Positions 1 to 64,000 of a stretch of DNA of 64,000 nucleotides are shown here, piece by piece. Under the pieces are notes generated by a model. It did no database searches, was not told the DNA's origin, and worked only from the letters and a program-made list of their open reading frames with translations. The translations under genes were made by a program, and so were the position numbers. Position 1 is the stretch's first letter; the number at the start of each line of letters is the position of its first letter. This DNA comes from Lachnospiraceae bacterium (lineage in GTDB: Bacteria; Bacillota; Clostridia; Lachnospirales; Lachnospiraceae): positions 1-64,000 of the forward strand of contig JAFQBM010000020.1 of the NCBI GenBank assembly GCA_017399685.1. The letters are read 5' to 3'.

Positions 1-1203
1 AAACATACATCTTACTTCAAAATTGGTAATATCCAGTTCATACTCCGGTCGTTTTCCCAACATAATTTCATCATAATGTTCTCGGCTTATGACTTTTAAA
101 TATCCGCTGGCAAGAAGCAGACTCCAGATGGCAGCCTTACTTCCGTTTAACTGACTATATACAATCTGCTCGTCAATGGGACAAATCAGCCTTTCTCCCT
201 GAAGAAGTGACTCAAATTCCGTCTTTACCTGTTTGTTTCCTTCCCGAATCAGCTTTCCAACGAGACTGTTGGAGCTGGTATTTGCCCAGTAGGCAGTATA
301 TTCACCAGTATCCAAGAAATTCAGAATCGACCACGGATTATAGATATCTTTATGTTTTCCAAATACGAATCCGTCATACCATTCCTTCACTTTTTCCTTT
401 TCTTTCCCTCTTCCACTTGCATCCAGTGCTGCAAATACTTCTTCCTCCGTAAAACCAAAGGATGTTGCATATTCATTTGATGTGGTGGTTACCACTTTTA
501 GATGATTCAAGTCCGAAAAAACCGATTCTTTACTAACCCTTGTAATTCCTGTCATAATCCCCCTCGCCATGTATGGGTTCGTTTTAAAGCTGGCGTTAAA
601 AAGACTTCTTGTGAACGCTACCAGTTCTTTCCAATATCCGTGAACATAAGCTTCCTGCATCGGGGTATCGTATTCATCTAACAAAATGATGGTCTTTTTT
701 TTATAATAACGGCTTAAAAAATCTGCCATTTTATAAATCGCCATGGTCGCTTCTACTTCTTTCATATCCATTTTTACAGACAGATAGAATTCCTTTTCAT
801 TTTGTGTCAGCAGACCACTATTTAAAAGAAAGTTGTTCTTATCATATAATTCCACAAGAAGCTGATAGATTCGAAGTTTTGCCCCCTCATAATTCTCCTC
901 TTTTATGCTGGCAAAAGACAGGCTGATGACAGGATACATTCCCTGAAGACTCCTGTATTTTTCTTCCTCCCAGATAGAAAGCCCTTCAAACAAGTCTCCT
1001 CTTCCTGCATATTCCACGGAAAAAAATTCCTCTACCATAGACATGTTCAGAGTTTTTCCAAAACGACGTGGGCGGGTAATTAAGGTAACATCATCATCAC
1101 TTTCCCACCATTCCTTGATGAATGAAGTTTTATCAATATAAAAATTATGATTTTCCCTCAATTTCAAAAAATCCTGAATTCCGATTCCTACATTTTGTTC
1201 CAT
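1..1203 (-). CDS. AAA-ATPase-like / PDDEXK_9 family protein, 3' end outside window
   Basis: The frame is open from an ATG at 1203 to the window edge (401 codons) and the C-terminus is missing. The N-terminus is close to the 592-residue protein at 19957-21735: GIGIQDFLKLREN, a Walker A-like segment ending RRFGKT, and a LLDEYDTP Walker B-like segment. The product belongs to the AAA-ATPase_like (PF09820) family, which normally carries a C-terminal PD-(D/E)XK domain (PF08011) that would lie outside the window. Function in this family is unproven; roles in mobile-element or defence biology are suggested by context only. A GGGAGG ribosome-binding site precedes the ATG, and a strong promoter lies at 1245-1273. 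This is one of four copies or remnants in the window. Confidence 0.85.
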   Translation of the reverse strand, partial: MEQNVGIGIQDFLKLRENHNFYIDKTSFIKEWWESDDDVTLITRPRRFGKTLNMSMVEEFFSVEYAGRGDLFEGLSIWEEEKYRSLQGMYPVISLSFASIKEENYEGAKLRIYQLLVELYDKNNFLLNSGLLTQNEKEFYLSVKMDMKEVEATMAIYKMADFLSRYYKKKTIILLDEYDTPMQEAYVHGYWKELVAFTRSLFNASFKTNPYMARGIMTGITRVSKESVFSDLNHLKVVTTTSNEYATSFGFTEEEVFAALDASGRGKEKEKVKEWYDGFVFGKHKDIYNPWSILNFLDTGEYTAYWANTSSNSLVGKLIREGNKQVKTEFESLLQGERLICPIDEQIVYSQLNGSKAAIWSLLLASGYLKVISREHYDEIMLGKRPEYELDITNFEVRCMF

Positions 1204-1244
1204 ACCAGTACCTCCCTACCTTACTACTTCCAGACATTTGCAAA

Positions 1245-1273
1245 ATTATAACATTCTATGATTCCAAGGTCAA
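1245..1273 (-). promoter_or_regulatory. Promoter of the AAA/PDDEXK gene
   Basis: On the minus strand, TTGACC (1268-1273) and TATAAT (1245-1250) are separated by exactly 17 bases, about 40 bases upstream of the ATG at 1203. This is a near-consensus sigma-A promoter. Confidence 0.7.
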
Positions 1274-1443
1274 AAGGTCATACTTTTCATGCCCGCATGA
1301 AAAAGTACGACTTTGGAACCCGCAAAAACATATGTTTTTCATAGTTTCGCAACTATCTGTTACTACTCCCTCATGTTTTTCGTATCTTATTAATTCTTCC
1401 TATATGTAATTTATAGTATACGAAAATCTTTTTTAAATAGCAA

Positions 1444-1555
1444 GAGGCTGTCGCGAATTTAGTACCGCTACAAGTCGAACGCAGCGAAAGCGTACCTGCA
1501 TTGTTTTAATTCTTTTGAATCACTTGCACACAAAATATTATAGTTTCGCAAACAC
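1444..1555. repeat. Degenerate palindromic repeat element
   Basis: This stretch starts with GAGGCTGTCGC and ends with AAAATATTATAGTTTCGCAA. The right part (TTCTTTTGAATCACTT and the GTTTCGCAA end) recurs in inverted orientation in the 82-bp palindromic element at 13896-13977. The left end matches the end of the 96-bp hairpin at 24612. It looks like a hybrid or decayed copy of small inverted-repeat elements. The remaining bases of the 1204-1555 gap contain short hairpins near 1278-1310 and no gene. Confidence 0.45.
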
Positions 1556-2884
1556 CTAATCACATATAAAAATCACAAACTCCATTTCCGAAGTTTCTTC
1601 CCAGCGTTTTACATAGATATCGCCATCTAGTCGTTTTGCCATCTCTTTGGCTACAAATAAACCAATGCCACTTCCCTCTGCCTCTTTTGCATTGGAACCA
1701 CGCCAAAAACTTTTAAAAATAAATGGTATTTCTGGTTCCGGTAAAAGTTTTCCCTTATTCTTCACTGAGAAAAAATATCCCTCATCCTGTTTTTCCATGG
1801 ATACGGTAATTCCTGTCCCATCTCCGTATTTTATGGCGTTTTCAATGAATTGGGAAAGAATATGAAACAGTCCGTCTTTATCACTATTTACCAAAGGATT
1901 TCCAATACATTCTATCTGATAGGTAATCCGTTTCACCCTCATCCGGTTTGCGTATTCCTGCTCTATTTGTTCTGCCAGTTCCTTTAAGTAAAACTCCTGT
2001 ATCTTTGGTTCATACTCGCATAAGGATGTGGAGACAGTTTCCAGCATTGAAGATACCAGTGTTTCAATGTCCGTGGCATTTTTCTCTATTTTTCTCGCAA
2101 TTTCTGCATCCTTTGGATTTATATTCTTTGACTCCTGATATAATCCGGTTTCTATGGCATTGGCATATAGTTTGATATTGGCAACCGGAGTTTTTACACC
2201 GTGGGCAATGGAGGTAAGCAGGGTTTGTCTTTCATATTCCAGTTTCTGAACTTTCTTTTGATTGCTTTCCAAAGTATCATTTAACATGTTCATGCCCCAT
2301 ATAAACTTTCCAAAATGCCGGTTTTTCGTTTCCGGAAGTGTTTCATTGGTAATGCCCTTGGATAGTTTTTCCGGATAGTCGCTAAAACTTTGAAAGGGTT
2401 TTAAAATTTTCCTGTCCACAACCCCCAAAAATGCTGCCACGAAAAAAAAGCAGGTAATCAAAACCGCATTTATTATCCTGCGGCTTCCTGCTATAAAATC
2501 ATCTTCATACTTATACTCTACAAACCCAATCAGACTGCCTTCTTCTGCGTAAATATTCCAGATATAAGATTGCCGGCTAGTTTCTATGGCAGAAAATGTT
2601 CTGTCTTCTAATGAATTTAGTGGAAGAAATACCATAGAATCCGGAACATTTTCTTTTCCATATTCTATTACCCAGGCATTTCGCTTTTCTTCCCATATTT
2701 TAAACGCATCGGCATATTCATCCTGCCACAATTCTTCTTTCATGGCATCCGTAATACGGTTCATGGCAACATACCGTTTCGTATGCTGGTTCATTACCAC
2801 CTTTTCGTACATCACATTAAAAGCAACCAAAAGCAGAACAAATCCTATGGTAACAAAAGCAAATAGTTTCCTAACACTGTTCAT
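1556..2884 (-). CDS. Sensor histidine kinase
   Basis: The product is a 442-residue membrane sensor kinase. A transmembrane segment spans about residues 7-24, an extracellular loop of about 110 residues follows, and a second membrane segment lies near 138-158. A HAMP-like linker leads to the phospho-acceptor segment SIAHGVKTPVAN (His near 230) and a HATPase domain with N-box QFIENAIKYG and G-box GSGIGLFVAKE. The start ATG directly abuts the response regulator stop at 2885. The loop is longer than in the intramembrane BceS sensors, so it may detect a ligand itself. It probably phosphorylates the regulator encoded just upstream to control the adjacent ABC transporter operon. Confidence 0.93.
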   Translation of the reverse strand: MNSVRKLFAFVTIGFVLLLVAFNVMYEKVVMNQHTKRYVAMNRITDAMKEELWQDEYADAFKIWEEKRNAWVIEYGKENVPDSMVFLPLNSLEDRTFSAIETSRQSYIWNIYAEEGSLIGFVEYKYEDDFIAGSRRIINAVLITCFFFVAAFLGVVDRKILKPFQSFSDYPEKLSKGITNETLPETKNRHFGKFIWGMNMLNDTLESNQKKVQKLEYERQTLLTSIAHGVKTPVANIKLYANAIETGLYQESKNINPKDAEIARKIEKNATDIETLVSSMLETVSTSLCEYEPKIQEFYLKELAEQIEQEYANRMRVKRITYQIECIGNPLVNSDKDGLFHILSQFIENAIKYGDGTGITVSMEKQDEGYFFSVKNKGKLLPEPEIPFIFKSFWRGSNAKEAEGSGIGLFVAKEMAKRLDGDIYVKRWEETSEMEFVIFICD

Positions 2885-3571
2885 TTATGAACCTCCAAAT
2901 TTATACCCAACCTTCCAGACCGTCTGTATCAGTTCCGGATTTTTCGGGTCTTTCTCAAGCTTCTCCCGTAACCAGCGGATATGGACATTCAAGGTTGCAG
3001 GCTCGCTATAACAATCAGAACCCCATATTTCATTAAATAATACATTCTTATCCACTACCTCTCCTGCATGTTTCATGAGATAGTATAAAACATCGAATTC
3101 TTTGCCTTTTATATCAATTTTTCGTCCATCCTGTGTTACGGTTCTGGCTGCATAATCCAGCGTAATTCCACATTCGGACAGGAGCTTCCTTTCTTCTTTT
3201 GGCTCATAGCTACGTCGCATCAATGCTTTTATCTTTGCCACCAGCACGGGAATGGAAAATGGCTTTTCGATATAATCATCTGCCCCAATCTCATAACCCA
3301 ACAGTTTACTCCTATCATCGTTTTTTGCACTCATCATAAGAACCGGGGTATTGGCTTTGCTTCGAATCAGACTGCAGGTCTCATATCCATCCATGCCAGG
3401 AAGCATAATGTCAAGAAGTACCAGTTTACAGCCTTCTTTTTCCAGAAACCTTAAACCCTCTTGAGCACTCTGATTCCATTCTACACAAAAACCCTCAGTT
3501 TTAAGAAAATCACGAATCAGGGTTCCTAATTCCTGATTGTCTTCTATCATAAGTATATCCGTCATTCGCAT
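2885..3571 (-). CDS. OmpR/PhoB-family response regulator
   Basis: The product has 228 residues. The receiver domain carries an acidic pocket near residues 10-11, phospho-acceptor Asp54 in LLDIMLPG, and the KPFS lysine loop. A C-terminal winged helix (Trans_reg_C) follows, with the usual WGSD...VHIRWLREK...VWKVGYKF pattern. The gene ends one base before the kinase start, so the two are coupled. It has its own promoter at 3649-3677. The likely target is the transporter operon promoter near 8800-8842, where a TTTAAA direct-repeat-like site sits at the -35 position. That target is inferred. Confidence 0.95.
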   Translation of the reverse strand: MRMTDILMIEDNQELGTLIRDFLKTEGFCVEWNQSAQEGLRFLEKEGCKLVLLDIMLPGMDGYETCSLIRSKANTPVLMMSAKNDDRSKLLGYEIGADDYIEKPFSIPVLVAKIKALMRRSYEPKEERKLLSECGITLDYAARTVTQDGRKIDIKGKEFDVLYYLMKHAGEVVDKNVLFNEIWGSDCYSEPATLNVHIRWLREKLEKDPKNPELIQTVWKVGYKFGGS

Positions 3572-3601
3572 TCCCCCTGAAACGTGTTGTTTTCTCTACC
3601 A

Positions 3602-3633
3602 GAATTACCAAAATACAAAGGTTTTGGCAATTC
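3602..3633. promoter_or_regulatory. Inverted repeat in the response-regulator leader
   Basis: GAATTACCAAAA and TTTTGGCAATTC form a nearly perfect 12-base inverted repeat around an 8-base centre. It lies between the predicted promoter and the regulator gene. It could be an autoregulatory operator or an mRNA hairpin; no T-run follows, so it is a poor terminator. Confidence 0.45.
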
Positions 3634-3648
3634 ATAAACATCATAAAT

Positions 3649-3677
3649 AGTATAACATTCCATAGCCGGAAATACAA
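3649..3677 (-). promoter_or_regulatory. Promoter of the two-component genes
   Basis: TTGTAT (3672-3677) and TATACT (3649-3654) are separated by 17 bases on the minus strand, about 80 bases upstream of the regulator start. This suggests the two-component genes can be transcribed independently of the upstream transporter genes. Confidence 0.6.
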
Positions 3678-3722
3678 TTTATACTCACTAAAATTTCATA
3701 CCATGATTCATAACATTGCTTT

Positions 3723-5132
3723 TTAATATTCCCCTACATCCACAAATTCCGGCTTATCTTCCACACCTTCCGTCCCTGTAAATGCTACCTGAATCTTTCC
3801 TGTGGCGTAATCAAGAATCACCATGTGAAACACTGTTTCAGAATGAACATTTACAACAGTACTGTCTACCTTCTCGCAGGTCAGCATATCTTTCACATCG
3901 GTAACGGATATGTTATCTTTCTTGCCAATCCATTCATTGTATTTTAACCATCTTACCAGATTTTCCTGATTTCCGGTTAAATTGTCTGCATTTTCGGCTG
4001 CTGCAAAGGAATTTACCACACAAAGACTGTCAGGGTTATCCCATACCAGATTGCCATGAAGTTTAGTGGAGGTGTCCCTTAATAAAGAAATTCCTTCTCC
4101 TTCCACTACACAGTTTTCCACACAGTAAGAATTGTCCTTATCCGTAAGAATCAGATTATGGGACCATGTATAGTTTTTACTGTTTGCAATCAGATAATTT
4201 CCCACGTCTTTCGCATTGTCCAAATTTTCTAAGGCATATCGAATATCATAGGTATAGCAGGTTTTTCCTTCATAAACATACTCTCCACCGCTTCCAACAT
4301 CCAATATCCCCATAAATACTCCATCATCATTGACCGCAGTTAAAACATCCAAAAGTCCCAATACAGAAATACCGGTAATGGATTTTTCTCCATTTTTCAT
4401 ATGTACCACGCAGTGAACATTACACATCTGATTTTCACTACCCAAATCCCATTCCAAAATTCTGGCAGTGATGGTTTCTCCTGTGGCACTTTTTTCTCCC
4501 CAGACAGACATGGCACTGCAGGAAGTTCCCCGAAGGGCATCCGGAATCATCTGGGCAAGCATGGCTTCCTCATAGCTAAACTTCCCATTTTCCACAAAGC
4601 CTTGTTCCCCATTGGAAATGGCTTTTGCAAAATGTTCCATTTCCTTTTGATATTCTTCCGGCAAAGAAGCTTTTAATGTATTCAGCCTGTCTAGTACCGG
4701 TGTATAATCCCCCTGTAGATTTGGAAATGCCAGTTTTATATTTTCATATAAATAAGGCTCCATCACTGCACCATATTCCGGATATGCCATCAGAATGGTT
4801 TTAGCATAGGCTGCCCCCACTGCTTCATAACTTCCGTTTTCATAATATAAAGTAACATCATAATAATCTTCTTTTTTCTCTATGACACATAACCCATCCC
4901 CGGAGGTAAATGTCTCCAAGGTTTCCTGAAGCTTAGGAGCTATCCCCTCATAGCTTCCTTCCATATAAAAAGAACTGACTGGTTTGATATCACTTTTGCC
5001 CTGTTTCGGGACTTCATAAGTATCATAACGTTCCGGATTGCCGCTGCAGGCAGTCAAAAACGTGCAAATACCTGCTGCCAAAATCCATGTTCTAATGTAG
5101 CCTTTCCTCTTTTTCCCTTTTTCTTTCTTCAT
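3723..5132 (-). CDS. Lipoprotein with C45-like (linear amide C-N hydrolase) domain
   Basis: I place the start at the ATG at 5132 (469 residues), just before the lysine-rich n-region of a lipoprotein signal; a TTG at 5174 is the alternative. The signal ends in the lipobox LTAC, so the mature protein is probably anchored to the outer face of the membrane. The middle of the protein has TSCSAMSVWG followed by ARILEWD, the pattern of Ntn-hydrolase/C45 acyltransferase-like enzymes with an N-terminal nucleophile Cys, and a distal LILTDKDNSYCVE segment typical of that fold. The substrate is unknown. It sits between the transporter genes and the two-component genes, so it may act on the same peptide or envelope ligand. 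Confidence 0.75.
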   Translation of the reverse strand: MKKEKGKKRKGYIRTWILAAGICTFLTACSGNPERYDTYEVPKQGKSDIKPVSSFYMEGSYEGIAPKLQETLETFTSGDGLCVIEKKEDYYDVTLYYENGSYEAVGAAYAKTILMAYPEYGAVMEPYLYENIKLAFPNLQGDYTPVLDRLNTLKASLPEEYQKEMEHFAKAISNGEQGFVENGKFSYEEAMLAQMIPDALRGTSCSAMSVWGEKSATGETITARILEWDLGSENQMCNVHCVVHMKNGEKSITGISVLGLLDVLTAVNDDGVFMGILDVGSGGEYVYEGKTCYTYDIRYALENLDNAKDVGNYLIANSKNYTWSHNLILTDKDNSYCVENCVVEGEGISLLRDTSTKLHGNLVWDNPDSLCVVNSFAAAENADNLTGNQENLVRWLKYNEWIGKKDNISVTDVKDMLTCEKVDSTVVNVHSETVFHMVILDYATGKIQVAFTGTEGVEDKPEFVDVGEY

Positions 5133-5181
5133 ATACGACTTGAATCCTTTCCTGGAAATTTGTCTCTCTAACAAACTAAGC

Positions 5182-5388
5182 TTAGTGAGATATATTGTAA
5201 ATAAATGTTCCTAAATCCTCACCAATTCTTTGACCCGCAAACGCTGCCAACCAAAACATCATAACAAAAACAATTAGGGTTAAAAATACCTTACCTTCTT
5301 TGGTTAATCCCGTTTTCTTATCGTCAACAACATGACTCTTATTCCTTTTCTCCGTAGAATATATCGTTTCCTTTCCTTCATTCCCCAT
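5182..5388 (-). CDS. Small single-span membrane protein
   Basis: The product has 68 residues: a charged N-terminal half, one hydrophobic helix (about residues 34-52, VFLTLIVFVMMFWLAAF), and a short tail ending in YNISH. No family was recognised. It is encoded between the ABC ATPase and the C45-like lipoprotein in the same direction with short gaps, so it is probably an accessory of the transporter or lipoprotein. Confidence 0.65.
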   Translation of the reverse strand: MGNEGKETIYSTEKRNKSHVVDDKKTGLTKEGKVFLTLIVFVMMFWLAAFAGQRIGEDLGTFIYNISH

Positions 5389-5434
5389 ATTTTCACTTTT
5401 CCTTTCGCCAAAATATCAATCCTTGTTTTCTCTT

Positions 5435-6196
5435 CTACCATCCCTGAGCCATAAGCCAGTTCTTTAAGGTACGTTCTCTTTTTTCTGACTCCTGTCTGTC
5501 CTTTCGTTTTCCAAGCTGTATCTCTCCTTGAATATTGCCATCCACGAGATAAATAATCCTGTCACTTTGAGCCGCAACCTTTTCACTATGGGTTACCATA
5601 AGGATGCTGGTGCCTTCCTGATTCGCTGCTACCAGTTCTTCCATAACATCATTGGCAGCCTTTGAATTTAAAGCCCCGGTAGGCTCATCTGCAAATATTA
5701 CTTCCGGGCGGTTAATTAAGGCTCTGCAAAGGCAGGCACGTTGTAACTGTCCTCCGGAAACCTCTGTAATATCCCGTTCTGCGATATCGATTAAATTAAG
5801 ACGGCGCATAAGTGTTTCTGCCCTTTTATTCACTTCATCCCTTGTTACAAGCCCGGCCTGATATCCGGGAAGGACAATGTTATCCAGAATACATAGTTTT
5901 TTCATCATATACATTTGCTGAAATACAAATCCCATCTCCGTAAGACGAAGTCTGGATAGCTGTTTTTCATTCATGTTCTCTATATTTTTCCCGTTAAAGC
6001 GAACCTCTCCCGATGTCATTTTATCCATACCACTGACGGTATATAACAGGGTGGATTTTCCACTTCCACTAGGCCCCATAATGGATACAAACTCGCCTTT
6101 GTTCATCTTAAAATTTACATTCTGTAATACATTGTTGCTGTATTGATTTACGATATATGTTTTGCATAAATCTTTTACTGATAATACCGTATTCAT
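5435..6196 (-). CDS. ABC transporter ATPase (LolD/MacB/BceA type)
   Basis: I chose the ATG at 6196 (253 residues), which follows GGAGG; the frame stays open upstream to 6259. All ABC motifs are intact: Walker A GPSGSGKST, Q-loop FVFQQ, signature SGGQLQRA, Walker B VIFADEP and switch VTHS. It pairs with the FtsX-type permease encoded just upstream. Such pairs act as mechanotransducers or peptide-antibiotic detoxification pumps in Firmicutes. The last 30 residues are a highly charged extension beyond the usual domain end. Confidence 0.93.
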   Translation of the reverse strand: MNTVLSVKDLCKTYIVNQYSNNVLQNVNFKMNKGEFVSIMGPSGSGKSTLLYTVSGMDKMTSGEVRFNGKNIENMNEKQLSRLRLTEMGFVFQQMYMMKKLCILDNIVLPGYQAGLVTRDEVNKRAETLMRRLNLIDIAERDITEVSGGQLQRACLCRALINRPEVIFADEPTGALNSKAANDVMEELVAANQEGTSILMVTHSEKVAAQSDRIIYLVDGNIQGEIQLGKRKDRQESEKRERTLKNWLMAQGW

Positions 6197-6305
6197 CTGT
6201 TTCAAACCTCCACTTCTATCATGTTCGCTCATTTTTCCAGCTATTTCTATTGATTTCAAATCGTCGATTTCCTTTGAATCATTGTATTGCTTATCAAAAC
6301 ATCCA

Positions 6306-8723
6306 TTACTCTTCCCGGATTTTCCATATCTCTATATTTTTTATGCTCTTAAGCCGGATTAACATCGTCACCAGAACTACCACAAAAACCAGTAATGGTA
6401 CTATGATATAGGTGGATATCGGTTCAATGATAAAGGTAAATCCGGTCAGTCCCAGAAAACCAAACAACTGAGTTACCAGTAATTGTCCGGCAGTATTTAC
6501 TAAAATATTGCCTGCCACAATAGAAATCACCAAAAGAATTCCCATTCGTAGCAATTGCCAGGCTTTCACGCTGTTATTCTCAAATCCCAGACTTTTTAAC
6601 ATAGCAATGGATGGTATCTCTTCTTCCAGTAATACACTGGAATAAAGGCTGGTAATCAGAACCAATATCAAAATGATAATGGTGGATAACACATATTCAA
6701 GCAGGGTTAAAATTCCATTGTAATCAGCCATATAATACTCTAAATATTCCTCTATGGTCTTTACCGATTCTGCTCCGTATAAGTCTCGGATTTCTTCCAC
6801 ATACTTATCTTTTTGGGCTTTAGGGGCATCGATTTCTTCTTTGATAATGAAATATCCCATATCATAACCATTTTCAAATTCATTTCCCATAATTGCAGTG
6901 GTACTTCCCTGCTCCATATAGTCAAAGAATCCGGTAATGATAAATTCCCCCTTTACCTTTTTCATGCTGACGTTATCTTCGCCTAGCTCATAATAGGTAA
7001 TGGTAATCTTATCTCCCACCTTTAGTCCCTTTTCCTTTGCCGTAAAATAACTAAGGGCAATTTCATTTTTAAGTTCTGGAGCGGTTCCACCTTCCTGATA
7101 GGTAAATTCCCCTGTATCCACATCTCCAAACAACATAAAAATGTCTCTTTCTTCCCCGTCTGACATGGTTGTTTTACCATTGGTCAGCATATCATAATGG
7201 ATTTTAGCTGGAATACCTGCACCTTCCAATTCTTCATTAATCAAATCCAGCATACCAATTTCGCTTCCGGTTTTACTAAGATATTCTTTTAGCTGCTCAT
7301 CCGAAAAGTCAATATAAAAATCAACCTTTAATCCCAGCTGATATTTCAAAAATTCTTCTGATATGACTGAGTTTTTCAGATGCACCGTACATAGAATCAC
7401 TGTAATTCCAAGAATATACGCAACCATCAGGAAAATATAACGTTTTAGCCTGTTTAGCACATCGGATACTGCCAAATAGAAAGGAATCGGCATTTTCTTA
7501 CGTTTATGTAAGTACAAACTGGAAGTCTTAGAAAACCTTTCTCCCCGGTTTTCCCCATGAATGGCATCCATCACTGATATTTTTTTCATCCGGCGCATCA
7601 CAAACATGGTAAAGAAAATCATAATTCCAACAATGCCTGCCACTGCCATAATTCCAATCCCTACAATGACTTTCACATCCGGAAAAATGGTATTCTTACT
7701 GAACATCGTAAGCAACATCTTTGCAACAGGAATCCCTGCAAAAATACCAATGATTCCACCAATTATGGAAAATGCAATATATTTCGCCGCAAAGAGCCAT
7801 CGGAATCCAAAGGAATCCACCCCGATTGCTTTCATCATACCGATTTCCTTTTCTTCCTCTTTCATGGCAGAAATCATGGTGAATCGGATGGTCATGAAAA
7901 TAATCAGAATCATAAATATACTTAACATCACCATAAATACAGATACCACATACATAATAATATAACTCTCATCGGACTGATTCTCCTGCACCGCAAAAGT
8001 ATTCAAAATGCCCATATTCTGCTTGGCATAATCAGATAGGAATAAAAACGGCTCTGTTCCCTCTGTTAGCTTCAATTCAAAAGTATCTGATTTGATTGGT
8101 GACTGCTTACTTATCACTTCATAATCCGCATCCGATAAAAGATACCGCTGGTATGCCAAAGGCATCGGATCTTTAAAGAATTGACTGACGGTAAATTCAT
8201 AGGTATAACCCATCTGTGTGGTAAGTCTTACTTTATCTCCGATGGATACTCCCGTCATATCTTTTATGTTCTGAGGAATTGCAATACATCCATTCTCCAC
8301 ATAAAATGGATTGTCCTCCAAATCATAGGTCAGATTCTGTTCAAAACTTTGTTTCGTTACGAAATGAGAAAGTTCAAAAAAGGAAGCATTCAAGTCTTCT
8401 TCATAATGCTCAAAATCAATATTTGTACTGACGAATGAAATCATCTCACCAGTGGATATCTTTTCCACTTCGCTTTTGCTATTAAGCCATTCTAAGATTT
8501 TTTTCTCATCCTTTTCTCTATCCCGGACACTGGATTGATTCACAAGCACCAAATCGGAAGAATTACAAAGCTCGAAAGTTCTTCCCTTTCCGGCAAGGTG
8601 GGCATATACCTGTATGGCACTGGCCACCACCAATATGGAGGCTACTGTCATAAAGATAAATAGAATTACATTTAAGCCTTTTTTCTTTTTTAAGTCTTTT
8701 TTTAACATTTTAAAAAACATCAT
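6306..8723 (-). CDS. FtsX-like ABC permease
   Basis: The start is the ATG at 8723 behind GAGG (805 residues). One N-terminal transmembrane helix is followed by a large extracytoplasmic domain, a three-helix FtsX block near residues 255-385, a fourth helix, a second extracytoplasmic domain, and a C-terminal FtsX block. The two FtsX blocks and large outer loops fit a fused two-half permease of the MacB/Bce superfamily. It is the first gene of the transporter operon and is followed by its ATPase. The two-component system at the operon end suggests induction by an envelope-active peptide or drug; the substrate is not visible from sequence. Confidence 0.9.
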   Translation of the reverse strand: MMFFKMLKKDLKKKKGLNVILFIFMTVASILVVASAIQVYAHLAGKGRTFELCNSSDLVLVNQSSVRDREKDEKKILEWLNSKSEVEKISTGEMISFVSTNIDFEHYEEDLNASFFELSHFVTKQSFEQNLTYDLEDNPFYVENGCIAIPQNIKDMTGVSIGDKVRLTTQMGYTYEFTVSQFFKDPMPLAYQRYLLSDADYEVISKQSPIKSDTFELKLTEGTEPFLFLSDYAKQNMGILNTFAVQENQSDESYIIMYVVSVFMVMLSIFMILIIFMTIRFTMISAMKEEEKEIGMMKAIGVDSFGFRWLFAAKYIAFSIIGGIIGIFAGIPVAKMLLTMFSKNTIFPDVKVIVGIGIMAVAGIVGIMIFFTMFVMRRMKKISVMDAIHGENRGERFSKTSSLYLHKRKKMPIPFYLAVSDVLNRLKRYIFLMVAYILGITVILCTVHLKNSVISEEFLKYQLGLKVDFYIDFSDEQLKEYLSKTGSEIGMLDLINEELEGAGIPAKIHYDMLTNGKTTMSDGEERDIFMLFGDVDTGEFTYQEGGTAPELKNEIALSYFTAKEKGLKVGDKITITYYELGEDNVSMKKVKGEFIITGFFDYMEQGSTTAIMGNEFENGYDMGYFIIKEEIDAPKAQKDKYVEEIRDLYGAESVKTIEEYLEYYMADYNGILTLLEYVLSTIIILILVLITSLYSSVLLEEEIPSIAMLKSLGFENNSVKAWQLLRMGILLVISIVAGNILVNTAGQLLVTQLFGFLGLTGFTFIIEPISTYIIVPLLVFVVVLVTMLIRLKSIKNIEIWKIREE

Positions 8724-8799
8724 TTTTTCCTCTTTACCTGTTTTTTCTGCATATGTTTTCATGGTTTTATGTGTTGCAGATACCTGCAACCATGTCTTT

Positions 8800-8842
8800 A
8801 TTATAGATATGGTAACATGGCAAAGTTTAAAAAATCTTTAAA
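8800..8842 (-). promoter_or_regulatory. Transporter operon promoter with candidate response-regulator site
   Basis: A perfect -10 TATAAT (minus strand, 8800-8805) has no good -35 at 17 bases. Instead, a TTTAAAGATTTTTTAAAC repeat (8825-8842) covers that position. Promoters activated by OmpR-type regulators often have this layout. Assignment to the regulator at 2885-3571 is inference. Confidence 0.5.
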
Positions 8843-8944
8843 TTAGGAAAAATAATTCGAATGAATAGAATGGAAAATTTTAGATGATAGAAGGAAATGT
8901 AACTAAAAAATATATATCAAGGCAACAGAAAAACCTGAAGTCTT

Positions 8945-9035
8945 GCTGGACGAATGTGCCAGCCGTTGGCGAACAACAGAAAAATTAGTCATGAAAAGAG
9001 AGTTGATAATGCTGCGGTATTATCACTCTCTTTTT
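8945..9035 (+). ncRNA. Hairpin plus intrinsic terminator, candidate small RNA
   Basis: A short hairpin (GCTGG/CCAGC, 8945-8963) is followed by a strong terminator-like hairpin, AAAAGAGAGTTGATAAT...ATTATCACTCTCTTTTT (8994-9035). No plus-strand gene precedes it, and the minus-strand permease starts upstream in the opposite direction. It may therefore end a short plus-strand transcript. No riboswitch family was confirmed. Confidence 0.4.
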
Positions 9036-9083
9036 AAATTTTCAAGGACAACTATTAATTTAGAAAGGACAAAAGAATGTATC

Positions 9084-9226
9084 GTTACTGTACACACAGC
9101 ACCAAAACATTTACTGTTTTGGTGCGTAAGAACATGATTCAGGTGTTCGCAGGCTCCTTTTGCAAAGCAAAACTTTAAATGAGCCTGCGAATCGTTACTG
9201 TTCACGAGGTACGAGTGTACAGTAAC
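9084..9226. repeat. 143-bp compound palindromic element
   Basis: A perfect 12-base terminal inverted repeat (GTTACTGTACAC, 9084-9095; GTGTACAGTAAC, 9215-9226) encloses two perfect hairpins: GCACCAAAAC/GTTTTGGTGC (9099-9125) and TTCGCAGGCTC/GAGCCTGCGAA (9146-9191). ATCGTTACTGT also recurs as a direct repeat at 9081 and 9191. The element could be a MITE-like insertion or a structured RNA. Reading frames across it appear to be by-products of the palindrome. Confidence 0.6.
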
Positions 9227-9267
9227 AATGTATCATAACACACAAAAACTTAAACGTATGATTCGCA

Positions 9268-9867
9268 TCATTGCATTTCAATCTCTTCCTTCAGATTCAT
9301 CCTGTCTTCCTCAGTGATGTTACGAAGTACTTTACATGGCACTCCAACCGCAATTACGTTCTCAGGTATATCCGTTGTGACAACACTTCCTGCCCCTATG
9401 ATACTTCCATCGCCTATATGCACACCTGCAAGAATCGTGGAATTTGCTCCTATCCACACGTTTTTACCGATATAGATTGGTTTTGAAGTATTTACGATTC
9501 TTTCTTCCGGATGAATCCCGTGTCCTGCACAGGCAATACAGACTCCCGGTGCAAGGAAGGTATTCTCGCCAATATATACAGGGGATGTATCTAAAATGGA
9601 ACAGTTGTAATTAATCAGTGCAAACCCTCCAAAATGTATGTTAAAACCATAATCGCAATGAAATGGAGGCTCCAGCCAGATATTCAGATTTTCATCTTCA
9701 AATAATTTTTTTAATATCTTTTTTCTTCCTTCTGTATCATCTGGAGCAGTATTATTAAACTCATAGGTTAGTTTCTTTGCTTTCATCTGTATATCTTTCA
9801 TGTAATCATTATGTTTTGCTACATATCCTGTATTGCTTTTCATAATATCTAAAAATTTATCTTTCAT
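9268..9867 (-). CDS. Sugar O-acetyltransferase (maltose/galactoside acetyltransferase type)
   Basis: The product has 199 residues. An N-terminal Mac-type helical segment is followed by a left-handed beta-helix of hexapeptide repeats, including NVWIGANSTILAGVHIGDGS and VTTDIPENVIAVGVP, ending CKVLRNI. The catalytic His is in ACAGHGIHPEER. Enzymes of this group transfer acetyl from acetyl-CoA to sugars in the cytoplasm. AAAGGAG precedes the ATG. It stands alone between a palindromic element and hipA. The exact sugar cannot be told. Confidence 0.9.
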   Translation of the reverse strand: MKDKFLDIMKSNTGYVAKHNDYMKDIQMKAKKLTYEFNNTAPDDTEGRKKILKKLFEDENLNIWLEPPFHCDYGFNIHFGGFALINYNCSILDTSPVYIGENTFLAPGVCIACAGHGIHPEERIVNTSKPIYIGKNVWIGANSTILAGVHIGDGSIIGAGSVVTTDIPENVIAVGVPCKVLRNITEEDRMNLKEEIEMQ

Positions 9868-9925
9868 AAGCTTCTCCTTTCAATTACACTTCCTCTTAGC
9901 CTCATAATTTTATATTCTTCGCCAT

Positions 9926-11188
9926 CTATGACTTATATTCCATATCAAATGCTGGTGCCATGTCTTCAATTTCACTTCTTCCAAGTCCGTACTGCTGTGC
10001 AATTCTTCTCCAGTTATTTTCCACAATATGCTTTATTTCCTTCAATTTTTCTGACGCCTGTGCATCTGTCAAGCCATACATTTTAGCGACAGACAATGCC
10101 AGATTAAAGTCAATCAGATTATTGTCTGAATCCACATTAAGTGATAATGTATCTCCATAAATATTAGGATTGACATCATATAACGGAGACAAACTCCATC
10201 CATTTTCCACCATAATAAATCCATGATTTCTCAAATGATCATCTGTATTGGAAACTGCCATATTAAATACAATTCTGCACCACAGTTCAAACAAATCTTT
10301 TTGGGGAGAAGCACTATTTGTTTTTATGATAGATGCAATCTCCATATAACTTGAACCCTCCATTGCGTTCGCACCATCTTTCTTTCCCAACAATGTCATT
10401 GCTGATGCAAAATGAATTCTTTTATTATCCACCCTGTCAAATCTTTTGGTCAAGAATGTGCTTCCTGACTTTGAAAAATTCTCTAGTTTAGCCTCTGGTA
10501 CATTTAGATTGCACATCACTGCCAAATCATGAACAACCATCTCCCATGCCCCTACATTTATGTCATCATGCTTTGATGGGAATTTTGCAATCCACAGAGC
10601 TCCATCCGGTGCAAGAACAGAAGCCTTTGGTCTGGCTCCTCCCAAAGAAGAACCCGGTGCAACCAACTGCTTTAACCACTTTTCTTCCATGCCATCATCA
10701 TTCTTTTCAAATGCCAAGGAAGCGGACTCCAACTTACGAAGTGTTGTCCAAGGAGGTGTTGCTAATTCTTTATCATCAGACAAAAAAACACCACCTTTTG
10801 ATGTAGAGAATCGTAATCCTCCCATTCTAGTCTCATCATAGACACCTATCAAAAAATCTATCTCTGCTAAGGTTCTCGGCTTTCTTTTTTCCCTTTTGGC
10901 AGTGATTGCCTCTCTCCTTTTCATCAAGAGACGTCCCCATCTATCCGGACACGAATCTTCAAACACACCAAACATCATTTTATCTGCTGGTGTATACTGA
11001 CGTCCCTTAAACATTCTCAAATCCGGATCCAAACTCACATTATTCGTTAAATCATTTAACCATTCATCATCATATTCAAAAGATACTATCTGTTTTCCTC
11101 TGCCACCATCTACATACAATGTTCCAATTAACGATGGTGTTTCAGATTTCCAATTCTCGTATACATAAATTTCATTTATATTACCCAT
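9926..11188 (-). CDS. hipA: HipA-type serine/threonine kinase toxin
   Basis: The product has 420 residues with an N-terminal HipA_N subdomain and a kinase core: the loop GGARPKASV, the ATP lysine in LWIAKFPS, and the catalytic/metal segment VSNTDDHLRNHGF followed by LSPLYDVNP. HipA kinases phosphorylate GltX or related targets and cause growth arrest until blocked by HipB. The gene follows hipB with a 7-base gap. Every motif looks intact, so it is probably active. Confidence 0.92.
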   Translation of the reverse strand: MGNINEIYVYENWKSETPSLIGTLYVDGGRGKQIVSFEYDDEWLNDLTNNVSLDPDLRMFKGRQYTPADKMMFGVFEDSCPDRWGRLLMKRREAITAKREKRKPRTLAEIDFLIGVYDETRMGGLRFSTSKGGVFLSDDKELATPPWTTLRKLESASLAFEKNDDGMEEKWLKQLVAPGSSLGGARPKASVLAPDGALWIAKFPSKHDDINVGAWEMVVHDLAVMCNLNVPEAKLENFSKSGSTFLTKRFDRVDNKRIHFASAMTLLGKKDGANAMEGSSYMEIASIIKTNSASPQKDLFELWCRIVFNMAVSNTDDHLRNHGFIMVENGWSLSPLYDVNPNIYGDTLSLNVDSDNNLIDFNLALSVAKMYGLTDAQASEKLKEIKHIVENNWRRIAQQYGLGRSEIEDMAPAFDMEYKS

Positions 11189-11195
11189 CTAATGC

Positions 11196-11519
11196 TTACT
11201 TCCTTTTTGCTCGTTTTGGAGTTACCAAATTCATATCCTGTATTCTTCTTCCAAACTCATCATCTTGAGCCACTAACTCTAAGTCCTTATCCATACCCCC
11301 CAACGCATGCAACACTGCTGCATATGTCCCTATCGCTACTGATGGAGTACCTTTTTCCACTGCCCACAGTGTGGCTCTGCTAATACCGGCTCTTTCTGCC
11401 ACCAACTCTGTAGAAAGATTTCGACGTAATCTTGCCATCTTTATTTGTTGACCCATATTTTCTAAAATTTTTTGTGTATCCGGCATAATTACCACTGATC
11501 TTTTGCTCATACTTTCCAC
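11196..11519 (-). CDS. hipB: HipB-type antitoxin / XRE repressor
   Basis: The product has 107 residues with a Cro/C1 helix-turn-helix (LVAERAGISRATLWAVEKG) and a basic tail KRAKRK. It lies directly upstream of hipA. HipB antitoxins bind HipA and repress their own operon. The near-perfect 13-base inverted repeat at 11526-11574, overlapping both promoter boxes, is the expected operator. Confidence 0.9.
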   Translation of the reverse strand: MESMSKRSVVIMPDTQKILENMGQQIKMARLRRNLSTELVAERAGISRATLWAVEKGTPSVAIGTYAAVLHALGGMDKDLELVAQDDEFGRRIQDMNLVTPKRAKRK

Positions 11520-11525
11520 CTCTGA

Positions 11526-11574
11526 TGTTTAATATAATAAACACATGAATTCATTTTGTCAATTATATTAAACA
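11526..11574 (-). promoter_or_regulatory. hipBA promoter with paired operator arms
   Basis: TTGACA (11557-11562), 17 bases, TATTAT (11534-11539). TGTTTAATATAAT (11526-11538) and its exact reverse complement (11562-11574) flank the promoter, so one arm touches the -10 box and the other the -35 box. This fits autorepression by the HipB-like protein. Confidence 0.75.
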
Positions 11575-11685
11575 TTAAATTTTGTGATTTTGATTATATA
11601 TACTGTTTACTTCAAGCCAATGTAGCATAATTTATTTTGAATGACAAGGTATTCACTAATACACTAAACAACATTCTTGATAGCT

Positions 11686-12120
11686 CTATAACATCTCATT
11701 TTCTTCTTCATAGAGACTTTCAATGAATTCTTCAAAAGTATCACATACACAAAATGGTCCATTTTCTTCATTGCATTCTTCATGATCCCAAAAAAGAATA
11801 CTATTATCATTTCTATCAAAGCAATAGTAATTTGACCCGGCGTCTCTTGCAAAAGGAATACAGTCCTGTACTTGCAGCCCTTTATTGCGAGAATATGTTT
11901 TTACTATATAATTATTCCCTTCTTCTGAAAAATCCAAAAAATTATTAACACTCTCCGTATCTTCCTCAATATCAATACGATTACACATTGGATAACCACC
12001 ACTATTTTTTATAATAAAATGAACAAATTCTTCCGGGAACTTATAATTAACCTGCTTCTCCACTTCTATTATATTGTTCACACTAATCTCTTTAGCATAA
12101 ATACATTTAATATCTTTCAT
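11686..12120 (-). CDS. SMI1/KNR4-family protein (immunity-like)
   Basis: The product has 144 residues. It shows the SMI1/KNR4 pattern: EVEKQVNYKFPEEFVHFIIKNSGGY near the start, then IPFARDAGSNYYCFDRND and a C-terminal CDTFEEFIESL. In bacteria this superfamily contains many immunity proteins against contact-dependent or polymorphic toxins. No matching toxin is adjacent, so it may be an orphan. AAGGAG precedes the ATG. Confidence 0.85.
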   Translation of the reverse strand: MKDIKCIYAKEISVNNIIEVEKQVNYKFPEEFVHFIIKNSGGYPMCNRIDIEEDTESVNNFLDFSEEGNNYIVKTYSRNKGLQVQDCIPFARDAGSNYYCFDRNDNSILFWDHEECNEENGPFCVCDTFEEFIESLYEEENEML

Positions 12121-12158
12121 AATATTTTAACTCCTTTTTGTTTCCTTTTTATTAGGCT

Positions 12159-13184
12159 TTAGTTGCGCAAATGTCTAACACTTCCTCGTTCCACCACTTC
12201 CACAGGCAATAATACCATCCTGCCTTCCGATTCTCCATTGATTAGTTCTAGCAGTAATTCCACCGCAACTTTCGAACGACGTTCCAAATCCTGCGAAACC
12301 GTGGTAAGAGGCGGGTAAACCATGGATGCCAATGGGATATCATCAAATCCTATAATGGAAAAATCCTTTGGAATACTAACTCCCTTTTCCTGTAAAAAAT
12401 TCATAAACTCTATGGCATACATATCCGATGCCGCAAATGCTGCCGTATATCGGTTCATTTCTAAATACAGCTTCTCATATATCTTAACTCTTTCTTCTTT
12501 ATAAGGACTGAGCATTTTGAAATCTTTTTTATCAAAGGGAAGATTTGCGGCTTTTAATGCATTGGTAAGTCCAACGTAGCGGTCATGGTCACAGTCTTCA
12601 TCATTGTCTGATAAAAACATAATGTTCTCATGCCCCATTTTTGTCAAATAGGAACCTGCCAAAAAACCGCCTTGGATATTATCAATTCCAACATCAGAGT
12701 ATTTATGCACGTCTTTTTGATAGGAGTCCACCACAACAAAAGGAATATGCATATTGCTACGGAGTTTCTCGTAATCCATGGTACAAAAACCAATCAGCAC
12801 CAAACCTGCCATATTCCACATAGAGGCATAACGGACAATTTCCTTCACATCCGATTCTTCTTTTAACATAACAAAATAATCATGTTTCGCTAATTCTTTA
12901 GAAAGATAATTTAACATTCCACTTACAAAAGGGTCCTCTATCATCTTATTTTCATATTTTGCGTCATTTGATAACACAATACAGACAATTTTAGAAGTAT
13001 TTTGTGCCAGTAATACCGCTGCCATGTTCGGAAGATAACCACTTTCCTCTATTTTTTCCTGAACCTTCGCCACGGTCTTTTGTGAAATCTTCTTGGTTTT
13101 GCCATGAATCACATTGGAAACCGTTGCAGTACTAACACCCAATTCTTCTGCTATGTCTTTTATCGTCACTCTGCTCTCTGTCAT
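12159..13184 (-). CDS. LacI/GalR-family transcriptional regulator
   Basis: The ATG at 13184 follows GAGG (341 residues); a TTG 12 bases upstream is an unlikely alternative. The N-terminal helix-turn-helix (TIKDIAEELGVSTATVSNVIHG) and hinge precede a periplasmic-binding-protein-like effector domain. The C-terminal segment has the usual FSIIGFDDIPLASMVYPPLTTV signature. No sugar operon is adjacent, so its regulon is unknown. The histidine phosphatase gene is transcribed toward it. Confidence 0.93.
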   Translation of the reverse strand: MTESRVTIKDIAEELGVSTATVSNVIHGKTKKISQKTVAKVQEKIEESGYLPNMAAVLLAQNTSKIVCIVLSNDAKYENKMIEDPFVSGMLNYLSKELAKHDYFVMLKEESDVKEIVRYASMWNMAGLVLIGFCTMDYEKLRSNMHIPFVVVDSYQKDVHKYSDVGIDNIQGGFLAGSYLTKMGHENIMFLSDNDEDCDHDRYVGLTNALKAANLPFDKKDFKMLSPYKEERVKIYEKLYLEMNRYTAAFAASDMYAIEFMNFLQEKGVSIPKDFSIIGFDDIPLASMVYPPLTTVSQDLERRSKVAVELLLELINGESEGRMVLLPVEVVERGSVRHLRN

Positions 13185-13281
13185 GTTTAACCTCAATTTA
13201 TGAAATCCATATTGTTACCTTGCACTACAAAAATCATTCATCTTAATAAAAAAATCATACAAATTTCCAACCCCATTTAGG

Positions 13282-13863
13282 TTAATGTTTCCCTTTATAT
13301 TCCTTTTCAATAATCAATAACTCCTCTTTTCCTATGCACTGTTTTTCATTGAAATCTAATCTTATGATATATGGCATAAAATCAATGATTCTTAAAAAAT
13401 CATCACATAAAAAAGTCGGATTGAAGTAATTTAAAATGGTACTCAGTGCAGTTCCATGGGTTCCTACCAGTATGTTTTCCCCTTCATGATATTCCAGCAA
13501 TTCCATAATAGCTTCCATATTTCTATCCTGCACCATTCTTAATGACTCTCCACCCTTTTCATGGTAATCAAAATCACCCCAACGCTTCCGAAACATGATA
13601 AAATTATTCCCTTCTGCTCCCTTTTCACGCTCTCTTAATCTTTCATCCATATGTATTTCAAGATTGTGATTTTTTGCACATTCTTTGATGGTATCCACAC
13701 TTCTAAGATATGGACTGGAAACAGCGTAATCAAAGGATATATCCTGAAGTTTTTTTACTACTTGTTCACTATCCGCCACTCCTTCCTCTGATAAAGGTCT
13801 TGTTCTGTCATCCTCCCAGCAATGATTTGGTTTTGCGTGTCTTACAAGATAAATACTTGTCAT
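13282..13863 (-). CDS. Histidine phosphatase (phosphoglycerate mutase-like)
   Basis: The product has 193 residues. The RHG-type catalytic motif appears as YLVRHAKPNH near the N-terminus, with a second catalytic His in LVGTHGTALSTIL and the partner Arg and Glu in SSPYLRSVDT and REREKG. These enzymes dephosphorylate small metabolites or proteins through a phosphohistidine. AAAAGGAGG precedes the ATG. The substrate is unknown. Confidence 0.9.
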   Translation of the reverse strand: MTSIYLVRHAKPNHCWEDDRTRPLSEEGVADSEQVVKKLQDISFDYAVSSPYLRSVDTIKECAKNHNLEIHMDERLREREKGAEGNNFIMFRKRWGDFDYHEKGGESLRMVQDRNMEAIMELLEYHEGENILVGTHGTALSTILNYFNPTFLCDDFLRIIDFMPYIIRLDFNEKQCIGKEELLIIEKEYKGKH

Positions 13864-13895
13864 GTCTGCCTCCTTTTAGATTGCTTATACTTTAG

Positions 13896-13977
13896 GTAAT
13901 TGCGAAACTATAATATTTTATTTGAAAGTGTTTCTTTTGAATCACTTAAGATAAATTTTTGAAAATTTCGCAATTAC
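13896..13977. repeat. 82-bp palindromic element with nested hairpin
   Basis: GTAATTGCGAAA and its exact reverse complement form the ends. Inside, AAGTGTTTC-TTTT-GAATCACTT makes a second hairpin. The internal and right-end sequences recur at 1505-1555. It is probably a small non-autonomous element between the phosphatase and VOC genes. Confidence 0.6.
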
Positions 13978-13991
13978 TCATACTTACATTT

Positions 13992-14375
13992 TCATACTGT
14001 GATTTCAATTTGATTGCCTTCCATATCTATGATACAGCTTTCATAATAGCCATCTCCAGTCACCCTTGGCCCACTTACAATCTCATATCCGTCTTTTTTC
14101 AATTTTTGTGTGAGTTCATCTACCACTTCTTTACTTCCAAGACTAAACGCAATATGAATAAAGCCGGTTCTTATTAGCGTTTTCTCCTCATCCTGCATCT
14201 GCGGCCGGTTCATAATTTCCAGCCTTGCCCCATCATCAAAGGACAAAAAATAAGAGCGAAAATCCGTAGTCTTATTATGATAACCGTCATTTGGCACGGC
14301 TCCGAAATACTGAACAAAAAATTCTTTTGCTTTCTCTAAATCATTGACATACATTGCAACATGGTCTATCCTCAC
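13992..14375 (-). CDS. VOC-family (glyoxalase/bleomycin resistance-like) protein
   Basis: The product has 127 residues and starts at a GTG behind GGAGG. It shows the VOC beta-alpha-beta-beta-beta pattern: IDHVAMYVNDLEKAKEFFVQYFG at the start, then YFLSFDDGARLEI, and a C-terminal SCIIDMEGNQIEI with the metal-binding Glu. Members include lactoylglutathione lyase-like enzymes and antibiotic-binding proteins. The substrate is not evident. Confidence 0.88.
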   Translation of the reverse strand: MRIDHVAMYVNDLEKAKEFFVQYFGAVPNDGYHNKTTDFRSYFLSFDDGARLEIMNRPQMQDEEKTLIRTGFIHIAFSLGSKEVVDELTQKLKKDGYEIVSGPRVTGDGYYESCIIDMEGNQIEITV

Positions 14376-14613
14376 AGTTTACCTCCATAAATTCAATATT
14401 CTTAATCATCCCGAAGTTGCTGTTCAAATCCGAGCATAACTTTATTCCTCTGCTACATGTTCACAAATCATAACTTCCAAACGAAGGATAATACTATAAT
14501 TTATGATAATCATGATACTTCAGAGTCTACTCTCTTAATAATACGATTCATTCTATAGTTATATAATATCACAGACTGTGGTAAAGGCAATAAGTTAATC
14601 GCATAACCTGACA

Positions 14614-14650
14614 CAAAAAAGGAAGTAAAATTTGTACGATTTTACTCCCT
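14614..14650 (-). terminator. Intrinsic terminator downstream of the GNAT gene
   Basis: On the minus strand GGGAGTAAAAT and ATTTTACTTCC form a stem followed by TTTTTT. It lies about 50 bases beyond the stop at 14699. The rest of the 14376-14698 gap shows no gene. Confidence 0.75.
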
Positions 14651-14698
14651 TGTTCACTATACCCTGATAATTCATAAACAATAATATGTTTTAATTTA

Positions 14699-15481
14699 TT
14701 ATTTTATCTCCCCACTCATCTCATCCACTACTTCCCATTCCTTGGCTGTCATTTCAACCCAGGCTGGTCTGAAACCACTTTTGATTGCATTTCTTACAGA
14801 TTTCAAGTTAGACCACGCTGCACAATAAAACGGAACTTTTCCTTCTTTTAATATTTCCAAAGCCAAACGGCTTGTCAATGCAGAGGCAATACCCTTTCTT
14901 CGATATTCTGGTAACACATCTACCCCTATTTGCCACATGGTATCACAATCTGCGGAACAAGCTGCTAATCCCACAAGCACTCCATCATCATACGCTCCAA
15001 CGCCTAAGACATCTAATTCCTTACGCTTTTCACAAAGTGCATTGCTCCATTCTTCCTTATATAATGTGGAAAAATCCTCTTGATACAAAACTTTAAGTTC
15101 ATACCCACATTCTAATTCCCGTAAACAATCCAAATCCGGAAGAAAATATTCTGCCATAAAACAAATTCGAATTTTTTCTTTTTGCAATGCATCATTTAAA
15201 ACGTGCATATTGGGAGTTTCAAAACAATGTTCCACCGAGTATCGGTTAATATAAGACATTACCATCGCCCTGTACTCTTCCTGCACAGATGCTACAATGT
15301 TATTTCCATAGGAAATCAGGTTACATGGCAATGGCAGTTTTAAATATTTCCTTGCATTCTTATTTTCTTTTGATATTACTACTACATTCTGCTTGCTCAT
15401 AAAATCAGCCACAGCACAATTTGCATCAATGGCAGACTGTTCCATGGCGATTCTTAAAATTTCCTTGTTTGTAAAACTCAT
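14699..15481 (-). CDS. GNAT-family N-acetyltransferase
   Basis: The product has 260 residues. The C-terminal GNAT core has the acetyl-CoA loop YRRKGIASALTSRLALE, a preceding MWQIGVDVLPE strand, and SNLKSVRNAIKSGFRPAWVEM. The N-terminal 120 residues form a separate unassigned domain with a Cys-containing strand region, as in GNATs annotated as GCN5-like acetyltransferase with extra domain. The substrate is unknown. A terminator follows at 14614. Confidence 0.85.
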   Translation of the reverse strand: MSFTNKEILRIAMEQSAIDANCAVADFMSKQNVVVISKENKNARKYLKLPLPCNLISYGNNIVASVQEEYRAMVMSYINRYSVEHCFETPNMHVLNDALQKEKIRICFMAEYFLPDLDCLRELECGYELKVLYQEDFSTLYKEEWSNALCEKRKELDVLGVGAYDDGVLVGLAACSADCDTMWQIGVDVLPEYRRKGIASALTSRLALEILKEGKVPFYCAAWSNLKSVRNAIKSGFRPAWVEMTAKEWEVVDEMSGEIK

Positions 15482-15549
15482 TTTTCTTTCACCCCGTCTC
15501 TTTCATTATACCTAAATATTTACGAATATTCTCGTTATACTTTCTTAAT

Positions 15550-15975
15550 TTAGAAATTTTTCTTCACTCCCAAAGTAGCCATTAAGGCTTCTTGTAAAAC
15601 TCTTGATACATTGATTTGTGCCTTTTCCGCCTCATAATTTAACCAGCTTGGTAAAGCAACATTTCGTCTGACTGTTTTAGTATCTATTTTTCTTCTATAT
15701 TCAGATGAATCAATATCTACCAGTGATACAACCGTTTCACCCTCTGCGGCAAAAGTTCCTTCTAAAATATTTAATTCGCTCAAACTTGATGGAACAGGAA
15801 TTTCTTCTTTCGCATCTTCCATTGATACACATTTTAATTCAATCGCATCTCTTGCCATATCAATGGCATCATTCATATCTTTCCCTTCCGTTAATATTTC
15901 CAAATCTGGCACTTCAACCAATATCATTCCGTCTGCTTTTGTAAAAAATACCGGATAAACGTTTTTCATCTCCAT
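15550..15975 (-). CDS. hicB: HicB-type antitoxin
   Basis: The product has 141 residues. The N-terminal partial RNase H-like fold (YPVFFTKADGMILVEVPDLEILTEG) neutralises HicA. The C-terminal segment RRNVALPSWLNYEAEKAQINVSRVLQEAL is a ribbon-helix-helix-like DNA-binding domain. It lies 46 bases after the small hicA gene in the same operon. Confidence 0.9.
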   Translation of the reverse strand: MEMKNVYPVFFTKADGMILVEVPDLEILTEGKDMNDAIDMARDAIELKCVSMEDAKEEIPVPSSLSELNILEGTFAAEGETVVSLVDIDSSEYRRKIDTKTVRRNVALPSWLNYEAEKAQINVSRVLQEALMATLGVKKNF

Positions 15976-16021
15976 CTACCTCCACTTATATATTCTATCA
16001 TTAAGTTAAAGAGATAAGGGA

Positions 16022-16195
16022 TTAAATCAATCCCCTTCTCTTTAATATCGCTTTTGCCAATTTCTCATTGATTTCTTTATGTCTCGGAACTTCCTCACGT
16101 TCAGAACCTCTAACATAAACATCATGATTGCTTCCATGCCTCCCGAAAACAAATCCACCATCTTCTAGTTTTTTAACCAATTCCCGTTGCTTCAT
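16022..16195 (-). CDS. hicA: HicA-type mRNA interferase toxin (57 residues)
   Basis: A short frame starts at the ATG at 16195 behind AAGGAAG. The product opens with MKQRELVKKLEDGGF, continues with FGRHGSNHDVYVRG, and ends in VPRHKEINEKLAKAILKRRGL. The double-stranded-RNA-binding-like fold and catalytic His in the RHGSNHD segment are typical of HicA, which cleaves mRNA independently of ribosomes. It is the first gene of the pair with hicB downstream. Confidence 0.88.
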   Translation of the reverse strand: MKQRELVKKLEDGGFVFGRHGSNHDVYVRGSEREEVPRHKEINEKLAKAILKRRGLI

Positions 16196-16217
16196 TCGTG
16201 TTCTTCCTTATATCAAC

Positions 16218-16246
16218 ATTATACACACTAATTGTGTAATAGTCAA
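16218..16246 (-). promoter_or_regulatory. hicAB promoter with repeated operator motifs
   Basis: TTGACT (16241-16246) and TATAAT (16218-16223) are separated by 17 bases. Repeated TGTGTA/ATTACACA motifs lie in and upstream of the spacer (16219-16275). These are candidate sites for the HicB DNA-binding domain. The rest of the 16196-16404 gap holds no gene. Confidence 0.65.
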
Positions 16247-16404
16247 TTATATTATACACAAAAATTACACAACAAAAGTCAACTAATTTCTACACCAGCC
16301 GACAAATTCTATTATATTTTCATAATTTTTCCGTATAAAATTTTACAATTTTCAGGACCGTTATCTATTTCTTTCGCAAAGGCACCTTGTTCCTTCCTTC
16401 TTAA

Positions 16405-17124
16405 TTAAACCTCTCCTAAAGAAATAACATCAATATAGTCATTCATACTCTTAAATTTTTGATAATACAAATGCTTCCTATCTAATTCTAATTCAATTTC
16501 CATTTCATTACGATTTAGTTTAGATACAACACCTTCCAACGCTTTGGCAGCTTCTGTATCAAATCCATTCACATTATAGTATGCCAATGTGATATGTGGA
16601 GTAAGGGGATAACTCAGTTTTTTTACATCATCAAATATATCATATAGTTCCATTAACTTGTTGTACTCCTCCTCATTGGTAGGATACAAACCTAAAACCA
16701 AACTGATATCAACCATATTAAAGATATATTTCGTCTTCATTTTAATTTTATGAAATTTTTTTATTTCTTTTGATTTTTCTATAACTTTCAGCTCATTTTC
16801 AAATACTTCTGCTGCCACATCCTTCAAGACAGGGGCATTGCTAAGATCATGTAAGGTCATATGCAATGTATTAGAATCAAGTTTTTCACAAAAACATTCC
16901 GGAGCTGTCTGGTATAACTGTTCTATGAAATTTGATAATTTTTCCTTTGTAGCATCATCAAGATGAAACACTATGGTGTCACCGTAAAAAGCCTGAAAAA
17001 GATTGTCATTACCCACTTTTTGAGCAATAGATGGATTTCCCTTGAAATAATCATTACCAAAATAAGTTTCACTTTTTTCAAATGATTGAATTCTAGCTAA
17101 AAATTCTTTATATGTTTCCTTCAT
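16405..17124 (-). CDS. 2H phosphoesterase / 2'-5' RNA ligase-like protein
   Basis: The product has 239 residues. Two histidine motifs, LHMTLHDL (about residue 108) and PHITLAYY (about residue 195), match the HxTx signature of the 2H phosphoesterase superfamily (LigT/CPDase-like). Members hydrolyse or form 2',3'-cyclic or 2',5' phosphodiester bonds in RNA or nucleotides; some antagonise cyclic or 2-5A signalling. The N-terminal 60 residues are less typical. AGGAGG precedes the ATG. The physiological substrate is unknown. Confidence 0.78.
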   Translation of the reverse strand: MKETYKEFLARIQSFEKSETYFGNDYFKGNPSIAQKVGNDNLFQAFYGDTIVFHLDDATKEKLSNFIEQLYQTAPECFCEKLDSNTLHMTLHDLSNAPVLKDVAAEVFENELKVIEKSKEIKKFHKIKMKTKYIFNMVDISLVLGLYPTNEEEYNKLMELYDIFDDVKKLSYPLTPHITLAYYNVNGFDTEAAKALEGVVSKLNRNEMEIELELDRKHLYYQKFKSMNDYIDVISLGEV

Positions 17125-17195
17125 TCAGCTTCCTCCTTGTATTCATCGATATCTGTACCACATCATACTACTGCAGGTGTGATACTTTAGTCTTT

Positions 17196-17294
17196 TCGTT
17201 TCCATACCATCATATCCTGTTTCTTCCATCAAGCAGTTTACATATTATTTTGTTTCTCTATATTTGATTGATATAAAATAATACCTTTACTCAT
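17196..17294 (-). pseudogene. Decayed 5' fragment of a flavodoxin gene
   Basis: The ATG at 17294 overlaps the marR stop exactly as the intact flavodoxin start at 18455 does in the second copy. The first codons read MSKGIILYQSN and then stop. The DNA remains recognisably similar to the intact gene (GAAGAAACAGGATATGA) to about 17196. This is the vestige of the flavodoxin from a tandem duplication. Confidence 0.75.
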
Positions 17295-17769
17295 ATTCCC
17301 GAATCTCCTTTAAATTATCTTCCATTTGTATAATGGTTTGTATTGTTACCTGTAATTGTTCCTGTGAAACATCTGCAAACAGATTTTTCATAAAGTTCAT
17401 AGTCATCCCTTCATTTTTTGCACAAAACTCTCTGCAATATTCAGTAAGCTCAATACGTTGTTTTCGCTTGTCATTTTCATCTGTTGTAATCTTTACAAAA
17501 TCTTTCTTTTCCAGTTTTAATAAAATCTGTTTTACATTCTGATGAGAACTGCCCATTATTTCCGCAAGTTCTTTTAGAGTTGGTGCATCCTTACACAGAT
17601 TGATACAGATAATAGCAAAAAACTGTTTCCAACTAACCTCTTTCATTGCATTATCTGCCAATGCCTGGAATCTATTTTCAAATGCACTTAATAATCCAAG
17701 TAAAAAATATGATAGTTCAATTCCTGTAAAATCTACTTTATCACTACTGATAACTTCTTTAATATTCAT
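17287..17769 (-). CDS. MarR-family transcriptional regulator
   Basis: The start is the ATG at 17769 behind GGAGG (160 residues). The winged-helix core includes PTLKELAEIMGSSHQNVKQIL and the wing KITTDENDKRKQRIELTEYC. The promoter contains the palindrome GTAATATATTAC, a likely self-operator. In the ancestral operon a flavodoxin followed with an ATGA-type overlap. Only the decayed start of that gene remains here, while an intact flavodoxin survives in the neighbouring copy. Confidence 0.92.
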   Translation of the reverse strand: MNIKEVISSDKVDFTGIELSYFLLGLLSAFENRFQALADNAMKEVSWKQFFAIICINLCKDAPTLKELAEIMGSSHQNVKQILLKLEKKDFVKITTDENDKRKQRIELTEYCREFCAKNEGMTMNFMKNLFADVSQEQLQVTIQTIIQMEDNLKEIREYE

Positions 17770-17784
17770 CTTATCCTCCGATAG

Positions 17785-17832
17785 GTAATATATTACTATG
17801 TACAAGGTAACACACTACCCATTTTTTGTCAA
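17785..17832 (-). promoter_or_regulatory. marR promoter and palindromic operator
   Basis: TTGACA (17827-17832), 17 bases, TACCTT (17804-17809). The 12-base palindrome GTAATATATTAC (17785-17796) lies just downstream, fitting MarR autorepression. A hairpin terminator (AGACGGA/TCCGTCT plus T-run, near 17838-17857) ends the flavodoxin transcript arriving from upstream. Confidence 0.65.
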
Positions 17833-17912
17833 CAGAAAAAGACGGACAACGATCCGTCTCTATCTTATCAATCCTGTCAAAAGACATTTTATAAAAATCA
17901 CTCGCTTTGTTT

Positions 17913-18455
17913 TCATTGCATTTCTTCACTTTCTCTGATGTATTTTATCAGTTCTTCCAAATAAATTTTATCTGTCCAATCACATTTTTTTCCAACTGCA
18001 CACATTAACGCTTTTTGCCAAGGTTCATGTTCATCCGGATTTTGTTTCGCAACTGCTTTCTTTAGCATATTGCAAAGTGTTTTATCAACAAACTTCATTT
18101 TCTCTTCATCCCATGCTCCACGACAATAGAACAAAGAAATATTACTAAGTGCATCTTTAAAATGCATCTCTCTTATCTGCATTATGGCTTTCTCATCATA
18201 AGGAGAGGCACCTACTGCAAATACGGCAATCTTTTTATCAGCTAACTGACCTATGTTTTTCTTTAGAAATTGCAGTCCTGCAATCCCGGATGCATAAACA
18301 CCTCCACCCAAAATGATTACATCATAATTCTGCAGATTTGCAACTTTAGCATTTTTTGTCTCAACACAGTCATACCCTGTTTCTTCCTGTAACCAATCAG
18401 CATACTTTTTCGTTGCTCCATATTTTGATTGGTATAGAATCATACCTTTACTCAT
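17913..18455 (-). CDS. Flavodoxin-domain protein (HemG/flavodoxin-like)
   Basis: The product has 180 residues. The FMN-phosphate loop is MILYQSKYGATKKYADWL, followed by DVIILGGGVYASG and IAVFAVGASPY, the flavodoxin_5 pattern seen in menaquinone-dependent protoporphyrinogen oxidases and related redox proteins. RBS AAGGAG. The C-terminal half has C-rich segments (FYCRGAW, MCAVGKKCDW). The role is probably cytoplasmic redox; the partner is unknown. It follows a degenerate marR fragment, from which it was originally translated by coupling. Confidence 0.88.
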   Translation of the reverse strand: MSKGMILYQSKYGATKKYADWLQEETGYDCVETKNAKVANLQNYDVIILGGGVYASGIAGLQFLKKNIGQLADKKIAVFAVGASPYDEKAIMQIREMHFKDALSNISLFYCRGAWDEEKMKFVDKTLCNMLKKAVAKQNPDEHEPWQKALMCAVGKKCDWTDKIYLEELIKYIRESEEMQ

Positions 18456-18570
18456 AATCTCGAATCTCCTTTAAATTATGTTCAAATACACTTAATAATC
18501 CTAGTAAATAGGATCATTCAATCCCTGTAAAATCTACTTTATCACTACTAATAACTTCTTTTATATTCAT
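18448..18570 (-). pseudogene. Internally deleted marR remnant
   Basis: The ATG at 18570 starts MNIKEVISSDKVDFTGIE, identical to the intact MarR, then hits TGA. Shortly after, the sequence jumps to the last codons (NLKEIRDYE) and a stop that overlaps the flavodoxin ATG. About 350 bases of the middle are missing. Confidence 0.85.
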
Positions 18571-18604
18571 TTCACCCTTAGATAAGTAATATATTACTTT
18601 TTAT

Positions 18605-18633
18605 AAGGTAACACATTACTTATTTTTTGTCAA
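18605..18633 (-). promoter_or_regulatory. Promoter of the flavodoxin copy
   Basis: TTGACA (18628-18633), 17 bases, TACCTT (18605-18610), nearly identical to the marR promoter at 17804-17832, again followed by a GTAATATATTAC palindrome. An AGGCGGA/TCCGTCT hairpin with T-run (near 18638-18662) lies upstream. The duplicated unit therefore includes terminator, promoter and operator. Confidence 0.65.
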
Positions 18634-18811
18634 TAGAAAAAGACGGACTATGATCCGCCTTTTTTCTCAATATAAACTTTTCGAAAAATTCTTCCAACAA
18701 ATTCATTTTTCCTGCATAATCCATGGAGAAATGATGCAAAAGTGGTAAAACCTGAAAGTTTCAAGTGCTTACAATTTCTTTTTAATCCTAAACAAATCTT
18801 ATAAGTTTTCA

Positions 18812-19540
18812 CTACTTTTTTATTTTTCTTTCAATTTCCAATACAAATTCAAGTGGCATTTCAATTTCTTTTGCTACTTCTTCTGCAGTTCTCCCTGCTC
18901 TCAAAGCATATACCGTTTTTGGCGCTTTTTCAGCCTTTAGCTGAGATTCTTTCATTTTAATATCCAATTCTCGCACATAATCAATAGCTATATCTAATTC
19001 TTCTGCTATTTCTTCTATGGTCTTACCTGCCCTCAAATAAGACGGTACCAGTTTTTTTCTTTGTTCTTTCTCATACTCTGCACGTTCTTCTTTCAATTCC
19101 CTATCCAGTTCCAACACGCATTCAACTGACATCTCAAACAATTCTGCTACTTCTTCCACGTCTTTCACCTGTAAAAGAGTTTTTGCAATATTTTTCGGTC
19201 TATCATCCTTGTAAACAAAATCAGGAACATCAGGATAACATTTAATTCTACCGTTTATCCATTTTATATATTCTTCCAGGCTATTATTGCCTCCGTCTCT
19301 AAGAAATCCAGAACTAAACCAACAATTACACCTTTTATCTATTTCATACAATCCTTCGTATCCATAATATTCTATTAAAAACTCCCATCCGGATTTTGTT
19401 ATATGTATATCATACCTGTAAATACACCTATAATTTAGCTCAATCTCTTCCGGCTTCATCAAATCTTCTTTTGTATATTCTCTTATATGGCTTAAGTCTT
19501 TGGCTGCAATAGAATGTGTTTTTCTACAATATGCCAGCAT
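18812..19540 (-). CDS. Hypothetical protein with repeated helix-turn-helix-like units
   Basis: No family was recognised in the 242-residue product. The first 100 residues are rich in Tyr, Trp and Cys. The last 130 contain three units of the form (T/V)xEE(V/I)AxExxxxxxxVxExxxxxK, for example AGKTIEEIAEELDIAIDYV and AGRTAEEVAKEIEMPLEFV. The units resemble short helix-turn-helix elements. GGAGGG precedes the ATG. The gene stands alone. Confidence 0.7.
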   Translation of the reverse strand: MLAYCRKTHSIAAKDLSHIREYTKEDLMKPEEIELNYRCIYRYDIHITKSGWEFLIEYYGYEGLYEIDKRCNCWFSSGFLRDGGNNSLEEYIKWINGRIKCYPDVPDFVYKDDRPKNIAKTLLQVKDVEEVAELFEMSVECVLELDRELKEERAEYEKEQRKKLVPSYLRAGKTIEEIAEELDIAIDYVRELDIKMKESQLKAEKAPKTVYALRAGRTAEEVAKEIEMPLEFVLEIERKIKK

Positions 19541-19691
19541 TGTATTTTCCCTCCATCAAATTCATCTAACTCTTTGCATTCTTATATGAAATCAATATAT
19601 GTGCAGGAGCAAATAGAATCGATGCAATAATCAATATTCTCAACAAACTTGTTGTTCCAGTTATTTTCAAAGTAGCCATAGACCTAAATGA

Positions 19692-19859
19692 TTACATAAT
19701 GTTATTTGTTTTTTCATAAGACTTTTTCATACATATTTCAAGGTTCTCTGTAATCAACTCCTGATTTAAATTCTTCATTCCAGCCTCAGTAGTTCCACCT
19801 TTTGTAGTAATACGACAGACAATTTCATCAAAAGAACAGTCTTCTCTCTTAACCATATT
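19692..19859 (-). pseudogene. 3' remnant of pyrroline-5-carboxylate reductase (proC)
   Basis: The frame encodes DEIVCRITTKGGTTEAGMKNL followed by about 28 residues, which is the C-terminal dimerisation region of ProC. The NAD(P)-binding N-terminal part is absent. The upstream junction lies in sequence that is duplicated at 23991-24082. This is a truncated relic, not a functional gene. Confidence 0.65.
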
Positions 19860-19956
19860 AATAACATTCTCAAAAATCCCACTTTGGCAACAGCCCAAAG
19901 TTCCTTCTTCCTCTGTCTTCCAATGTAGGATTTTTATAAAACTGTTATATTTTTAT

Positions 19957-21735
19957 CTATACGCCAATTAATACATTCTTCCCTTCAAAGGCGAATCCGT
20001 ATTTTCGTATCTTTTCTTTTGGAATGCCCCTGGCAATCAGGTCTGTTTCATATTGTTTTTCTTCTATCTGGGCAAGGGCTTTTTCCACTGTTTCGGACAA
20101 ACTTTTCTCATCCTCTAAGTCCCTGACTTTAAATTCCAAAACAAAGGCATCCTTGGTTTTATCTTTTGGTTCTATTACCACATCATATCTTCCAAAACCG
20201 CTTTCCCTGTTGGAAGTTACGATATAGTCCCTTCCTAAATCCACTAAAAGACCAAGTACAAAGCCATGGTAAAACCGTTCCGGTTCATCTCCGAATTTTC
20301 CTTTTCCGGTATCAAAATAACTGAACATCGTGATGGTCAGCCTCTGCATATAATGATTCATTGCTTTTAAATCGCCTAAAAGCAGTGCCTTAAGAAAATA
20401 ATTGTACTCTTCTTCCGATTCATCAAACCAGCCCTGCACCATGGATTCGAACATAATCCGGACTTCCCCGTTGGTTATGGTTAATTCATAATTCGCTCTT
20501 CTTCCTACCTTGCCCATGTCTTCATAAGCCAGAATTTTCAGATAGCCACTTGCTACAAGCAGACTCCAGATGGCTGCCTTACTGCCATTTAACTGGTTAT
20601 ATACAATCTGCTCATCAATAGGACAAATAATACTTTCGCCCCGGAGCAATGCCTCAAATCCGGTTTTTACCTGACTGCTGCCTTCCCGGATTAGTTTGCC
20701 TACCAGACTGTTGGAGCTTGTATTTGCCCAGTAAGTGGTATATTCTCCGGTATCCAGAAAGTTAATGATAGACCACGGATTATAGATATCCCTGTTCTTT
20801 CCAAATACAAATCCGTCATACCATTCCTTGACTTTTTCTTTTTCTTCCCCAAATCCACAAGTATCCAATGCTGCAAATACTTCTTCTTCCGTGAAACCAA
20901 ATGAGGTGGCATATTCATTAGAAGTTGTGGTAACTACTTTTAAATTATTTAAATCCGAAAAAACGGATTCTTTTGAAACTCTTGTGATTCCGGTCATAAT
21001 CGCCCTCTCCAAATAAGGGTTGGTCTTAAAAGTAGAATTAAAGAAATTTCTGATAAACGCTACCATCTCATCCCAATAGCCGTAAACATAAGCTTCCTGC
21101 ATCGGAGTATCATATTCATCAAGTAAAATAATGACCTTTTTCCCATAATAACGACACAGATAATCGGATAAACGATGCAATGATGAACCCGCTTCAAATG
21201 CATCCATGTTCCTTGCCATCCGACTCATGTATTCCTTTTCATTCCCAGACAATTTATTACTTTCTATTACAAAAGAATATTTTTCAAACTGAAACATCAG
21301 TAATTCTATGATTCGCCTCTTTGTAGATTCAAAATCGGTTTCTTTTACTCCTGCAAAAGAAAGACTAATCACGGGATAGGTTCCTTGAAGGTTTTGATAC
21401 TTTTCTTCTTCCCAGATGGAAAGTCCTTCGAACAAATCTCCTCTTCCTGCATAATCCACGGAGAAAAATTCTTCTACCATGGACATATTTAACGTTTTTC
21501 CGAACCGACGAGGGCGGGTAATTAAGGTAACATCATCACCACTTTCCCACCATTCCTTGATAAATGAAGTTTTATCAATGTAAAAATTATGATTCTCTCG
21601 TAATTTCAAAAAATCCTGTATTCCGATTCCTACGGTATGGGTCATATTCGCAATATTTATCTTATTCTCTTTCTTTTTTATATTTTCAATATTCACTGTA
21701 TTGGTTGCATTTTCTGTCTTTTTCGTATCCGTCAT
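19957..21735 (-). CDS. AAA-ATPase-like / PDDEXK_9 family protein, full length
   Basis: The 592-residue protein is intact. The N-terminal AAA-ATPase_like domain has RRFGKT as the Walker A region and LLDEYDTPMQEAYVYGYW as the Walker B/sensor region. The C-terminal PD-(D/E)XK-type segment has Asp in GRYDVVIEP and an EFK motif in FVLEFKVRDLEDEK. A linker rich in TENATNTVN repeats precedes the core. The family is abundant and variable in Lachnospiraceae; biochemical function is unproven. It is the parent of the deleted copy at 24083-24496. Confidence 0.9.
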   Translation of the reverse strand: MTDTKKTENATNTVNIENIKKKENKINIANMTHTVGIGIQDFLKLRENHNFYIDKTSFIKEWWESGDDVTLITRPRRFGKTLNMSMVEEFFSVDYAGRGDLFEGLSIWEEEKYQNLQGTYPVISLSFAGVKETDFESTKRRIIELLMFQFEKYSFVIESNKLSGNEKEYMSRMARNMDAFEAGSSLHRLSDYLCRYYGKKVIILLDEYDTPMQEAYVYGYWDEMVAFIRNFFNSTFKTNPYLERAIMTGITRVSKESVFSDLNNLKVVTTTSNEYATSFGFTEEEVFAALDTCGFGEEKEKVKEWYDGFVFGKNRDIYNPWSIINFLDTGEYTTYWANTSSNSLVGKLIREGSSQVKTGFEALLRGESIICPIDEQIVYNQLNGSKAAIWSLLVASGYLKILAYEDMGKVGRRANYELTITNGEVRIMFESMVQGWFDESEEEYNYFLKALLLGDLKAMNHYMQRLTITMFSYFDTGKGKFGDEPERFYHGFVLGLLVDLGRDYIVTSNRESGFGRYDVVIEPKDKTKDAFVLEFKVRDLEDEKSLSETVEKALAQIEEKQYETDLIARGIPKEKIRKYGFAFEGKNVLIGV

Positions 21736-21778
21736 ATTTGCTCACACCCTTTCCAAATCCCACTTATTTATTATCGTT

Positions 21779-21807
21779 AGTATAACGGATTTCCTTTTAA
21801 AATGCAA
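21779..21807 (-). promoter_or_regulatory. Promoter of the full-length AAA/PDDEXK gene
   Basis: TTGCAT (21802-21807), 17 bases, TATACT (21779-21784). The deleted copy keeps the same promoter at 24531-24559. Confidence 0.65.
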
Positions 21808-21818
21808 CGGTTCTCTAT

Positions 21819-21881
21819 GGGACAGTTAGTCCAAAATACAACTCTATTCTAACAAAAAATCCCACGAATTTAATCGTGGGA
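21819..21881 (-). terminator. Terminator downstream of fic, with repeated flanking cassette
   Basis: TCCCACGA/TCGTGGGA (21860-21881) followed by a T-run on the minus strand ends the fic transcript. The adjacent cassette starting CAGTTAGTCCAAAATAC recurs at 24571 (where a 96-bp palindrome takes the hairpin position) and at 27531. Confidence 0.7.
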
Positions 21882-21987
21882 AAATGTCACAAAGATGATG
21901 TAAAAGTAATGTTTCTGATTTCTTTGTGTAGAGAAAATATCAACTTTCATGACATCTTTCTATCATTAAGGTCGTGAACCATCTCGG

Positions 21988-22980
21988 CTAAAATTTTACA
22001 TATCTTTGATTTTTGCTATTAGGCTTATCAGGAAGAGTCATCTTCACAAGATTATGTTTTAACGCAGGGTTCATATAATTTTTACGAAACGTTTCTTTTG
22101 ATTTTAGACCAAGTAATTCCATAATTGCAGAAGATGTATACGGCACATCATATTCCATCACATCAAGCATTCTCTTAAGATATTCTGTCATATATTCGGA
22201 GCCATCCGCCATCTGTCCCTCAATTTCATCTAAGATTTTATTTATCTGGGAGAGCATAAATTCTATAAATATTGTAGATTCTCCCTGTACATGGCATTTT
22301 GCAATAGCATCATAATAATCGTCCTGAAATTTCTCAATCTGACTCTCTATCGGAATGTATTCAAATATCGGTTTCCACTGTGACAAAATCGCTGTATGCC
22401 ATAGTCGTGCCATTCTTCCGTTGCCGTCAGAAAACGGGTGTATAAATACAAATTCATAGTGGAACACGCTACTTATGATAAGTGGGTGTACACATTTTTT
22501 AGCTTTCTTCATCCACTGAAAAAGGTCTTCCATTTGTCTTGGTATAAACCTTGCAGGAGGGCATATAAAAATGCATTCATTTCCATTGAATACACCTTCT
22601 TCTCCTTTTCTAAATTCTCCAGATTCTTCCACCACATACTTCGTCATAATTCCATGAAGTTCTTTTAATGATTTAATACTATATGGGTCAATGGTTTCCA
22701 TCTTTTCATAAGCCACATAGGCATTCTTTACTTCTTGTATTTCCTTTTGTTCTCCAAGTACCAGCTTGCCATTAATCACATCTCTTACCTGACCAAGTGA
22801 AAGTGAATTTGCTTCAATCTTCAAAGATGAATGGATAGACTTTATTCTGTTATTTCTTCTAAGATGTGGTTTTGACTCTAAATTACTGACTGTAGATATC
22901 CTGCCAATCTTTTCAGAAATAGAAGCTACAAGAGATAATATTTCATTGGTTATCTGAAATGGTGGCGTATATTCGCTCAT
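21988..22980 (-). CDS. Fic-domain AMPylase
   Basis: The product has 330 residues. The Fic motif is HPFSDGNGRMARLW (about residue 200). An N-terminal helix carries SSLKIEAN, a variant of the S/TxxxE(G/N) self-inhibitory motif with Ala in the usual Gly/Asn position. A winged-helix-like domain follows at the C-terminus. Class II Fic proteins AMPylate partners and are held inactive by their own inhibitory Glu. No separate antitoxin is adjacent. A partial copy of the N-terminus lies at 25986-26186. Confidence 0.9.
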   Translation of the reverse strand: MSEYTPPFQITNEILSLVASISEKIGRISTVSNLESKPHLRRNNRIKSIHSSLKIEANSLSLGQVRDVINGKLVLGEQKEIQEVKNAYVAYEKMETIDPYSIKSLKELHGIMTKYVVEESGEFRKGEEGVFNGNECIFICPPARFIPRQMEDLFQWMKKAKKCVHPLIISSVFHYEFVFIHPFSDGNGRMARLWHTAILSQWKPIFEYIPIESQIEKFQDDYYDAIAKCHVQGESTIFIEFMLSQINKILDEIEGQMADGSEYMTEYLKRMLDVMEYDVPYTSSAIMELLGLKSKETFRKNYMNPALKHNLVKMTLPDKPNSKNQRYVKF

Positions 22981-23155
22981 CCAACCGCCTCCTTTATCTT
23001 ACTTATTATCTTACTTATTATCTTACTTTATTATACAAATATTATAAGCAAAAGACAACCAAATTATATCCACCTAATGCAATTACTCCATTGACTTTTA
23101 TTCATACACATAATCTTTGAAATAGCCTGTTTCGTCTTGATAATCCAGCCATAAC

Positions 23156-23242
23156 TCAAACCAGCCCTGCACCATGGATTCGAACATAATCCGGACTTCC
23201 CCGTTGGTTATGGTTAATTCACAATTCGCTATTCTTCCTACC
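23156..23242 (-). pseudogene. Small AAA/PDDEXK gene fragment
   Basis: Eighty-seven bases are nearly identical to 20428-20514 within the intact AAA/PDDEXK gene (the VRIMFESMVQGWFD region). No start or stop belongs to it. It marks an old copy removed except for this relic. Confidence 0.8.
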
Positions 23243-23274
23243 AAATTCAAGGTAGTCTCTTATTAGACTTCTTT

Positions 23275-23577
23275 TCAAATGTATTCAAAAATCCCCTGAA
23301 TAGCATCAGATACATTAATCATTTCTGAAACCGGCAATCTATCCACTTTCTTGTAACCGCGAATCGACAAATCCAACAATGCAAGTTTTTCACATTGTAT
23401 ATAACCTTCGTTCTCTTCCGTCACCATCCATATATGAAGTGGACCGGGAGTAGAATCTCTAATAATCGGACATCCGATGATTTCACCACTCGTATTAAAA
23501 AAATCCTTACTAACCACCAATACAGGATGCTTTATTTTTTCAATTTTAAGAATATCTCCTTGATGTAAAAATTCCAT
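23275..23577 (-). CDS. MazF/PemK-family toxin
   Basis: The ATG at 23577 overlaps the antitoxin stop by one base (TAATG); an in-frame ATG two codons upstream is closer to the RBS. The 100-residue product has the MazF/PemK barrel pattern: QGDILKIEKIKHPVLVVSKDFF, a GCPIIRDS strand, YIQCEKLALLDL and the C-terminal VSEMINVSDAIQGIFEYI. Such toxins cleave mRNA at short sequences. The antitoxin is encoded directly upstream. Confidence 0.83.
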   Translation of the reverse strand: MEFLHQGDILKIEKIKHPVLVVSKDFFNTSGEIIGCPIIRDSTPGPLHIWMVTEENEGYIQCEKLALLDLSIRGYKKVDRLPVSEMINVSDAIQGIFEYI

Positions 23578-23819
23578 TACCATACCTCTCTTCCGACAGG
23601 CTCACCCCAATCATATTCGCCATCAAGCATTAATTTTCCATCAAATTCAGCAGCTCTCTCTTCCAAAGTCTTATGACGAAATGGTTTCGTTAAAGTAATT
23701 ACACCATTTGATACTGTGACATCCAAAATTTCATTCAAAGCAATTCCTGCACTTTTCAATACTTCCTTTGGTAATCTGATTCCTTGACTATTTCCCCATT
23801 CTTTTACTTGTGCTTGCAT
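23577..23819 (-). CDS. AbrB/MazE-family antitoxin
   Basis: The product has 80 residues. The swapped-hairpin N-terminus reads VKEWGNSQGIRLPKEVLKSAGI and is followed by VTVSNGVITLTKPF, diagnostic of MazE/AbrB DNA-binding domains. The acidic C-terminal tail FDGKLMLDGEYDWGEP is the likely toxin-binding part. The palindrome at 23838-23864 covers its promoter. Confidence 0.87.
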   Translation of the reverse strand: MQAQVKEWGNSQGIRLPKEVLKSAGIALNEILDVTVSNGVITLTKPFRHKTLEERAAEFDGKLMLDGEYDWGEPVGREVW

Positions 23820-23837
23820 ATTGAAACCTCCTCACTA

Positions 23838-23864
23838 TTTAGTATATACATAGTATATACTAAA
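23838..23864. promoter_or_regulatory. Perfect palindromic operator of mazEF
   Basis: TTTAGTATATAC-ATA-GTATATACTAAA is a perfect 12-3-12 palindrome directly upstream of the antitoxin RBS (GAGGAGG). TATACT within it can serve as -10. It is a likely AbrB-type antitoxin site. Confidence 0.7.
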
Positions 23865-24082
23865 AATCAAAAAATATCAATGCATTCCGCTTGATAGTAA
23901 CAGAAAATTCAATTCATCTCTTTATCGATATCCCTTATACTAACTTTTCACCGTCTTTTTGTTACATAAAAAAACATCTTAAATGTTAAAGCATTCACAA
24001 AAATCCCACTTTGGCAACAGCCCAAATTTCCTTCTTCCTCTGTCTTCCTATGTAGGATTTTTATAAAACTGTATATTTTTAT

Positions 24083-24496
24083 CTATGCTCCAATTAATAC
24101 ATTCTTACCTTCAAAGGCAAAACCGTACTTTCGTATCTTTTCTTTTAGAATACCCCTAGCAATCAGGTCTGTTTCATATTGTTTTTCTTCTATCTGGGCA
24201 ATGGCTTTTTCCACTGTTTCGCACAAACATTCTTCTACCATGGACATATTTAACGTTTTTCCGAATCGACGAAGGCGGGTAATTAAAGTAACATCATCAC
24301 CACTTTCCCACCATTCCTTGATAAATGAAGTTTTATCAATGTAAAAATTATGATTTTCTCGTAATTTCAAAAAATCCTGGATTCCGATTCCTACGGTATT
24401 GGTCATATTCGCAGTGTTTATCTTATTCCCTTTATTTTTTATATTTTCAGTATTCACTGTATTGGTTACATTTTCTGTTATTTCCGCATCTGGCAT
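24083..24496 (-). CDS. Internally deleted AAA/PDDEXK derivative (137 residues)
   Basis: The first 91 residues match the N-terminus of the protein at 19957-21735, including RRFGKT, and the last 46 match its C-terminus (EKAIAQIEEKQYETDL onwards). About 455 codons are missing but the frame is kept. The junction reads SMVEE then CLCETVEKA. The promoter, RBS and about 90 bases downstream of the stop are also duplicated. The product lacks the Walker B region and the nuclease Asp/Glu/Lys residues, so it is probably inactive, or at most a dominant-negative fragment. Confidence 0.75.
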   Translation of the reverse strand: MPDAEITENVTNTVNTENIKNKGNKINTANMTNTVGIGIQDFLKLRENHNFYIDKTSFIKEWWESGDDVTLITRLRRFGKTLNMSMVEECLCETVEKAIAQIEEKQYETDLIARGILKEKIRKYGFAFEGKNVLIGA

Positions 24497-24530
24497 ATCC
24501 CTCTCTAAATCTCACTTAGCTATTATCGTT

Positions 24531-24559
24531 AGTATAACGGATTTTCCTTTTAAATGCAA
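24531..24559 (-). promoter_or_regulatory. Promoter of the deleted AAA/PDDEXK copy
   Basis: TTGCAT (24554-24559), 17 bases, TATACT (24531-24536), nearly the same as the parental promoter at 21779-21807. Confidence 0.55.
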
Positions 24560-24611
24560 CGTTTCTCTATGGGACAGTTAGTCCAAAATACAACTCTATT
24601 CTAACAAAAAA

Positions 24612-24707
24612 GAGGCTGTCGCATTAAGCATATACCTCACAAAATATGGAAACTTCTTCGTTAAATAATTCCATATTTTATAGAAATTTTCTTAGTGCAA
24701 CAGCCTC
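24612..24707. repeat. 96-bp nested palindrome, MITE-like, acting as terminator
   Basis: GAGGCTGTCGCATTAAG and CTTAGTGCAACAGCCTC form the outer arms (15 of 17 paired), and AAAATATGGAA/TTCCATATTTT an inner stem. On the minus strand it is followed by TTTTTT, so it can terminate the flavoprotein operon. A second element of exactly 96 bp with related ends lies at 31034-31129. Confidence 0.65.
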
Positions 24708-24747
24708 AAGTGTTTCAAAACTGGTAAGAACTCTCTCTCTTATCAAT

Positions 24748-25407
24748 TTATTTTACTTGATAAGGCTTATCATCAAGAGGTTTCTTGCAACCATTCTTCT
24801 TCGCAATATAGCAAAATAATGCTTTCTGTATCCACCTGCCAGTACGCTTGTGTTGTCGAATCTCTTTTTCCGAAAAGTACTCTGGAGCTGCAAATTCATT
24901 CACTTCTTCTTTGTAAAAAGTTTTTTTCTCTGCAAAAGACCTTCCCATCTTTTCATAATGTGCTACCATCTTCTCTGCCATGGCTTCCGGCACCCAAGAA
25001 GCTCCAAAATTGTCCCCTTTAATCAGTGTCCCATTATACTCACAGTTTAAATATGACGGTAGTATTTCTAAATATGCCTCTCCACATCGAAGCTGGCTCG
25101 CTTCGGCAAATCCCCCCTGTAGTATAAAGGACATTTTTGTGCCAGTTTCCTTTTTCGGCTGCAAAGTTTCTAAAAATTCCAACATAATTCCTGGCACACT
25201 CTCAACATACAAAGGAAGCGCAAATAAAATATTGCTATTTTTTTCATATGCTTCTTTCGCACCTACCCACTGCTTTTTATCTGACAAATGCCAAACTTCC
25301 GTTGTGTTTCCGCTCACCTCGAATCCACGTACAAAGGTGCGGATAATTCGCGCTGTATTGCTCTTAGCCTTCACACGAGGGCTTGCGTTAATGATTACTA
25401 AATGCAT
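24748..25407 (-). CDS. NADPH-dependent FMN reductase / flavodoxin-fold protein
   Basis: The product has 219 residues. It opens with VIINASPRVKAKSNTARIIRTFVRGFE, the phosphate loop of NAD(P)H:FMN oxidoreductases, followed by NILFALPLYVESVPGIMLEFLETL. Cys residues appear near the C-terminus (FCYIAKKNGCKKP). The 25398-25407 overlap with the upstream flavoprotein gene indicates translational coupling. The two proteins probably form a small redox unit with an unknown electron donor. Confidence 0.82.
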   Translation of the reverse strand: MHLVIINASPRVKAKSNTARIIRTFVRGFEVSGNTTEVWHLSDKKQWVGAKEAYEKNSNILFALPLYVESVPGIMLEFLETLQPKKETGTKMSFILQGGFAEASQLRCGEAYLEILPSYLNCEYNGTLIKGDNFGASWVPEAMAEKMVAHYEKMGRSFAEKKTFYKEEVNEFAAPEYFSEKEIRQHKRTGRWIQKALFCYIAKKNGCKKPLDDKPYQVK

Positions 25408-25907
25408 GAAAGAATCCCCCTTCCTTCTTCTAACGAAAATACACCAAGAGAGGTGCTTTCAAAATTAAGTGTCGTTCTCTCCATCCATTTTTCAAGATAT
25501 GTATGTTCTGCATTCCCCGTATAAATAAGTCCCATCTTCGGACGAATATCATACCGCGGTACATGTCGCATCTGACCGTCTACAAACTGTAAATACATTG
25601 TTGCAATCGGCAAAATTCTATCCAGCAAATTTTTCGTCTGATAAGATACAAATCCAAATTTTGTATCTGTAATGAAAACAATCTTCTCATGTTGCAAAAT
25701 TTTTTTTAATATAATCTCATAGTCATCCTTAATTGTACAGATTCCCGGTGTCTTCAACCAACAATAATTACAACCAATACAATGCGATATTTTCATTTCC
25801 TTTGTACAAACCACCTCACTGCCCTCAGATTGTGCGCATATCTTATTTTGCAATTCCAAAACTTCATCGTTATACTCAGATAAAGTATTTAACACAAGTA
25901 CACTCAT
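25398..25907 (-). CDS. Flavodoxin-like NAD(P)H oxidoreductase subunit
   Basis: The product has 169 residues. It carries VLVLNTLSEYNDEV at the N-terminus and the iron-sulfur flavoprotein/WrbA-like segment ISHCIGCNYCWLKTPGICTIKDD, with the CxxCxxC...C pattern of multimeric flavodoxin WrbA-type reductases, then VFITDTKFGFVSYQTKNLLDR. It ends in the start of the next gene. An iron-sulfur cluster is plausible but not shown. Confidence 0.8.
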   Translation of the reverse strand: MSVLVLNTLSEYNDEVLELQNKICAQSEGSEVVCTKEMKISHCIGCNYCWLKTPGICTIKDDYEIILKKILQHEKIVFITDTKFGFVSYQTKNLLDRILPIATMYLQFVDGQMRHVPRYDIRPKMGLIYTGNAEHTYLEKWMERTTLNFESTSLGVFSLEEGRGILSCI

Positions 25908-25985
25908 ATTCTATTCTCCTACTTTTTCTACTTATTTTAATTAAACTTTCCAAAAAATCGAAAGTCATTCTTGTATTTCCTTCTA

Positions 25986-26186
25986 CTCTCCAAGCACCAG
26001 CTTGCCATTAATCACAGCTTTTACCTGACCAAGCGAAAGTGAATTTGCTTCAATCTTCAAAGATGAACGAATAGACTTTATTCTGTTATTTCTTCTAAGA
26101 TGTGGATTTGACTCTAAATTACTGACTGCAGATATCCTGCCAATCTTTTCAAAAATAGAATCTACAAGGGATAATATTTCATCGTA
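25986..26186 (-). pseudogene. Fic gene N-terminal fragment
   Basis: About 200 bases closely match codons 10-75 of the intact fic at 21988-22980 and read EKIGRISAVSNLES...RIKSIRSSLKIEANSLSLGQV. No start context or catalytic HPF motif is present. It is a duplicated relic. Confidence 0.85.
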
Positions 26187-26211
26187 AAATTCAACTTTCC
26201 CCTAAATCAAA

Positions 26212-26739
26212 CTATAAACATTCCCCATAAAACCATATATACGACTTTGTATTATAGTCTTCATCAAAAAATTCTTCCACATAACCAACCTCAGGTAATT
26301 CCGTTTCAATCCCTCTTTCCTTTGCAAAAGAAGTATTTTCTTTTACCGGAGTCCATATCTGTTCTGGTCCTTTCCTGTCCCAGAAAGATGCATAGTATTC
26401 CTCATCATAAAAAATAATAATCTGAGAATCATGTACATTCGGATATGTAATAGCTGCTACAACCTTACAAAAAGGCAACTCCTTCGGTTTTTTATCTATA
26501 AATTCCTCTGTCTTCTCAATCCATTTTTTACAAAATGCAGTCTTAACTTTACCTGATGTTTTTGGATTTGCCAACCACACACCACAAGGCACATGAAAAT
26601 GTTCACATTCTCTATTTGTATTTACAAAAGCCATTAATTCATCTATCCAATGGAACAATGTTTTTAATTTTCTTCTTTGCCCTCTCGATTTACCGTAAAA
26701 CATGTATCGAAACCTCATACTTTTATATCTTTCTTTCAT
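26212..26739 (-). CDS. DUF3916-family protein
   Basis: The product has 175 residues. An N-terminal RGQRRKLKTLFHWIDEL segment is followed by HFHVPCGVWLANPKTSGKVKTAFC, then VVAAITYPNVHDSQIIIFYDEEYYASFWDRKG and a C-terminal YIWFYGECL, as I recall the DUF3916 family pattern. Function is unknown; families like it often occur beside toxin or immunity genes. A polymorphic-toxin immunity role is possible. It lies between a Fic relic and relBE. Confidence 0.7.
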   Translation of the reverse strand: MKERYKSMRFRYMFYGKSRGQRRKLKTLFHWIDELMAFVNTNRECEHFHVPCGVWLANPKTSGKVKTAFCKKWIEKTEEFIDKKPKELPFCKVVAAITYPNVHDSQIIIFYDEEYYASFWDRKGPEQIWTPVKENTSFAKERGIETELPEVGYVEEFFDEDYNTKSYIWFYGECL

Positions 26740-26791
26740 TCCACATGCATAACATCAACCTCACATACACTGCGATTCTTTTAATTTTGTT

Positions 26792-27139
26792 CTATTCATC
26801 CCAATAATCTATCGTTTCCTGTGGTGTGGTATCAATACCAAACAACTGCCACATAAAATCCTCTTTTTCGTGATAGAGGTTAATTATTCGAATGTATTTA
26901 TCTTCAATTCGATAAAACACATAATTTTTAGACACAACTAAGTACCGATAGTCAGTGACTACACCAAACATCTTCGATACTTCCGGGCCTTTCTCCTCGT
27001 AATCACAGAGACCTCTTATTTCATCAGTTATAGTCTTAACTATCTTTTTTGCATTATCAGAACCATATTCTTGCGAAATCGCTTTTTTTAGCTCTCGCAG
27101 TTTATCCGCTGCATCAGGAGTATATTTTATCTTTTTCAA
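26792..27139 (-). CDS. RelE/ParE-family toxin
   Basis: The product has 115 residues. KKIKYTPDAADKLRELKKAISQEYG at the N-terminus and RYLVVSKNYVFYRIEDKYIRIINLYHEKEDFM at the C-terminus are the RelE/ParE fold pattern. The start overlaps the antitoxin stop by 4 bases. ParE members poison gyrase, RelE members cleave mRNA in the ribosome; the sequence does not decide which. Confidence 0.85.
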   Translation of the reverse strand: MKKIKYTPDAADKLRELKKAISQEYGSDNAKKIVKTITDEIRGLCDYEEKGPEVSKMFGVVTDYRYLVVSKNYVFYRIEDKYIRIINLYHEKEDFMWQLFGIDTTPQETIDYWDE

Positions 27140-27456
27140 TCAAGTACCCCCAATTCCCTCTCTAAATCGTCTGAATCAATCCAGCCCTCCGCATCTGCTC
27201 GTTCCTCTGCTCGTTTCAAATCAAGCATAAGCATTGCAATTGCTTGTTCCTTTAATGCTTCCTTGCTGTTTTTCGTAACAATAAAAGGAAGACCTTCAAC
27301 ATTTAAAGACTGTTGAATAAATGTATTAAATGCATCTGTCAACGTCATTCCGGTTTTTGCATAAATCTCTTCAACTGCTCTTTTTATTTCTGAATTTATC
27401 CTCACTTGAAAGGTTGAATCCTTTGGTGCTATTGCAACATTTAACTTTGTATCCAT
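27136..27456 (-). CDS. RelB/DinJ-family antitoxin
   Basis: The product has 106 residues. The N-terminal ribbon-helix-helix STFQVRINSEIKRAVEEIYAKTGMTLTDAFNTFI is diagnostic. The acidic C-terminal region (EERADAEGWIDSDDLERELG) probably wraps the toxin. TTGACG-N17-TAAAAT lies at 27478-27506 upstream. Confidence 0.88.
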   Translation of the reverse strand: MDTKLNVAIAPKDSTFQVRINSEIKRAVEEIYAKTGMTLTDAFNTFIQQSLNVEGLPFIVTKNSKEALKEQAIAMLMLDLKRAEERADAEGWIDSDDLERELGVLD

Positions 27457-27477
27457 AAGACATACCTCCTTTTTTCA

Positions 27478-27506
27478 ATTTTAACACAAGCCCCAATACA
27501 CGTCAA
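27478..27506 (-). promoter_or_regulatory. relBE promoter
   Basis: TTGACG (27501-27506), 17 bases, TAAAAT (27478-27483), about 20 bases upstream of the antitoxin ATG, which has an AGGAGG site. Confidence 0.65.
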
Positions 27507-27530
27507 TACAATGTCATTACACAGTTAGTC

Positions 27531-27579
27531 CAAAATACACCATATCCTAACAAAAAATCCCACGAATTTAATCGTGGGA
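27531..27579 (-). terminator. Terminator cassette between sugar isomerase-like gene and relBE
   Basis: The third copy of the cassette starting CAGTTAGTCCAAAATAC carries the same TCCCACGA/TCGTGGGA hairpin (27558-27579) followed on the minus strand by a T-run. Confidence 0.7.
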
Positions 27580-27667
27580 AAATGGCTCAAAGGCAACAAA
27601 ACTAAAATTTTCACTTTATATGATACAAACCAAAGATTTTGCAATATTTTACCCAATTGGAAAACGT

Positions 27668-27805
27668 CTACTTACTTTTATTCTTTATTTCATCCATTTC
27701 TCTAATCAACTCTTCTAACGGACGATACTCACCACCCCAATATTCGAAAGTATGCATTCCTTCGTCTTCTAAAATCGGACCAATCATCTTCACAGAAATC
27801 TTCAT
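27668..27805 (-). CDS. Small protein of 45 residues
   Basis: The frame runs from an ATG at 27805 to TAG: MKISVKMIGPILEDEGMHTF, then EYWGGEYRPLEELIREMDEIKNKSK. AGGGAC precedes the ATG at short spacing. The composition looks like real protein, but no family was recognised. It could be a small gene or a truncated 3' part of a longer one. Confidence 0.45.
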   Translation of the reverse strand: MKISVKMIGPILEDEGMHTFEYWGGEYRPLEELIREMDEIKNKSK

Positions 27806-27871
27806 TCTGTCCCTAATTTTAAGTTATGTCATTTTAATACTTTTTCATTTGCATGGGCATAATAAATGATT

Positions 27872-28663
27872 TTAGGATGATAACTCATTTTCCCTTAACC
27901 ATACTACTGACTTTCTCAACGCTTCAATAGTTTTCGTTTCCACCACACACCGGCATTGATGTTTTTTCGCAATGTTAAGCCTGCTTTCTAAATCAATTTC
28001 TCCGGTGCCAAGTGTCATATGGTCTTTTCTTCCTAAAGAGTCATGAATATGAAAATGATTTAGTCTGTTTTCATTTTGCAGGATAAAGGGTTCATCTATA
28101 TTTCCTGAACCATTGGAGTGTCCAATGTCCCAAGTCAACCCAAAAACTTCACTTTGCAATAAAAGCTTAACCGCAGATTGTTCGTAACTTCTAAATCCAT
28201 TCGTATTTTCAATACATATCTTTATGTCACTATCACCTATTTCCTCTTCGCACAGATTCATAAATTTTCGAAATGCCCCGATATAGTCCTCGAAATATTG
28301 TTCAAATAACTGGACTTTTCGGTCCGGCAGTGTAAAATGAACACCATGATTCATGTGCATATTAAGAACCGGCACACCTAACTCCTTCGCCACACCAATG
28401 GTTCTTTTTACAGTTTCCATATACGCATTAGCAACACCTTGATTGAAATCTGCAATATTTAAATTTTCATCCAGATGTATGGTAAAATATATCCCCGCTT
28501 TTTGGGCTGCTTCTTTAAAATAGTATACTTCTTCTAATTTTTCAATTTGATACTCCGGAAGATTCATATTTAATTCAATAAATTTTAAATCCAATTCTTT
28601 GCATAAAGTGATATTTTCTTCTAAATTCCTATTTTCTATTAATGTAGGCATTCCAAAATCCAT
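27872..28663 (-). CDS. Sugar phosphate isomerase/epimerase-like TIM barrel
   Basis: The ATG at 28663 follows TAGGAGGA (263 residues). The product has the AP_endonuc_2/xylose isomerase-like TIM-barrel pattern: FGMPTLIENRNLEENITLCKEL, then VLNMHMNHG, CIENTNG, LTWDIGHSNG, HFHIHDSLGRKDHMTLGTGEID and VVETKT near the end. Conserved His, Glu and Asp residues for a divalent metal are present. Substrates in this family are diverse sugars or inositols. Confidence 0.87.
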   Translation of the reverse strand: MDFGMPTLIENRNLEENITLCKELDLKFIELNMNLPEYQIEKLEEVYYFKEAAQKAGIYFTIHLDENLNIADFNQGVANAYMETVKRTIGVAKELGVPVLNMHMNHGVHFTLPDRKVQLFEQYFEDYIGAFRKFMNLCEEEIGDSDIKICIENTNGFRSYEQSAVKLLLQSEVFGLTWDIGHSNGSGNIDEPFILQNENRLNHFHIHDSLGRKDHMTLGTGEIDLESRLNIAKKHQCRCVVETKTIEALRKSVVWLRENELSS

Positions 28664-28772
28664 AGATGTAATCCTCCTAATCCTTATGTATGATATTCCA
28701 CAACATATTTTATGAACCGTCACTAATGCGACTACTTAACCGATTTACATATCTCCTGCTTTCAAACTATAT

Positions 28773-29573
28773 TCATTGTCCCTTTGAAACATAGGAATCA
28801 AAATACTGTTCCTGAAAATGTACCTGTCGCATAATTTCCTCATCGGAAAAATGACTACCTTTGGGAGCTACCACCCATTTTTCCTCTACATCATCATTTC
28901 TATGTAGGATTGCTATGATTTCACCTGTAAATTCTTCTACCGGCTCATTCACACCAAGAATATATGCGTCCTGTTCCTCCCCATCTTCCGCCATAATTCC
29001 TTTGATATAACCATAATTAACAGGATAATAGATATCCGGATGCTTCGGATGATAAGTTCCAAGTTTTCTGTCTACTGTAACGGTAACTTTTCTGCCTATT
29101 AAACCCTTCTTTTTTATGTATGTAACATAGGAATATGGTATCTCCCCATCAAATGTTTCATCGATTCTTTTCACATAGTCCTCTGCATTGAATTCCGGGA
29201 AATAAGTATCTCCCTCCACTTCCATATCAATTTCCGTGATATACATCTCGTCTACTAAATCCATTGCTTCTTTATAAAGTCCTGCTCCGCCAGAGATATA
29301 GATATCTCTATCTCCCGCCATTTCTATGGCTTCTGGTAATGATTTGGCTGTTTTACAATGTTCGCTGTCATAATTCATGGTATTAGATACTACGATGGTA
29401 TCCCTGTTTGGCAGTGGATGCCCAATTTCCTCATAAGATTTTCTACCCATAATTACAACATTTCCGGTGGTCAATTTTTTAAATCGTTTCTGCTCCCCCT
29501 TGATGCTCCAAGGAATCTTTCCATTCTTTCCAATGACTCTGTTTTTTGCAAAAGCAACAATTAACGCAATCAT
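28773..29573 (-). CDS. Dihydrofolate reductase fused to a pyrophosphatase-like domain
   Basis: The product has 266 residues. Residues 1-160 are a DHFR: IALIVAFAKNRVIGKNGKIPW, then VVIMGRKSYEEIG and IYISGGAGLYKEA. Residues 160-250 match soluble inorganic pyrophosphatase-like proteins: VTVTVDRKLGTYHPKHPDIYYPVNYGYI and DGEEQDAYILGV, where the DxDxxD motif is DxExxD, with one Asp replaced by Glu. The frame is continuous with no internal start context. The N-terminal part makes tetrahydrofolate. The second domain may bind or cleave a phosphate ester; its activity is unproven. Confidence 0.87.
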   Translation of the reverse strand: MIALIVAFAKNRVIGKNGKIPWSIKGEQKRFKKLTTGNVVIMGRKSYEEIGHPLPNRDTIVVSNTMNYDSEHCKTAKSLPEAIEMAGDRDIYISGGAGLYKEAMDLVDEMYITEIDMEVEGDTYFPEFNAEDYVKRIDETFDGEIPYSYVTYIKKKGLIGRKVTVTVDRKLGTYHPKHPDIYYPVNYGYIKGIMAEDGEEQDAYILGVNEPVEEFTGEIIAILHRNDDVEEKWVVAPKGSHFSDEEIMRQVHFQEQYFDSYVSKGQ

Positions 29574-29777
29574 ACTATACGCTCCCTAACTTTAGATTTA
29601 ATCAAGATTATTATAATTTATTTTAACAAATCTTTTAGCAAATACCAAGACCGTTCTTTCTCTGTGAATGAATAAACAAACATTTTTTGTTAGTATATAA
29701 TTTTCTATTGGCAATAAATAAAAATTATACACTAACCATAAATCTCCTACACCTTTAACATATTCATATATTCCCTC

Positions 29778-30069
29778 TTGACTTTTTAGAAAATTACAAA
29801 TATACTAGGCTTATCATGAGAAAAGAGAGGTAAAATTGTATGTTAAGCATTGTAAGAATGGAGAACACAACGAACTAAATAGTTGTAAAGGAAGGCTTTT
29901 TACTATACCGGGAGGTTGCCCTATCTTTTGCCAAAGGTAATGATTTCGATTCCTGGTATTTTTATTCTGGAAGTCTGCCCTTTTGTATCTGTCTTACAAT
30001 ATGCTTTTTTATATATGTTTTGGTTTCTTTAGAACAGTGATAGCATGACTTGTAATGTCATGCTTTTTT
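29778..30069 (+). ncRNA. Transcribed leader with short peptide and intrinsic terminator
   Basis: A strong promoter, TTGACT-N17-TATACT (29778-29806), starts a transcript that contains a 12-codon frame (29840-29878, MLSIVRMENTTN) behind GAGAGG. It ends at a hairpin AGCATGAC/GTCATGCT plus T-run (30042-30069). No longer gene lies between, so this is a small RNA or an attenuated leader for the acetyltransferase downstream. Confidence 0.6.
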
Positions 30070-30184
30070 ATTTCATGAAATATACTTATTTTTAAGGAAA
30101 CACCTATCCTGTTATTTTGATAATTACGCTTTGCAGTATTAGGTGCTATTGAAATTTATCATTTTCCTGTTCTAATTCATAATC

Positions 30185-30234
30185 TGACCATAGAGTATTA
30201 TGCCATGTAAGGCAGATACCTATGGTCATTTTTT
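30185..30234 (+). terminator. Second terminator/attenuator upstream of the acetyltransferase
   Basis: TGACCATAG (30185-30193) pairs with CTATGGTCA (30220-30228), followed by TTTTTT. It sits about 100 bases before the acetyltransferase start. Together with the first terminator it suggests attenuation control; the intervening sequence also contains a CACCTA/TAGGTG pair near 30102-30150. Confidence 0.65.
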
Positions 30235-30335
30235 CTGTACTCAAACATTCATAAATGTTTCGTATAGAAAAAATAAATATCACAAATTGCAAAGAAAACT
30301 TTGCAGTTAAAAATTCATTTTGGAGGATAATATTA

Positions 30336-30884
30336 ATGAAGAGAACAATCAAAGCAATCACAGAAGAATTAAAAATGGAAGCATTAGATTTTGTAGAAAC
30401 CGTATTTCGTGAGTATTCAGACGAAGAAGAAGGAAAACTGGTTCGCAGCCTTGTAGCAGAAATCAGGAGCAAAAAATATTATATTCCCGAACTGGAGCTG
30501 GTAATGGTAAACGAAAAGGAAGAACTCATAGGATATGTGATGTTTTCCAGATTTCATTTAGAGGGAAACTATGAAAATGAATTATTAATGCTAACTCCGG
30601 CAGCAGTTAGAACGGATTTGCAAAGACAACATATATCAAAGGAATTAATTGAATATGGATTCGAAAAGGCAAAAAGCATAGGATTTAAAGCAGTTTTAGT
30701 TGAAGGGAATCCAGCAAATTACCGTTCCAGAGGATTTGAAACCTCCAGCAAATATGGAATTGTACCCGGAAAAAGTGTTGATTTACCAAACATCGATTGT
30801 CTGATGGTGAAGGAATTGGTGGACGGGGCATTAGAAAATATCAGTGGTGCAGTAGAATATAGTGATTATGAAACACTGAAATAA
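30336..30884 (+). CDS. GNAT-family N-acetyltransferase
   Basis: The ATG at 30336 follows TTGGAGGA (182 residues); frames open further upstream lack this site. The GNAT core is complete: MVNEKEELIGYVMFSRFHL, LLMLTPAAVRTDLQRQHISKELIEYGFEKA, and the Pro/Asn-containing EGNPANYRSRGFE. It resembles YhbS-type acetyltransferases, which acetylate small molecules or antibiotics. Its leader is heavily structured, which would fit drug-induced expression. Confidence 0.88.
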   Translation: MKRTIKAITEELKMEALDFVETVFREYSDEEEGKLVRSLVAEIRSKKYYIPELELVMVNEKEELIGYVMFSRFHLEGNYENELLMLTPAAVRTDLQRQHISKELIEYGFEKAKSIGFKAVLVEGNPANYRSRGFETSSKYGIVPGKSVDLPNIDCLMVKELVDGALENISGAVEYSDYETLK

Positions 30885-31033
30885 AAATGCCAGAAAAATG
30901 TACCATAAGTTTGAAGAAAGAAAGCTGAAACACAGTATGGATAGGAAGCATATAGAAGAGATTCTGTATTGTGAGAAAAATTTCTGATTTTAATTTACAT
31001 ATTTTTCGCTGAAATATAACATAATAGAATATA

Positions 31034-31129
31034 GGGGCTGTTGCATTAACAAAAATCTCTTCGAGATATTGTCCGTTTTTAAACGGCATATATATATCTT
31101 GTGTTATTTTTACTTAATGCAGCAGCCCC
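31034..31129. repeat. 96-bp palindromic element (GGGGCTGTTGCATTAA ends)
   Basis: GGGGCTGTTGCATTAA (31034-31049) and TTAATGCAGCAGCCCC (31114-31129) pair at 15 of 16 positions. Length and ends match the element at 24612-24707, but the interior differs apart from being hairpin-forming. This is a MITE-like repeat family in this genome. The 30885-31227 gap contains no other feature that I can see. Confidence 0.65.
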
Positions 31130-31227
31130 ACTTCTAAATTTAGAATTAACCTTTTTTATAAATCGGCAAATTAAATACAATTTTGTAAATTCTGGCATTT
31201 CACATATTCGAATCCAATTCATCTATT

Positions 31228-31785
31228 TCATCCGTTATTATCTTTTATATACTTAAGTATTGTTTCAAGCCCTCCAAGAGGTACACAAAACTTCTGATCA
31301 TGCCTTTTACAAGCCCCATAAACATATTCCAAATCAAACCATTCCACTGCATCCAGTTCTTCTTTCTGCAGGATTAATTCCTGAATATTTACCAGTTTCT
31401 GATACACAAATACAAACGCAACTTCATTATCCCGAAACAGTTTTCCATGAAATTCTTTTTCATATTGAATCCGAAAGGTTCCTGCAAAATCCAAATCCTC
31501 TTTCACTGCCTGAATTCCAAGTTCCTCATATAATTCACGAATCGCAGATTCTATCGGCTCGTCTCCTGCCTGAATGTGTCCCGCCGAGGAAGTATCAAAT
31601 CTTCCCGGAAAAGAATCTTTATTCATGGCTCGTTTCTGAAGAAGAACCTGATAAACATCCCCTTGTTTCCTTGCAATCCAGATATGGGCAGTTCTGTGGC
31701 AGATTCCTTCCCTATGAGCTTCTGCTCTTTCTATGGTCTTTCCGGTAGGCTGACCACACTCATCACATATATCAAATAATTCCAT
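31228..31785 (-). CDS. Nudix hydrolase
   Basis: The product has 185 residues. The Nudix box is GHIQAGDEPIESAIRELYEE, with Asp in the place of the first conserved Glu. The N-terminus ELFDICDECGQPTGKTIERAEAHREG is typical of the IPP isomerase-like/YfcD Nudix subgroup, and HIWIARKQGDVYQVLLQKRA follows. The substrate cannot be decided. It is encoded just after the Hsp70 operon in the same direction, across a hairpin at 31802-31839. Confidence 0.9.
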   Translation of the reverse strand: MELFDICDECGQPTGKTIERAEAHREGICHRTAHIWIARKQGDVYQVLLQKRAMNKDSFPGRFDTSSAGHIQAGDEPIESAIRELYEELGIQAVKEDLDFAGTFRIQYEKEFHGKLFRDNEVAFVFVYQKLVNIQELILQKEELDAVEWFDLEYVYGACKRHDQKFCVPLGGLETILKYIKDNNG

Positions 31786-31885
31786 TCTCTTCCACCAATA
31801 TCATTAACCCGAGATACTTCATGAATCATCTCGGATTAATCCCTTTCTACTATCTTATTTCTAAAAGCTATTGTCCTTTATCTTA

Positions 31886-33559
31886 TCAAAAATACCTCGC
31901 CAATATTCCTTTCATCTGTTCCCTGGCTTCCTCAATTTCTTCCGGGTCACCATTTTCTAAAATCCCTTCAAAGATAGATATGTTTTGTCCCATGATTTCT
32001 CTTTCCATTCCAAGGAGTTCCTCGTACAATTCTTCTGCCCGAAATAGTACCAGTTTATTTTCCTCCTGTTCTCTTGGAGGAAGTTTCAGATATTCAAGTT
32101 CAGCAAACCGTTGCTCTGCCTCTTCCTCTGAAATATCAAACTCTGAACTTCGGATAATCTTCTTCACCACTTCTTTTGTTGTATTGGATTTTACCATTAC
32201 CTCCAGCAATGAATTCACATCATAGGTAAAGGTAACATTAATACTTTCCTTCCCTGCCTTATTGGGAGGAACCTGAATCGTCAACTTGTCAATGAACAGA
32301 TTTTTATCTACCAGTCGATTCTCACCCTGATATATCTGAATCTCTATCTCTTTTTGATAATCATATACCGTAACATATTTCCTTGTACGGCTATAAGGTA
32401 TGGTTGTATTTCTTTGGATGATAGGACTGTATATATCGGAACTGCCATTGAGATTTTGTATTCCAATCCCTAAGGTATATGGACACACATCCGTTAATAT
32501 CAGGTCTTCCACGGCTTCGTTTCTCTCCTTCATGGCAGCCTGCATACAGGCTCCTATGACCACGACTTCGTCCGGATTTACGCTATAGTCCGGAATTTTC
32601 TTTAACAGGGTGGCAATATAGGAGCGGACTAGTGGTAATCTTGTACTTCCACCAACCATAACTACTTTATCAATATCCTCAATACTTAATCTGGAATCTC
32701 TTAAGCTTCTTGCAATAGGCTTTTTAATCCGTTCAAGCAAAACTTCACAATCATCCTTAAATTCTTCCCTACTTATTATCATTTCAAGAATCTCATCATC
32801 CACCTTACATTTCATAACCGCTGACATATGGTCTGATAACTCTAATTTACATAATTCCGCCTGCTTGCTGATGTGATTTTTCGTCTGCACAGATAATAAT
32901 TCCGGCTCCAATCCCTTCTCTATTAGAAACTTTTGGTAAATAACCTTGGTAAAATCTTCTCCACCCAAGAAGTTATCACCGGCTACACAATGTACCTCCA
33001 TGATTCCATCCTCCAATTCCAGTAAGGAAACATCAAAGGTTCCACCTCCTAAATCAAAGACCATAATTTTAGTATTATCCACGCAGTCATTCATTCCATA
33101 GGCAATGGCTGCCGCTGTTGGCTCACTAATGATTCTCTCCACCCTTAGTCCTGCCAGCTTTCCAGCCAATTTCGTAGCCTTTCTCTGATGTTCATTAAAA
33201 TATGCCGGAACACTGATTACCGCTTCTGTCACTTCTTCCTTAAGATAATTTTCAGCGTCTTCCTTTAAGGAACGTAATACTAAAGCTGATAAATCCGTAG
33301 CAGTATATTCCTTTTCATTTATCTTCCAGGTTTTTGAAGTTCCCATGTCTCTTTTAAATACTTCCACGGTTTCCTTCGGATTGGTAATTCGTCTTTCTTT
33401 CGCGGTATCTCCCACATATATGGTTCCATCCTTATCAAAGCTGACTACGGAAGGAGTGAGTTTATTTCCTAATCTGTTGGGAATGATGGTGGCTCCCTTT
33501 TCCTTGTCAAAATAAGCGATTAAGCTGTTGGTGGTTCCTAAATCAATTCCTACTATCAT
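31886..33559 (-). CDS. Hsp70-family chaperone (DnaK-like), second of the cluster
   Basis: The product has 557 residues with nucleotide-binding motifs VGIDLGTTNSLIAYF, MVFDLGGGTFDVSL and VVMVGGSTRLP, and a substrate-binding part that begins near residue 375. The C-terminal lid region is short (DnaK is usually about 610-640 residues), ending in EQMKGILARYF. It overlaps the upstream J/TPR gene by four bases (ATGA), so all three are translated together. It is unlikely to be the housekeeping dnaK, which lies in the hrcA-grpE-dnaK-dnaJ operon in Clostridia; that operon is not in this window. Confidence 0.92.
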   Translation of the reverse strand: MIVGIDLGTTNSLIAYFDKEKGATIIPNRLGNKLTPSVVSFDKDGTIYVGDTAKERRITNPKETVEVFKRDMGTSKTWKINEKEYTATDLSALVLRSLKEDAENYLKEEVTEAVISVPAYFNEHQRKATKLAGKLAGLRVERIISEPTAAAIAYGMNDCVDNTKIMVFDLGGGTFDVSLLELEDGIMEVHCVAGDNFLGGEDFTKVIYQKFLIEKGLEPELLSVQTKNHISKQAELCKLELSDHMSAVMKCKVDDEILEMIISREEFKDDCEVLLERIKKPIARSLRDSRLSIEDIDKVVMVGGSTRLPLVRSYIATLLKKIPDYSVNPDEVVVIGACMQAAMKERNEAVEDLILTDVCPYTLGIGIQNLNGSSDIYSPIIQRNTTIPYSRTRKYVTVYDYQKEIEIQIYQGENRLVDKNLFIDKLTIQVPPNKAGKESINVTFTYDVNSLLEVMVKSNTTKEVVKKIIRSSEFDISEEEAEQRFAELEYLKLPPREQEENKLVLFRAEELYEELLGMEREIMGQNISIFEGILENGDPEEIEEAREQMKGILARYF

Positions 33560-36500
33560 GTCTCATCACCTCTTTGCACTTTTTCAATGATTTCTAATGC
33601 CTTTTTCTTAAGCCATTCCATTTTAGTATGATTCGGTATCTGGCAGGCTACTTTATAGGCAGATTCGAACCTCTGTTGATATACATATAAATGAAACAGC
33701 TTCCAAAAGATGTTCTCATTATTACCGTAGTCTGCAAAATCCTTGGCATATTTACAACCTAACTCCAACATTATGACCGCCCGTTCATAATCTTTTCTTT
33801 CTATATAGGCATCCGCAAGATATCCATAGGCCTGTCCAAATATGGTTTTATGCTTCACCGCTTCCATCCAGTTTAAAGTGGTCTGCTCCACATACTTTTC
33901 TCCTTTTAGCCAATATACAAATCCGATGCGGAAATAGTACCATTCCTGATATTTTTTCGACTTTGAATGCTTTCTCATGAATTCCAAGGATTCTATGGCT
34001 TTATCCGGTTCTTTCATGTAAACACAATAAATGATGTGTTTTTCATGATAGAAGTTATCTTCATATTCATCATTGGCACCATATCGATAATCTCCGGTTA
34101 CACCCACCACTTCGATTCCGATATCCAATACCCTAATTGCCTTGTCATACTCTCCTTTTCCTACATAGATGCGTCCCATATCTTTGTACAAAGCCGGATT
34201 CTCATAACGCAATTCTACTGCCTGATTCCAAGCTTCTAATATCTTTTCATCATTTTGCTTCTCTACATTGGTAGCATTGTACCAATGCCCTAAAAGATGA
34301 TAACATCTGGCAAGACATTTTGGATTCCTTGTATGCTGCTTCATTACCTGCAAGACTTCAAAAGCCTCGTCCCAGCACCCTAAATCCATATAGATGTTGG
34401 CGATAAATCCATAAGAGTTGGTAGCTCCTCCAACAGAGTCACCGGAAATACGATATCTTATAATTCCACGCCAAAACGCATCTATCGCCTCATCATATTG
34501 CCCCAATGCCCAATAGGATTCGCCCAATCTCTGGTATAGATTAATACTTCCCAGCACAAGTTTATCTGCCCGTTCCAGATATTTTATGGCTAATTCATAT
34601 TCCCCACAATAATATGCCGCCTGTCCCATGGATAAGCACTTGCAACGTTCCTCCAGATACGGTTCATATTCCTTAAGTTTTTCTAAGTTGTTGGAATATA
34701 TGGTACTTAGTCTCCAATAAATTAATTTCTTGTCCCGTTCTGTAGCCTGCTTCAAATGTTGCAATTCCACTGCTGCCGCCTCATCCTTCCTATCCAAGGC
34801 ATTATACAAGTAGGATAACTCCATATATTGTTCCGGATGATTATAGTTGGCATCCTTTAAGCTCTCAAAAAAAGGATATATCTCCTTTCTCTCCTCTAAG
34901 AAAAACGCATTGCCGGCATAATAACAAGCATAAGTAAACATATTTCTTAAGTCCAAAAGCCGGTATTTATTGATGGCAGGAATATCCAGTTCTCTATTTC
35001 TGGATTCTTCGAATATACTTTTTATCCCCAGAATTACATTCTTAACGTTTCTCTCACTATCTGCAAATACTTCATAAAACCGGATATGGTCAGGTACTTC
35101 TTCTTTTATAGGTTCTAGTACCGCTTGTATCCGCTGGTAGTCGTTGTTAAAACATAATATTTGTGCTGCCATAAGCCGGACTTCTCTTCTTTTCGGAAGG
35201 GCATTTACAAGATAAGAAACATCCATATACTGCGTACATCTGAAATTTTTTCCCAACGTATTGGCTCCAAAATCTGCATATGCCCTTAGGGTAAGAATCG
35301 GATAAGAAACCGGGTATTCTTCCAATAATTCATTACACAAAGCATCACATTCCTTATGTTTTCTTTGTTCAAACAAGTACCTTCCCTGAAGTTCCTGCCA
35401 TTCTAACCTGTCTAAAGTGCTTAAAGCTTCTTTTGGGTATTGTTCCAGTCGTTCAAACACAGATTTTACCGTAGGAATTTCCATCGGTGGTTCTGCATCG
35501 CCGATATGTACCAGCACATATAGATTGGCTGGCACCTTTTTGGATTCTTCATAAAAGACACAAAGCGCATATGCTACTTCATATTCCCATGGATACTTTG
35601 ATATATCCTGAACTCTTTTCAGTACCTCCAGGGCTTCCTTTTCCCTGTTTCCTCGAAGATACATTCTGCACATATGAATATGTTCGATATCATCGGGAGT
35701 TTCTCCAGCCTCGATTTTCTCCAGATAACAATGTTCCAGCTTATGGTATACCTCTTCTGCCATCTCATGCATAAATGCCTGTGGATTAAGCCATGTAAGC
35801 TGCTTTATCAACATATAGGCTTCATAATACATTCCTGCATCCTTACAACACATAGCCATCTGGTACAATGCAGGATAGTTTTTTACAGGGGCCTTCTGAT
35901 ATAATTCCTTAAGCTGTTCTCTTGCCCCTTGGATATTATCTTTATGTATCTTATATTGTACTTCCAGTACTTCGATTTCCACCTGAGTTCCAAAGTCTTC
36001 TTTTAATTTGGCAATTCTCTCCACTATTTGAGATTCCTGCAATTCATTCATATGGAAAAAGAGAGCCATACATTCCAATGGCAGGTAGGTTAAGGAAAAA
36101 CCTTTTAGACGTTTCACCTTATTCAGCCTATCCTCATCCTTCTCATGATTGGAAGGGATAAAGTCCTGAAGATGCTGAATCAGTTCTTCATAGCCATAAA
36201 AAAATTCATCTATCAGTATGCCATTTGCCCCACATGGATTTAATTTGTCAAACTCTATGTTTTCGCATAATTTCATTCGTTGATTCAAACGATTTAATTC
36301 TTTTCTCTCGTCATCATCTTCGATTTTTGCACGCAATAAAGGTGTCATACTGTATGAAAAAAATTCATCCAGAAATATTCTTACTTCCCTTGTCAGATAA
36401 ATTCTTTTATATCGTTCAAAAATTAACTCATAGATATACTTTCTACAAGTTTTATAATATTCTATCTGATACGGAATATCATTGTACAATAATTCTTTCC

Positions 36501-37113
36501 ACTCCGGTACAAGATTACGTTTGTTGTAGTCATTGTATAAAGCATCTACTTTTCTCGTCCATTCTGATATTTTTATCTGATTCAGATACTGTTTTTCCCT
36601 GTTGTACTGTTTTTCTCTGCTATATTGTTTTTCCCTGTTATAGTCATCTTCATTATCTTCTATGTATTCGTCTTTTTTGTAACTGTCATTTATGCGTTCA
36701 ATTTTTGCATCTCGTTCTTTTATATAGACATCCTGTTTATATCTGTTACTTATGTATCTTTCTTTTGCATCCTTGTATCTATCATAAAGGTCATGATTAA
36801 AATAAGTCTTATTGGTTTCGTTATGGCAGGCTTCTATCTCATCGACTTCTATCTCATTGCTGTACATCTCGTCGCTATCATCATAACTGTCACCATCATA
36901 CCAATCCTCATCTTCATCATATTCTAAATCATCGTTATCCTGAAGATTGCTTTCTTCTGCATGCTCTAATGCTTCTTCATATGCACCTCTTAAAGCCATA
37001 AATGCCTCTTCATCATCATCCGGTCTGGTAGTTTTTAGCTTTGTACGATATGCTTTCTTTATCCTGCTGATGTCATTCGTAACATCTATTTCAAGAATTT
37101 CCCAGATATTCAT
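33556..37113 (-). CDS. Large J-domain and TPR-repeat protein
   Basis: The ATG at 37113 overlaps the upstream Hsp70 stop in ATGA and has AGGAG at good spacing (1185 residues). The first 55 residues form a J-domain, MNIWEILEIDVTNDISRIKKAY then LKTTRPDDDEEAFMAL, with RPD in place of the canonical HPD. An acidic, low-complexity stretch follows. Residues 350 to the end are a long series of TPR-like repeats (for example YHLLGHWYNATN, KDMGRIYVGKGEYDKAIRVLDIGIE). The architecture suggests a dedicated cochaperone that organises clients for the two flanking Hsp70s. Confidence 0.9.
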   Translation of the reverse strand: MNIWEILEIDVTNDISRIKKAYRTKLKTTRPDDDEEAFMALRGAYEEALEHAEESNLQDNDDLEYDEDEDWYDGDSYDDSDEMYSNEIEVDEIEACHNETNKTYFNHDLYDRYKDAKERYISNRYKQDVYIKERDAKIERINDSYKKDEYIEDNEDDYNREKQYSREKQYNREKQYLNQIKISEWTRKVDALYNDYNKRNLVPEWKELLYNDIPYQIEYYKTCRKYIYELIFERYKRIYLTREVRIFLDEFFSYSMTPLLRAKIEDDDERKELNRLNQRMKLCENIEFDKLNPCGANGILIDEFFYGYEELIQHLQDFIPSNHEKDEDRLNKVKRLKGFSLTYLPLECMALFFHMNELQESQIVERIAKLKEDFGTQVEIEVLEVQYKIHKDNIQGAREQLKELYQKAPVKNYPALYQMAMCCKDAGMYYEAYMLIKQLTWLNPQAFMHEMAEEVYHKLEHCYLEKIEAGETPDDIEHIHMCRMYLRGNREKEALEVLKRVQDISKYPWEYEVAYALCVFYEESKKVPANLYVLVHIGDAEPPMEIPTVKSVFERLEQYPKEALSTLDRLEWQELQGRYLFEQRKHKECDALCNELLEEYPVSYPILTLRAYADFGANTLGKNFRCTQYMDVSYLVNALPKRREVRLMAAQILCFNNDYQRIQAVLEPIKEEVPDHIRFYEVFADSERNVKNVILGIKSIFEESRNRELDIPAINKYRLLDLRNMFTYACYYAGNAFFLEERKEIYPFFESLKDANYNHPEQYMELSYLYNALDRKDEAAAVELQHLKQATERDKKLIYWRLSTIYSNNLEKLKEYEPYLEERCKCLSMGQAAYYCGEYELAIKYLERADKLVLGSINLYQRLGESYWALGQYDEAIDAFWRGIIRYRISGDSVGGATNSYGFIANIYMDLGCWDEAFEVLQVMKQHTRNPKCLARCYHLLGHWYNATNVEKQNDEKILEAWNQAVELRYENPALYKDMGRIYVGKGEYDKAIRVLDIGIEVVGVTGDYRYGANDEYEDNFYHEKHIIYCVYMKEPDKAIESLEFMRKHSKSKKYQEWYYFRIGFVYWLKGEKYVEQTTLNWMEAVKHKTIFGQAYGYLADAYIERKDYERAVIMLELGCKYAKDFADYGNNENIFWKLFHLYVYQQRFESAYKVACQIPNHTKMEWLKKKALEIIEKVQRGDET

Positions 37114-38867
37114 TCCCATTCTCCTATCACATTTTCATATGCATCCAGTAACTTTATCAAGGCTTCTCTGGTTTGTCTCATCTCCGATATTTTCCTTGCA
37201 TTTCTTGCACTTTCATAGGCTGTAATATGCTTGTTTATGGTTTCTCTTTCTTTCCCTGTAGCCTCTTCATACATTCTTTCCGCCCGTGCCATCAAAAGCT
37301 CGTCCTCATCCTTTTCTCCCATATTATGCTGAATGAGATTAAGCTTCTCAAGTTTCGTTGCTGTCTCCTGTTCTAAATATTCTTCGTCTTCCGACTGTAG
37401 AACTTTAGAATATCTGACCTCCGTTGCCGGTATATATACCTCTGCATACATGATTCCATTCACATCGTAAAAAATAGTTTTTTCTACCATCACCGTTTGC
37501 GAAGTCCCTAAATCCGGTACTACATAATAGAACTTATCTAAGGGTACTACATCAATCCCAAACTCATTTTCACATTGTAATACCTCGAAAATCCATCGGG
37601 CCGGCCAAGCATATTGCTGTACGGTTCTCTTTACAGGTATGGTGGTATTTTTCGGAATAATAACATCAAAGTTTTTCGCCATATCATATTCACATCGATG
37701 AGATACTGCATCCCCGATATAATGGGAACAGATATCCGTCATGATAAGTTCTTTTAGCCCTTCTTCCCGGGTAAGCAATGCTCCTTGTAACGCAGCACCT
37801 CTTACAACTGCTTCATCCGGATTTATTTTATACCGGATATCCTTTCCTATCATTTTCTCTATCATTTTTCTTACTATGGACAGCTTCGTACCGCCACCCA
37901 CCATAATGATATCTTTTACTTCATAAGGCTCATATTTTGACTCTTCCACAGCCTGTAATGTTAATTTCCTCATTCTGTCTAACAAATCGTAGCAGGCATC
38001 TTCATATTCTGCTTCCGTAATGGCATATCGATACTCTCTTTCCTCTATCACACATTTGATTTCTCCAAAACCTTCTGCAGTAATCTGATGCTTTGCCTGT
38101 TGTGCTTTTTCCCACAATCTGGCATTTTCTTCTATGGTAAGTTCACTGTGGATAGCATTCGCTTCTTTAAAAAGTTCCACCAGTCTTTGGGTAAAATCCC
38201 CACCCCCAAGCTTATTATCACCACATATGGCTACGACCTCCATAACGCTGTCATCCACTTCCATAACAGAGATATCAAAGGTTCCTCCGCCAAGGTCAAG
38301 TACAATGATAACATCCTTATGTTTTGTTTCTCCATTTGCTTTCGTACCATTACTTTGGTTTATGCCATCTTCCATTTGTTCCATACCATGGATTCCATAG
38401 GCAACGGCAGCCGCAGTAGGTTCATTGATAATTCGTTTTACATCAAAACCGGCCTGCTTTCCCGCCTCCATAACAGCTTTTCTCTGTGGATTGTTAAAAA
38501 ACGCAGGAACGCTGATAACGGCATCGGTAATTTCTTCCCCGAAATATGCCTCCGCCTCTTCCTTGATTGCTTTAAGGAGTATCGTAGAAAGTTCCTCCGC
38601 CTTAAACTTCTTCTCCCCTAATTCAAACAAAGCAGCGGTTCCCATACTGCGTTTAAACATCTGAACTGTCATATCCGGATATTGCTTCTTTCTTTGCAAA
38701 GCCATATCTCCTGTATAAAACGCTCCATTCTCATCCATACTTACAACGGATGGGATAATATGACTACCGGTTCTGCTTTTTACCAATTCTACTTTTTTAT
38801 CCTTATAGACAGCTGCCATACTGTTACTGGTTCCTAAGTCAATTCCTAATATCATCTTCTTCTCCAT
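37110..38867 (-). CDS. Hsp70-family chaperone (DnaK-like), first of the cluster
   Basis: The ATG at 38867 follows GGTGGGA (585 residues), two bases after the DUF4253 stop. The nucleotide-binding motifs are ILGIDLGTSNSMAAVY, IVLDLGGGTFDISVMEV and IIMVGGGTKLSIVRKMI. The substrate-binding half is divergent from DnaK, with a WPARWIFEVLQCEN segment. A 16-residue insert (NQSNGTKANGETKHKD) precedes the second phosphate loop. It is probably partnered with the J/TPR protein encoded downstream. Confidence 0.92.
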   Translation of the reverse strand: MEKKMILGIDLGTSNSMAAVYKDKKVELVKSRTGSHIIPSVVSMDENGAFYTGDMALQRKKQYPDMTVQMFKRSMGTAALFELGEKKFKAEELSTILLKAIKEEAEAYFGEEITDAVISVPAFFNNPQRKAVMEAGKQAGFDVKRIINEPTAAAVAYGIHGMEQMEDGINQSNGTKANGETKHKDVIIVLDLGGGTFDISVMEVDDSVMEVVAICGDNKLGGGDFTQRLVELFKEANAIHSELTIEENARLWEKAQQAKHQITAEGFGEIKCVIEEREYRYAITEAEYEDACYDLLDRMRKLTLQAVEESKYEPYEVKDIIMVGGGTKLSIVRKMIEKMIGKDIRYKINPDEAVVRGAALQGALLTREEGLKELIMTDICSHYIGDAVSHRCEYDMAKNFDVIIPKNTTIPVKRTVQQYAWPARWIFEVLQCENEFGIDVVPLDKFYYVVPDLGTSQTVMVEKTIFYDVNGIMYAEVYIPATEVRYSKVLQSEDEEYLEQETATKLEKLNLIQHNMGEKDEDELLMARAERMYEEATGKERETINKHITAYESARNARKISEMRQTREALIKLLDAYENVIGEWE

Positions 38868-38869
38868 CG

Positions 38870-39580
38870 TCAATCCCACCAAAACGACCACACATTTCCA
38901 TTTAAGGTCATCGCAACATAAGCTTCAATTCCTCCCATTCCAAGGATATCACAGCAGAAAACACATTGTTCCTTTGCAATATTTATGGCAGTATCTTCAT
39001 CTGAAATCGGCTTATTCAAATAAAATGACAGCGTATCACGGGTAATCATTGTAGGTACAGCCCCATACTCGTCATACCAATATTTACACATAGCTATCAT
39101 TGTCTCCGAATCCGGACATTCATTCCATCCACCAAATGGTATCCATGCAAAAATCTCATATGGTCTTTCTGTTGGCACTTTTACAAGATATGCCTCACCT
39201 TCATGTGCATTTATTGCAGGGAAAAAATCACTTTTACTATCACCGGAATTCATAGAAATCAATATATCAAGATTTTCATCATCAACAGCTAAAAACTCAC
39301 TTCCATAAGAACCCTCAAATTCAGCATATCTTTCCTCAAATAATTCTTTTCCATTCGAATGATTGCTCTTTAGTATGGAGTTTGTATATGCCGCGGAACC
39401 ACCGCCCTCTTCAAAAACGAAATTAATGTGGTCTTCCAAAGTATCATCCAGAAAAACGATTACCGGTGTATAACCATTTTCTTTTCCATCGTTATAAGCT
39501 TCCTGATAAATTTGTGTTACTTCAGTTCCAGTCATCCCTGCATCTAATTTTTGTGCATCACATTCAAAAACTTTGTTCAT
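38870..39580 (-). CDS. DUF4253-family protein
   Basis: The product has 236 residues. The C-terminal half has ECPDSETMIAMCKYWYDEYGAVPTMITRDTLSFYL, then CVFCCDILG and the end VWSFWWD, matching DUF4253. The N-terminal half includes an EVTQIYQEAYNDGKENGYTPVIVFLDD segment. Function is unknown. It is the first gene of the chaperone operon and is separated from the Hsp70 by two bases, so it is probably co-expressed and might be a client or a partner of the chaperones. Confidence 0.85.
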   Translation of the reverse strand: MNKVFECDAQKLDAGMTGTEVTQIYQEAYNDGKENGYTPVIVFLDDTLEDHINFVFEEGGGSAAYTNSILKSNHSNGKELFEERYAEFEGSYGSEFLAVDDENLDILISMNSGDSKSDFFPAINAHEGEAYLVKVPTERPYEIFAWIPFGGWNECPDSETMIAMCKYWYDEYGAVPTMITRDTLSFYLNKPISDEDTAINIAKEQCVFCCDILGMGGIEAYVAMTLNGNVWSFWWD

Positions 39581-39774
39581 TTGTTTTTTTCTCCTTTAAT
39601 TTTTATTGTGCAATACTCCATTTCGTACTTATTGACTACAATTTTATCATATTGCAGTCAATAAGCACAGATATCATCTGTATAGCCAAGATTTTTTCAT
39701 TATTTATGCCATAAACTATCCGAAAGATAATATTATTTTTCGAAAACGCCAGCCCATTGTATTGAAGTTTTTTG

Positions 39775-40374
39775 TCAATCCCCTAATTTTCTTCCTTCTT
39801 CATACCCTTTTATAATTTCTTTCAGCGTTCTTGGGGTATATTGTATTTCCTGTTTCATACATCCAACGTTATATGCCTGAACTTTATGCCCACCCACATG
39901 TCTGCATTCATTGGCATTCATATCGCCGATGCATTTTTGAAAATATACATCCTCCTCACTGTTATGGGTATGACCATATAACAATATGGATCCACCTTTC
40001 ATTTTGTTCCAACTGAAAATCGGATAATGACTTAATACAAGCTGATAACTCTTTCCGTCCACCGCATCTTTTATTTCCTTGTAATCACCTATTTCAAAAA
40101 AGAGCTGCTTATACCGGTAATCGGATATGTCATCATGGTTCCCTTTTACCAGAATTTTTTTGCCTTTTAGTTTCGCCACAAAAGCAATTAAATCGTCACT
40201 CCTGCCACGTAAACTGATATCACCAAGAATATAAACCGTATCTGCGTTGGTTACGGTTGCATTCCAGTTTTTCAAAATTACATCATGCATTTCTTCCAAT
40301 GTTTGAAACGGACGTTGGTCAAATCTGATAGACGCCTCATGGAAAAGATGCAAATCACTGATATAGTAATTCAT
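39775..40374 (-). CDS. Metallophosphoesterase
   Basis: The ATG at 40374 starts MNYYISDLHLFHEASIRF (199 residues). Metal-binding motifs are DLHLFH, GDISLRG, KGNHDD, LSHYPIF and GHTHN, the full calcineurin-like set. These enzymes cleave phosphodiesters; the substrate is unknown. The Gly-rich GDISLRG replaces the more common GDLxxxG. Confidence 0.92.
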   Translation of the reverse strand: MNYYISDLHLFHEASIRFDQRPFQTLEEMHDVILKNWNATVTNADTVYILGDISLRGRSDDLIAFVAKLKGKKILVKGNHDDISDYRYKQLFFEIGDYKEIKDAVDGKSYQLVLSHYPIFSWNKMKGGSILLYGHTHNSEEDVYFQKCIGDMNANECRHVGGHKVQAYNVGCMKQEIQYTPRTLKEIIKGYEEGRKLGD

Positions 40375-40502
40375 GGGTATCACCGCCTTTCACTTTTTTC
40401 TAAACAGTTTTTTCTTAGTCCTTTCATTTTCATCACCTTTTCAGTAACGTATATTTTGCTCCCAACTATTTATCTTCTAATGAAACTTTGACCGTCCACA
40501 TA

Positions 40503-41213
40503 TTATTCCTTCATTTGTCTGACATTCTTTCTAATTTCTCTTTCCCATTTTATACACATGATAATCCCAGTTGCTAAATAAATGATCCACATGAGAAGGG
40601 TCGCAATGCTATCATTACCGTTTGAATATGCAATTCCCCACATAATCACTGACATTATATCCACCGCAATCCAAATCCACCATTGCTCTGCATACATACC
40701 AATACTAATAATCATTGCCACAATGGATGATACTGTTGTAAAAGAATCGATAAATGGCAGCATATCTCCCATATACTTTAAAAAAAAGCCATAAGCTACA
40801 ACTAATATTGCAATAGCCAATACCACAATGACTCTCTTGCGATTTGTCATATGCCGCTTACAAACTTCCTTGGTTTCGGAATTCATATTCTTACTCCACA
40901 TATAAAAACCTACGAACTGCATGGGGATATAGTATAGCACATTTAACATGGTTTCTCCGTAAAATGTGGCTTTATATGAAATAATTGCATATAATACACA
41001 ATTAACCAAACCGAATAAATACGCACTTAATTTTCCCTTACCCATTAAAACAACATACGCAACACCTGTTGTCGCAGAAACTATTCCCATCACGTTTTCC
41101 TGACAATAAATGCTTATGACAATGATTACGATGCATGAGAAAAAAAGCCAGCAAAGCTCCCATTTTTTCCATCCACTTACTTCATTTCGTAATATATGTT
41201 TTAATTTATCCAT
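40503..41213 (-). CDS. pnuC: PnuC-family nicotinamide riboside transporter
   Basis: The ATG at 41213 follows AGGTGA (236 residues). Seven or so hydrophobic helices include the conserved YVVLMGKGKLSAYLFGLVNCVLYA and NVLYYIPMQFVGFYMW, with the C-terminal WWIWIAVDIMSVIMW. PnuC facilitates uptake of nicotinamide riboside for NAD synthesis. An imperfect palindrome (TGTATG...CATACA, near 41248-41270) upstream may be a regulatory site. Confidence 0.9.
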   Translation of the reverse strand: MDKLKHILRNEVSGWKKWELCWLFFSCIVIIVISIYCQENVMGIVSATTGVAYVVLMGKGKLSAYLFGLVNCVLYAIISYKATFYGETMLNVLYYIPMQFVGFYMWSKNMNSETKEVCKRHMTNRKRVIVVLAIAILVVAYGFFLKYMGDMLPFIDSFTTVSSIVAMIISIGMYAEQWWIWIAVDIMSVIMWGIAYSNGNDSIATLLMWIIYLATGIIMCIKWEREIRKNVRQMKE

Positions 41214-41346
41214 TTTTATCACCTGCTTCTATTATTTCTGTTCTTGTATGTTTTTGTATCATACACATCCTGCCGCTCTGCAGTTCGTTATATTATACTA
41301 CAGATTCACCTGTTTTGCATAGAGACCTTTAAAACCCACAAATCTG

Positions 41347-41375
41347 TTGACTTTTTCTCTCCGTTCCGATATACT
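41347..41375 (+). promoter_or_regulatory. Promoter of the MoxR/VWA leader
   Basis: TTGACT (41347-41352), 17 bases, TATACT (41370-41375). It uses the same boxes and spacing as the leader promoter at 29778. It drives the leader peptide and terminator that precede the MoxR gene by about 150 bases. Confidence 0.7.
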
Positions 41376-41443
41376 TATCTCCATGAGCGTATGCTTATAC
41401 CAATCAACGAAACTCATTGACCTGATTTGAAAGGAGGATAATC

Positions 41444-41527
41444 ATGACAAAGAATACTATGAAAACAAACCAAAACTTAACAATAAACACCAAAGGTCTG
41501 GTTATCCTTATACATAGAATTGGGTAA
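41444..41527 (+). CDS. 27-residue leader peptide
   Basis: ATG at 41444 follows a perfect AAAGGAGG. The peptide starts MTKNTMKTNQNLTINTKG and ends VILIHRIG. It lies between a strong promoter and an intrinsic terminator at 41660-41682, as expected of a leader peptide or a small secreted-type peptide. GGTTACTGT/ACAGTAATCC makes a hairpin near 41553-41575. Confidence 0.5.
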   Translation: MTKNTMKTNQNLTINTKGLVILIHRIG

Positions 41528-41659
41528 TCCTATGTCGTAATCTAAAAGCAAGTATCAGGTTACTGTATGAACAGTAATCCTATCTCTTATCTTTTATGAT
41601 AATGATGTCTTTATCGATTATAAAATCCTAATAAATTCAAATATTTCTATGGAAACCAG

Positions 41660-41682
41660 CACCTTAAAGTAAGGTGTTTTTT
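41660..41682 (+). terminator. Terminator/attenuator upstream of the MoxR gene
   Basis: CACCTTA and TAAGGTG pair across AAG and are followed by TTTTTT. It is located before the MoxR start, so it ends the leader transcript or attenuates read-through. Confidence 0.7.
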
Positions 41683-41839
41683 GTGTACACATTTTTATCA
41701 AACATAAAATATAACACCAAAAACAAGAAGACCTTTAGACACAAAAACAACAAAGTAAATATATAGATGATGTGAGTGTCGAATTTGAATTTCATCACTC
41801 ACTAATGTCATATAGTTCAAGTCATGGAAAAATTAAGCC

Positions 41840-42919
41840 ATGCAGAAAGGAAATAATTTGAATTTACCAATTACCATAAATCAGGAAGAATTATTAGATA
41901 TTTTACTAAATGTAGCCACCGTCAGACCAGTATTTATCTGGGGTGCCCCAGGGATTGGAAAATCTGCATTAGTTGAAAAATTTGCTGACGAAGTAGGGCT
42001 TCCCTGCGTATCTTTACTGGGAAGCCAGCTTGCACCGGAAGATATTATTGGAATCCCACAGATTCAGGAGGATGTTTCTGTTTTTTTACCTCCAAAAATG
42101 ATTGCAAGAAAAGAACCTTATGTACTTTTCTTAGATGAATTAAATGCCTGCTCTCAGGAAGTACAAAAAGCATTTTACAGCCTGATTCACGAAAGACGAA
42201 TCGGGGAATATCATTTACCAACAGGCAGCATTATTATCGGTGCCGGAAACAGAGCCCAGGACAGCGCCATTGTAAAAACCATGTCATCTGCACTTATTAA
42301 CAGAATGTTTCATGTTCAGTTAAAAGCAGATTCCAGACAATGGATAAAATGGGCACAAAGTGCAGACATTCACCCTTGGGTAATTGACTATATCATAAAG
42401 CGCCCGGACCATCTGTTTGCAGAAGCTCCGAAAACCGAAGAACCATTTTCCACACCACGTTCCTGGCATATGTTAAGCGATGCTCTTAAGGAATACGGTG
42501 CCGGAACAAGGGAAATAAACATAAATATCTTAAAAACCATCGTATACGCATGTCTGACTCCTGCTCACGCCGGGATGTTCCTTGCTTATACCAAAAACAT
42601 GAAAAACAAAAATTTATTGGATGATATCATTGCAGATAACGCAAAATGGCCTGCCGCACCGGAAGACAGAGATATTCTCTATTTTCTTGCACAGTCCTTT
42701 CGTGCAAAACTTCTTCAGGAACTTCCGAAGAACAAACAGGAAATCAGCAGTAATATGTTAGCTTTTATCTACAGAGCCAAAGGAATGATCAAAGAATTAT
42801 CTTCAATTAACTTTGAGCTTGCCCAAATGACCGTAGCTGCTGACGAATTAGAAGCATTACCGGACTGGTTCATGGTGGAAATCGTAAGAGACCTTCCAAG
42901 ACTGGTAGACCAAAAATAG
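41840..42919 (+). CDS. MoxR-type AAA+ ATPase
   Basis: The product has 359 residues from the ATG at 41840; a TTG at 41858 has a better ribosome-binding site and is an alternative start. Walker A is GAPGIGKSALVEKF, Walker B VLFLDELNAC, and the sensor 1 region IIGAGNRAQDSAIV. MoxR ATPases pair with VWA proteins to remodel partner complexes or insert metals. The partner gene follows after 11 bases. Confidence 0.92.
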   Translation: MQKGNNLNLPITINQEELLDILLNVATVRPVFIWGAPGIGKSALVEKFADEVGLPCVSLLGSQLAPEDIIGIPQIQEDVSVFLPPKMIARKEPYVLFLDELNACSQEVQKAFYSLIHERRIGEYHLPTGSIIIGAGNRAQDSAIVKTMSSALINRMFHVQLKADSRQWIKWAQSADIHPWVIDYIIKRPDHLFAEAPKTEEPFSTPRSWHMLSDALKEYGAGTREININILKTIVYACLTPAHAGMFLAYTKNMKNKNLLDDIIADNAKWPAAPEDRDILYFLAQSFRAKLLQELPKNKQEISSNMLAFIYRAKGMIKELSSINFELAQMTVAADELEALPDWFMVEIVRDLPRLVDQK

Positions 42920-42930
42920 GAGGATTATTT

Positions 42931-44787
42931 ATGCCTAGACTTCACAATCACCGTTATTGGGGGCATGACACTGAGCCTCCAATGCGAGAACAGATATTTT
43001 GTCAGGGATATGCCCAAATTGAAAATCATCGGATGTTTCACCATTTAGATGGTGATATTTACATGCGTTCCAACAAAAATTACGGAAAAAATGGTGCCGC
43101 AGTAGTAGACAAAAAAGGAAATATTTATGTCAATACAGACTATCCATTTCAAGCCGATGAATGGGCTTATGTCATTGCCCATTGCCTGCTTCATCTGGCA
43201 TTCGGCCATTTTGACAATGATAACATACCAAAGGATGCCGTTGGAAACTTTCATTCTGCACTTTGGAACCAGGCATGTGATATCTATATTGCCAGGTTCC
43301 TGGCAGACATTAAATTTGGCAGAGCCATTTGCGAGGATCCTGCCTCCCACTACTCCATCAAACTGAATGATGAACAAAAAATATATGAGCATCTTTTGTA
43401 TTTATCTTCCAATGATATTACCACCAAATACGGCACCAACGGTTCAGAACCTGACCTTATGGGGATTGAGCATCCGATTATTTATAAAGCCGGAGAAAAA
43501 AACGAATTCGTGGAAATGTTTTCTTATGCCTTAAATACCTCCGTCTCCAATGCTGTCCATCATGCCGGAGGACATACCGACAGGAAAAAAGATACCATTG
43601 TAACCAAGGCTGCCAACTGGTTCCTGACACATTACCCACTGTTAGGCAGTATCGCTGCTTCTTTTAAAATTATAGAAGATGTTGATTTGTGCTATAAATA
43701 TGAAATTCATATTGCTGCGGTAGATATTTCTCTTGGGGAAATCTACATCAACCCTACCGCAAATCTTTCCATGGAAGAATGGAAATTTGTTTTAGCCCAT
43801 GAATATTTACACGCAGGACTTGCCCATCATAAAAGATGCCTTGGAATGGATAAATATTTATGGAATGTAGCCTGCGATTATGTTATCAACAGCTGGTTAC
43901 AGGAAATGAAAATAGGAAAAATGCCGGAAGAAGGCTTACTTTACGACGAAACTCTGAAAGATTATTCTGCGGAATCCATTTATGATATCATTGTTAAGGA
44001 AATGCGTAAATTTAAGAAACATGCTACCTTCCGTGGGTTTGGCCATGGAGACATTATGAGTGATGACGTGAAAGGATTTCAAAGGGATATGGCATCCAAA
44101 GGGATTTCTCTGGATGAATTCTTTAAGAATGCTTTGAAGGAAGGCTTTGATTTTCACAGCAATAATCAAAGAGGATATTTACCGGCAGGTCTGGTGGCAG
44201 AAATCAGAGCATTGTCCACTCCGCCGATTCCTTGGGAAGTAGAACTTGGCAAGTGGTTCGATTATCAATTTCCGCCATTGGAAAAACACAGAAGTTACGC
44301 AAGACCAAGCAGACGTCAGGGTGCTACGCCGGATATCCCACGTCCCCGCTATATTATGCAGGAACAGGATTTTGCCAACAGAACTTTCGGCGTGGTAGTA
44401 GATACCTCTGGTTCCATGTCATGTAATCAGCTTGGCCTGGCTCTTGGCGCCATTGCAAGTTATGCCACTTCAAAAGAGGTTCCTTTTGTACGAGTGGTAT
44501 TCTGTGATGCGGATGCCTACGATGCCGGATATATGACCCCGGAAGACATTGCCAGCCGGGTAAAAGTAACCGGTGGCGGAGGAACCATATTACAACCTGC
44601 CATCACATTATTAGAAAAAGCAAAAGATTTCCCGGAAGACGGTCCTATTTTAATTATAACGGACGGATACATTGAGGAGAAAATATCCATCCACCATAAC
44701 CACGCATTTCTTTTGCCGAAAGGACATAAACTTCCTTTTGTGCCGAAGGGAAAGGTGTTTTATTTTAGGGAAAGAGGGCACTTTTAA
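42931..44787 (+). CDS. VWA-domain protein with duplicated metallopeptidase-like domain
   Basis: The product has 618 residues. Two DUF2201-type segments occur: an N-terminal AHCLLHLAFGHF in which the HExxH Glu is Cys, and a second LAHEYLHAGLAHH with intact HExxH. A C-terminal VWA-like domain has the MIDAS sequence VVDTSGSMSCNQ and TGGGGT. It acts with the MoxR ATPase encoded upstream. The intact second site may bind zinc; catalysis is unproven. Confidence 0.88.
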   Translation: MPRLHNHRYWGHDTEPPMREQIFCQGYAQIENHRMFHHLDGDIYMRSNKNYGKNGAAVVDKKGNIYVNTDYPFQADEWAYVIAHCLLHLAFGHFDNDNIPKDAVGNFHSALWNQACDIYIARFLADIKFGRAICEDPASHYSIKLNDEQKIYEHLLYLSSNDITTKYGTNGSEPDLMGIEHPIIYKAGEKNEFVEMFSYALNTSVSNAVHHAGGHTDRKKDTIVTKAANWFLTHYPLLGSIAASFKIIEDVDLCYKYEIHIAAVDISLGEIYINPTANLSMEEWKFVLAHEYLHAGLAHHKRCLGMDKYLWNVACDYVINSWLQEMKIGKMPEEGLLYDETLKDYSAESIYDIIVKEMRKFKKHATFRGFGHGDIMSDDVKGFQRDMASKGISLDEFFKNALKEGFDFHSNNQRGYLPAGLVAEIRALSTPPIPWEVELGKWFDYQFPPLEKHRSYARPSRRQGATPDIPRPRYIMQEQDFANRTFGVVVDTSGSMSCNQLGLALGAIASYATSKEVPFVRVVFCDADAYDAGYMTPEDIASRVKVTGGGGTILQPAITLLEKAKDFPEDGPILIITDGYIEEKISIHHNHAFLLPKGHKLPFVPKGKVFYFRERGHF

Positions 44788-44845
44788 CACGAAAGGTTCT
44801 CAGGTATAAAAATCTGATACCCTCAGTTTAACATGATTAAATTAC

Positions 44846-44885
44846 AAATGGCATCCTAAACTTTGACAGTTAAAGGATGCCATTT
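44846..44885 (+). terminator. Terminator of the MoxR/VWA operon
   Basis: AAATGGCATCCT and AGGATGCCATTT form a perfect 12-base stem followed by CTTA. It lies about 60 bases after the VWA stop, and its right arm overlaps the end of the broken zinc-ribbon frame. Confidence 0.75.
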
Positions 44886-44886
44886 C

Positions 44887-45073
44887 TTATGATGATGGTC
44901 TATGTGTTTCAATGTCAGAATATTTCCCTTTGTATACATATTTCTTATCCACTGTAATATCTAACTCATGAATATTCTTTAGATTTCATTTCACTTCTAG
45001 GGATATTTCTAAGATTCCCTTTACATTTAGGACAAAATTTAACATCTTCCTGAACACCTGATATATTTGCCAT
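44887..45073 (-). pseudogene. Frameshifted small zinc-ribbon gene
   Basis: ATG at 45073, behind GGAGG, encodes MANISGVQEDVKFCPKCKGN and more, then stops after 35 codons. The next frame continues HELDITVDKKYVYKGKYSDI to a stop at 44887. The first part has a CPKC knuckle typical of small zinc-ribbon proteins in Clostridia; the second CxxC is lost at the shift. Confidence 0.5.
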
Positions 45074-45251
45074 TTTTCAACCTCCATTTTTTGTCGTTGG
45101 TTTCTTGCATTTTCAAATCACCCGAAATATCAACATTTGATCTAATCCAACTTCTTCGATGTTGCAAGGCACTCCACCACGTAATGTTACTTTCAAATGA
45201 TAAAAACGTAAACATCCATTGATGTGCTGCAACAACAATGGTGAACGTCTT

Positions 45252-45455
45252 TTATATCCATATTGCTTTAGCAACCAGTTGCTCTTTTGTCATTCCCCTT
45301 AAAACGCTCTGAAAATTGACATCTTTAGCTTCTAATTTTATAATAACATATTCTTGAAATACATAAATTTTTCTTTTATAAGTAACAGGTGTCTCTCCTT
45401 TCTTATCTGTCTCAACATTGCTCATAAACTCTTCGATAACTTCGTCAAAGGTCAC
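45252..45455 (-). pseudogene. N-terminal remnant of an integrase-like gene
   Basis: Sixty-seven codons starting MTFDEVIEEFMSN and including VTYKRKIYVFQEYVIIKLEAKDVNFQS match the N-terminus of the protein at 58132-59148. The rest is missing. It marks a boundary of the island or an earlier copy. Confidence 0.7.
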
Positions 45456-45625
45456 ATCTTTTTCTCCTTAAAAGTAATATTTTATTTTTAGATTACCATA
45501 AAAATTTTCAAACAATCAATATTTATATGCTATTAAAACAAAGTATCGTTAAACAAAAATACAGTAAGTAAATCAGTTTCATTCAATTTCTATGAACTAA
45601 TTCACATACTGTATTCTAAATTTAA

Positions 45626-45872
45626 TCAAAATTTAAAATCTGACAATGCCGCATTTGATATTAATAATCCTCTATAAAATACTTCATACAAATTTTCGAA
45701 TTTACCTGCAATATCAGCTACAGCCAACGCATCTTTATATTATTCCTTTACTTTATCCTTGAAGAACACAGGAGGCATATGGCGCCTTAAGAACAACATA
45801 TTTATAAAAGTTCTTGACGTCCTTCCATTACCATCTCTGAATGCATGAATCACCGTCATCCGATGATGAATT
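45626..45872 (-). pseudogene. C-terminal Fic-domain fragment
   Basis: The frame reads VIHAFRDGNGRTSRTFINML..., which contains the Fic catalytic motif, then a stop within KDKVKE*YKDALAVADIAG, and continues to a TGA at 45626. It follows the PIN-like gene without a gap and lacks a start. It is the relic of a Fic gene. Confidence 0.75.
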
Positions 45873-46424
45873 CTAACTATTTCCATTTTGATATCCTTGT
45901 TCCAATTGCCCCACTAATTCAGCTTCTAATTGCTTGGCACAATCTCTGTATCCTTTGACACCAATAAAATTCAATACCCTATCTCTATCATCTTGAGATA
46001 ATTTCGTTCCTCTAAGTTTGTACTCTGCATATAAATCTCTTGTAATCTCATGAAAAAGCAAAACAAACTTTGCTTCTATTTCTACCTTTTTCGCCAATAA
46101 ATGTCTCGAGTAATTTTTCAACTCTTCTTTATTCATATTACTAAGCACCATCAACGTTAAAGGTTCATAGCAGTAATCAGGCATGTTATTGTATATTGGC
46201 AATCCCAGTTCTCGAATAAACTGCAATAGATCATATAACTTATCTACATCTTCTCTAAAGTGAGTAATTACCTCAATTAGAACTGAAGTTGGCAAACTCA
46301 ATTCTTTTCCTAATAGGAAGCGCCTCAAAGCTTTCTCATCTACTGGTTTTGAATTAAATCCCAGTTTATCTCTTCCATAATATGAATATATTGCATTCGC
46401 ATCCAGAAAAAAAATTCTACTCAT
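45873..46424 (-). CDS. PIN-like domain protein
   Basis: The product has 183 residues. RIFFLDANAIYSYYG at the start and the acidic LIEV (near residue 50), EIEAKF and DDRD residues fit a PIN-type nuclease core that cleaves RNA. PIN proteins can be VapC-like toxins, but this one is longer and follows a helicase gene by 29 bases. It ends GYQNGNS directly before the Fic relic, so the C-terminus may be truncated. No VapB-type antitoxin is adjacent. Confidence 0.6.
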   Translation of the reverse strand: MSRIFFLDANAIYSYYGRDKLGFNSKPVDEKALRRFLLGKELSLPTSVLIEVITHFREDVDKLYDLLQFIRELGLPIYNNMPDYCYEPLTLMVLSNMNKEELKNYSRHLLAKKVEIEAKFVLLFHEITRDLYAEYKLRGTKLSQDDRDRVLNFIGVKGYRDCAKQLEAELVGQLEQGYQNGNS

Positions 46425-46453
46425 TCATATTCTCCCTTCATTACATATTTATC

Positions 46454-49400
46454 TTAGGCATTCGAGTTGAACCTTTCGATTATCTCGTACGTTTTATTTA
46501 TTACGTCACTCTTTAGTTTCAAATATAATTTCTTGTCCCCAATAATATAGAATTGTTCCTTAGCACGTGTTGCTGCTACGTTCATAATGTTAGGATTTTC
46601 TGTTCCCATTGCCCAGTTAGCCGCACCAGTACATTTATCATCAGCTCCCAGTACCAAAAACACAATAGGTGCCTCCTTACCTTGAAATGTATGTACTGTT
46701 CCCACATTTGTTGGCTTTCCATTCTCATCATAACGCGTAAACCCTATTTTTTTCAATTCACGCGATAATTGATAAGCAACATTTTTGAAAGGGGAAATCA
46801 CATAAATAATGTCCTTCTTTTCTTTATCAACAATATCTGGATTTTGTATAATCATTTCCTGAATCTTTTCCCGAAGAAAATCGCCTTGTTCTACAACATA
46901 CTTATCCATTGCACGTCCGCTAATATCAAACCACTGAGCAATTCCATTTTGTTTTTCCCCTTGTACCATATTCCCACCATAGGATATTTTATTTGCGATA
47001 TCAAACATAGGATATTTACACCTTCTATGTACCCATAAAGGTATTCCAATCCACTCTTCTTTGTTATCATCCTTATAAAATCCATATTGGCTTATTTCAT
47101 CTACCAATGTTTGAGTAGATGCGTTTTCAGACAAGTACTTCTGAGATACTCCATAATGTTCTCCTAGCATATTGAGAACGCTAGAATCTAAAGTAAGTAC
47201 CGGTTTAATCTGAGACGGATCCCCAACCACCATAACATGTCGACTTCTAAAAACAGCACCCACACTAGCCTGCGGAAGCGCTTGTCCCGCTTCATCTACA
47301 AATAAATGACCTATAGTTTCTGGCTCCATATTGGCACACATTCTGGAAAAACTTGCAAATGTAGAACTAATAACTGGAATAACCATGTTAATCCAATTCC
47401 ATGCCTCTGAAATCACCACTTTATGATTCAAATGTTCTTTTTGCTTACTCCATATGATATAAGCTGCTTTTATATTTTTTAAGTTTTCATATAAAAATTC
47501 TTTTCTTACTTTTAAAGCAGCAATGAATAATTTTGATTGAAGTCTCCTATATTCAATATCAAACCAAGGATTACTTAATTGTAGAGATTCATAATCCATT
47601 GAAAAATCTGGTCCTTTAATATCAACACTATTAATTTTTTGCCTTAGTTCTTCTGCCTGTTTTTCTAATTGAGCAATTTCAAATTTAGTTTTTACGCTCC
47701 AACCCTCAAACAACTTCTTATCTTGTGCAATTTCATTTTCCATATTTGTTATGTTGGTCTGCAATTTTTTAAGTTGCATCTCAACTTCCACAATCTTTTC
47801 CTTAGCAGATTGCTCATCCGATATTAATTCTTGTAATTCATCTGAATACTTTCTACATCGCTCCTTATATTCTTTTCTAACTTTTCCGAATGAAAAAATT
47901 CCTGGTTTCTGTAATTTTAATGCTTCAATACATTGTACCACGCTATTTTTCTTATCTCGTAAATTAATTAAACGTACTTGATACTCTTGCTTCTCTTTTT
48001 CACAAGTCATCATTTTAGTTTTCGTCAAGTTAATATCTTCTAAATATTTCGCACTTTTTCTCTCTATTCCAATTTGTCTATCATTTTTCTCTTTGGCATA
48101 GATTTCTTGTTTAGTTGAAATCTGCTTTAATAATATGCTTAGTTTATTAATCTCATCCGCTATCGTTTGTCTTCTCTTCCTATAGGAGCATACTTCGCCA
48201 AATTGTTTCATAAAATCACTATATATCTCATTATTAGATATATAATCATTATCCAAATAATGCACAACATGTTTTAACACTGTAACAATATAATCCATAT
48301 TTTCTTTTCTGCCGCCTTCAAGAGAAAATAACCCCCAAAATTTATCACATTCCTCTTTTTCTTCTCTTCTTAATACTTCATGGGGGGCACCATTTTCGTC
48401 TTTTATCCATTCTGCTATTGCCTTAGAATTCGCAATAGCTCCAAAATAATCTGCTTCAATTATCTCCGTTTTGAACTCTTCATCTATTCCTGTTAGCAAT
48501 GGCAACTCATTAACAATGTTCTGAACAGCACCATTATTGGAACTTGCAACTACAACTCCTTTTTCAGCTATTCTTGCCGGCAAGATGCCAATAGACGCAT
48601 TTTCCCAATATTTTGTTTGTTCTGAGCCCTTTATACACTTTTCTGGCAAAGAAGATATTTCATATGCTTGTTCTACTACAAATTCTGCAAAAATATCTTT
48701 TAACAATGTTGTTTTTCCTGTTCCAGGTGGTCCATTCACGCTTCTAATTTGTTCATTATCATATCCAATTGACAAATTCACCGCTACCTGTTGCATAAGA
48801 GAAAGTGCATACTTTGGATTACTCGGAAATCTTGCAATCGGATAATTATTCGGTTGTAAAATACTATAAAATTCATCTGCATTAAATTTTTTTGACTGAA
48901 TTCTACTTTCTAAATCAACACGCTTTTGGGTCTTTCCTAAAATATAATCATCCAAATTCTTTGTTCGAATTGTCTTAGCTTTTTCCAAATCTCCAACAAA
49001 AAATGAATGTAAATTTGATGCATCTGTTTCTAGATTTAATAATACCTTCATTCTACAGTTCTTAATTACGATATTATTTTTCTCTATAATAGATACTACA
49101 ACTTTGTTAAAATGTTCTCTATAATCAACATCCTCCGGACATTCGAATAATTCTTGAAAATTCTTTATGTATTCTTCTTCAAATGCAGAAAATTCCGCTT
49201 CCCTTGGTATTTTTTTATATTTTCTGATGTAATAACTTTCAGTTAGAAATGTCAATTCCAAATTTAATTTTAATTCCTTATCAAAATACAATGCAAAAGA
49301 AAACTTATCCCCAACTGTTATCTCCTGTTCTGTCGCTGATAAATTATACTGCTTTCTCAAAAAATCAATAATTTCATTAAATGAAAAAATATCAAAATAT

Positions 49401-49588
49401 ACTACTATCCCACCTTTTTGATGCTTCTTCATTTTTTTCTTTTGTATTTCACCAATCAGCAAATCGTAATAGTTACTATCTTCAAGTTCACCAAATGTTA
49501 TGATTGATTTATCCCTTAGATTTATATCTCCTTCTGATAAGTGCTCAACCATAATCCATGATTCCAATACATTCTCTTTTTTGCTCAT
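46454..49588 (-). CDS. SF1 helicase (COG1112/Upf1-like), 1044 residues
   Basis: Walker A NGPPGTGKTTLLKDIF lies near residue 286, with a long charged coiled-coil-like insertion around residues 440-640. Motif II is LFVDEAGQALPQ, motif III VVGDPSQIKPVLTL, motif V TVHTFQGKEAPIVFLVLG, and motif VI NVAATRAKEQFYIIGD. The first 280 residues are unassigned. Related COG1112 helicases occur in several antiphage systems such as Mokosh. Here it is third in an operon with GHKL-nuclease, AlbA_2 and PIN genes. Confidence 0.85.
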   Translation of the reverse strand: MSKKENVLESWIMVEHLSEGDINLRDKSIITFGELEDSNYYDLLIGEIQKKKMKKHQKGGIVVYFDIFSFNEIIDFLRKQYNLSATEQEITVGDKFSFALYFDKELKLNLELTFLTESYYIRKYKKIPREAEFSAFEEEYIKNFQELFECPEDVDYREHFNKVVVSIIEKNNIVIKNCRMKVLLNLETDASNLHSFFVGDLEKAKTIRTKNLDDYILGKTQKRVDLESRIQSKKFNADEFYSILQPNNYPIARFPSNPKYALSLMQQVAVNLSIGYDNEQIRSVNGPPGTGKTTLLKDIFAEFVVEQAYEISSLPEKCIKGSEQTKYWENASIGILPARIAEKGVVVASSNNGAVQNIVNELPLLTGIDEEFKTEIIEADYFGAIANSKAIAEWIKDENGAPHEVLRREEKEECDKFWGLFSLEGGRKENMDYIVTVLKHVVHYLDNDYISNNEIYSDFMKQFGEVCSYRKRRQTIADEINKLSILLKQISTKQEIYAKEKNDRQIGIERKSAKYLEDINLTKTKMMTCEKEKQEYQVRLINLRDKKNSVVQCIEALKLQKPGIFSFGKVRKEYKERCRKYSDELQELISDEQSAKEKIVEVEMQLKKLQTNITNMENEIAQDKKLFEGWSVKTKFEIAQLEKQAEELRQKINSVDIKGPDFSMDYESLQLSNPWFDIEYRRLQSKLFIAALKVRKEFLYENLKNIKAAYIIWSKQKEHLNHKVVISEAWNWINMVIPVISSTFASFSRMCANMEPETIGHLFVDEAGQALPQASVGAVFRSRHVMVVGDPSQIKPVLTLDSSVLNMLGEHYGVSQKYLSENASTQTLVDEISQYGFYKDDNKEEWIGIPLWVHRRCKYPMFDIANKISYGGNMVQGEKQNGIAQWFDISGRAMDKYVVEQGDFLREKIQEMIIQNPDIVDKEKKDIIYVISPFKNVAYQLSRELKKIGFTRYDENGKPTNVGTVHTFQGKEAPIVFLVLGADDKCTGAANWAMGTENPNIMNVAATRAKEQFYIIGDKKLYLKLKSDVINKTYEIIERFNSNA

Positions 49589-49669
49589 TCTTTCTCCTTG
49601 TTATTATTAAAGTTTTTTATTTACACCTATCTTTATAGACTTTACACTATTTAATGAATAGACTATAAG

Positions 49670-51022
49670 TTAGCCTTTAATTTCCCAATAACCTTTTGTA
49701 TCTGAACCTATACGTTCAATAATACCTTTATCTTTTAAAGTCTTAATCCTGTCAGATACTGTCTTTCGGCTTACTTTCAAATTTTGGGCCAAATCCGCAT
49801 ACGTATATCCTGGATCAATTCGGAGCAGCTCTATTACCTCTTTTTCTTTCTCAGTCACCCTCTCAGTCACCCTCTCAGTCACCTTCTCAGTCACCTTGCC
49901 AGGTCCATGCACAACTCTATCTTCCGGAGCAGTAAATTTCACCATGATATCTCCCGGATTTACAGTAAACTCAGGCATCGGCAAATCATCAGCCTTGCAA
50001 GCTTCACATATTTTTTCAATACCTCTTCCCCAGCTTTCTATAAATCCAGCCAAGTAAAAGACATTTGCAATATTTGGATTGTAAGGTCTTGATGCATGTT
50101 TACCCATTAAGTTTTCCGCAGTCCAATTATCCGGTAATTGACCACAGTTAGCAATATACATCTTATCTGCATATACGCTTATCTGAATTGGCACACCATA
50201 ATTGTACTGTGAATGGCATAAAGCATTAAGTAACGTCTCTCTTAGTGCCGCCTCCGGAACAAAATAACGCTCTCTACGCTGCATTCCTACATATGTGATT
50301 TTCGCTCTCATATACTTAAAATATATAAGCTCAATAATTTTATCTACAATCTCAATCAAAGAACCTCTTACTTCATCCTGATACATAAGGTCTGCATCTG
50401 TTTCAAAATATCCAACCTTTACGTATGCACCCAGTTGCCATTTCTCTGGATCTTTTGAAAATAGCATCATTGCAGCATTTGTCAAATATCCACCAGATGT
50501 AAGGTGAAGTTTTTCCAGTAACACCTCTTTGGACTCTTCAAGTAAAGAAGGCTCGATTCGTCCTTTTTTAGCTGCTAACTCTTTAAACTTATTAACTACT
50601 GAATCTTCAACATCTGCCATTGTAAATGCCGGAATTGGCATATTATCCCAGGTAACGCCTCGCTTACCGTTCAAGAAACTTTCCAACGCTGGGCCTGTAA
50701 GAACCTGCTTGGTGCTTCCACTGCGATAATGATAAACACCCTTATATGAAATGCTTGTAGAATAAGCCGGAACAACTATTTCGATATATTCTTTGTCATC
50801 TTTCTCCAGCAGATTTACATCCGCAACAATCCCTAATGACTGAGTAATCTTATTCGGAATATCTTCCAATAATTTCTTACAATTCTCTACACCTACAATT
50901 TCCCCATCATCATTACAACCAATATATATTTTTCCACCTTGAGCATTCGCAAAACCACATATCCATTTTAGGTATTCATCTCGCCACGACTCTTTCCATT
51001 CTATATTTTGACTCTCAGCCAT
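49670..51022 (-). CDS. AlbA_2 (Schlafen-type) ATP-binding regulator
   Basis: The product has 450 residues. The N-terminal AlbA_2 domain has IEWKESWRDEYLKWICGFANAQGGKIYIGCNDDG; a HATPase_c_4 domain follows at about residues 255-370 (LRETLLNALCHSQY and GRGIEKICEAC). A four-unit linker of VTE repeats separates it from a C-terminal winged helix (YTYADLAQNLKVSRKTVSDRIKTL). Such proteins are widespread DNA/RNA-binding regulators. In this operon it may sense infection or regulate expression. Confidence 0.88.
   Translation of the reverse strand: MAESQNIEWKESWRDEYLKWICGFANAQGGKIYIGCNDDGEIVGVENCKKLLEDIPNKITQSLGIVADVNLLEKDDKEYIEIVVPAYSTSISYKGVYHYRSGSTKQVLTGPALESFLNGKRGVTWDNMPIPAFTMADVEDSVVNKFKELAAKKGRIEPSLLEESKEVLLEKLHLTSGGYLTNAAMMLFSKDPEKWQLGAYVKVGYFETDADLMYQDEVRGSLIEIVDKIIELIYFKYMRAKITYVGMQRRERYFVPEAALRETLLNALCHSQYNYGVPIQISVYADKMYIANCGQLPDNWTAENLMGKHASRPYNPNIANVFYLAGFIESWGRGIEKICEACKADDLPMPEFTVNPGDIMVKFTAPEDRVVHGPGKVTEKVTERVTERVTEKEKEVIELLRIDPGYTYADLAQNLKVSRKTVSDRIKTLKDKGIIERIGSDTKGYWEIKG
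49850..49897 (-). repeat. Four 12-bp tandem repeats in the AlbA_2 gene
   Basis: A CTCAGTCACCCT-type unit is repeated four times, encoding VTEK/VTER. It is a linker between the ATPase and winged-helix domains. The copy number might change by slippage. Confidence 0.7.
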
Positions 51023-51048
51023 ATTACTACCTGCTTTCTATCTAATTA

Positions 51049-53082
51049 TTATTTCAAGGAAATAATCTCTTCCGCCTTTGGTCTGAACAATTTATCAAAA
51101 AGAACCTGATTTCTTTTTTTCGCATCCCTTACTAGCTTTTCATATGAAATAATCTCAACATATGCACCCTTAACCGGATTATAACCAAAAAAGCCCTCTC
51201 CATCTGGGGTTCGATTGTATCCTGCATTTTCTGCATCTTCAATTAAACTATCCGTCAGATCTGCAATTATATAACAGTAAAATGCTGCATTTTGAACATT
51301 TCCAAAGCCTCTGCCATTAGCTTTCTTTACCTTTCCTGCCTTAATATCTGAAACATATTTTAAAACCTGATTAATAGGGTTTTTATCATCAGCCTCCAAA
51401 TCGTCTCTTTGTGGTCTTTTCAATTCCACTATTGTAATCGAATTTATCGCATCCTCTTCAGCAGAATATGAAATTGCCTTGTCAAAAATTCCAATATCCA
51501 TCCTTCTAGGAACATCACTCTCCATAACAGGAAGCGACTTCATCGGCTGATCCGAAGAAAGAAACTGATGATATGCCAATCTATCATCTATAAGCCACAG
51601 GTTCATTTCATCAAATTTCACATCATCTGATGTAATCTGCATTGGACAAATGATAGAATGTAATCTAGATTCTTTACTATATTTCCCATCTTCAGACAAT
51701 TCTAATGCCTTCTCTAATAAGTCTATTACTGCTTTTCTTCTTACAATATACTCAGCAAGGCTTGCTTGGCTAAGTTGAGTTACACTTGAACAATACGAAT
51801 CAAACAAATCCATAAACTGCTCGGTATCCGCCACACTATTTTTTTGTCTTTCTTCAATTTGCATTTTCTGTTTTGCGATATCAAATTCCCACTTTTGCTC
51901 TTGCTTATATAATTCTAAATCCAATTTTTCATCATTAAGCCCTACTGGTATTTCATCATATACACTACCTCTGTGATTAAGTAAATATCTATATTGAGGC
52001 TTCTTAGTTTTTACAAATTCATCTATCCTCTTTTTCTTTTCATCCTTAATCTTCCCCAAATCATCACTTAAATAAATCTTGATATATTCTATAGCCGTTT
52101 CCGTAATTTCTTTTTCACCCAAATTATCCAATAACGGACTATCCGAAAAACTGAATTCATATCGATCTGAATTAACCGCCTGATCCAAATACTCACCAGC
52201 AATATATCCTACATAATAGTATGACTGATCATCTGCATTTATTTTTTTATTCAGATTTGGAATATACTTAACCAAATCATATGACTTAACTTCTCTATTA
52301 TTAGCACACATATGCAACTCATGTTTATCAGCACCTTCTGTTACAGTCATATGGTATAAAGAAAAGACTTTGCCTTTAATAGTAAAATCATCTCTATGTA
52401 AAGTATCTCTATATAACTTGTTATAATACTCATTTAAAATGTATTTTTCACCTAGGCTGTCTTGTAACACTACCTTGGGACAATTCTCAATAATGAAATA
52501 TGGTAAGCAGTGCTCTATAATCTTTTTTGCAAGACTCTCAAGTGATAAAGCTACTTCCTCTCTATATTCATACTTAAAGCCTTTTAAGCAAACCTCAGTG
52601 CTATTTTCCTGAATATCAGGAACCTCAATTTCTATACAATTATCTTCTGGCTCTATTGCATTTTTTATAGAAAAAGAAAACTCTCTCTTAAACCACTTAT
52701 CACGCTCCATATATATACTTTTCACTGATACACTATCAAATGCTTTAAGCCATAAAAATCTTCCAATACCTTTACAACCCTTTGACAACTTTAACGTTGA
52801 ATATGCTTCAAGAAACGAATGATAATTTTTCTCAATAAACCCTTCACCATTATCAGTTACTATAAATTCATTAAAATGATTTAATTCTTCCGTTCCTTCT
52901 GTAGTCATCTGCGCATAATCTAATCGATTCGCAACTATTGTAATTAGCGGCGCTTCACAACTTTTTGTCTCTTCTAATGATTGTATAGAATTTACTATAG
53001 TCTCAAACAGAGGCCATAATGCTTTTGATTTTGGAAGCTTCATCTGGTTTACTTGACCAGCTAAATTCATTGTAAAATACAT
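51049..53082 (-). CDS. GHKL ATPase with C-terminal PD-(D/E)XK-like nuclease segment
   Basis: The product has 677 residues. The GHKL (Bergerat) ATPase motifs are N-box FETIVNSIQ (near residue 28), DNGEGF (near 77) and GCKGIGRF. Near residue 529 DIGIFD precedes IVELKRPQ (Glu553, Lys555) and NPINQVLKY (Gln572, Tyr576), the D...E-L-K...QxxxY arrangement of a PD-(D/E)XK nuclease. Hsp90-type ATPase plus nuclease fusions would be natural effectors. The ATG follows XRE by 17 bases. The nuclease call is by motif only. Confidence 0.8.
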   Translation of the reverse strand: MYFTMNLAGQVNQMKLPKSKALWPLFETIVNSIQSLEETKSCEAPLITIVANRLDYAQMTTEGTEELNHFNEFIVTDNGEGFIEKNYHSFLEAYSTLKLSKGCKGIGRFLWLKAFDSVSVKSIYMERDKWFKREFSFSIKNAIEPEDNCIEIEVPDIQENSTEVCLKGFKYEYREEVALSLESLAKKIIEHCLPYFIIENCPKVVLQDSLGEKYILNEYYNKLYRDTLHRDDFTIKGKVFSLYHMTVTEGADKHELHMCANNREVKSYDLVKYIPNLNKKINADDQSYYYVGYIAGEYLDQAVNSDRYEFSFSDSPLLDNLGEKEITETAIEYIKIYLSDDLGKIKDEKKKRIDEFVKTKKPQYRYLLNHRGSVYDEIPVGLNDEKLDLELYKQEQKWEFDIAKQKMQIEERQKNSVADTEQFMDLFDSYCSSVTQLSQASLAEYIVRRKAVIDLLEKALELSEDGKYSKESRLHSIICPMQITSDDVKFDEMNLWLIDDRLAYHQFLSSDQPMKSLPVMESDVPRRMDIGIFDKAISYSAEEDAINSITIVELKRPQRDDLEADDKNPINQVLKYVSDIKAGKVKKANGRGFGNVQNAAFYCYIIADLTDSLIEDAENAGYNRTPDGEGFFGYNPVKGAYVEIISYEKLVRDAKKRNQVLFDKLFRPKAEEIISLK

Positions 53083-53099
53083 TTCACCTCTCCTTTCCG

Positions 53100-53414
53100 T
53101 TAACCCTTTTTATTCTTCAACATTTTCTTAAATTCAATTAAATTCAAAATTTCCTGCCGGTCAGCATCATCAAGTTCCGTAAAACCACGAAGTAATTCAT
53201 CATCAGATAAAGGTATTTCATCTCCTTCCAATAATGAATCCGCCGATATCCTAAATAGTCTACTAAATTGCCTAAGTTCTTCAGCCTTAACGCACCTTTT
53301 ACCCGATTCAATTTCAACTATGGCAGTCCTCTTTACACCTAAATAATTAGCCACATATTCCTGTGATAAACGTAAATCCGTTCTTGCTTTCTTTATTCTC
53401 TCATTCAGTTCCAT
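53100..53414 (-). CDS. XRE-family regulator of the GHKL/helicase operon
   Basis: The ATG at 53414 follows GGAGG (104 residues). The helix-turn-helix is RLSQEYVANYLGVKRTAIVEIESG. A second segment (ELDDADRQEILNLIEFKKMLKNKKG) is a typical C-terminal tail. It is the first gene of the operon and likely represses it from the inverted repeat at 53462-53480. Confidence 0.9.
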   Translation of the reverse strand: MELNERIKKARTDLRLSQEYVANYLGVKRTAIVEIESGKRCVKAEELRQFSRLFRISADSLLEGDEIPLSDDELLRGFTELDDADRQEILNLIEFKKMLKNKKG

Positions 53415-53448
53415 CTTGAGCCTCCTTACTACCATAACTACTAGTTAT

Positions 53449-53480
53449 ATTTTACCTCTAGATGTTGGATTTTACAACAT
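53449..53480 (-). promoter_or_regulatory. Operon promoter with candidate XRE operator
   Basis: TTGTAA (53472-53477), 17 bases, TAAAAT (53449-53454). The inverted repeat ATGTTG-N7-CAACAT (53462-53480) covers the -35 box. Binding of the XRE protein there would silence the whole defence-like operon. Confidence 0.6.
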
Positions 53481-53561
53481 ATTTTTGTTGTTGCGTATGT
53501 ACTTTTAGCATATCAGCAGTAATCCTTATCTATTGTCGATATGCTAATACTGCTAGTAAAT

Positions 53562-53711
53562 TTAATGTATTCGCTTCAAGCTCCCTTGCTTCAAATCAAC
53601 AAATGCCTTCCTTTTACCACTTCTTCCAAGTGTGTAACAATCTTTACTGCAATACTTAAGCTGACGGGCCATTAATCTCTTGCCACAGACAATGCACTTC
53701 TCCTGTTTCAC
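53562..53711 (-). CDS. Small zinc-finger protein (49 residues) coupled to the recombinase
   Basis: A GTG at 53711 overlaps the recombinase stop (GTGA). The product starts VKQEKCIVCGKRLMARQL and continues YCSKDCYTLGRSGKRKAF; CxxC...CxxxC can bind zinc. Such small proteins often follow serine recombinases in Clostridial elements. Its role is unknown. Confidence 0.6.
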   Translation of the reverse strand: MKQEKCIVCGKRLMARQLKYCSKDCYTLGRSGKRKAFVDLKQGSLKRIH

Positions 53712-54949
53712 CCCTGCAACCCTGCTCTAACATGCTCAATGAACCCATCAATGAAATCTCCGTCATAGGTACACAAAACATTGTATGCCCTTACAAATGC
53801 TTCTTCTATCAAGGCTTCGGGTACACCTTTGCAATATGGACATTCCTTTTTGCCATGCTTAGTAGACTTCACACACTGCCAAATGACCTTTTTATAATCG
53901 GCACGTGAATTCCATGTTCTTCTTGTGAGGTTGCCACCACAGAAACCGCACTTTAACATACAACTGAATGAAAATTGTCTGCTGTATTTGTCACGCTTTC
54001 CGTTGCTTCTTGAATGTGAGCCTTTTCTTTTGTTTAATATTTCATTGGCTCTATCCCACAATTCTCGGCTTATAATGGCTTCATGATGATTTTCTGTGTA
54101 ATATTGGTCTGCTTCGCCCATATTATCAAGTCTACGCTTTGTTATCGGGTCTGTGGTAAAAGTTTTCCCCATGAGCAAATCGCCTTTGTATTTCTCATTC
54201 TTGATAATACCGATTACTCCATGTTCACTGAAATTACTGTCCCCACGTTTGGTTTTGTAACCTAAATTTTTCAGTTCTCTAGCGATTATTTTACCGCCTG
54301 CACCCTCAACATATCTGTTGAAAATATAGCGGACTGCTTCGGCTTCTTTTTCGTTAATTGTAATGGATTTATCCTCTTTATGATAATCATAACCCAAACA
54401 ACCATTAAAACCGACCATCTCTCCTCTCTGCATTTTTATAGCCAAGCCAAGTTTGACATGTTCACTGATATTTTGTACTTCCTGTTGTGCCACCGAACTA
54501 AGGATTGTCAATAGTAACTCTCCGTCCATTGTGAGAGTATTAATGTTTTCTTCCTCAAACATGACCGCAACACCCTTTTCCTTTAAACTTCTAACATATG
54601 TAAGGGTATCGACTGTATTTCGTGCAAATCTTGAAATACTTTTTACAATGATTAAGTCAATTTCTCCGTTCACACAATCATTAATCATGCGGTTAAAATC
54701 ATCTCGTTTAGCGGTTTGTGTGCCTGTTATCGCTTCATCAGCGTACACACCCGCATACTGCCATTCGGGATTACTATTTATTAATTCTTCATAGTATCGC
54801 ACTTGTGACTGATAACTTTCAAGCTGTTCCGCACTGTCCGTTGAAACTCGTGCATATGCAGCAACACGCAGGGTACTCAAATGAGCACCCTTTCTTCTGT
54901 TGACTGCCTGTTTGGTAGCCTTACGCACCATTACTGTTGGATTCGCCAT
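53708..54949 (-). CDS. Serine recombinase (resolvase/invertase family)
   Basis: The product has 413 residues. The resolvase catalytic domain holds YARVSTDSAEQLESYQSQ, with the nucleophile Ser in RVSTDS. A recombinase domain (GVIGIIKNEKYKGDLLMGK) and a zinc ribbon (CMLKCGFCGGNL...C..C) follow. It is somewhat shorter than most large serine integrases. It likely moves the small element around it. Confidence 0.9.
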   Translation of the reverse strand: MANPTVMVRKATKQAVNRRKGAHLSTLRVAAYARVSTDSAEQLESYQSQVRYYEELINSNPEWQYAGVYADEAITGTQTAKRDDFNRMINDCVNGEIDLIIVKSISRFARNTVDTLTYVRSLKEKGVAVMFEEENINTLTMDGELLLTILSSVAQQEVQNISEHVKLGLAIKMQRGEMVGFNGCLGYDYHKEDKSITINEKEAEAVRYIFNRYVEGAGGKIIARELKNLGYKTKRGDSNFSEHGVIGIIKNEKYKGDLLMGKTFTTDPITKRRLDNMGEADQYYTENHHEAIISRELWDRANEILNKRKGSHSRSNGKRDKYSRQFSFSCMLKCGFCGGNLTRRTWNSRADYKKVIWQCVKSTKHGKKECPYCKGVPEALIEEAFVRAYNVLCTYDGDFIDGFIEHVRAGLQG

Positions 54950-54993
54950 AATTTTTACCTCCGTAATAAATTTTAGTATTGTATATGAAGCCT

Positions 54994-55152
54994 TTAGGCT
55001 GTCATAGCTGTTAAATCTGACAGAATATGATACTCTTTCATCAGTTTAATTTTGATTTTCTGATACTCTGCTTCTGTAATCTGTTTACATTGCAGGAGCT
55101 GTGCCAACAGGGATAATTCCATGCTGTACTGCAACAACTTTTCAGCATTCAC
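54994..55152 (-). CDS. SHOCT-like short protein (52 residues)
   Basis: The start is the GTG at 55152, behind GAGGTGG and overlapping the preceding stop; a longer frame upstream is possible. The C-terminal half (QCKQITEAEYQKIKIKLMKEY) resembles the SHOCT oligomerisation motif. It is common in recombinase-linked modules. Confidence 0.6.
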   Translation of the reverse strand: MNAEKLLQYSMELSLLAQLLQCKQITEAEYQKIKIKLMKEYHILSDLTAMTA

Positions 55153-55429
55153 ATTTACCACCTCTCGCAATATTATCAGCAAGCAATTCCATAAAGCCTG
55201 CTATGTAATCAATAAAATCTTCAAATTCTGCAACATCATCACTGTGCGAAAAATAAAAATCAATAATACTACCGATAAGTTCCTCGCATTGTTCAATGGT
55301 CAGTGGCTCTGCTAAAAAAGCATTTGTTTTCATTGCAATGATTTTCAGATTTTCTCTTGTTTGTTCATCAAGGATAATGTGTAATCCATCTTTATCGTTT
55401 ACTATTTCGCTTCTATAATTATTCTTCAT
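55142..55429 (-). CDS. Small acidic protein of the recombinase element
   Basis: The product has 95 residues, starts MKNNYRSEIVNDKDGLHI, and is acidic at the C-terminus. No family was recognised. It overlaps the SHOCT-like gene and lies downstream of the repeat region at 55493-55615. Confidence 0.6.
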   Translation of the reverse strand: MKNNYRSEIVNDKDGLHIILDEQTRENLKIIAMKTNAFLAEPLTIEQCEELIGSIIDFYFSHSDDVAEFEDFIDYIAGFMELLADNIARGGKCEC

Positions 55430-55492
55430 TGTCTCTCCATTCTCGGCTTAACCAATCCCGCCGTAGGCAATATATTTCATTTGGCTGTAAAG

Positions 55493-55615
55493 TTTCTTTA
55501 CAAGACCTCTTGAAATCTTGTAAAGAATTTTTACACTTTACAACCACTACCAACTACCGCACTGTTAAATTTCTTTACAAGAGGTATCTCTTTTATGTTG
55601 ATAAACCTTGTAAAT
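55493..55615. repeat. Iteron-like repeats
   Basis: TTTCTTTACAAGA occurs at 55493-55505, in perfect inversion at 55516-55527 (TCTTGTAAAGAA), directly at 55571-55583, and partly inverted at 55606-55615. The repeats lie between HTH-protein genes and the recombinase module. They may be an origin or binding sites for the 117-residue HTH protein. Confidence 0.6.
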
Positions 55616-55657
55616 TTTCTTAACACATATACTATACATATAGCCATGAATACGGTT

Positions 55658-56011
55658 TTAAAGCTGTTTCCATTTATCAGAAAACATATAAATATTAGAC
55701 TTACGCAGATTGCGATTGTGTTGTACTACCTCAACAAATCCATGCTCTTCTAGTTCCTTTAATGCTCTAAAGAACGTTGGTCTACTCATGAAACTTTTAT
55801 ATTTACTATAAGGAAACTTAAAACTTCTTTTTCCTGCCGATTCAATACGCATATAACAATAAGTACGAAAAGCACTGGCTGTTAAGTCTCTCATTGGCTC
55901 TGAAGCCATAATGCTTGCACCCAATCTAAAATAACGTTTTTCAACACCATCCGCATGTTTTGTCTCCCACTTTTCAAATGGCGTAATTTTACTTCGTCTA
56001 CTTGTTGCCAT
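55658..56011 (-). CDS. Winged-helix / replication-initiator-like protein
   Basis: The product has 117 residues. It contains TPFEKWETKHADGVEKRYFRLGA, then LTASAFRTYCYMRIESAG and SRPTFFRALKELEEHGFVEVVQHNRNLRKSNIYMFSDKW, a winged helix like that of RepA_N or phage-type initiators. The adjacent repeats are plausible binding sites. It could instead be a transcription regulator. Confidence 0.6.
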   Translation of the reverse strand: MATSRRSKITPFEKWETKHADGVEKRYFRLGASIMASEPMRDLTASAFRTYCYMRIESAGKRSFKFPYSKYKSFMSRPTFFRALKELEEHGFVEVVQHNRNLRKSNIYMFSDKWKQL

Positions 56012-56017
56012 AGCTTA

Positions 56018-56212
56018 TCATTCCTCTTGTGAATTCAACTTATCGGATTGTATTTCATCTATGGCATGTAATATCTGTTGTATCTGCACCTGCGACAACG
56101 GTTCTCTGAACCAACGCACGAAAGAAGTTTCATGTATACCTATCTGCTTTGCAATCTGCCACTTATAAATATTTTTCTGCTTCAACAGACACTCAATCTC
56201 TTTATTTCTCAT
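56018..56212 (-). CDS. Small helix-turn-helix-like protein
   Basis: The product has 64 residues and begins MRNKEIECLLKQKNIYKWQ, followed by IAKQIGIHETSFVRWFREPLSQ, a helix-turn-helix pattern typical of element-encoded regulators. It is encoded just upstream of the 117-residue protein with a 6-base gap. Confidence 0.65.
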   Translation of the reverse strand: MRNKEIECLLKQKNIYKWQIAKQIGIHETSFVRWFREPLSQVQIQQILHAIDEIQSDKLNSQEE

Positions 56213-56386
56213 AATAAGTTCTCCTAATTTCTATTTATTTCATCAGCGGTCATCGGCTAGCCATTTCTTCATAACTACACTGTTGATGCTGATAGCATAT
56301 CATGGTAAAATAACCTAAATCAAAGCTATATCTATGTATTTATTCGTTTCATTTCAATGCATAGAGAAACAAGGAGATAGACATCT

Positions 56387-57382
56387 ATGAATAACGACAA
56401 CTCTCTTGGTGTTGCAGTATTAGACACTGGAATAGGATTTACAGTTTATGACAAAAAGATGGAAAAGGATGTACCCTATGGAACATTTGCTCTTACGCTA
56501 ATCAATACCGACTATGAAAAAATACGGAATAGCATTGGAGATACTCTAAAGCTGTATTTTAAAAAATCATTTAATCCAAATGATACAGAGCAATTTGCAA
56601 TCACTCTTTATAATAAAATACATTTGCATATTTCTTATGCATCAAAAGGGTATCTACGAAAAGAGCATGCTCACATAGTTACTAATCTTTTAGTAAGAGA
56701 AATATTAAACAGCATTGAAACGGAACATTTTGCAATAAATGGTATTGATAACTGCATACCAGTTATATTTTCGAATTATAACATTCGTAGTTGTGCAAAA
56801 GACATCCTACAACGATATTCTGACGATTTAGCATCTATTGTAAGAGAAACAGGAACTTATGAAATAAACTCTCAGCTTTTAAATATGGAAACTCCTGTCT
56901 ATTATCTGAATAGTACCGCCGAATATCTCATGTTGGATTTAAAGATGTATTTGGAACGCTCTGACAAAACAGTGAAAGAATGTGAACGTTGTGGACGTTT
57001 ATATTTACCTAAAAGAAAAAGCGATAAGTATTGCCGACTTCCAATCAGAGGTGAACGGAAAACCTGCAACGTTATCATGCACATATTACCAAATGATGAA
57101 TTTGCAAAAGTAAGAAACACTGCAAGAGATAAACAACATAAACAAATACGATATTATCGAGATACAAGAAACTGTGATTACACATTTTTACTTAATTTAT
57201 ATAATGACTGGTCTATTGACTGCCAAAAAAAGTGTATAGAATTTAAAAGTAAAATGGATATAAAAGGATTTAACAACTGGATTGAAGAAACAAAATTCAC
57301 GGTTGAAACGCTAACGGAAGAATGGGAAAAACACAATAAAAACAAAGAAATTTGCGTACCTAATATCAAATCCGAGAATTAA
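56387..57382 (+). CDS. DUF6076-like protein with Cys-rich finger
   Basis: The product has 331 residues. Around residues 198-226 it has CERCGRLYLPKRKSDKYCRL and a further CNVI. Similar proteins in Clostridia carry DUF6076, but I am not sure of the assignment. The first 180 residues are unassigned. It is the only plus-strand gene of the island and sits divergently from the HTH gene. Confidence 0.65.
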   Translation: MNNDNSLGVAVLDTGIGFTVYDKKMEKDVPYGTFALTLINTDYEKIRNSIGDTLKLYFKKSFNPNDTEQFAITLYNKIHLHISYASKGYLRKEHAHIVTNLLVREILNSIETEHFAINGIDNCIPVIFSNYNIRSCAKDILQRYSDDLASIVRETGTYEINSQLLNMETPVYYLNSTAEYLMLDLKMYLERSDKTVKECERCGRLYLPKRKSDKYCRLPIRGERKTCNVIMHILPNDEFAKVRNTARDKQHKQIRYYRDTRNCDYTFLLNLYNDWSIDCQKKCIEFKSKMDIKGFNNWIEETKFTVETLTEEWEKHNKNKEICVPNIKSEN

Positions 57383-57545
57383 GCGGTATATTATTTAAAG
57401 AAATCAAAGCTTTAACAGTACTTAAAATCGTAGATGCCAATGCAAAAAATCCCTAAGAACCACGAACGCTTTTTAGGATTTTTCACGGATTGGTACGTAG
57501 TACCAATCCGGTAGGAATAACCTATAATATTGCGATAATAAAAAG

Positions 57546-57578
57546 CAGGAGATACTCAATTCCGAAAAGTATCTCCTG
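57546..57578 (+). terminator. Hairpin terminator after the plus-strand gene
   Basis: CAGGAGATACT and AGTATCTCCTG form a perfect stem. It is symmetrical and probably works in both directions. The preceding stretch (57383-57545) has a smaller ATTGGTAC/GTACCAAT hairpin and nothing else I can call. Confidence 0.7.
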
Positions 57579-57749
57579 TCTTATACTGTAACTGTATGTT
57601 ACATTTTTGCTATCAAATTACACTATTTTAAATATTAAAGCAGGTACTCCCGACGGCAATCAATATACACCTTTCATTTATTGTTACATTCAATAAACCT
57701 GATTGCAGTACCATACATTTGTAAATATTTCAGCCACTTGTATGTTCTA

Positions 57750-58106
57750 TCAAAAATCACTCTTGCAACTATTACAATGCCACTGTTTTCCCACTTTTCC
57801 ACTTGCCAAGCCAAAAAATCCCATTGATAATAAACGAGAGGTAGTAGTAATTTTCTTAGTATCACTCGAATTACAATATGGACAATTTACCTCAACGGAT
57901 TTTGTTTGTGGAATCATTGTACTACTACTTACCGATTTTACCGCTCTTAATCCATTCTTTGGATTATACGGATTTTCATAGCAAAATACTAATGGTTTAC
58001 CACATGTTTTACACTTCTCTAAAACAGCATCCTCAGGCATAAAATAAACAAGCTTATTGCATTTTTTACATTCATATGCCTTTACTGTTGGCTTTTGTTT
58101 TTTCAT
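57750..58106 (-). CDS. Zinc-ribbon protein
   Basis: The ATG at 58106 starts MKKQKPTVKAYECKKCNKLVY (118 residues). Four CxxC or CxxxC knuckles (CKKC, CKTC, CPYC, CNSC) suggest two zinc ribbons. There is a short hydrophobic stretch LLSMGFFGLASG. RBS AAGGAG. Its role is unknown. Confidence 0.75.
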   Translation of the reverse strand: MKKQKPTVKAYECKKCNKLVYFMPEDAVLEKCKTCGKPLVFCYENPYNPKNGLRAVKSVSSSTMIPQTKSVEVNCPYCNSSDTKKITTTSRLLSMGFFGLASGKVGKQWHCNSCKSDF

Positions 58107-58131
58107 AAAATTCTCCTTTCGAATCAAAACA

Positions 58132-59148
58132 TCACATCATATCAAAAAACCTTGATTTTCTAAATGTCGCATCCAATAGTTTACTTTTTTCACGCATCAT
58201 CATAATGCCATCCTGTTCATCCACAAGTTCTAAGCAATGCTTATATACATCATTTGCATATCCTGTAAATTCTTTAATCACATGGGATGGTACTCCCGAA
58301 CGTATCATTTGCATAATACCATATTTTGCAACTGCCATACCTTTGTTATGTCCCACTACTTCTTTAAGAATATTAAACATTTTAGAATAATCAATTTTAT
58401 CTCGTTCTTTTGCAATATCAACAAACAAACGGTCATCACTTGGCTTTTCTATAAGTTTACCCCTTACTTTCATATATCGTTGCATTTGTAACGATAACTC
58501 ATCAGGAAGATGTACCCAAAAACCATTGATTTTTAATTTGTTCAACTGCTCGTTATAATCGGTTATTTTTAACTCATTTATTACGTTATTTTTCGTACCA
58601 AATAACAAAATGATTTTACAAGCAAGAGAAGATATGTAATTAGCAAAAACTCCATTATAATATCCATTAAGAATTTCATCATCATCTTCAATAGCAAGTT
58701 TTTCATTGCAAGCGTTAATAAGTTGTTCTGCTTCTACATCTGTCAATGGATGCACCTGTTCTTTCATATTCAATTTTAATTCTTTAATCTTATTATCATA
58801 AGCATTTTTGAGTTCGGCTTTTTCACTCTTATTTTCAAAGAGTTTATTTTCCCAACCAAATTCTTTATAAATGTAATCATAGAAGACCGTAACAACTGAT
58901 ATATAATTCCATGCTGTTGTTGCGTATTTCACATCATAATTCCTCACATAGTACTCCAATGCATCTAAAAGTTCTTTTATTTTCATGCCAGTTAAGATAC
59001 TTTGATAATTCACATCTTTAGCTTGCAATTCAAGAACAACATATTCGTAAAAAACATAGATTTTTCTTTTGTAAGTTACAGAGGTTAATCCATTTTTTTC
59101 TTCTTCAACATAATTTATAAACTGTTCAATTAACTTTTCAAATGTCAT
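58132..59148 (-). CDS. Integrase-like protein lacking catalytic residues
   Basis: The ATG at 59148 follows AAAGGAG (338 residues). The protein has an N-terminal SAM-like DNA-binding fold and a C-terminal tyrosine-recombinase-like fold, but the R...HxxR...Y pattern is not kept: LLFGTKNNVINELKI replaces the usual TGLRISEL, KYGIMQMIRSG replaces LRHTFAT, and only a Tyr (DVYKHCL) remains near the expected place. It probably binds DNA without recombination activity. A remnant of a related gene lies at 45252-45455. Confidence 0.7.
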   Translation of the reverse strand: MTFEKLIEQFINYVEEEKNGLTSVTYKRKIYVFYEYVVLELQAKDVNYQSILTGMKIKELLDALEYYVRNYDVKYATTAWNYISVVTVFYDYIYKEFGWENKLFENKSEKAELKNAYDNKIKELKLNMKEQVHPLTDVEAEQLINACNEKLAIEDDDEILNGYYNGVFANYISSLACKIILLFGTKNNVINELKITDYNEQLNKLKINGFWVHLPDELSLQMQRYMKVRGKLIEKPSDDRLFVDIAKERDKIDYSKMFNILKEVVGHNKGMAVAKYGIMQMIRSGVPSHVIKEFTGYANDVYKHCLELVDEQDGIMMMREKSKLLDATFRKSRFFDMM

Positions 59149-59219
59149 AAAAACTCCTTTCTCCATAAAGCAATTGATTTTATGGACATTTTACTATAAA
59201 ACATCTACTTTTTCAATAC

Positions 59220-59471
59220 CTAAGTATAATCATAAAACGTCAACACATGGATTAGATTGTACATCTGTTGATAATCTAACTGTTTCCAATCAGACAAATC
59301 ATACAAATGCAACAACAAAAATTCAAAAAATTGCTTTGTAATCTTCTTCTGCCGAATTAACCTACATAGTATCTGATACTGACATGGTGTATATGTACTT
59401 GGCACTTTCTTAATATTTGACCCCACATTCTGCATAATTAAATATTTTGTATCATAATTCATTAACTTCAT
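59220..59471 (-). CDS. Small element-encoded protein (83 residues)
   Basis: The product begins MKLMNYDTKYLIMQNV and has a Cys pair in TPCQYQILCRLIR. No family was recognised. It overlaps the Cys-rich gene by four bases (59468-59471), so they are translated together. Confidence 0.6.
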   Translation of the reverse strand: MKLMNYDTKYLIMQNVGSNIKKVPSTYTPCQYQILCRLIRQKKITKQFFEFLLLHLYDLSDWKQLDYQQMYNLIHVLTFYDYT

Positions 59472-59647
59472 TTACAATAACTCCTCTCCATACATTCTTC
59501 ATATTCACAAAATTCACAAGCCACGAAATCGCACTCTCCAAATACAAATCCATCAATAATAACAGGCTGACACGTTTCTAAGTAATCGGGGCATTTCCTA
59601 CATGGGGCATAATAAATACATAAAGGTTGATAATTTTTGATACACAT
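59468..59647 (-). CDS. Small Cys-rich protein
   Basis: The ATG at 59647 follows GGAG (59 residues). MCIKNYQPLCIYYAPCRKCP is followed by six more Cys in CDFVACEFCEYEECMERSYC. The pattern suggests metal binding. It sits between the J-domain gene and the 83-residue gene. Confidence 0.65.
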   Translation of the reverse strand: MCIKNYQPLCIYYAPCRKCPDYLETCQPVIIDGFVFGECDFVACEFCEYEECMERSYCK

Positions 59648-59661
59648 ATTTTCCACGCTCC

Positions 59662-60129
59662 TTAATTTAACGAATATTGATACGATTGACTTCTGACAGT
59701 TTGACAACCATACTTTGCCTTAATATGACTAAGTGGTATTTCCTGCTTATGATGTCTGCGGTATGGCTCACTATGCCAAACCCACGCACGTTTCTTACTG
59801 CACCATGTAAACCCTAGACTTTTCAACTGGTCTTTATATTGGTAGCAATCAAAGCACCATATCCAACTACCAATAATTTGGACAGTCATATTAAACCCTG
59901 TAATTTCGTTCAAAATAGCCTTAAATTTCTCATTTTCTTCATAGGTATAAGATTGACCATCTGACTTATTATCTTTGCTAAAATCGGCAAATAAGCGGTC
60001 ATACTCTGCATTTATAGATTGCATTTCTGCAACACTACCGCCGTTATCAGGATGATACTTTTTTAATAGTTCCCTGTACTTCTTTCTTAATATTTCAATG
60101 TCTGTTACTCCTGCAAAATAATTACTCAT
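59662..60129 (-). CDS. J-domain protein with C-terminal Trp-rich domain
   Basis: The product has 155 residues. The J-domain is canonical: LRKKYRELLKKYHPDNGG, with HPD intact. The C-terminal part (IIGSWIWCFDCYQYKDQLKSLGFTWCSKKRAWVWHS) resembles domains in conjugative-element proteins. A leader hairpin at 60166-60220 precedes it. It is unrelated to the large J/TPR protein at 33556-37113. Confidence 0.85.
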   Translation of the reverse strand: MSNYFAGVTDIEILRKKYRELLKKYHPDNGGSVAEMQSINAEYDRLFADFSKDNKSDGQSYTYEENEKFKAILNEITGFNMTVQIIGSWIWCFDCYQYKDQLKSLGFTWCSKKRAWVWHSEPYRRHHKQEIPLSHIKAKYGCQTVRSQSYQYSLN

Positions 60130-60165
60130 AATGCAACAACTCCTTTCGATAATGTGTTTTTACAG

Positions 60166-60220
60166 TAAAAAAGCTAGACCAATACCCAATGACAATGACC
60201 GTCGGGTATTAATCTAGCTT
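60166..60220 (-). promoter_or_regulatory. Leader terminator hairpin before the J-domain gene
   Basis: On the minus strand AAGCTAGA plus AATACCC pair with GGGTATT plus TCTAGCTT, followed by TTTTTT. A promoter-like TTGCCA-N17-TATAAA lies at 60259-60287. The terminator falls between promoter and gene, so expression may depend on antitermination. Confidence 0.55.
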
Positions 60221-60285
60221 TGATTTCCTTAAAAAGAACTCTAGGTGGCTCTCAAAAATTTATAAAATTTTTCTGCTATACTGGC

Positions 60286-60326
60286 AAAAAAATACACTAT
60301 TGTTAACTTAACAACAGTGTATTTTT
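60286..60326. terminator. Symmetrical terminator between GIY-YIG and J-domain genes
   Basis: AAAAATACACT and AGTGTATTTTT pair across GTTAACTTAAC-like bases. It ends the GIY-YIG transcript just beyond the stop at 60329. Confidence 0.7.
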
Positions 60327-60328
60327 CT

Positions 60329-61027
60329 TTAACAACCATATACAATATAATCATGCAAAAAATCAGATACATTACTAAAATTTTGAATATGCACATCTAA
60401 TTTTTTAAATCTTCCTACGTCCTCACTTCTAACATTTAATTCTGGATTAAACCACGATATAAGAAGTGCTTCCATTTCTCCTAGACATTTTTCAGCTTCA
60501 TTATAAGGTGTTATAAATTCTAATGGCACATATTCTTTATCTTCTGAAAGAAAAGTAACCGTTCCAAAATAAACACGTTTATGAAATCCATCATATTTAG
60601 GATTATGCAACTTTAAAGCTACTAAATGCCCATTAGCAAATCTGCTTTTTTTCGCATCTGTCTTGCCAATATATACAAGTTTTTCTTCTGTATCATTATA
60701 TATAGTAACAAAGTACAGATTGTAAGAACTTTGTGGTGGTTCTCCTAACTCATCTAATATCCATTCCTGTTCTTCATGGTCTAGGTCATATCCATTATCC
60801 GCACTTACATTTGCTATTTTACAAGCTTTTTCTATATAACTCTTATTTGCAGTCCAAGAATCATATAAATTACCTGTTTCTATCGTATTTGCCATATATA
60901 AATCCACTGCCATATCTAATGCAATGAATGCTCCCATTTCTAAACAAGGTTTCAAATTACCATAAAAATTATTAGGCGTAACACTTTGATTACCTTTTAT
61001 CCATGGACTTAAGGGTTGAAATCTCAT
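60329..61027 (-). CDS. GIY-YIG nuclease-domain protein
   Basis: The ATG at 61027 follows AGGTGA (232 residues). Residues 105-215 have YFVTIYNDTEEKLVYIGKT, then FANGHLVALKLHNP and a C-terminal EKCLGEMEALLISWFNPELN, the GIY-YIG pattern (here YFV...VYIGKT) with Glu in the expected metal position. The N-terminal 100 residues are unassigned. It could be a homing or defence-type nuclease. It lies at the end of the island. Confidence 0.8.
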   Translation of the reverse strand: MRFQPLSPWIKGNQSVTPNNFYGNLKPCLEMGAFIALDMAVDLYMANTIETGNLYDSWTANKSYIEKACKIANVSADNGYDLDHEEQEWILDELGEPPQSSYNLYFVTIYNDTEEKLVYIGKTDAKKSRFANGHLVALKLHNPKYDGFHKRVYFGTVTFLSEDKEYVPLEFITPYNEAEKCLGEMEALLISWFNPELNVRSEDVGRFKKLDVHIQNFSNVSDFLHDYIVYGC

Positions 61028-61044
61028 ACATTTCACCTCACATA

Positions 61045-61175
61045 TTATATATCCACCACTACCAGTTCTATTCCCACACTCACTGGAATTTCTCGTTTTA
61101 ACTCTTTTTCTAACACATTTTCCGCATTTGGAGTAAATACGAAATGGTCGAAAAACAGCGTAAAGTCAAGGATTT
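61045..61175 (-). other. Possible gene fragment at the rlmD 3' end
   Basis: A minus-strand frame overlapping the end of rlmD reads FLEILDFTLFFDHFVFTP and continues NVLEKELKREIPVSVGIELVVVDI to a stop at 61045. The composition looks like protein, but no start or family is clear. It may be the end of an element-borne gene fused to the integration site. Confidence 0.35.
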
Positions 61176-62561
61176 CTAGGAATTGGTGCGACATAGCAAC
61201 ACACAAGTCTCCACATGCACCGTCTGGCAAAATTGATCCACCACAGCCACCTTCTTCACTTCATACCCATACCCCGCCAAAATCTTCAAATCCCGTGCCA
61301 GTGTTGCCGGGTTGCAGCTTACATAAACCACCCGTTCCGGCTGCATTTCATAAATCGTTTTTAGCAAAGTTTCATCGCAGCCTTTTCGTGGTGGGTCTAC
61401 TACAATGACCTTCGCATAAACCTTATTTTCTTCGTATTCCTTTGGCAAAACCTCTTCTGCCTTGCCCACGAAGAAAGTTACATTCTCCATGCCGTTATTC
61501 TTGGCATTTCTTCTGGCATCTTCAATGGCTTGTGGGACGATTTCCACCCCATACACCCATTTCGCCTTTTGTGCCAAAAATAAAGAAATGGTTCCAATTC
61601 CACAATACAAATCCCAAACCGTTTCTTCCCCGGTCAATCCTGCATATTCCAATGCCTTTTCATATAACACCTTGGTCTGTACAGGATTTACCTGATAGAA
61701 GGACAATGGGGAAATCTGATATTTTACCTCACCAATATAATCTTCAATGTATCCCTTGCCCCATAAAGTAACACAAGTATCCCCCAGAATCTTATTGGTA
61801 TGCTCCTTATTGATGTTCAAACAAATGCTGGTCATACCTTCTATCTTCGTCAACCGCTGAATCAATTCCTCTACATTTGGAATCTTCTTCCCATTAATTA
61901 TAAGACAGACCATAATTTCCCCCGTAGTAAATCCCACTCTGGTTAAAATATGTCGTAACAATCCTTTCTTACTGGTTTCATCATAGGTCGAGATGTGAAA
62001 TTCCTCCATAAACTCCCGGATAATTCCGATAACCTCATCACTTACCTCTAATTGCAGAAAACATTCTCTGGTATCAATGATGCTATGGGTTCTTCCTGCA
62101 TAAAATCCGATGGCAGGCTTGAAATTCTTTCCCATTCCCGTAGGAAACTGAGCCTTATTCCGGTAACGGAAAGGGTTCTCCATTCCATAAGGCCCTTCCA
62201 TGATTTTTTCAATATCTAAAAAACCTCCGATTCGAACCAGACAATTCTTCACCTGGTCAAATTTATATTCTAACTGTTTTTCATAAGAAAGATGCTGCAA
62301 AGTACAACCGCCACAGGCCTTGGCATGCTTACAAAGCGGCTCCACCCTGTCTTTAGATGGCAAGATTAATTCCTCCAGCCGTCCAAATCCATAATGCTTT
62401 AGCACCTTAACCAGCTTCACCCTAGCCACATCGCCGATAACAGTATCCTTCACAAACACTACGAAATCTTCGATTTTTCCAATTCCCTGTCCGTCTTCTG
62501 CCATATCCACAATGGATATTTCATAACACTCATTCTTCTTTATCTCCATACGTTCCTCCAT
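61176..62561 (-). CDS. 23S rRNA (uracil-C5)-methyltransferase, RlmD/RumA type
   Basis: The product has 461 residues. An N-terminal TRAM domain (GQGIGKIEDFVVFV) and the [4Fe-4S] cysteines (CKHAKACGGCTLQHL) precede the SAM-binding core (VWDLYCGIGTISLFLA) and the catalytic Cys in YVSCNPATLARDLKIL; VVDPPRKGCDE is the motif IV region. It methylates a uridine of 23S rRNA. The 3' end of this gene is a known insertion site for Clostridial conjugative elements; the C-terminal residues VHVETCVLLCRTNS differ slightly from the usual VHVETVVLL. Confidence 0.93.
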   Translation of the reverse strand: MEERMEIKKNECYEISIVDMAEDGQGIGKIEDFVVFVKDTVIGDVARVKLVKVLKHYGFGRLEELILPSKDRVEPLCKHAKACGGCTLQHLSYEKQLEYKFDQVKNCLVRIGGFLDIEKIMEGPYGMENPFRYRNKAQFPTGMGKNFKPAIGFYAGRTHSIIDTRECFLQLEVSDEVIGIIREFMEEFHISTYDETSKKGLLRHILTRVGFTTGEIMVCLIINGKKIPNVEELIQRLTKIEGMTSICLNINKEHTNKILGDTCVTLWGKGYIEDYIGEVKYQISPLSFYQVNPVQTKVLYEKALEYAGLTGEETVWDLYCGIGTISLFLAQKAKWVYGVEIVPQAIEDARRNAKNNGMENVTFFVGKAEEVLPKEYEENKVYAKVIVVDPPRKGCDETLLKTIYEMQPERVVYVSCNPATLARDLKILAGYGYEVKKVAVVDQFCQTVHVETCVLLCRTNS

Positions 62562-62684
62562 CCTGTTATCTAAAAATTACAATTCGAAACACATCATAAC
62601 CTTGGGATCTACAAAGTCAACACCGCATATCTCACGTTCTAGACATTGTATGACCCAATGGTAACATCTAATTACACCCCTCTG

Positions 62685-62894
62685 TCAGATTTCATACAGC
62701 AAATATCTGTCATATCCGCCTGCCTGTTTTATGAGCACCCTGCTCTCATCACCAAGTGGCATATCTCCGAAAAAGGCGGTCAGTGAGCAGATATAATAAT
62801 AAACGGGGCTGCTGCGATAACTGAACCCTTCTCTGCCATATCTACCCTGAATGCTGTCCATAATCTTCTCCTTTGCATAAACTCCATAATTCAT
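62685..62894 (-). CDS. Small hypothetical protein (69 residues)
   Basis: An ATG at 62894 has AAGGAT upstream, and an internal ATG at 62861 has AAAGGAG; either may be used. The sequence includes QGRYGREGFSYRSSPVYYYI and LTAFFGDMPLGDESRVLIKQ. No family was recognised. It lies alone between rlmD and the partial gene. Confidence 0.5.
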   Translation of the reverse strand: MNYGVYAKEKIMDSIQGRYGREGFSYRSSPVYYYICSLTAFFGDMPLGDESRVLIKQAGGYDRYLLYEI

Positions 62895-62933
62895 GTGTTC
62901 TTATCCTTACATTTTGTGAAAGACAAATCAACC

Positions 62934-64000
62934 CTATAGTTTATTTCTCAAAATCTCTTCTTTTGTCATCCCACCATATTTATTTGCAAAATCATCAAAA
63001 CTTGCATTGGTTTCTAACTGTAAACACCGAAACAATTCTTCTCTTATTTCTTTGTTTCCATCATTCAAAAGATTGAATTTGTAGTCGAAGGATTTTTCTC
63101 CCTCCAAGGCTATATTATTAATACCCATTGCTAGTCCTCCATGAGGAGAACGATACTCTTTTAAATACTCTTTTAACTTTGTTGATATATGTTCGTATGA
63201 CAATATAGTTGTTCCGGTACCCCATTCGACATACAAATTAAAAGAATCTGGGTACTTGCTCATCCCTTGGGCAACTAAAAAATCATATGTATGAACTGTT
63301 GACTTCGCATTTAATCCTTGAATCTTTGTGCAAACGAGATTGAACTCTATGTCTTCTTTCTGCAATTCTTTGTGTCCGACAATTTTATGTGTTCCCCATA
63401 TAATATCATTATCTCCACAGATTTCAACTCTTCCTAATGGAATACGCGCCAAATCTTCAACAGACAAGTTATCCTCCGTAGTACAAATATCATAAAATCT
63501 AACCATAATAGGAACCATCATAAGATTCCTCAAGCTATGAAATTCCGGAAGTTCTTTCCATTTCAGAATTTCTTTTACCTGCCCCGTAATTATCCCATAG
63601 CTGTAATGAAATCTATCAACCTCCACTCTGAAAATGTCCCCGGTTTTATATTTAACCGTAACATGTTTATTTTCTCTAAGAGCTTTAATTCTATCGAAAT
63701 AATGTGAGGGACAGGTTTCCATATAATATTTCATAAATTCATGAAAATCAGCATCATTTCTAATTTTATTTATCTTATCCCGTTCTCCCATCGCAATACT
63801 CTTATTATTTCTATGATTGTATATAGACATACTTACCAAAACTTCATGAAAAGTATCCAAATGAAAATGAAAACCACATCCAAGCGGATTAACCGCCAGT
63901 ATATTTGTAACACTAACCTTCTTCTTTTTTCCTCTTGTTGTTAATGGTAGTATCCACTCTCTATTTTCAGTTTGCAAATTTGTATCGTATTCCGTAATGC
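62934..64000 (-). CDS. Protein with Imm26-like segment, 5' end outside window
   Basis: The frame is open through the window edge; a TTG at 63977 is not a convincing start. The internal segment VKYKTGDIFRVEVDRFHYSYGIITGQV resembles the Imm26 family of immunity proteins. The rest (for example YDFLVAQGMSKYPDSFNLYVEW and KEYLKEYRSPHGGLAMGINN) is unassigned. It may be a toxin immunity protein, but no toxin is seen nearby. Confidence 0.55.
   Translation of the reverse strand, partial: ITEYDTNLQTENREWILPLTTRGKKKKVSVTNILAVNPLGCGFHFHLDTFHEVLVSMSIYNHRNNKSIAMGERDKINKIRNDADFHEFMKYYMETCPSHYFDRIKALRENKHVTVKYKTGDIFRVEVDRFHYSYGIITGQVKEILKWKELPEFHSLRNLMMVPIMVRFYDICTTEDNLSVEDLARIPLGRVEICGDNDIIWGTHKIVGHKELQKEDIEFNLVCTKIQGLNAKSTVHTYDFLVAQGMSKYPDSFNLYVEWGTGTTILSYEHISTKLKEYLKEYRSPHGGLAMGINNIALEGEKSFDYKFNLLNDGNKEIREELFRCLQLETNASFDDFANKYGGMTKEEILRNKL

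Follow-up and report, generated by a model that had tools for sequence, protein, structure and literature searches.

When two copies of a regulator-flavodoxin operon lie side by side and each has lost the gene that the other retains, does the one surviving MarR protein control both promoters, and how did the pair arise? This question is raised by a short segment of the window, the 64,000-nucleotide stretch of DNA analysed here (positions 1 to 64,000 of contig JAFQBM010000020.1 of a Lachnospiraceae bacterium). The genome is a draft of 3.25 Mb in 65 contigs, with an estimated contamination of 4.6%. On the minus strand, two units, each composed of terminator, promoter, double operator, marR and flavodoxin gene (fld), follow each other head to tail. 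The upstream unit, U, extends from 18660 to 17862 and is transcribed first, although the original prediction listed it as the second copy; the downstream unit, D, the first copy of that prediction, extends from 17861 to about 17158. The features of the two units are the following.

18640-18662, minus strand: T-run hairpin immediately 5′ of the U promoter, homologous to 17838-17861; fold -15.1 kcal/mol, z -5.6
18586-18632, minus strand: U promoter and double operator; TTGACA, extended -10 TGTTACCTT; operators GTAATGTGTTAC at 18608-18619 and GTAATATATTAC at 18586-18597
18457-18570, minus strand: what remains of U marR, 18 or so codons up to a TGA, about 360 nt missing, last 10 or so codons fused to the fld start
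17913-18455, minus strand: intact flavodoxin-domain gene of U, 180 aa, Pfam Flavodoxin_5 86 bits
17838-17861, minus strand: terminator behind U fld and immediately 5′ of the D promoter, fold -16.1 kcal/mol, z -4.4
17785-17831, minus strand: D promoter and double operator; GTAGTGTGTTAC at 17807-17818 and GTAATATATTAC at 17785-17796
17287-17769, minus strand: intact marR of D, 160 aa, winged helix, from Pfam MarR (31 bits), AlphaFold2 and alignment
17158-17294, minus strand: fld vestige of D, the first 46 or so codons with frameshifts and stops, from alignment

The homology of the two units is evident from two BLASTN matches, one of 187 nt (85%, E 2.5e-58) spanning the terminator, promoter, operators and 5′ end of marR, and one of 165 nt (78%, E 6.8e-34) spanning the 3′ end of marR and the 5′ end of fld. 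Repeat families D1-D4 and a gapped alignment agree with this homology. Two copies had been predicted to align beyond the promoter, and identity there is indeed above background, with 91% over 58 nt at the 5′ end of marR, 90% over 60 nt across the marR end and fld start, and about 75% in the segment that holds the fld vestige. BLASTN, alignment and repeats likewise bear out the predicted reciprocal gene loss: U combines an intact fld with a 114-nt marR remnant, and D an intact marR with an fld vestige. The vestige, put at 100 bases in the original prediction, is longer, about 137 nt, and continues about 40 nt past the earlier limit of 17196 to about 17158. Misassembly is an unlikely source of the pair, as the copies differ by 14-25% and sit inside a 96.8-kb contig.

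The intact genes can be assigned to their families with some detail. The MarR protein of D scores 31 bits against Pfam MarR (PF01047, cut-off 24.6), its AlphaFold2 model (pLDDT 89) shows helices and wing in the order of the MarR fold, and its sequence relatives in the PDB are MarR/SlyA proteins. The flavodoxin of U scores 86 bits against Flavodoxin_5 (PF12724, cut-off 27) over residues 5-135. Within U, the 3′ end of marR is fused to the intact fld start, which carries an AAGGAG ribosome site. The U remnant aligns by tblastn to residues 1-39 of MarR at 74%, interrupted by a premature TGA at codon 19, and the deletion appears to be bounded by short repeats, with GAAAATA plus GAAGATA in D and GAACATA where the ends join in U. 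Beyond D MarR and this remnant, the genome holds no other intact relative of the protein. D MarR has two CxxxC pairs, cysteines 55, 59, 112 and 116, of which the first three are conserved in 23 of 23 close relatives and the last in 21 of 23; distant homologues with the same operator (e.g. L072) are without them. This MarR group with four conserved cysteines may be a redox or metal sensor.

The control regions have been kept in both units, as the BLASTN match shows and as had been predicted, with two palindromes per promoter instead of the single one proposed. Both promoters consist of TTGACA, a 17-nt spacer and an extended -10 element (TGT TACCTT), and each carries the palindromes GTARTGTGTTAC and GTAATATATTAC, 22 bp apart from start to start. 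The palindrome already noted was GTAATATATTAC; its partner (GTAATGTGTTAC for U, GTAGTGTGTTAC for D) is located 22 bp upstream of it, within the -35/-10 spacer and touching the -10 element, with GTAATATATTAC just downstream. In U both palindromes are perfect or near-perfect and the 22-bp spacing is conserved; the first operator of D is an imperfect palindrome.

A hairpin with a T run stands directly 5′ of the -35 box in each unit. Because the same hairpin precedes the same operon in three relatives (L059, L060 and L062), it belongs to the operon unit. The predicted role as terminator fits only one of the two by position: the hairpin at 17838-17861 follows an fld gene and would therefore close U and shield D, and the one at 18640-18662 does not follow fld. 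However, transcription from U fld may still read through into D, a point against the proposed model.

The distribution of the paired operator offers a greater level of detail about its probable reader. The double motif GTARTRTRTTAC-N8-12-GTARTRTRTTAC occurs at two places in the 3.25-Mb genome, U and D, with zero matches for a reversed control motif. Among roughly 770 other Clostridia genomes of the family and class, the double motif with a spacer of 6-12 was found at 23 places in 23 genomes, and the control motif at none. At each of the 23 outside places a MarR homologue (28-80% identity) is encoded no more than about 0.45 kb away, and in most cases a flavodoxin comes next. The present genome is alone among those searched in having two double-operator places, and the U site is alone among all places found in having a broken marR behind it. 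Because the double operator occurs in this genome only at U and D and is found elsewhere beside a MarR homologue, D MarR is the likely reader of both promoters. The surviving MarR thus probably controls both, that of U in trans, a prediction well supported by inference from these sequence patterns.

Single palindromes elsewhere in the genome (contigs C18, C39 and C41) could be additional targets. These palindromes are located in coding sequence or have no partner site, and a wider regulon acting through them was set aside on these grounds. On contig C39 (2172-2183; L094:1501), an isolated single GTAATATATTAC lies about 20 bp behind a TATAAT-like hexamer, and the gene downstream of it has at least 863 codons and a signal-peptide-like start.

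The U operators might instead be relics, with U fld unregulated and D MarR controlling itself alone. The loss of marR from U looks recent, since 58 nt of its remnant still match D at 91%, and for that reason the conservation of the U operators is weak evidence of their use. On the other hand, the U palindromes are perfect or near-perfect at the 22-bp spacing, and the adjacent unit encodes a MarR that has the same operator. We consider an unregulated U fld improbable and retain control of both promoters by D MarR as the preferred reading.

The likely route to this arrangement starts from a compact autoregulated operon, in which a terminator would have been followed by a single promoter carrying a pair of MarR operators at 22-bp spacing, then marR and then fld, the fld start overlapping the marR stop. 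This order is observed in relatives with one intact marR-fld operon (L043, L044, L045, L056, L057 and L061). Two diverged copies of the operon would then have come into tandem, and D would have lost fld, the older and more decayed loss, with U losing most of its marR apparently later. The mismatch patterns of the two remnants point to this order. Comparison of the D vestige with U gives 31 mismatches over 135 positions, 15 at codon positions 1-2, as well as frameshifts; in the U remnant, 5 of 58 positions depart from D, 3 being third positions. Small as these numbers are, the sequences suggest that D lost fld first and that U lost marR afterwards, when D was able to supply MarR. The outcome would be two single-gene units, U giving flavodoxin and ending at the hairpin 17838-17861, and D giving MarR. 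We infer that MarR binds the paired palindromes at both promoters, repressing its own gene and, in trans, fld, until a signal, perhaps redox or metal acting at the conserved cysteines, releases it. The model as a whole, a split operon with reciprocal losses and one MarR acting on both promoters, appears to us quite likely.

Retention of marR with loss of fld is also seen elsewhere. Two relatives that keep the double operator have fld fragments (L062 and L077) and a third has none (L063), and the next gene in all three encodes a membrane protein of about 130-165 aa. At three further loci (L083, L085 and L086), a different protein of about 285 aa directly follows marR.

The origin of the pair is less clear-cut than its anatomy. 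The original prediction of a tandem duplication holds for the head-to-tail copies and is weaker for an origin within this lineage, where 83-86% identity between U and D compares with 79-84% to other genera. A true duplication in the lineage, old enough to have diverged to this level before the reciprocal losses, would account for the head-to-tail order and for the same terminator-promoter start in both units. In the 5′ segment common to both, U and D are the closest pair or tied for it: they match at 83%, whereas the values for Streptococcus orisratti, a Lachnospiraceae MAG (L060) and a Eubacterium MAG (L062) are 78-81%. Counted from the -35 box onward, U and D are 86% identical, with the nearest others at 79-84%. 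The marR tree joins U and D as well, albeit weakly (74/31). However, none of the 298 aligned columns is common to U and D alone, and the copies of other genera and of S. orisratti are equally close within error (79-84%). The fld tree furthermore pairs the D vestige with L057, and a constraint that joins U and D is worse by 8.7 log units (p-AU 0.061). We would give a duplication within the lineage slightly less than an even chance.

Alternatively, the second copy may have been acquired separately, the operon moving between bacteria of gut and rumen and one foreign copy recombining beside the resident operon. Near-identical marR genes occur in S. orisratti and a Lachnospiraceae MAG, further relatives occur in Treponema and Oscillospiraceae MAGs, and the window has no neighbours in common with any relative outside the operon. 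The U fld is 92% identical to that of L056 vs 75% to the D vestige over the same stretch, although decay of the vestige inflates the distance between U and D. A third broken copy is present on contig C13. Mobile-element ends were not seen, however, and the MAG contigs may be misbinned. Separate acquisition of the second copy is a tenable but tentative explanation. In a fuller scenario, two acquisitions would have placed the operon twice at this locus, and decay of complementary genes would then have turned a cis-autoregulated operon into a two-promoter regulon with the surviving regulator in trans. We regard this scenario as rather doubtful; if true, it would be a minimal natural case of a local regulator becoming the regulator of a regulon.

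Several observations accompany this comparison. The nearly identical marR-flavodoxin operons L059 and L060, from S. orisratti and the Lachnospiraceae MAG (a short contig), reflect either recent transfer or misbinning. The C13 copy (3618-3702 and on; L011:1501-1612) comprises the 3′ end of marR and the 5′ end of fld, promoterless and behind an A+T-rich hairpin. A phage or plasmid carrier was rejected, with no phage match, nothing in viral contigs and plasmids holding distant MarR proteins only (<60%). Outside the operon there was no synteny with relatives that could point to an empty or ancestral site, and the downstream LigT-like neighbour was found in only one other of 61 genomes, at 35%.

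Among the closest known counterparts are the single-copy marR-fld operons of Lachnospiraceae and other hosts (L043, L044, L056, L057 and others), which share the gene order, promoter and paired operators and encode MarR proteins with 78-83% identity. They differ in keeping regulator and flavodoxin in one intact operon, with one copy per genome. The bilirubin reductase operon bilQRS (PMC10769871), in which BilQ is a MarR protein and BilS a flavodoxin, is similar in that gut Clostridia encode a MarR regulator together with a flavodoxin-like protein in a single operon. Both proteins match the BilQ and BilS models weakly, but identity with them was rejected, the scores (31.5 against 125 bits and 22.6 against 155 bits) falling far under the NCBIfam equivalog cut-offs. 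In contrast to bilQRS, no reductase gene lies between marR and fld or among the neighbours scanned. PchR/YvmB of Bacillus subtilis is a MarR protein that represses its own and other promoters via several palindromic boxes (PMC4992311), the same control of self and others that is predicted for D MarR from its operators. PchR/YvmB differs in having its own 14-bp box and other targets, without tandem copies of one operon.

The locus is of a known circuit type, a tidy evolutionary example and not a new type of system, and its unusual feature is that the splitting of one operon into two units can still be read. Reconstructions of the passage from autoregulator to multi-promoter regulator usually depend on old and blurred events; at this locus the two broken halves are readable and the ancestral operon survives in relatives. 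As the operator is distinctive, the predicted two-promoter regulon is visible in the genome itself, and across Clostridia the paired operator defines a candidate MarR-flavodoxin regulon, of which we found no prior description in the open-access literature.

Two further repeats were observed in the window. Upstream of U, a 242-aa ORF at 18812-19540 contains a repeated unit of about 45 residues (LRAGKTIEEIAEELDIAIDYV / LRAGRTAEEVAKEIEMPLEFV). At 23098-23250, a 50-codon ORF repeats the stretch ELTITNGEVRIMFESMVQGWF of the 592-aa ORF at 19957-21735 and appears to be the remnant of a second copy.
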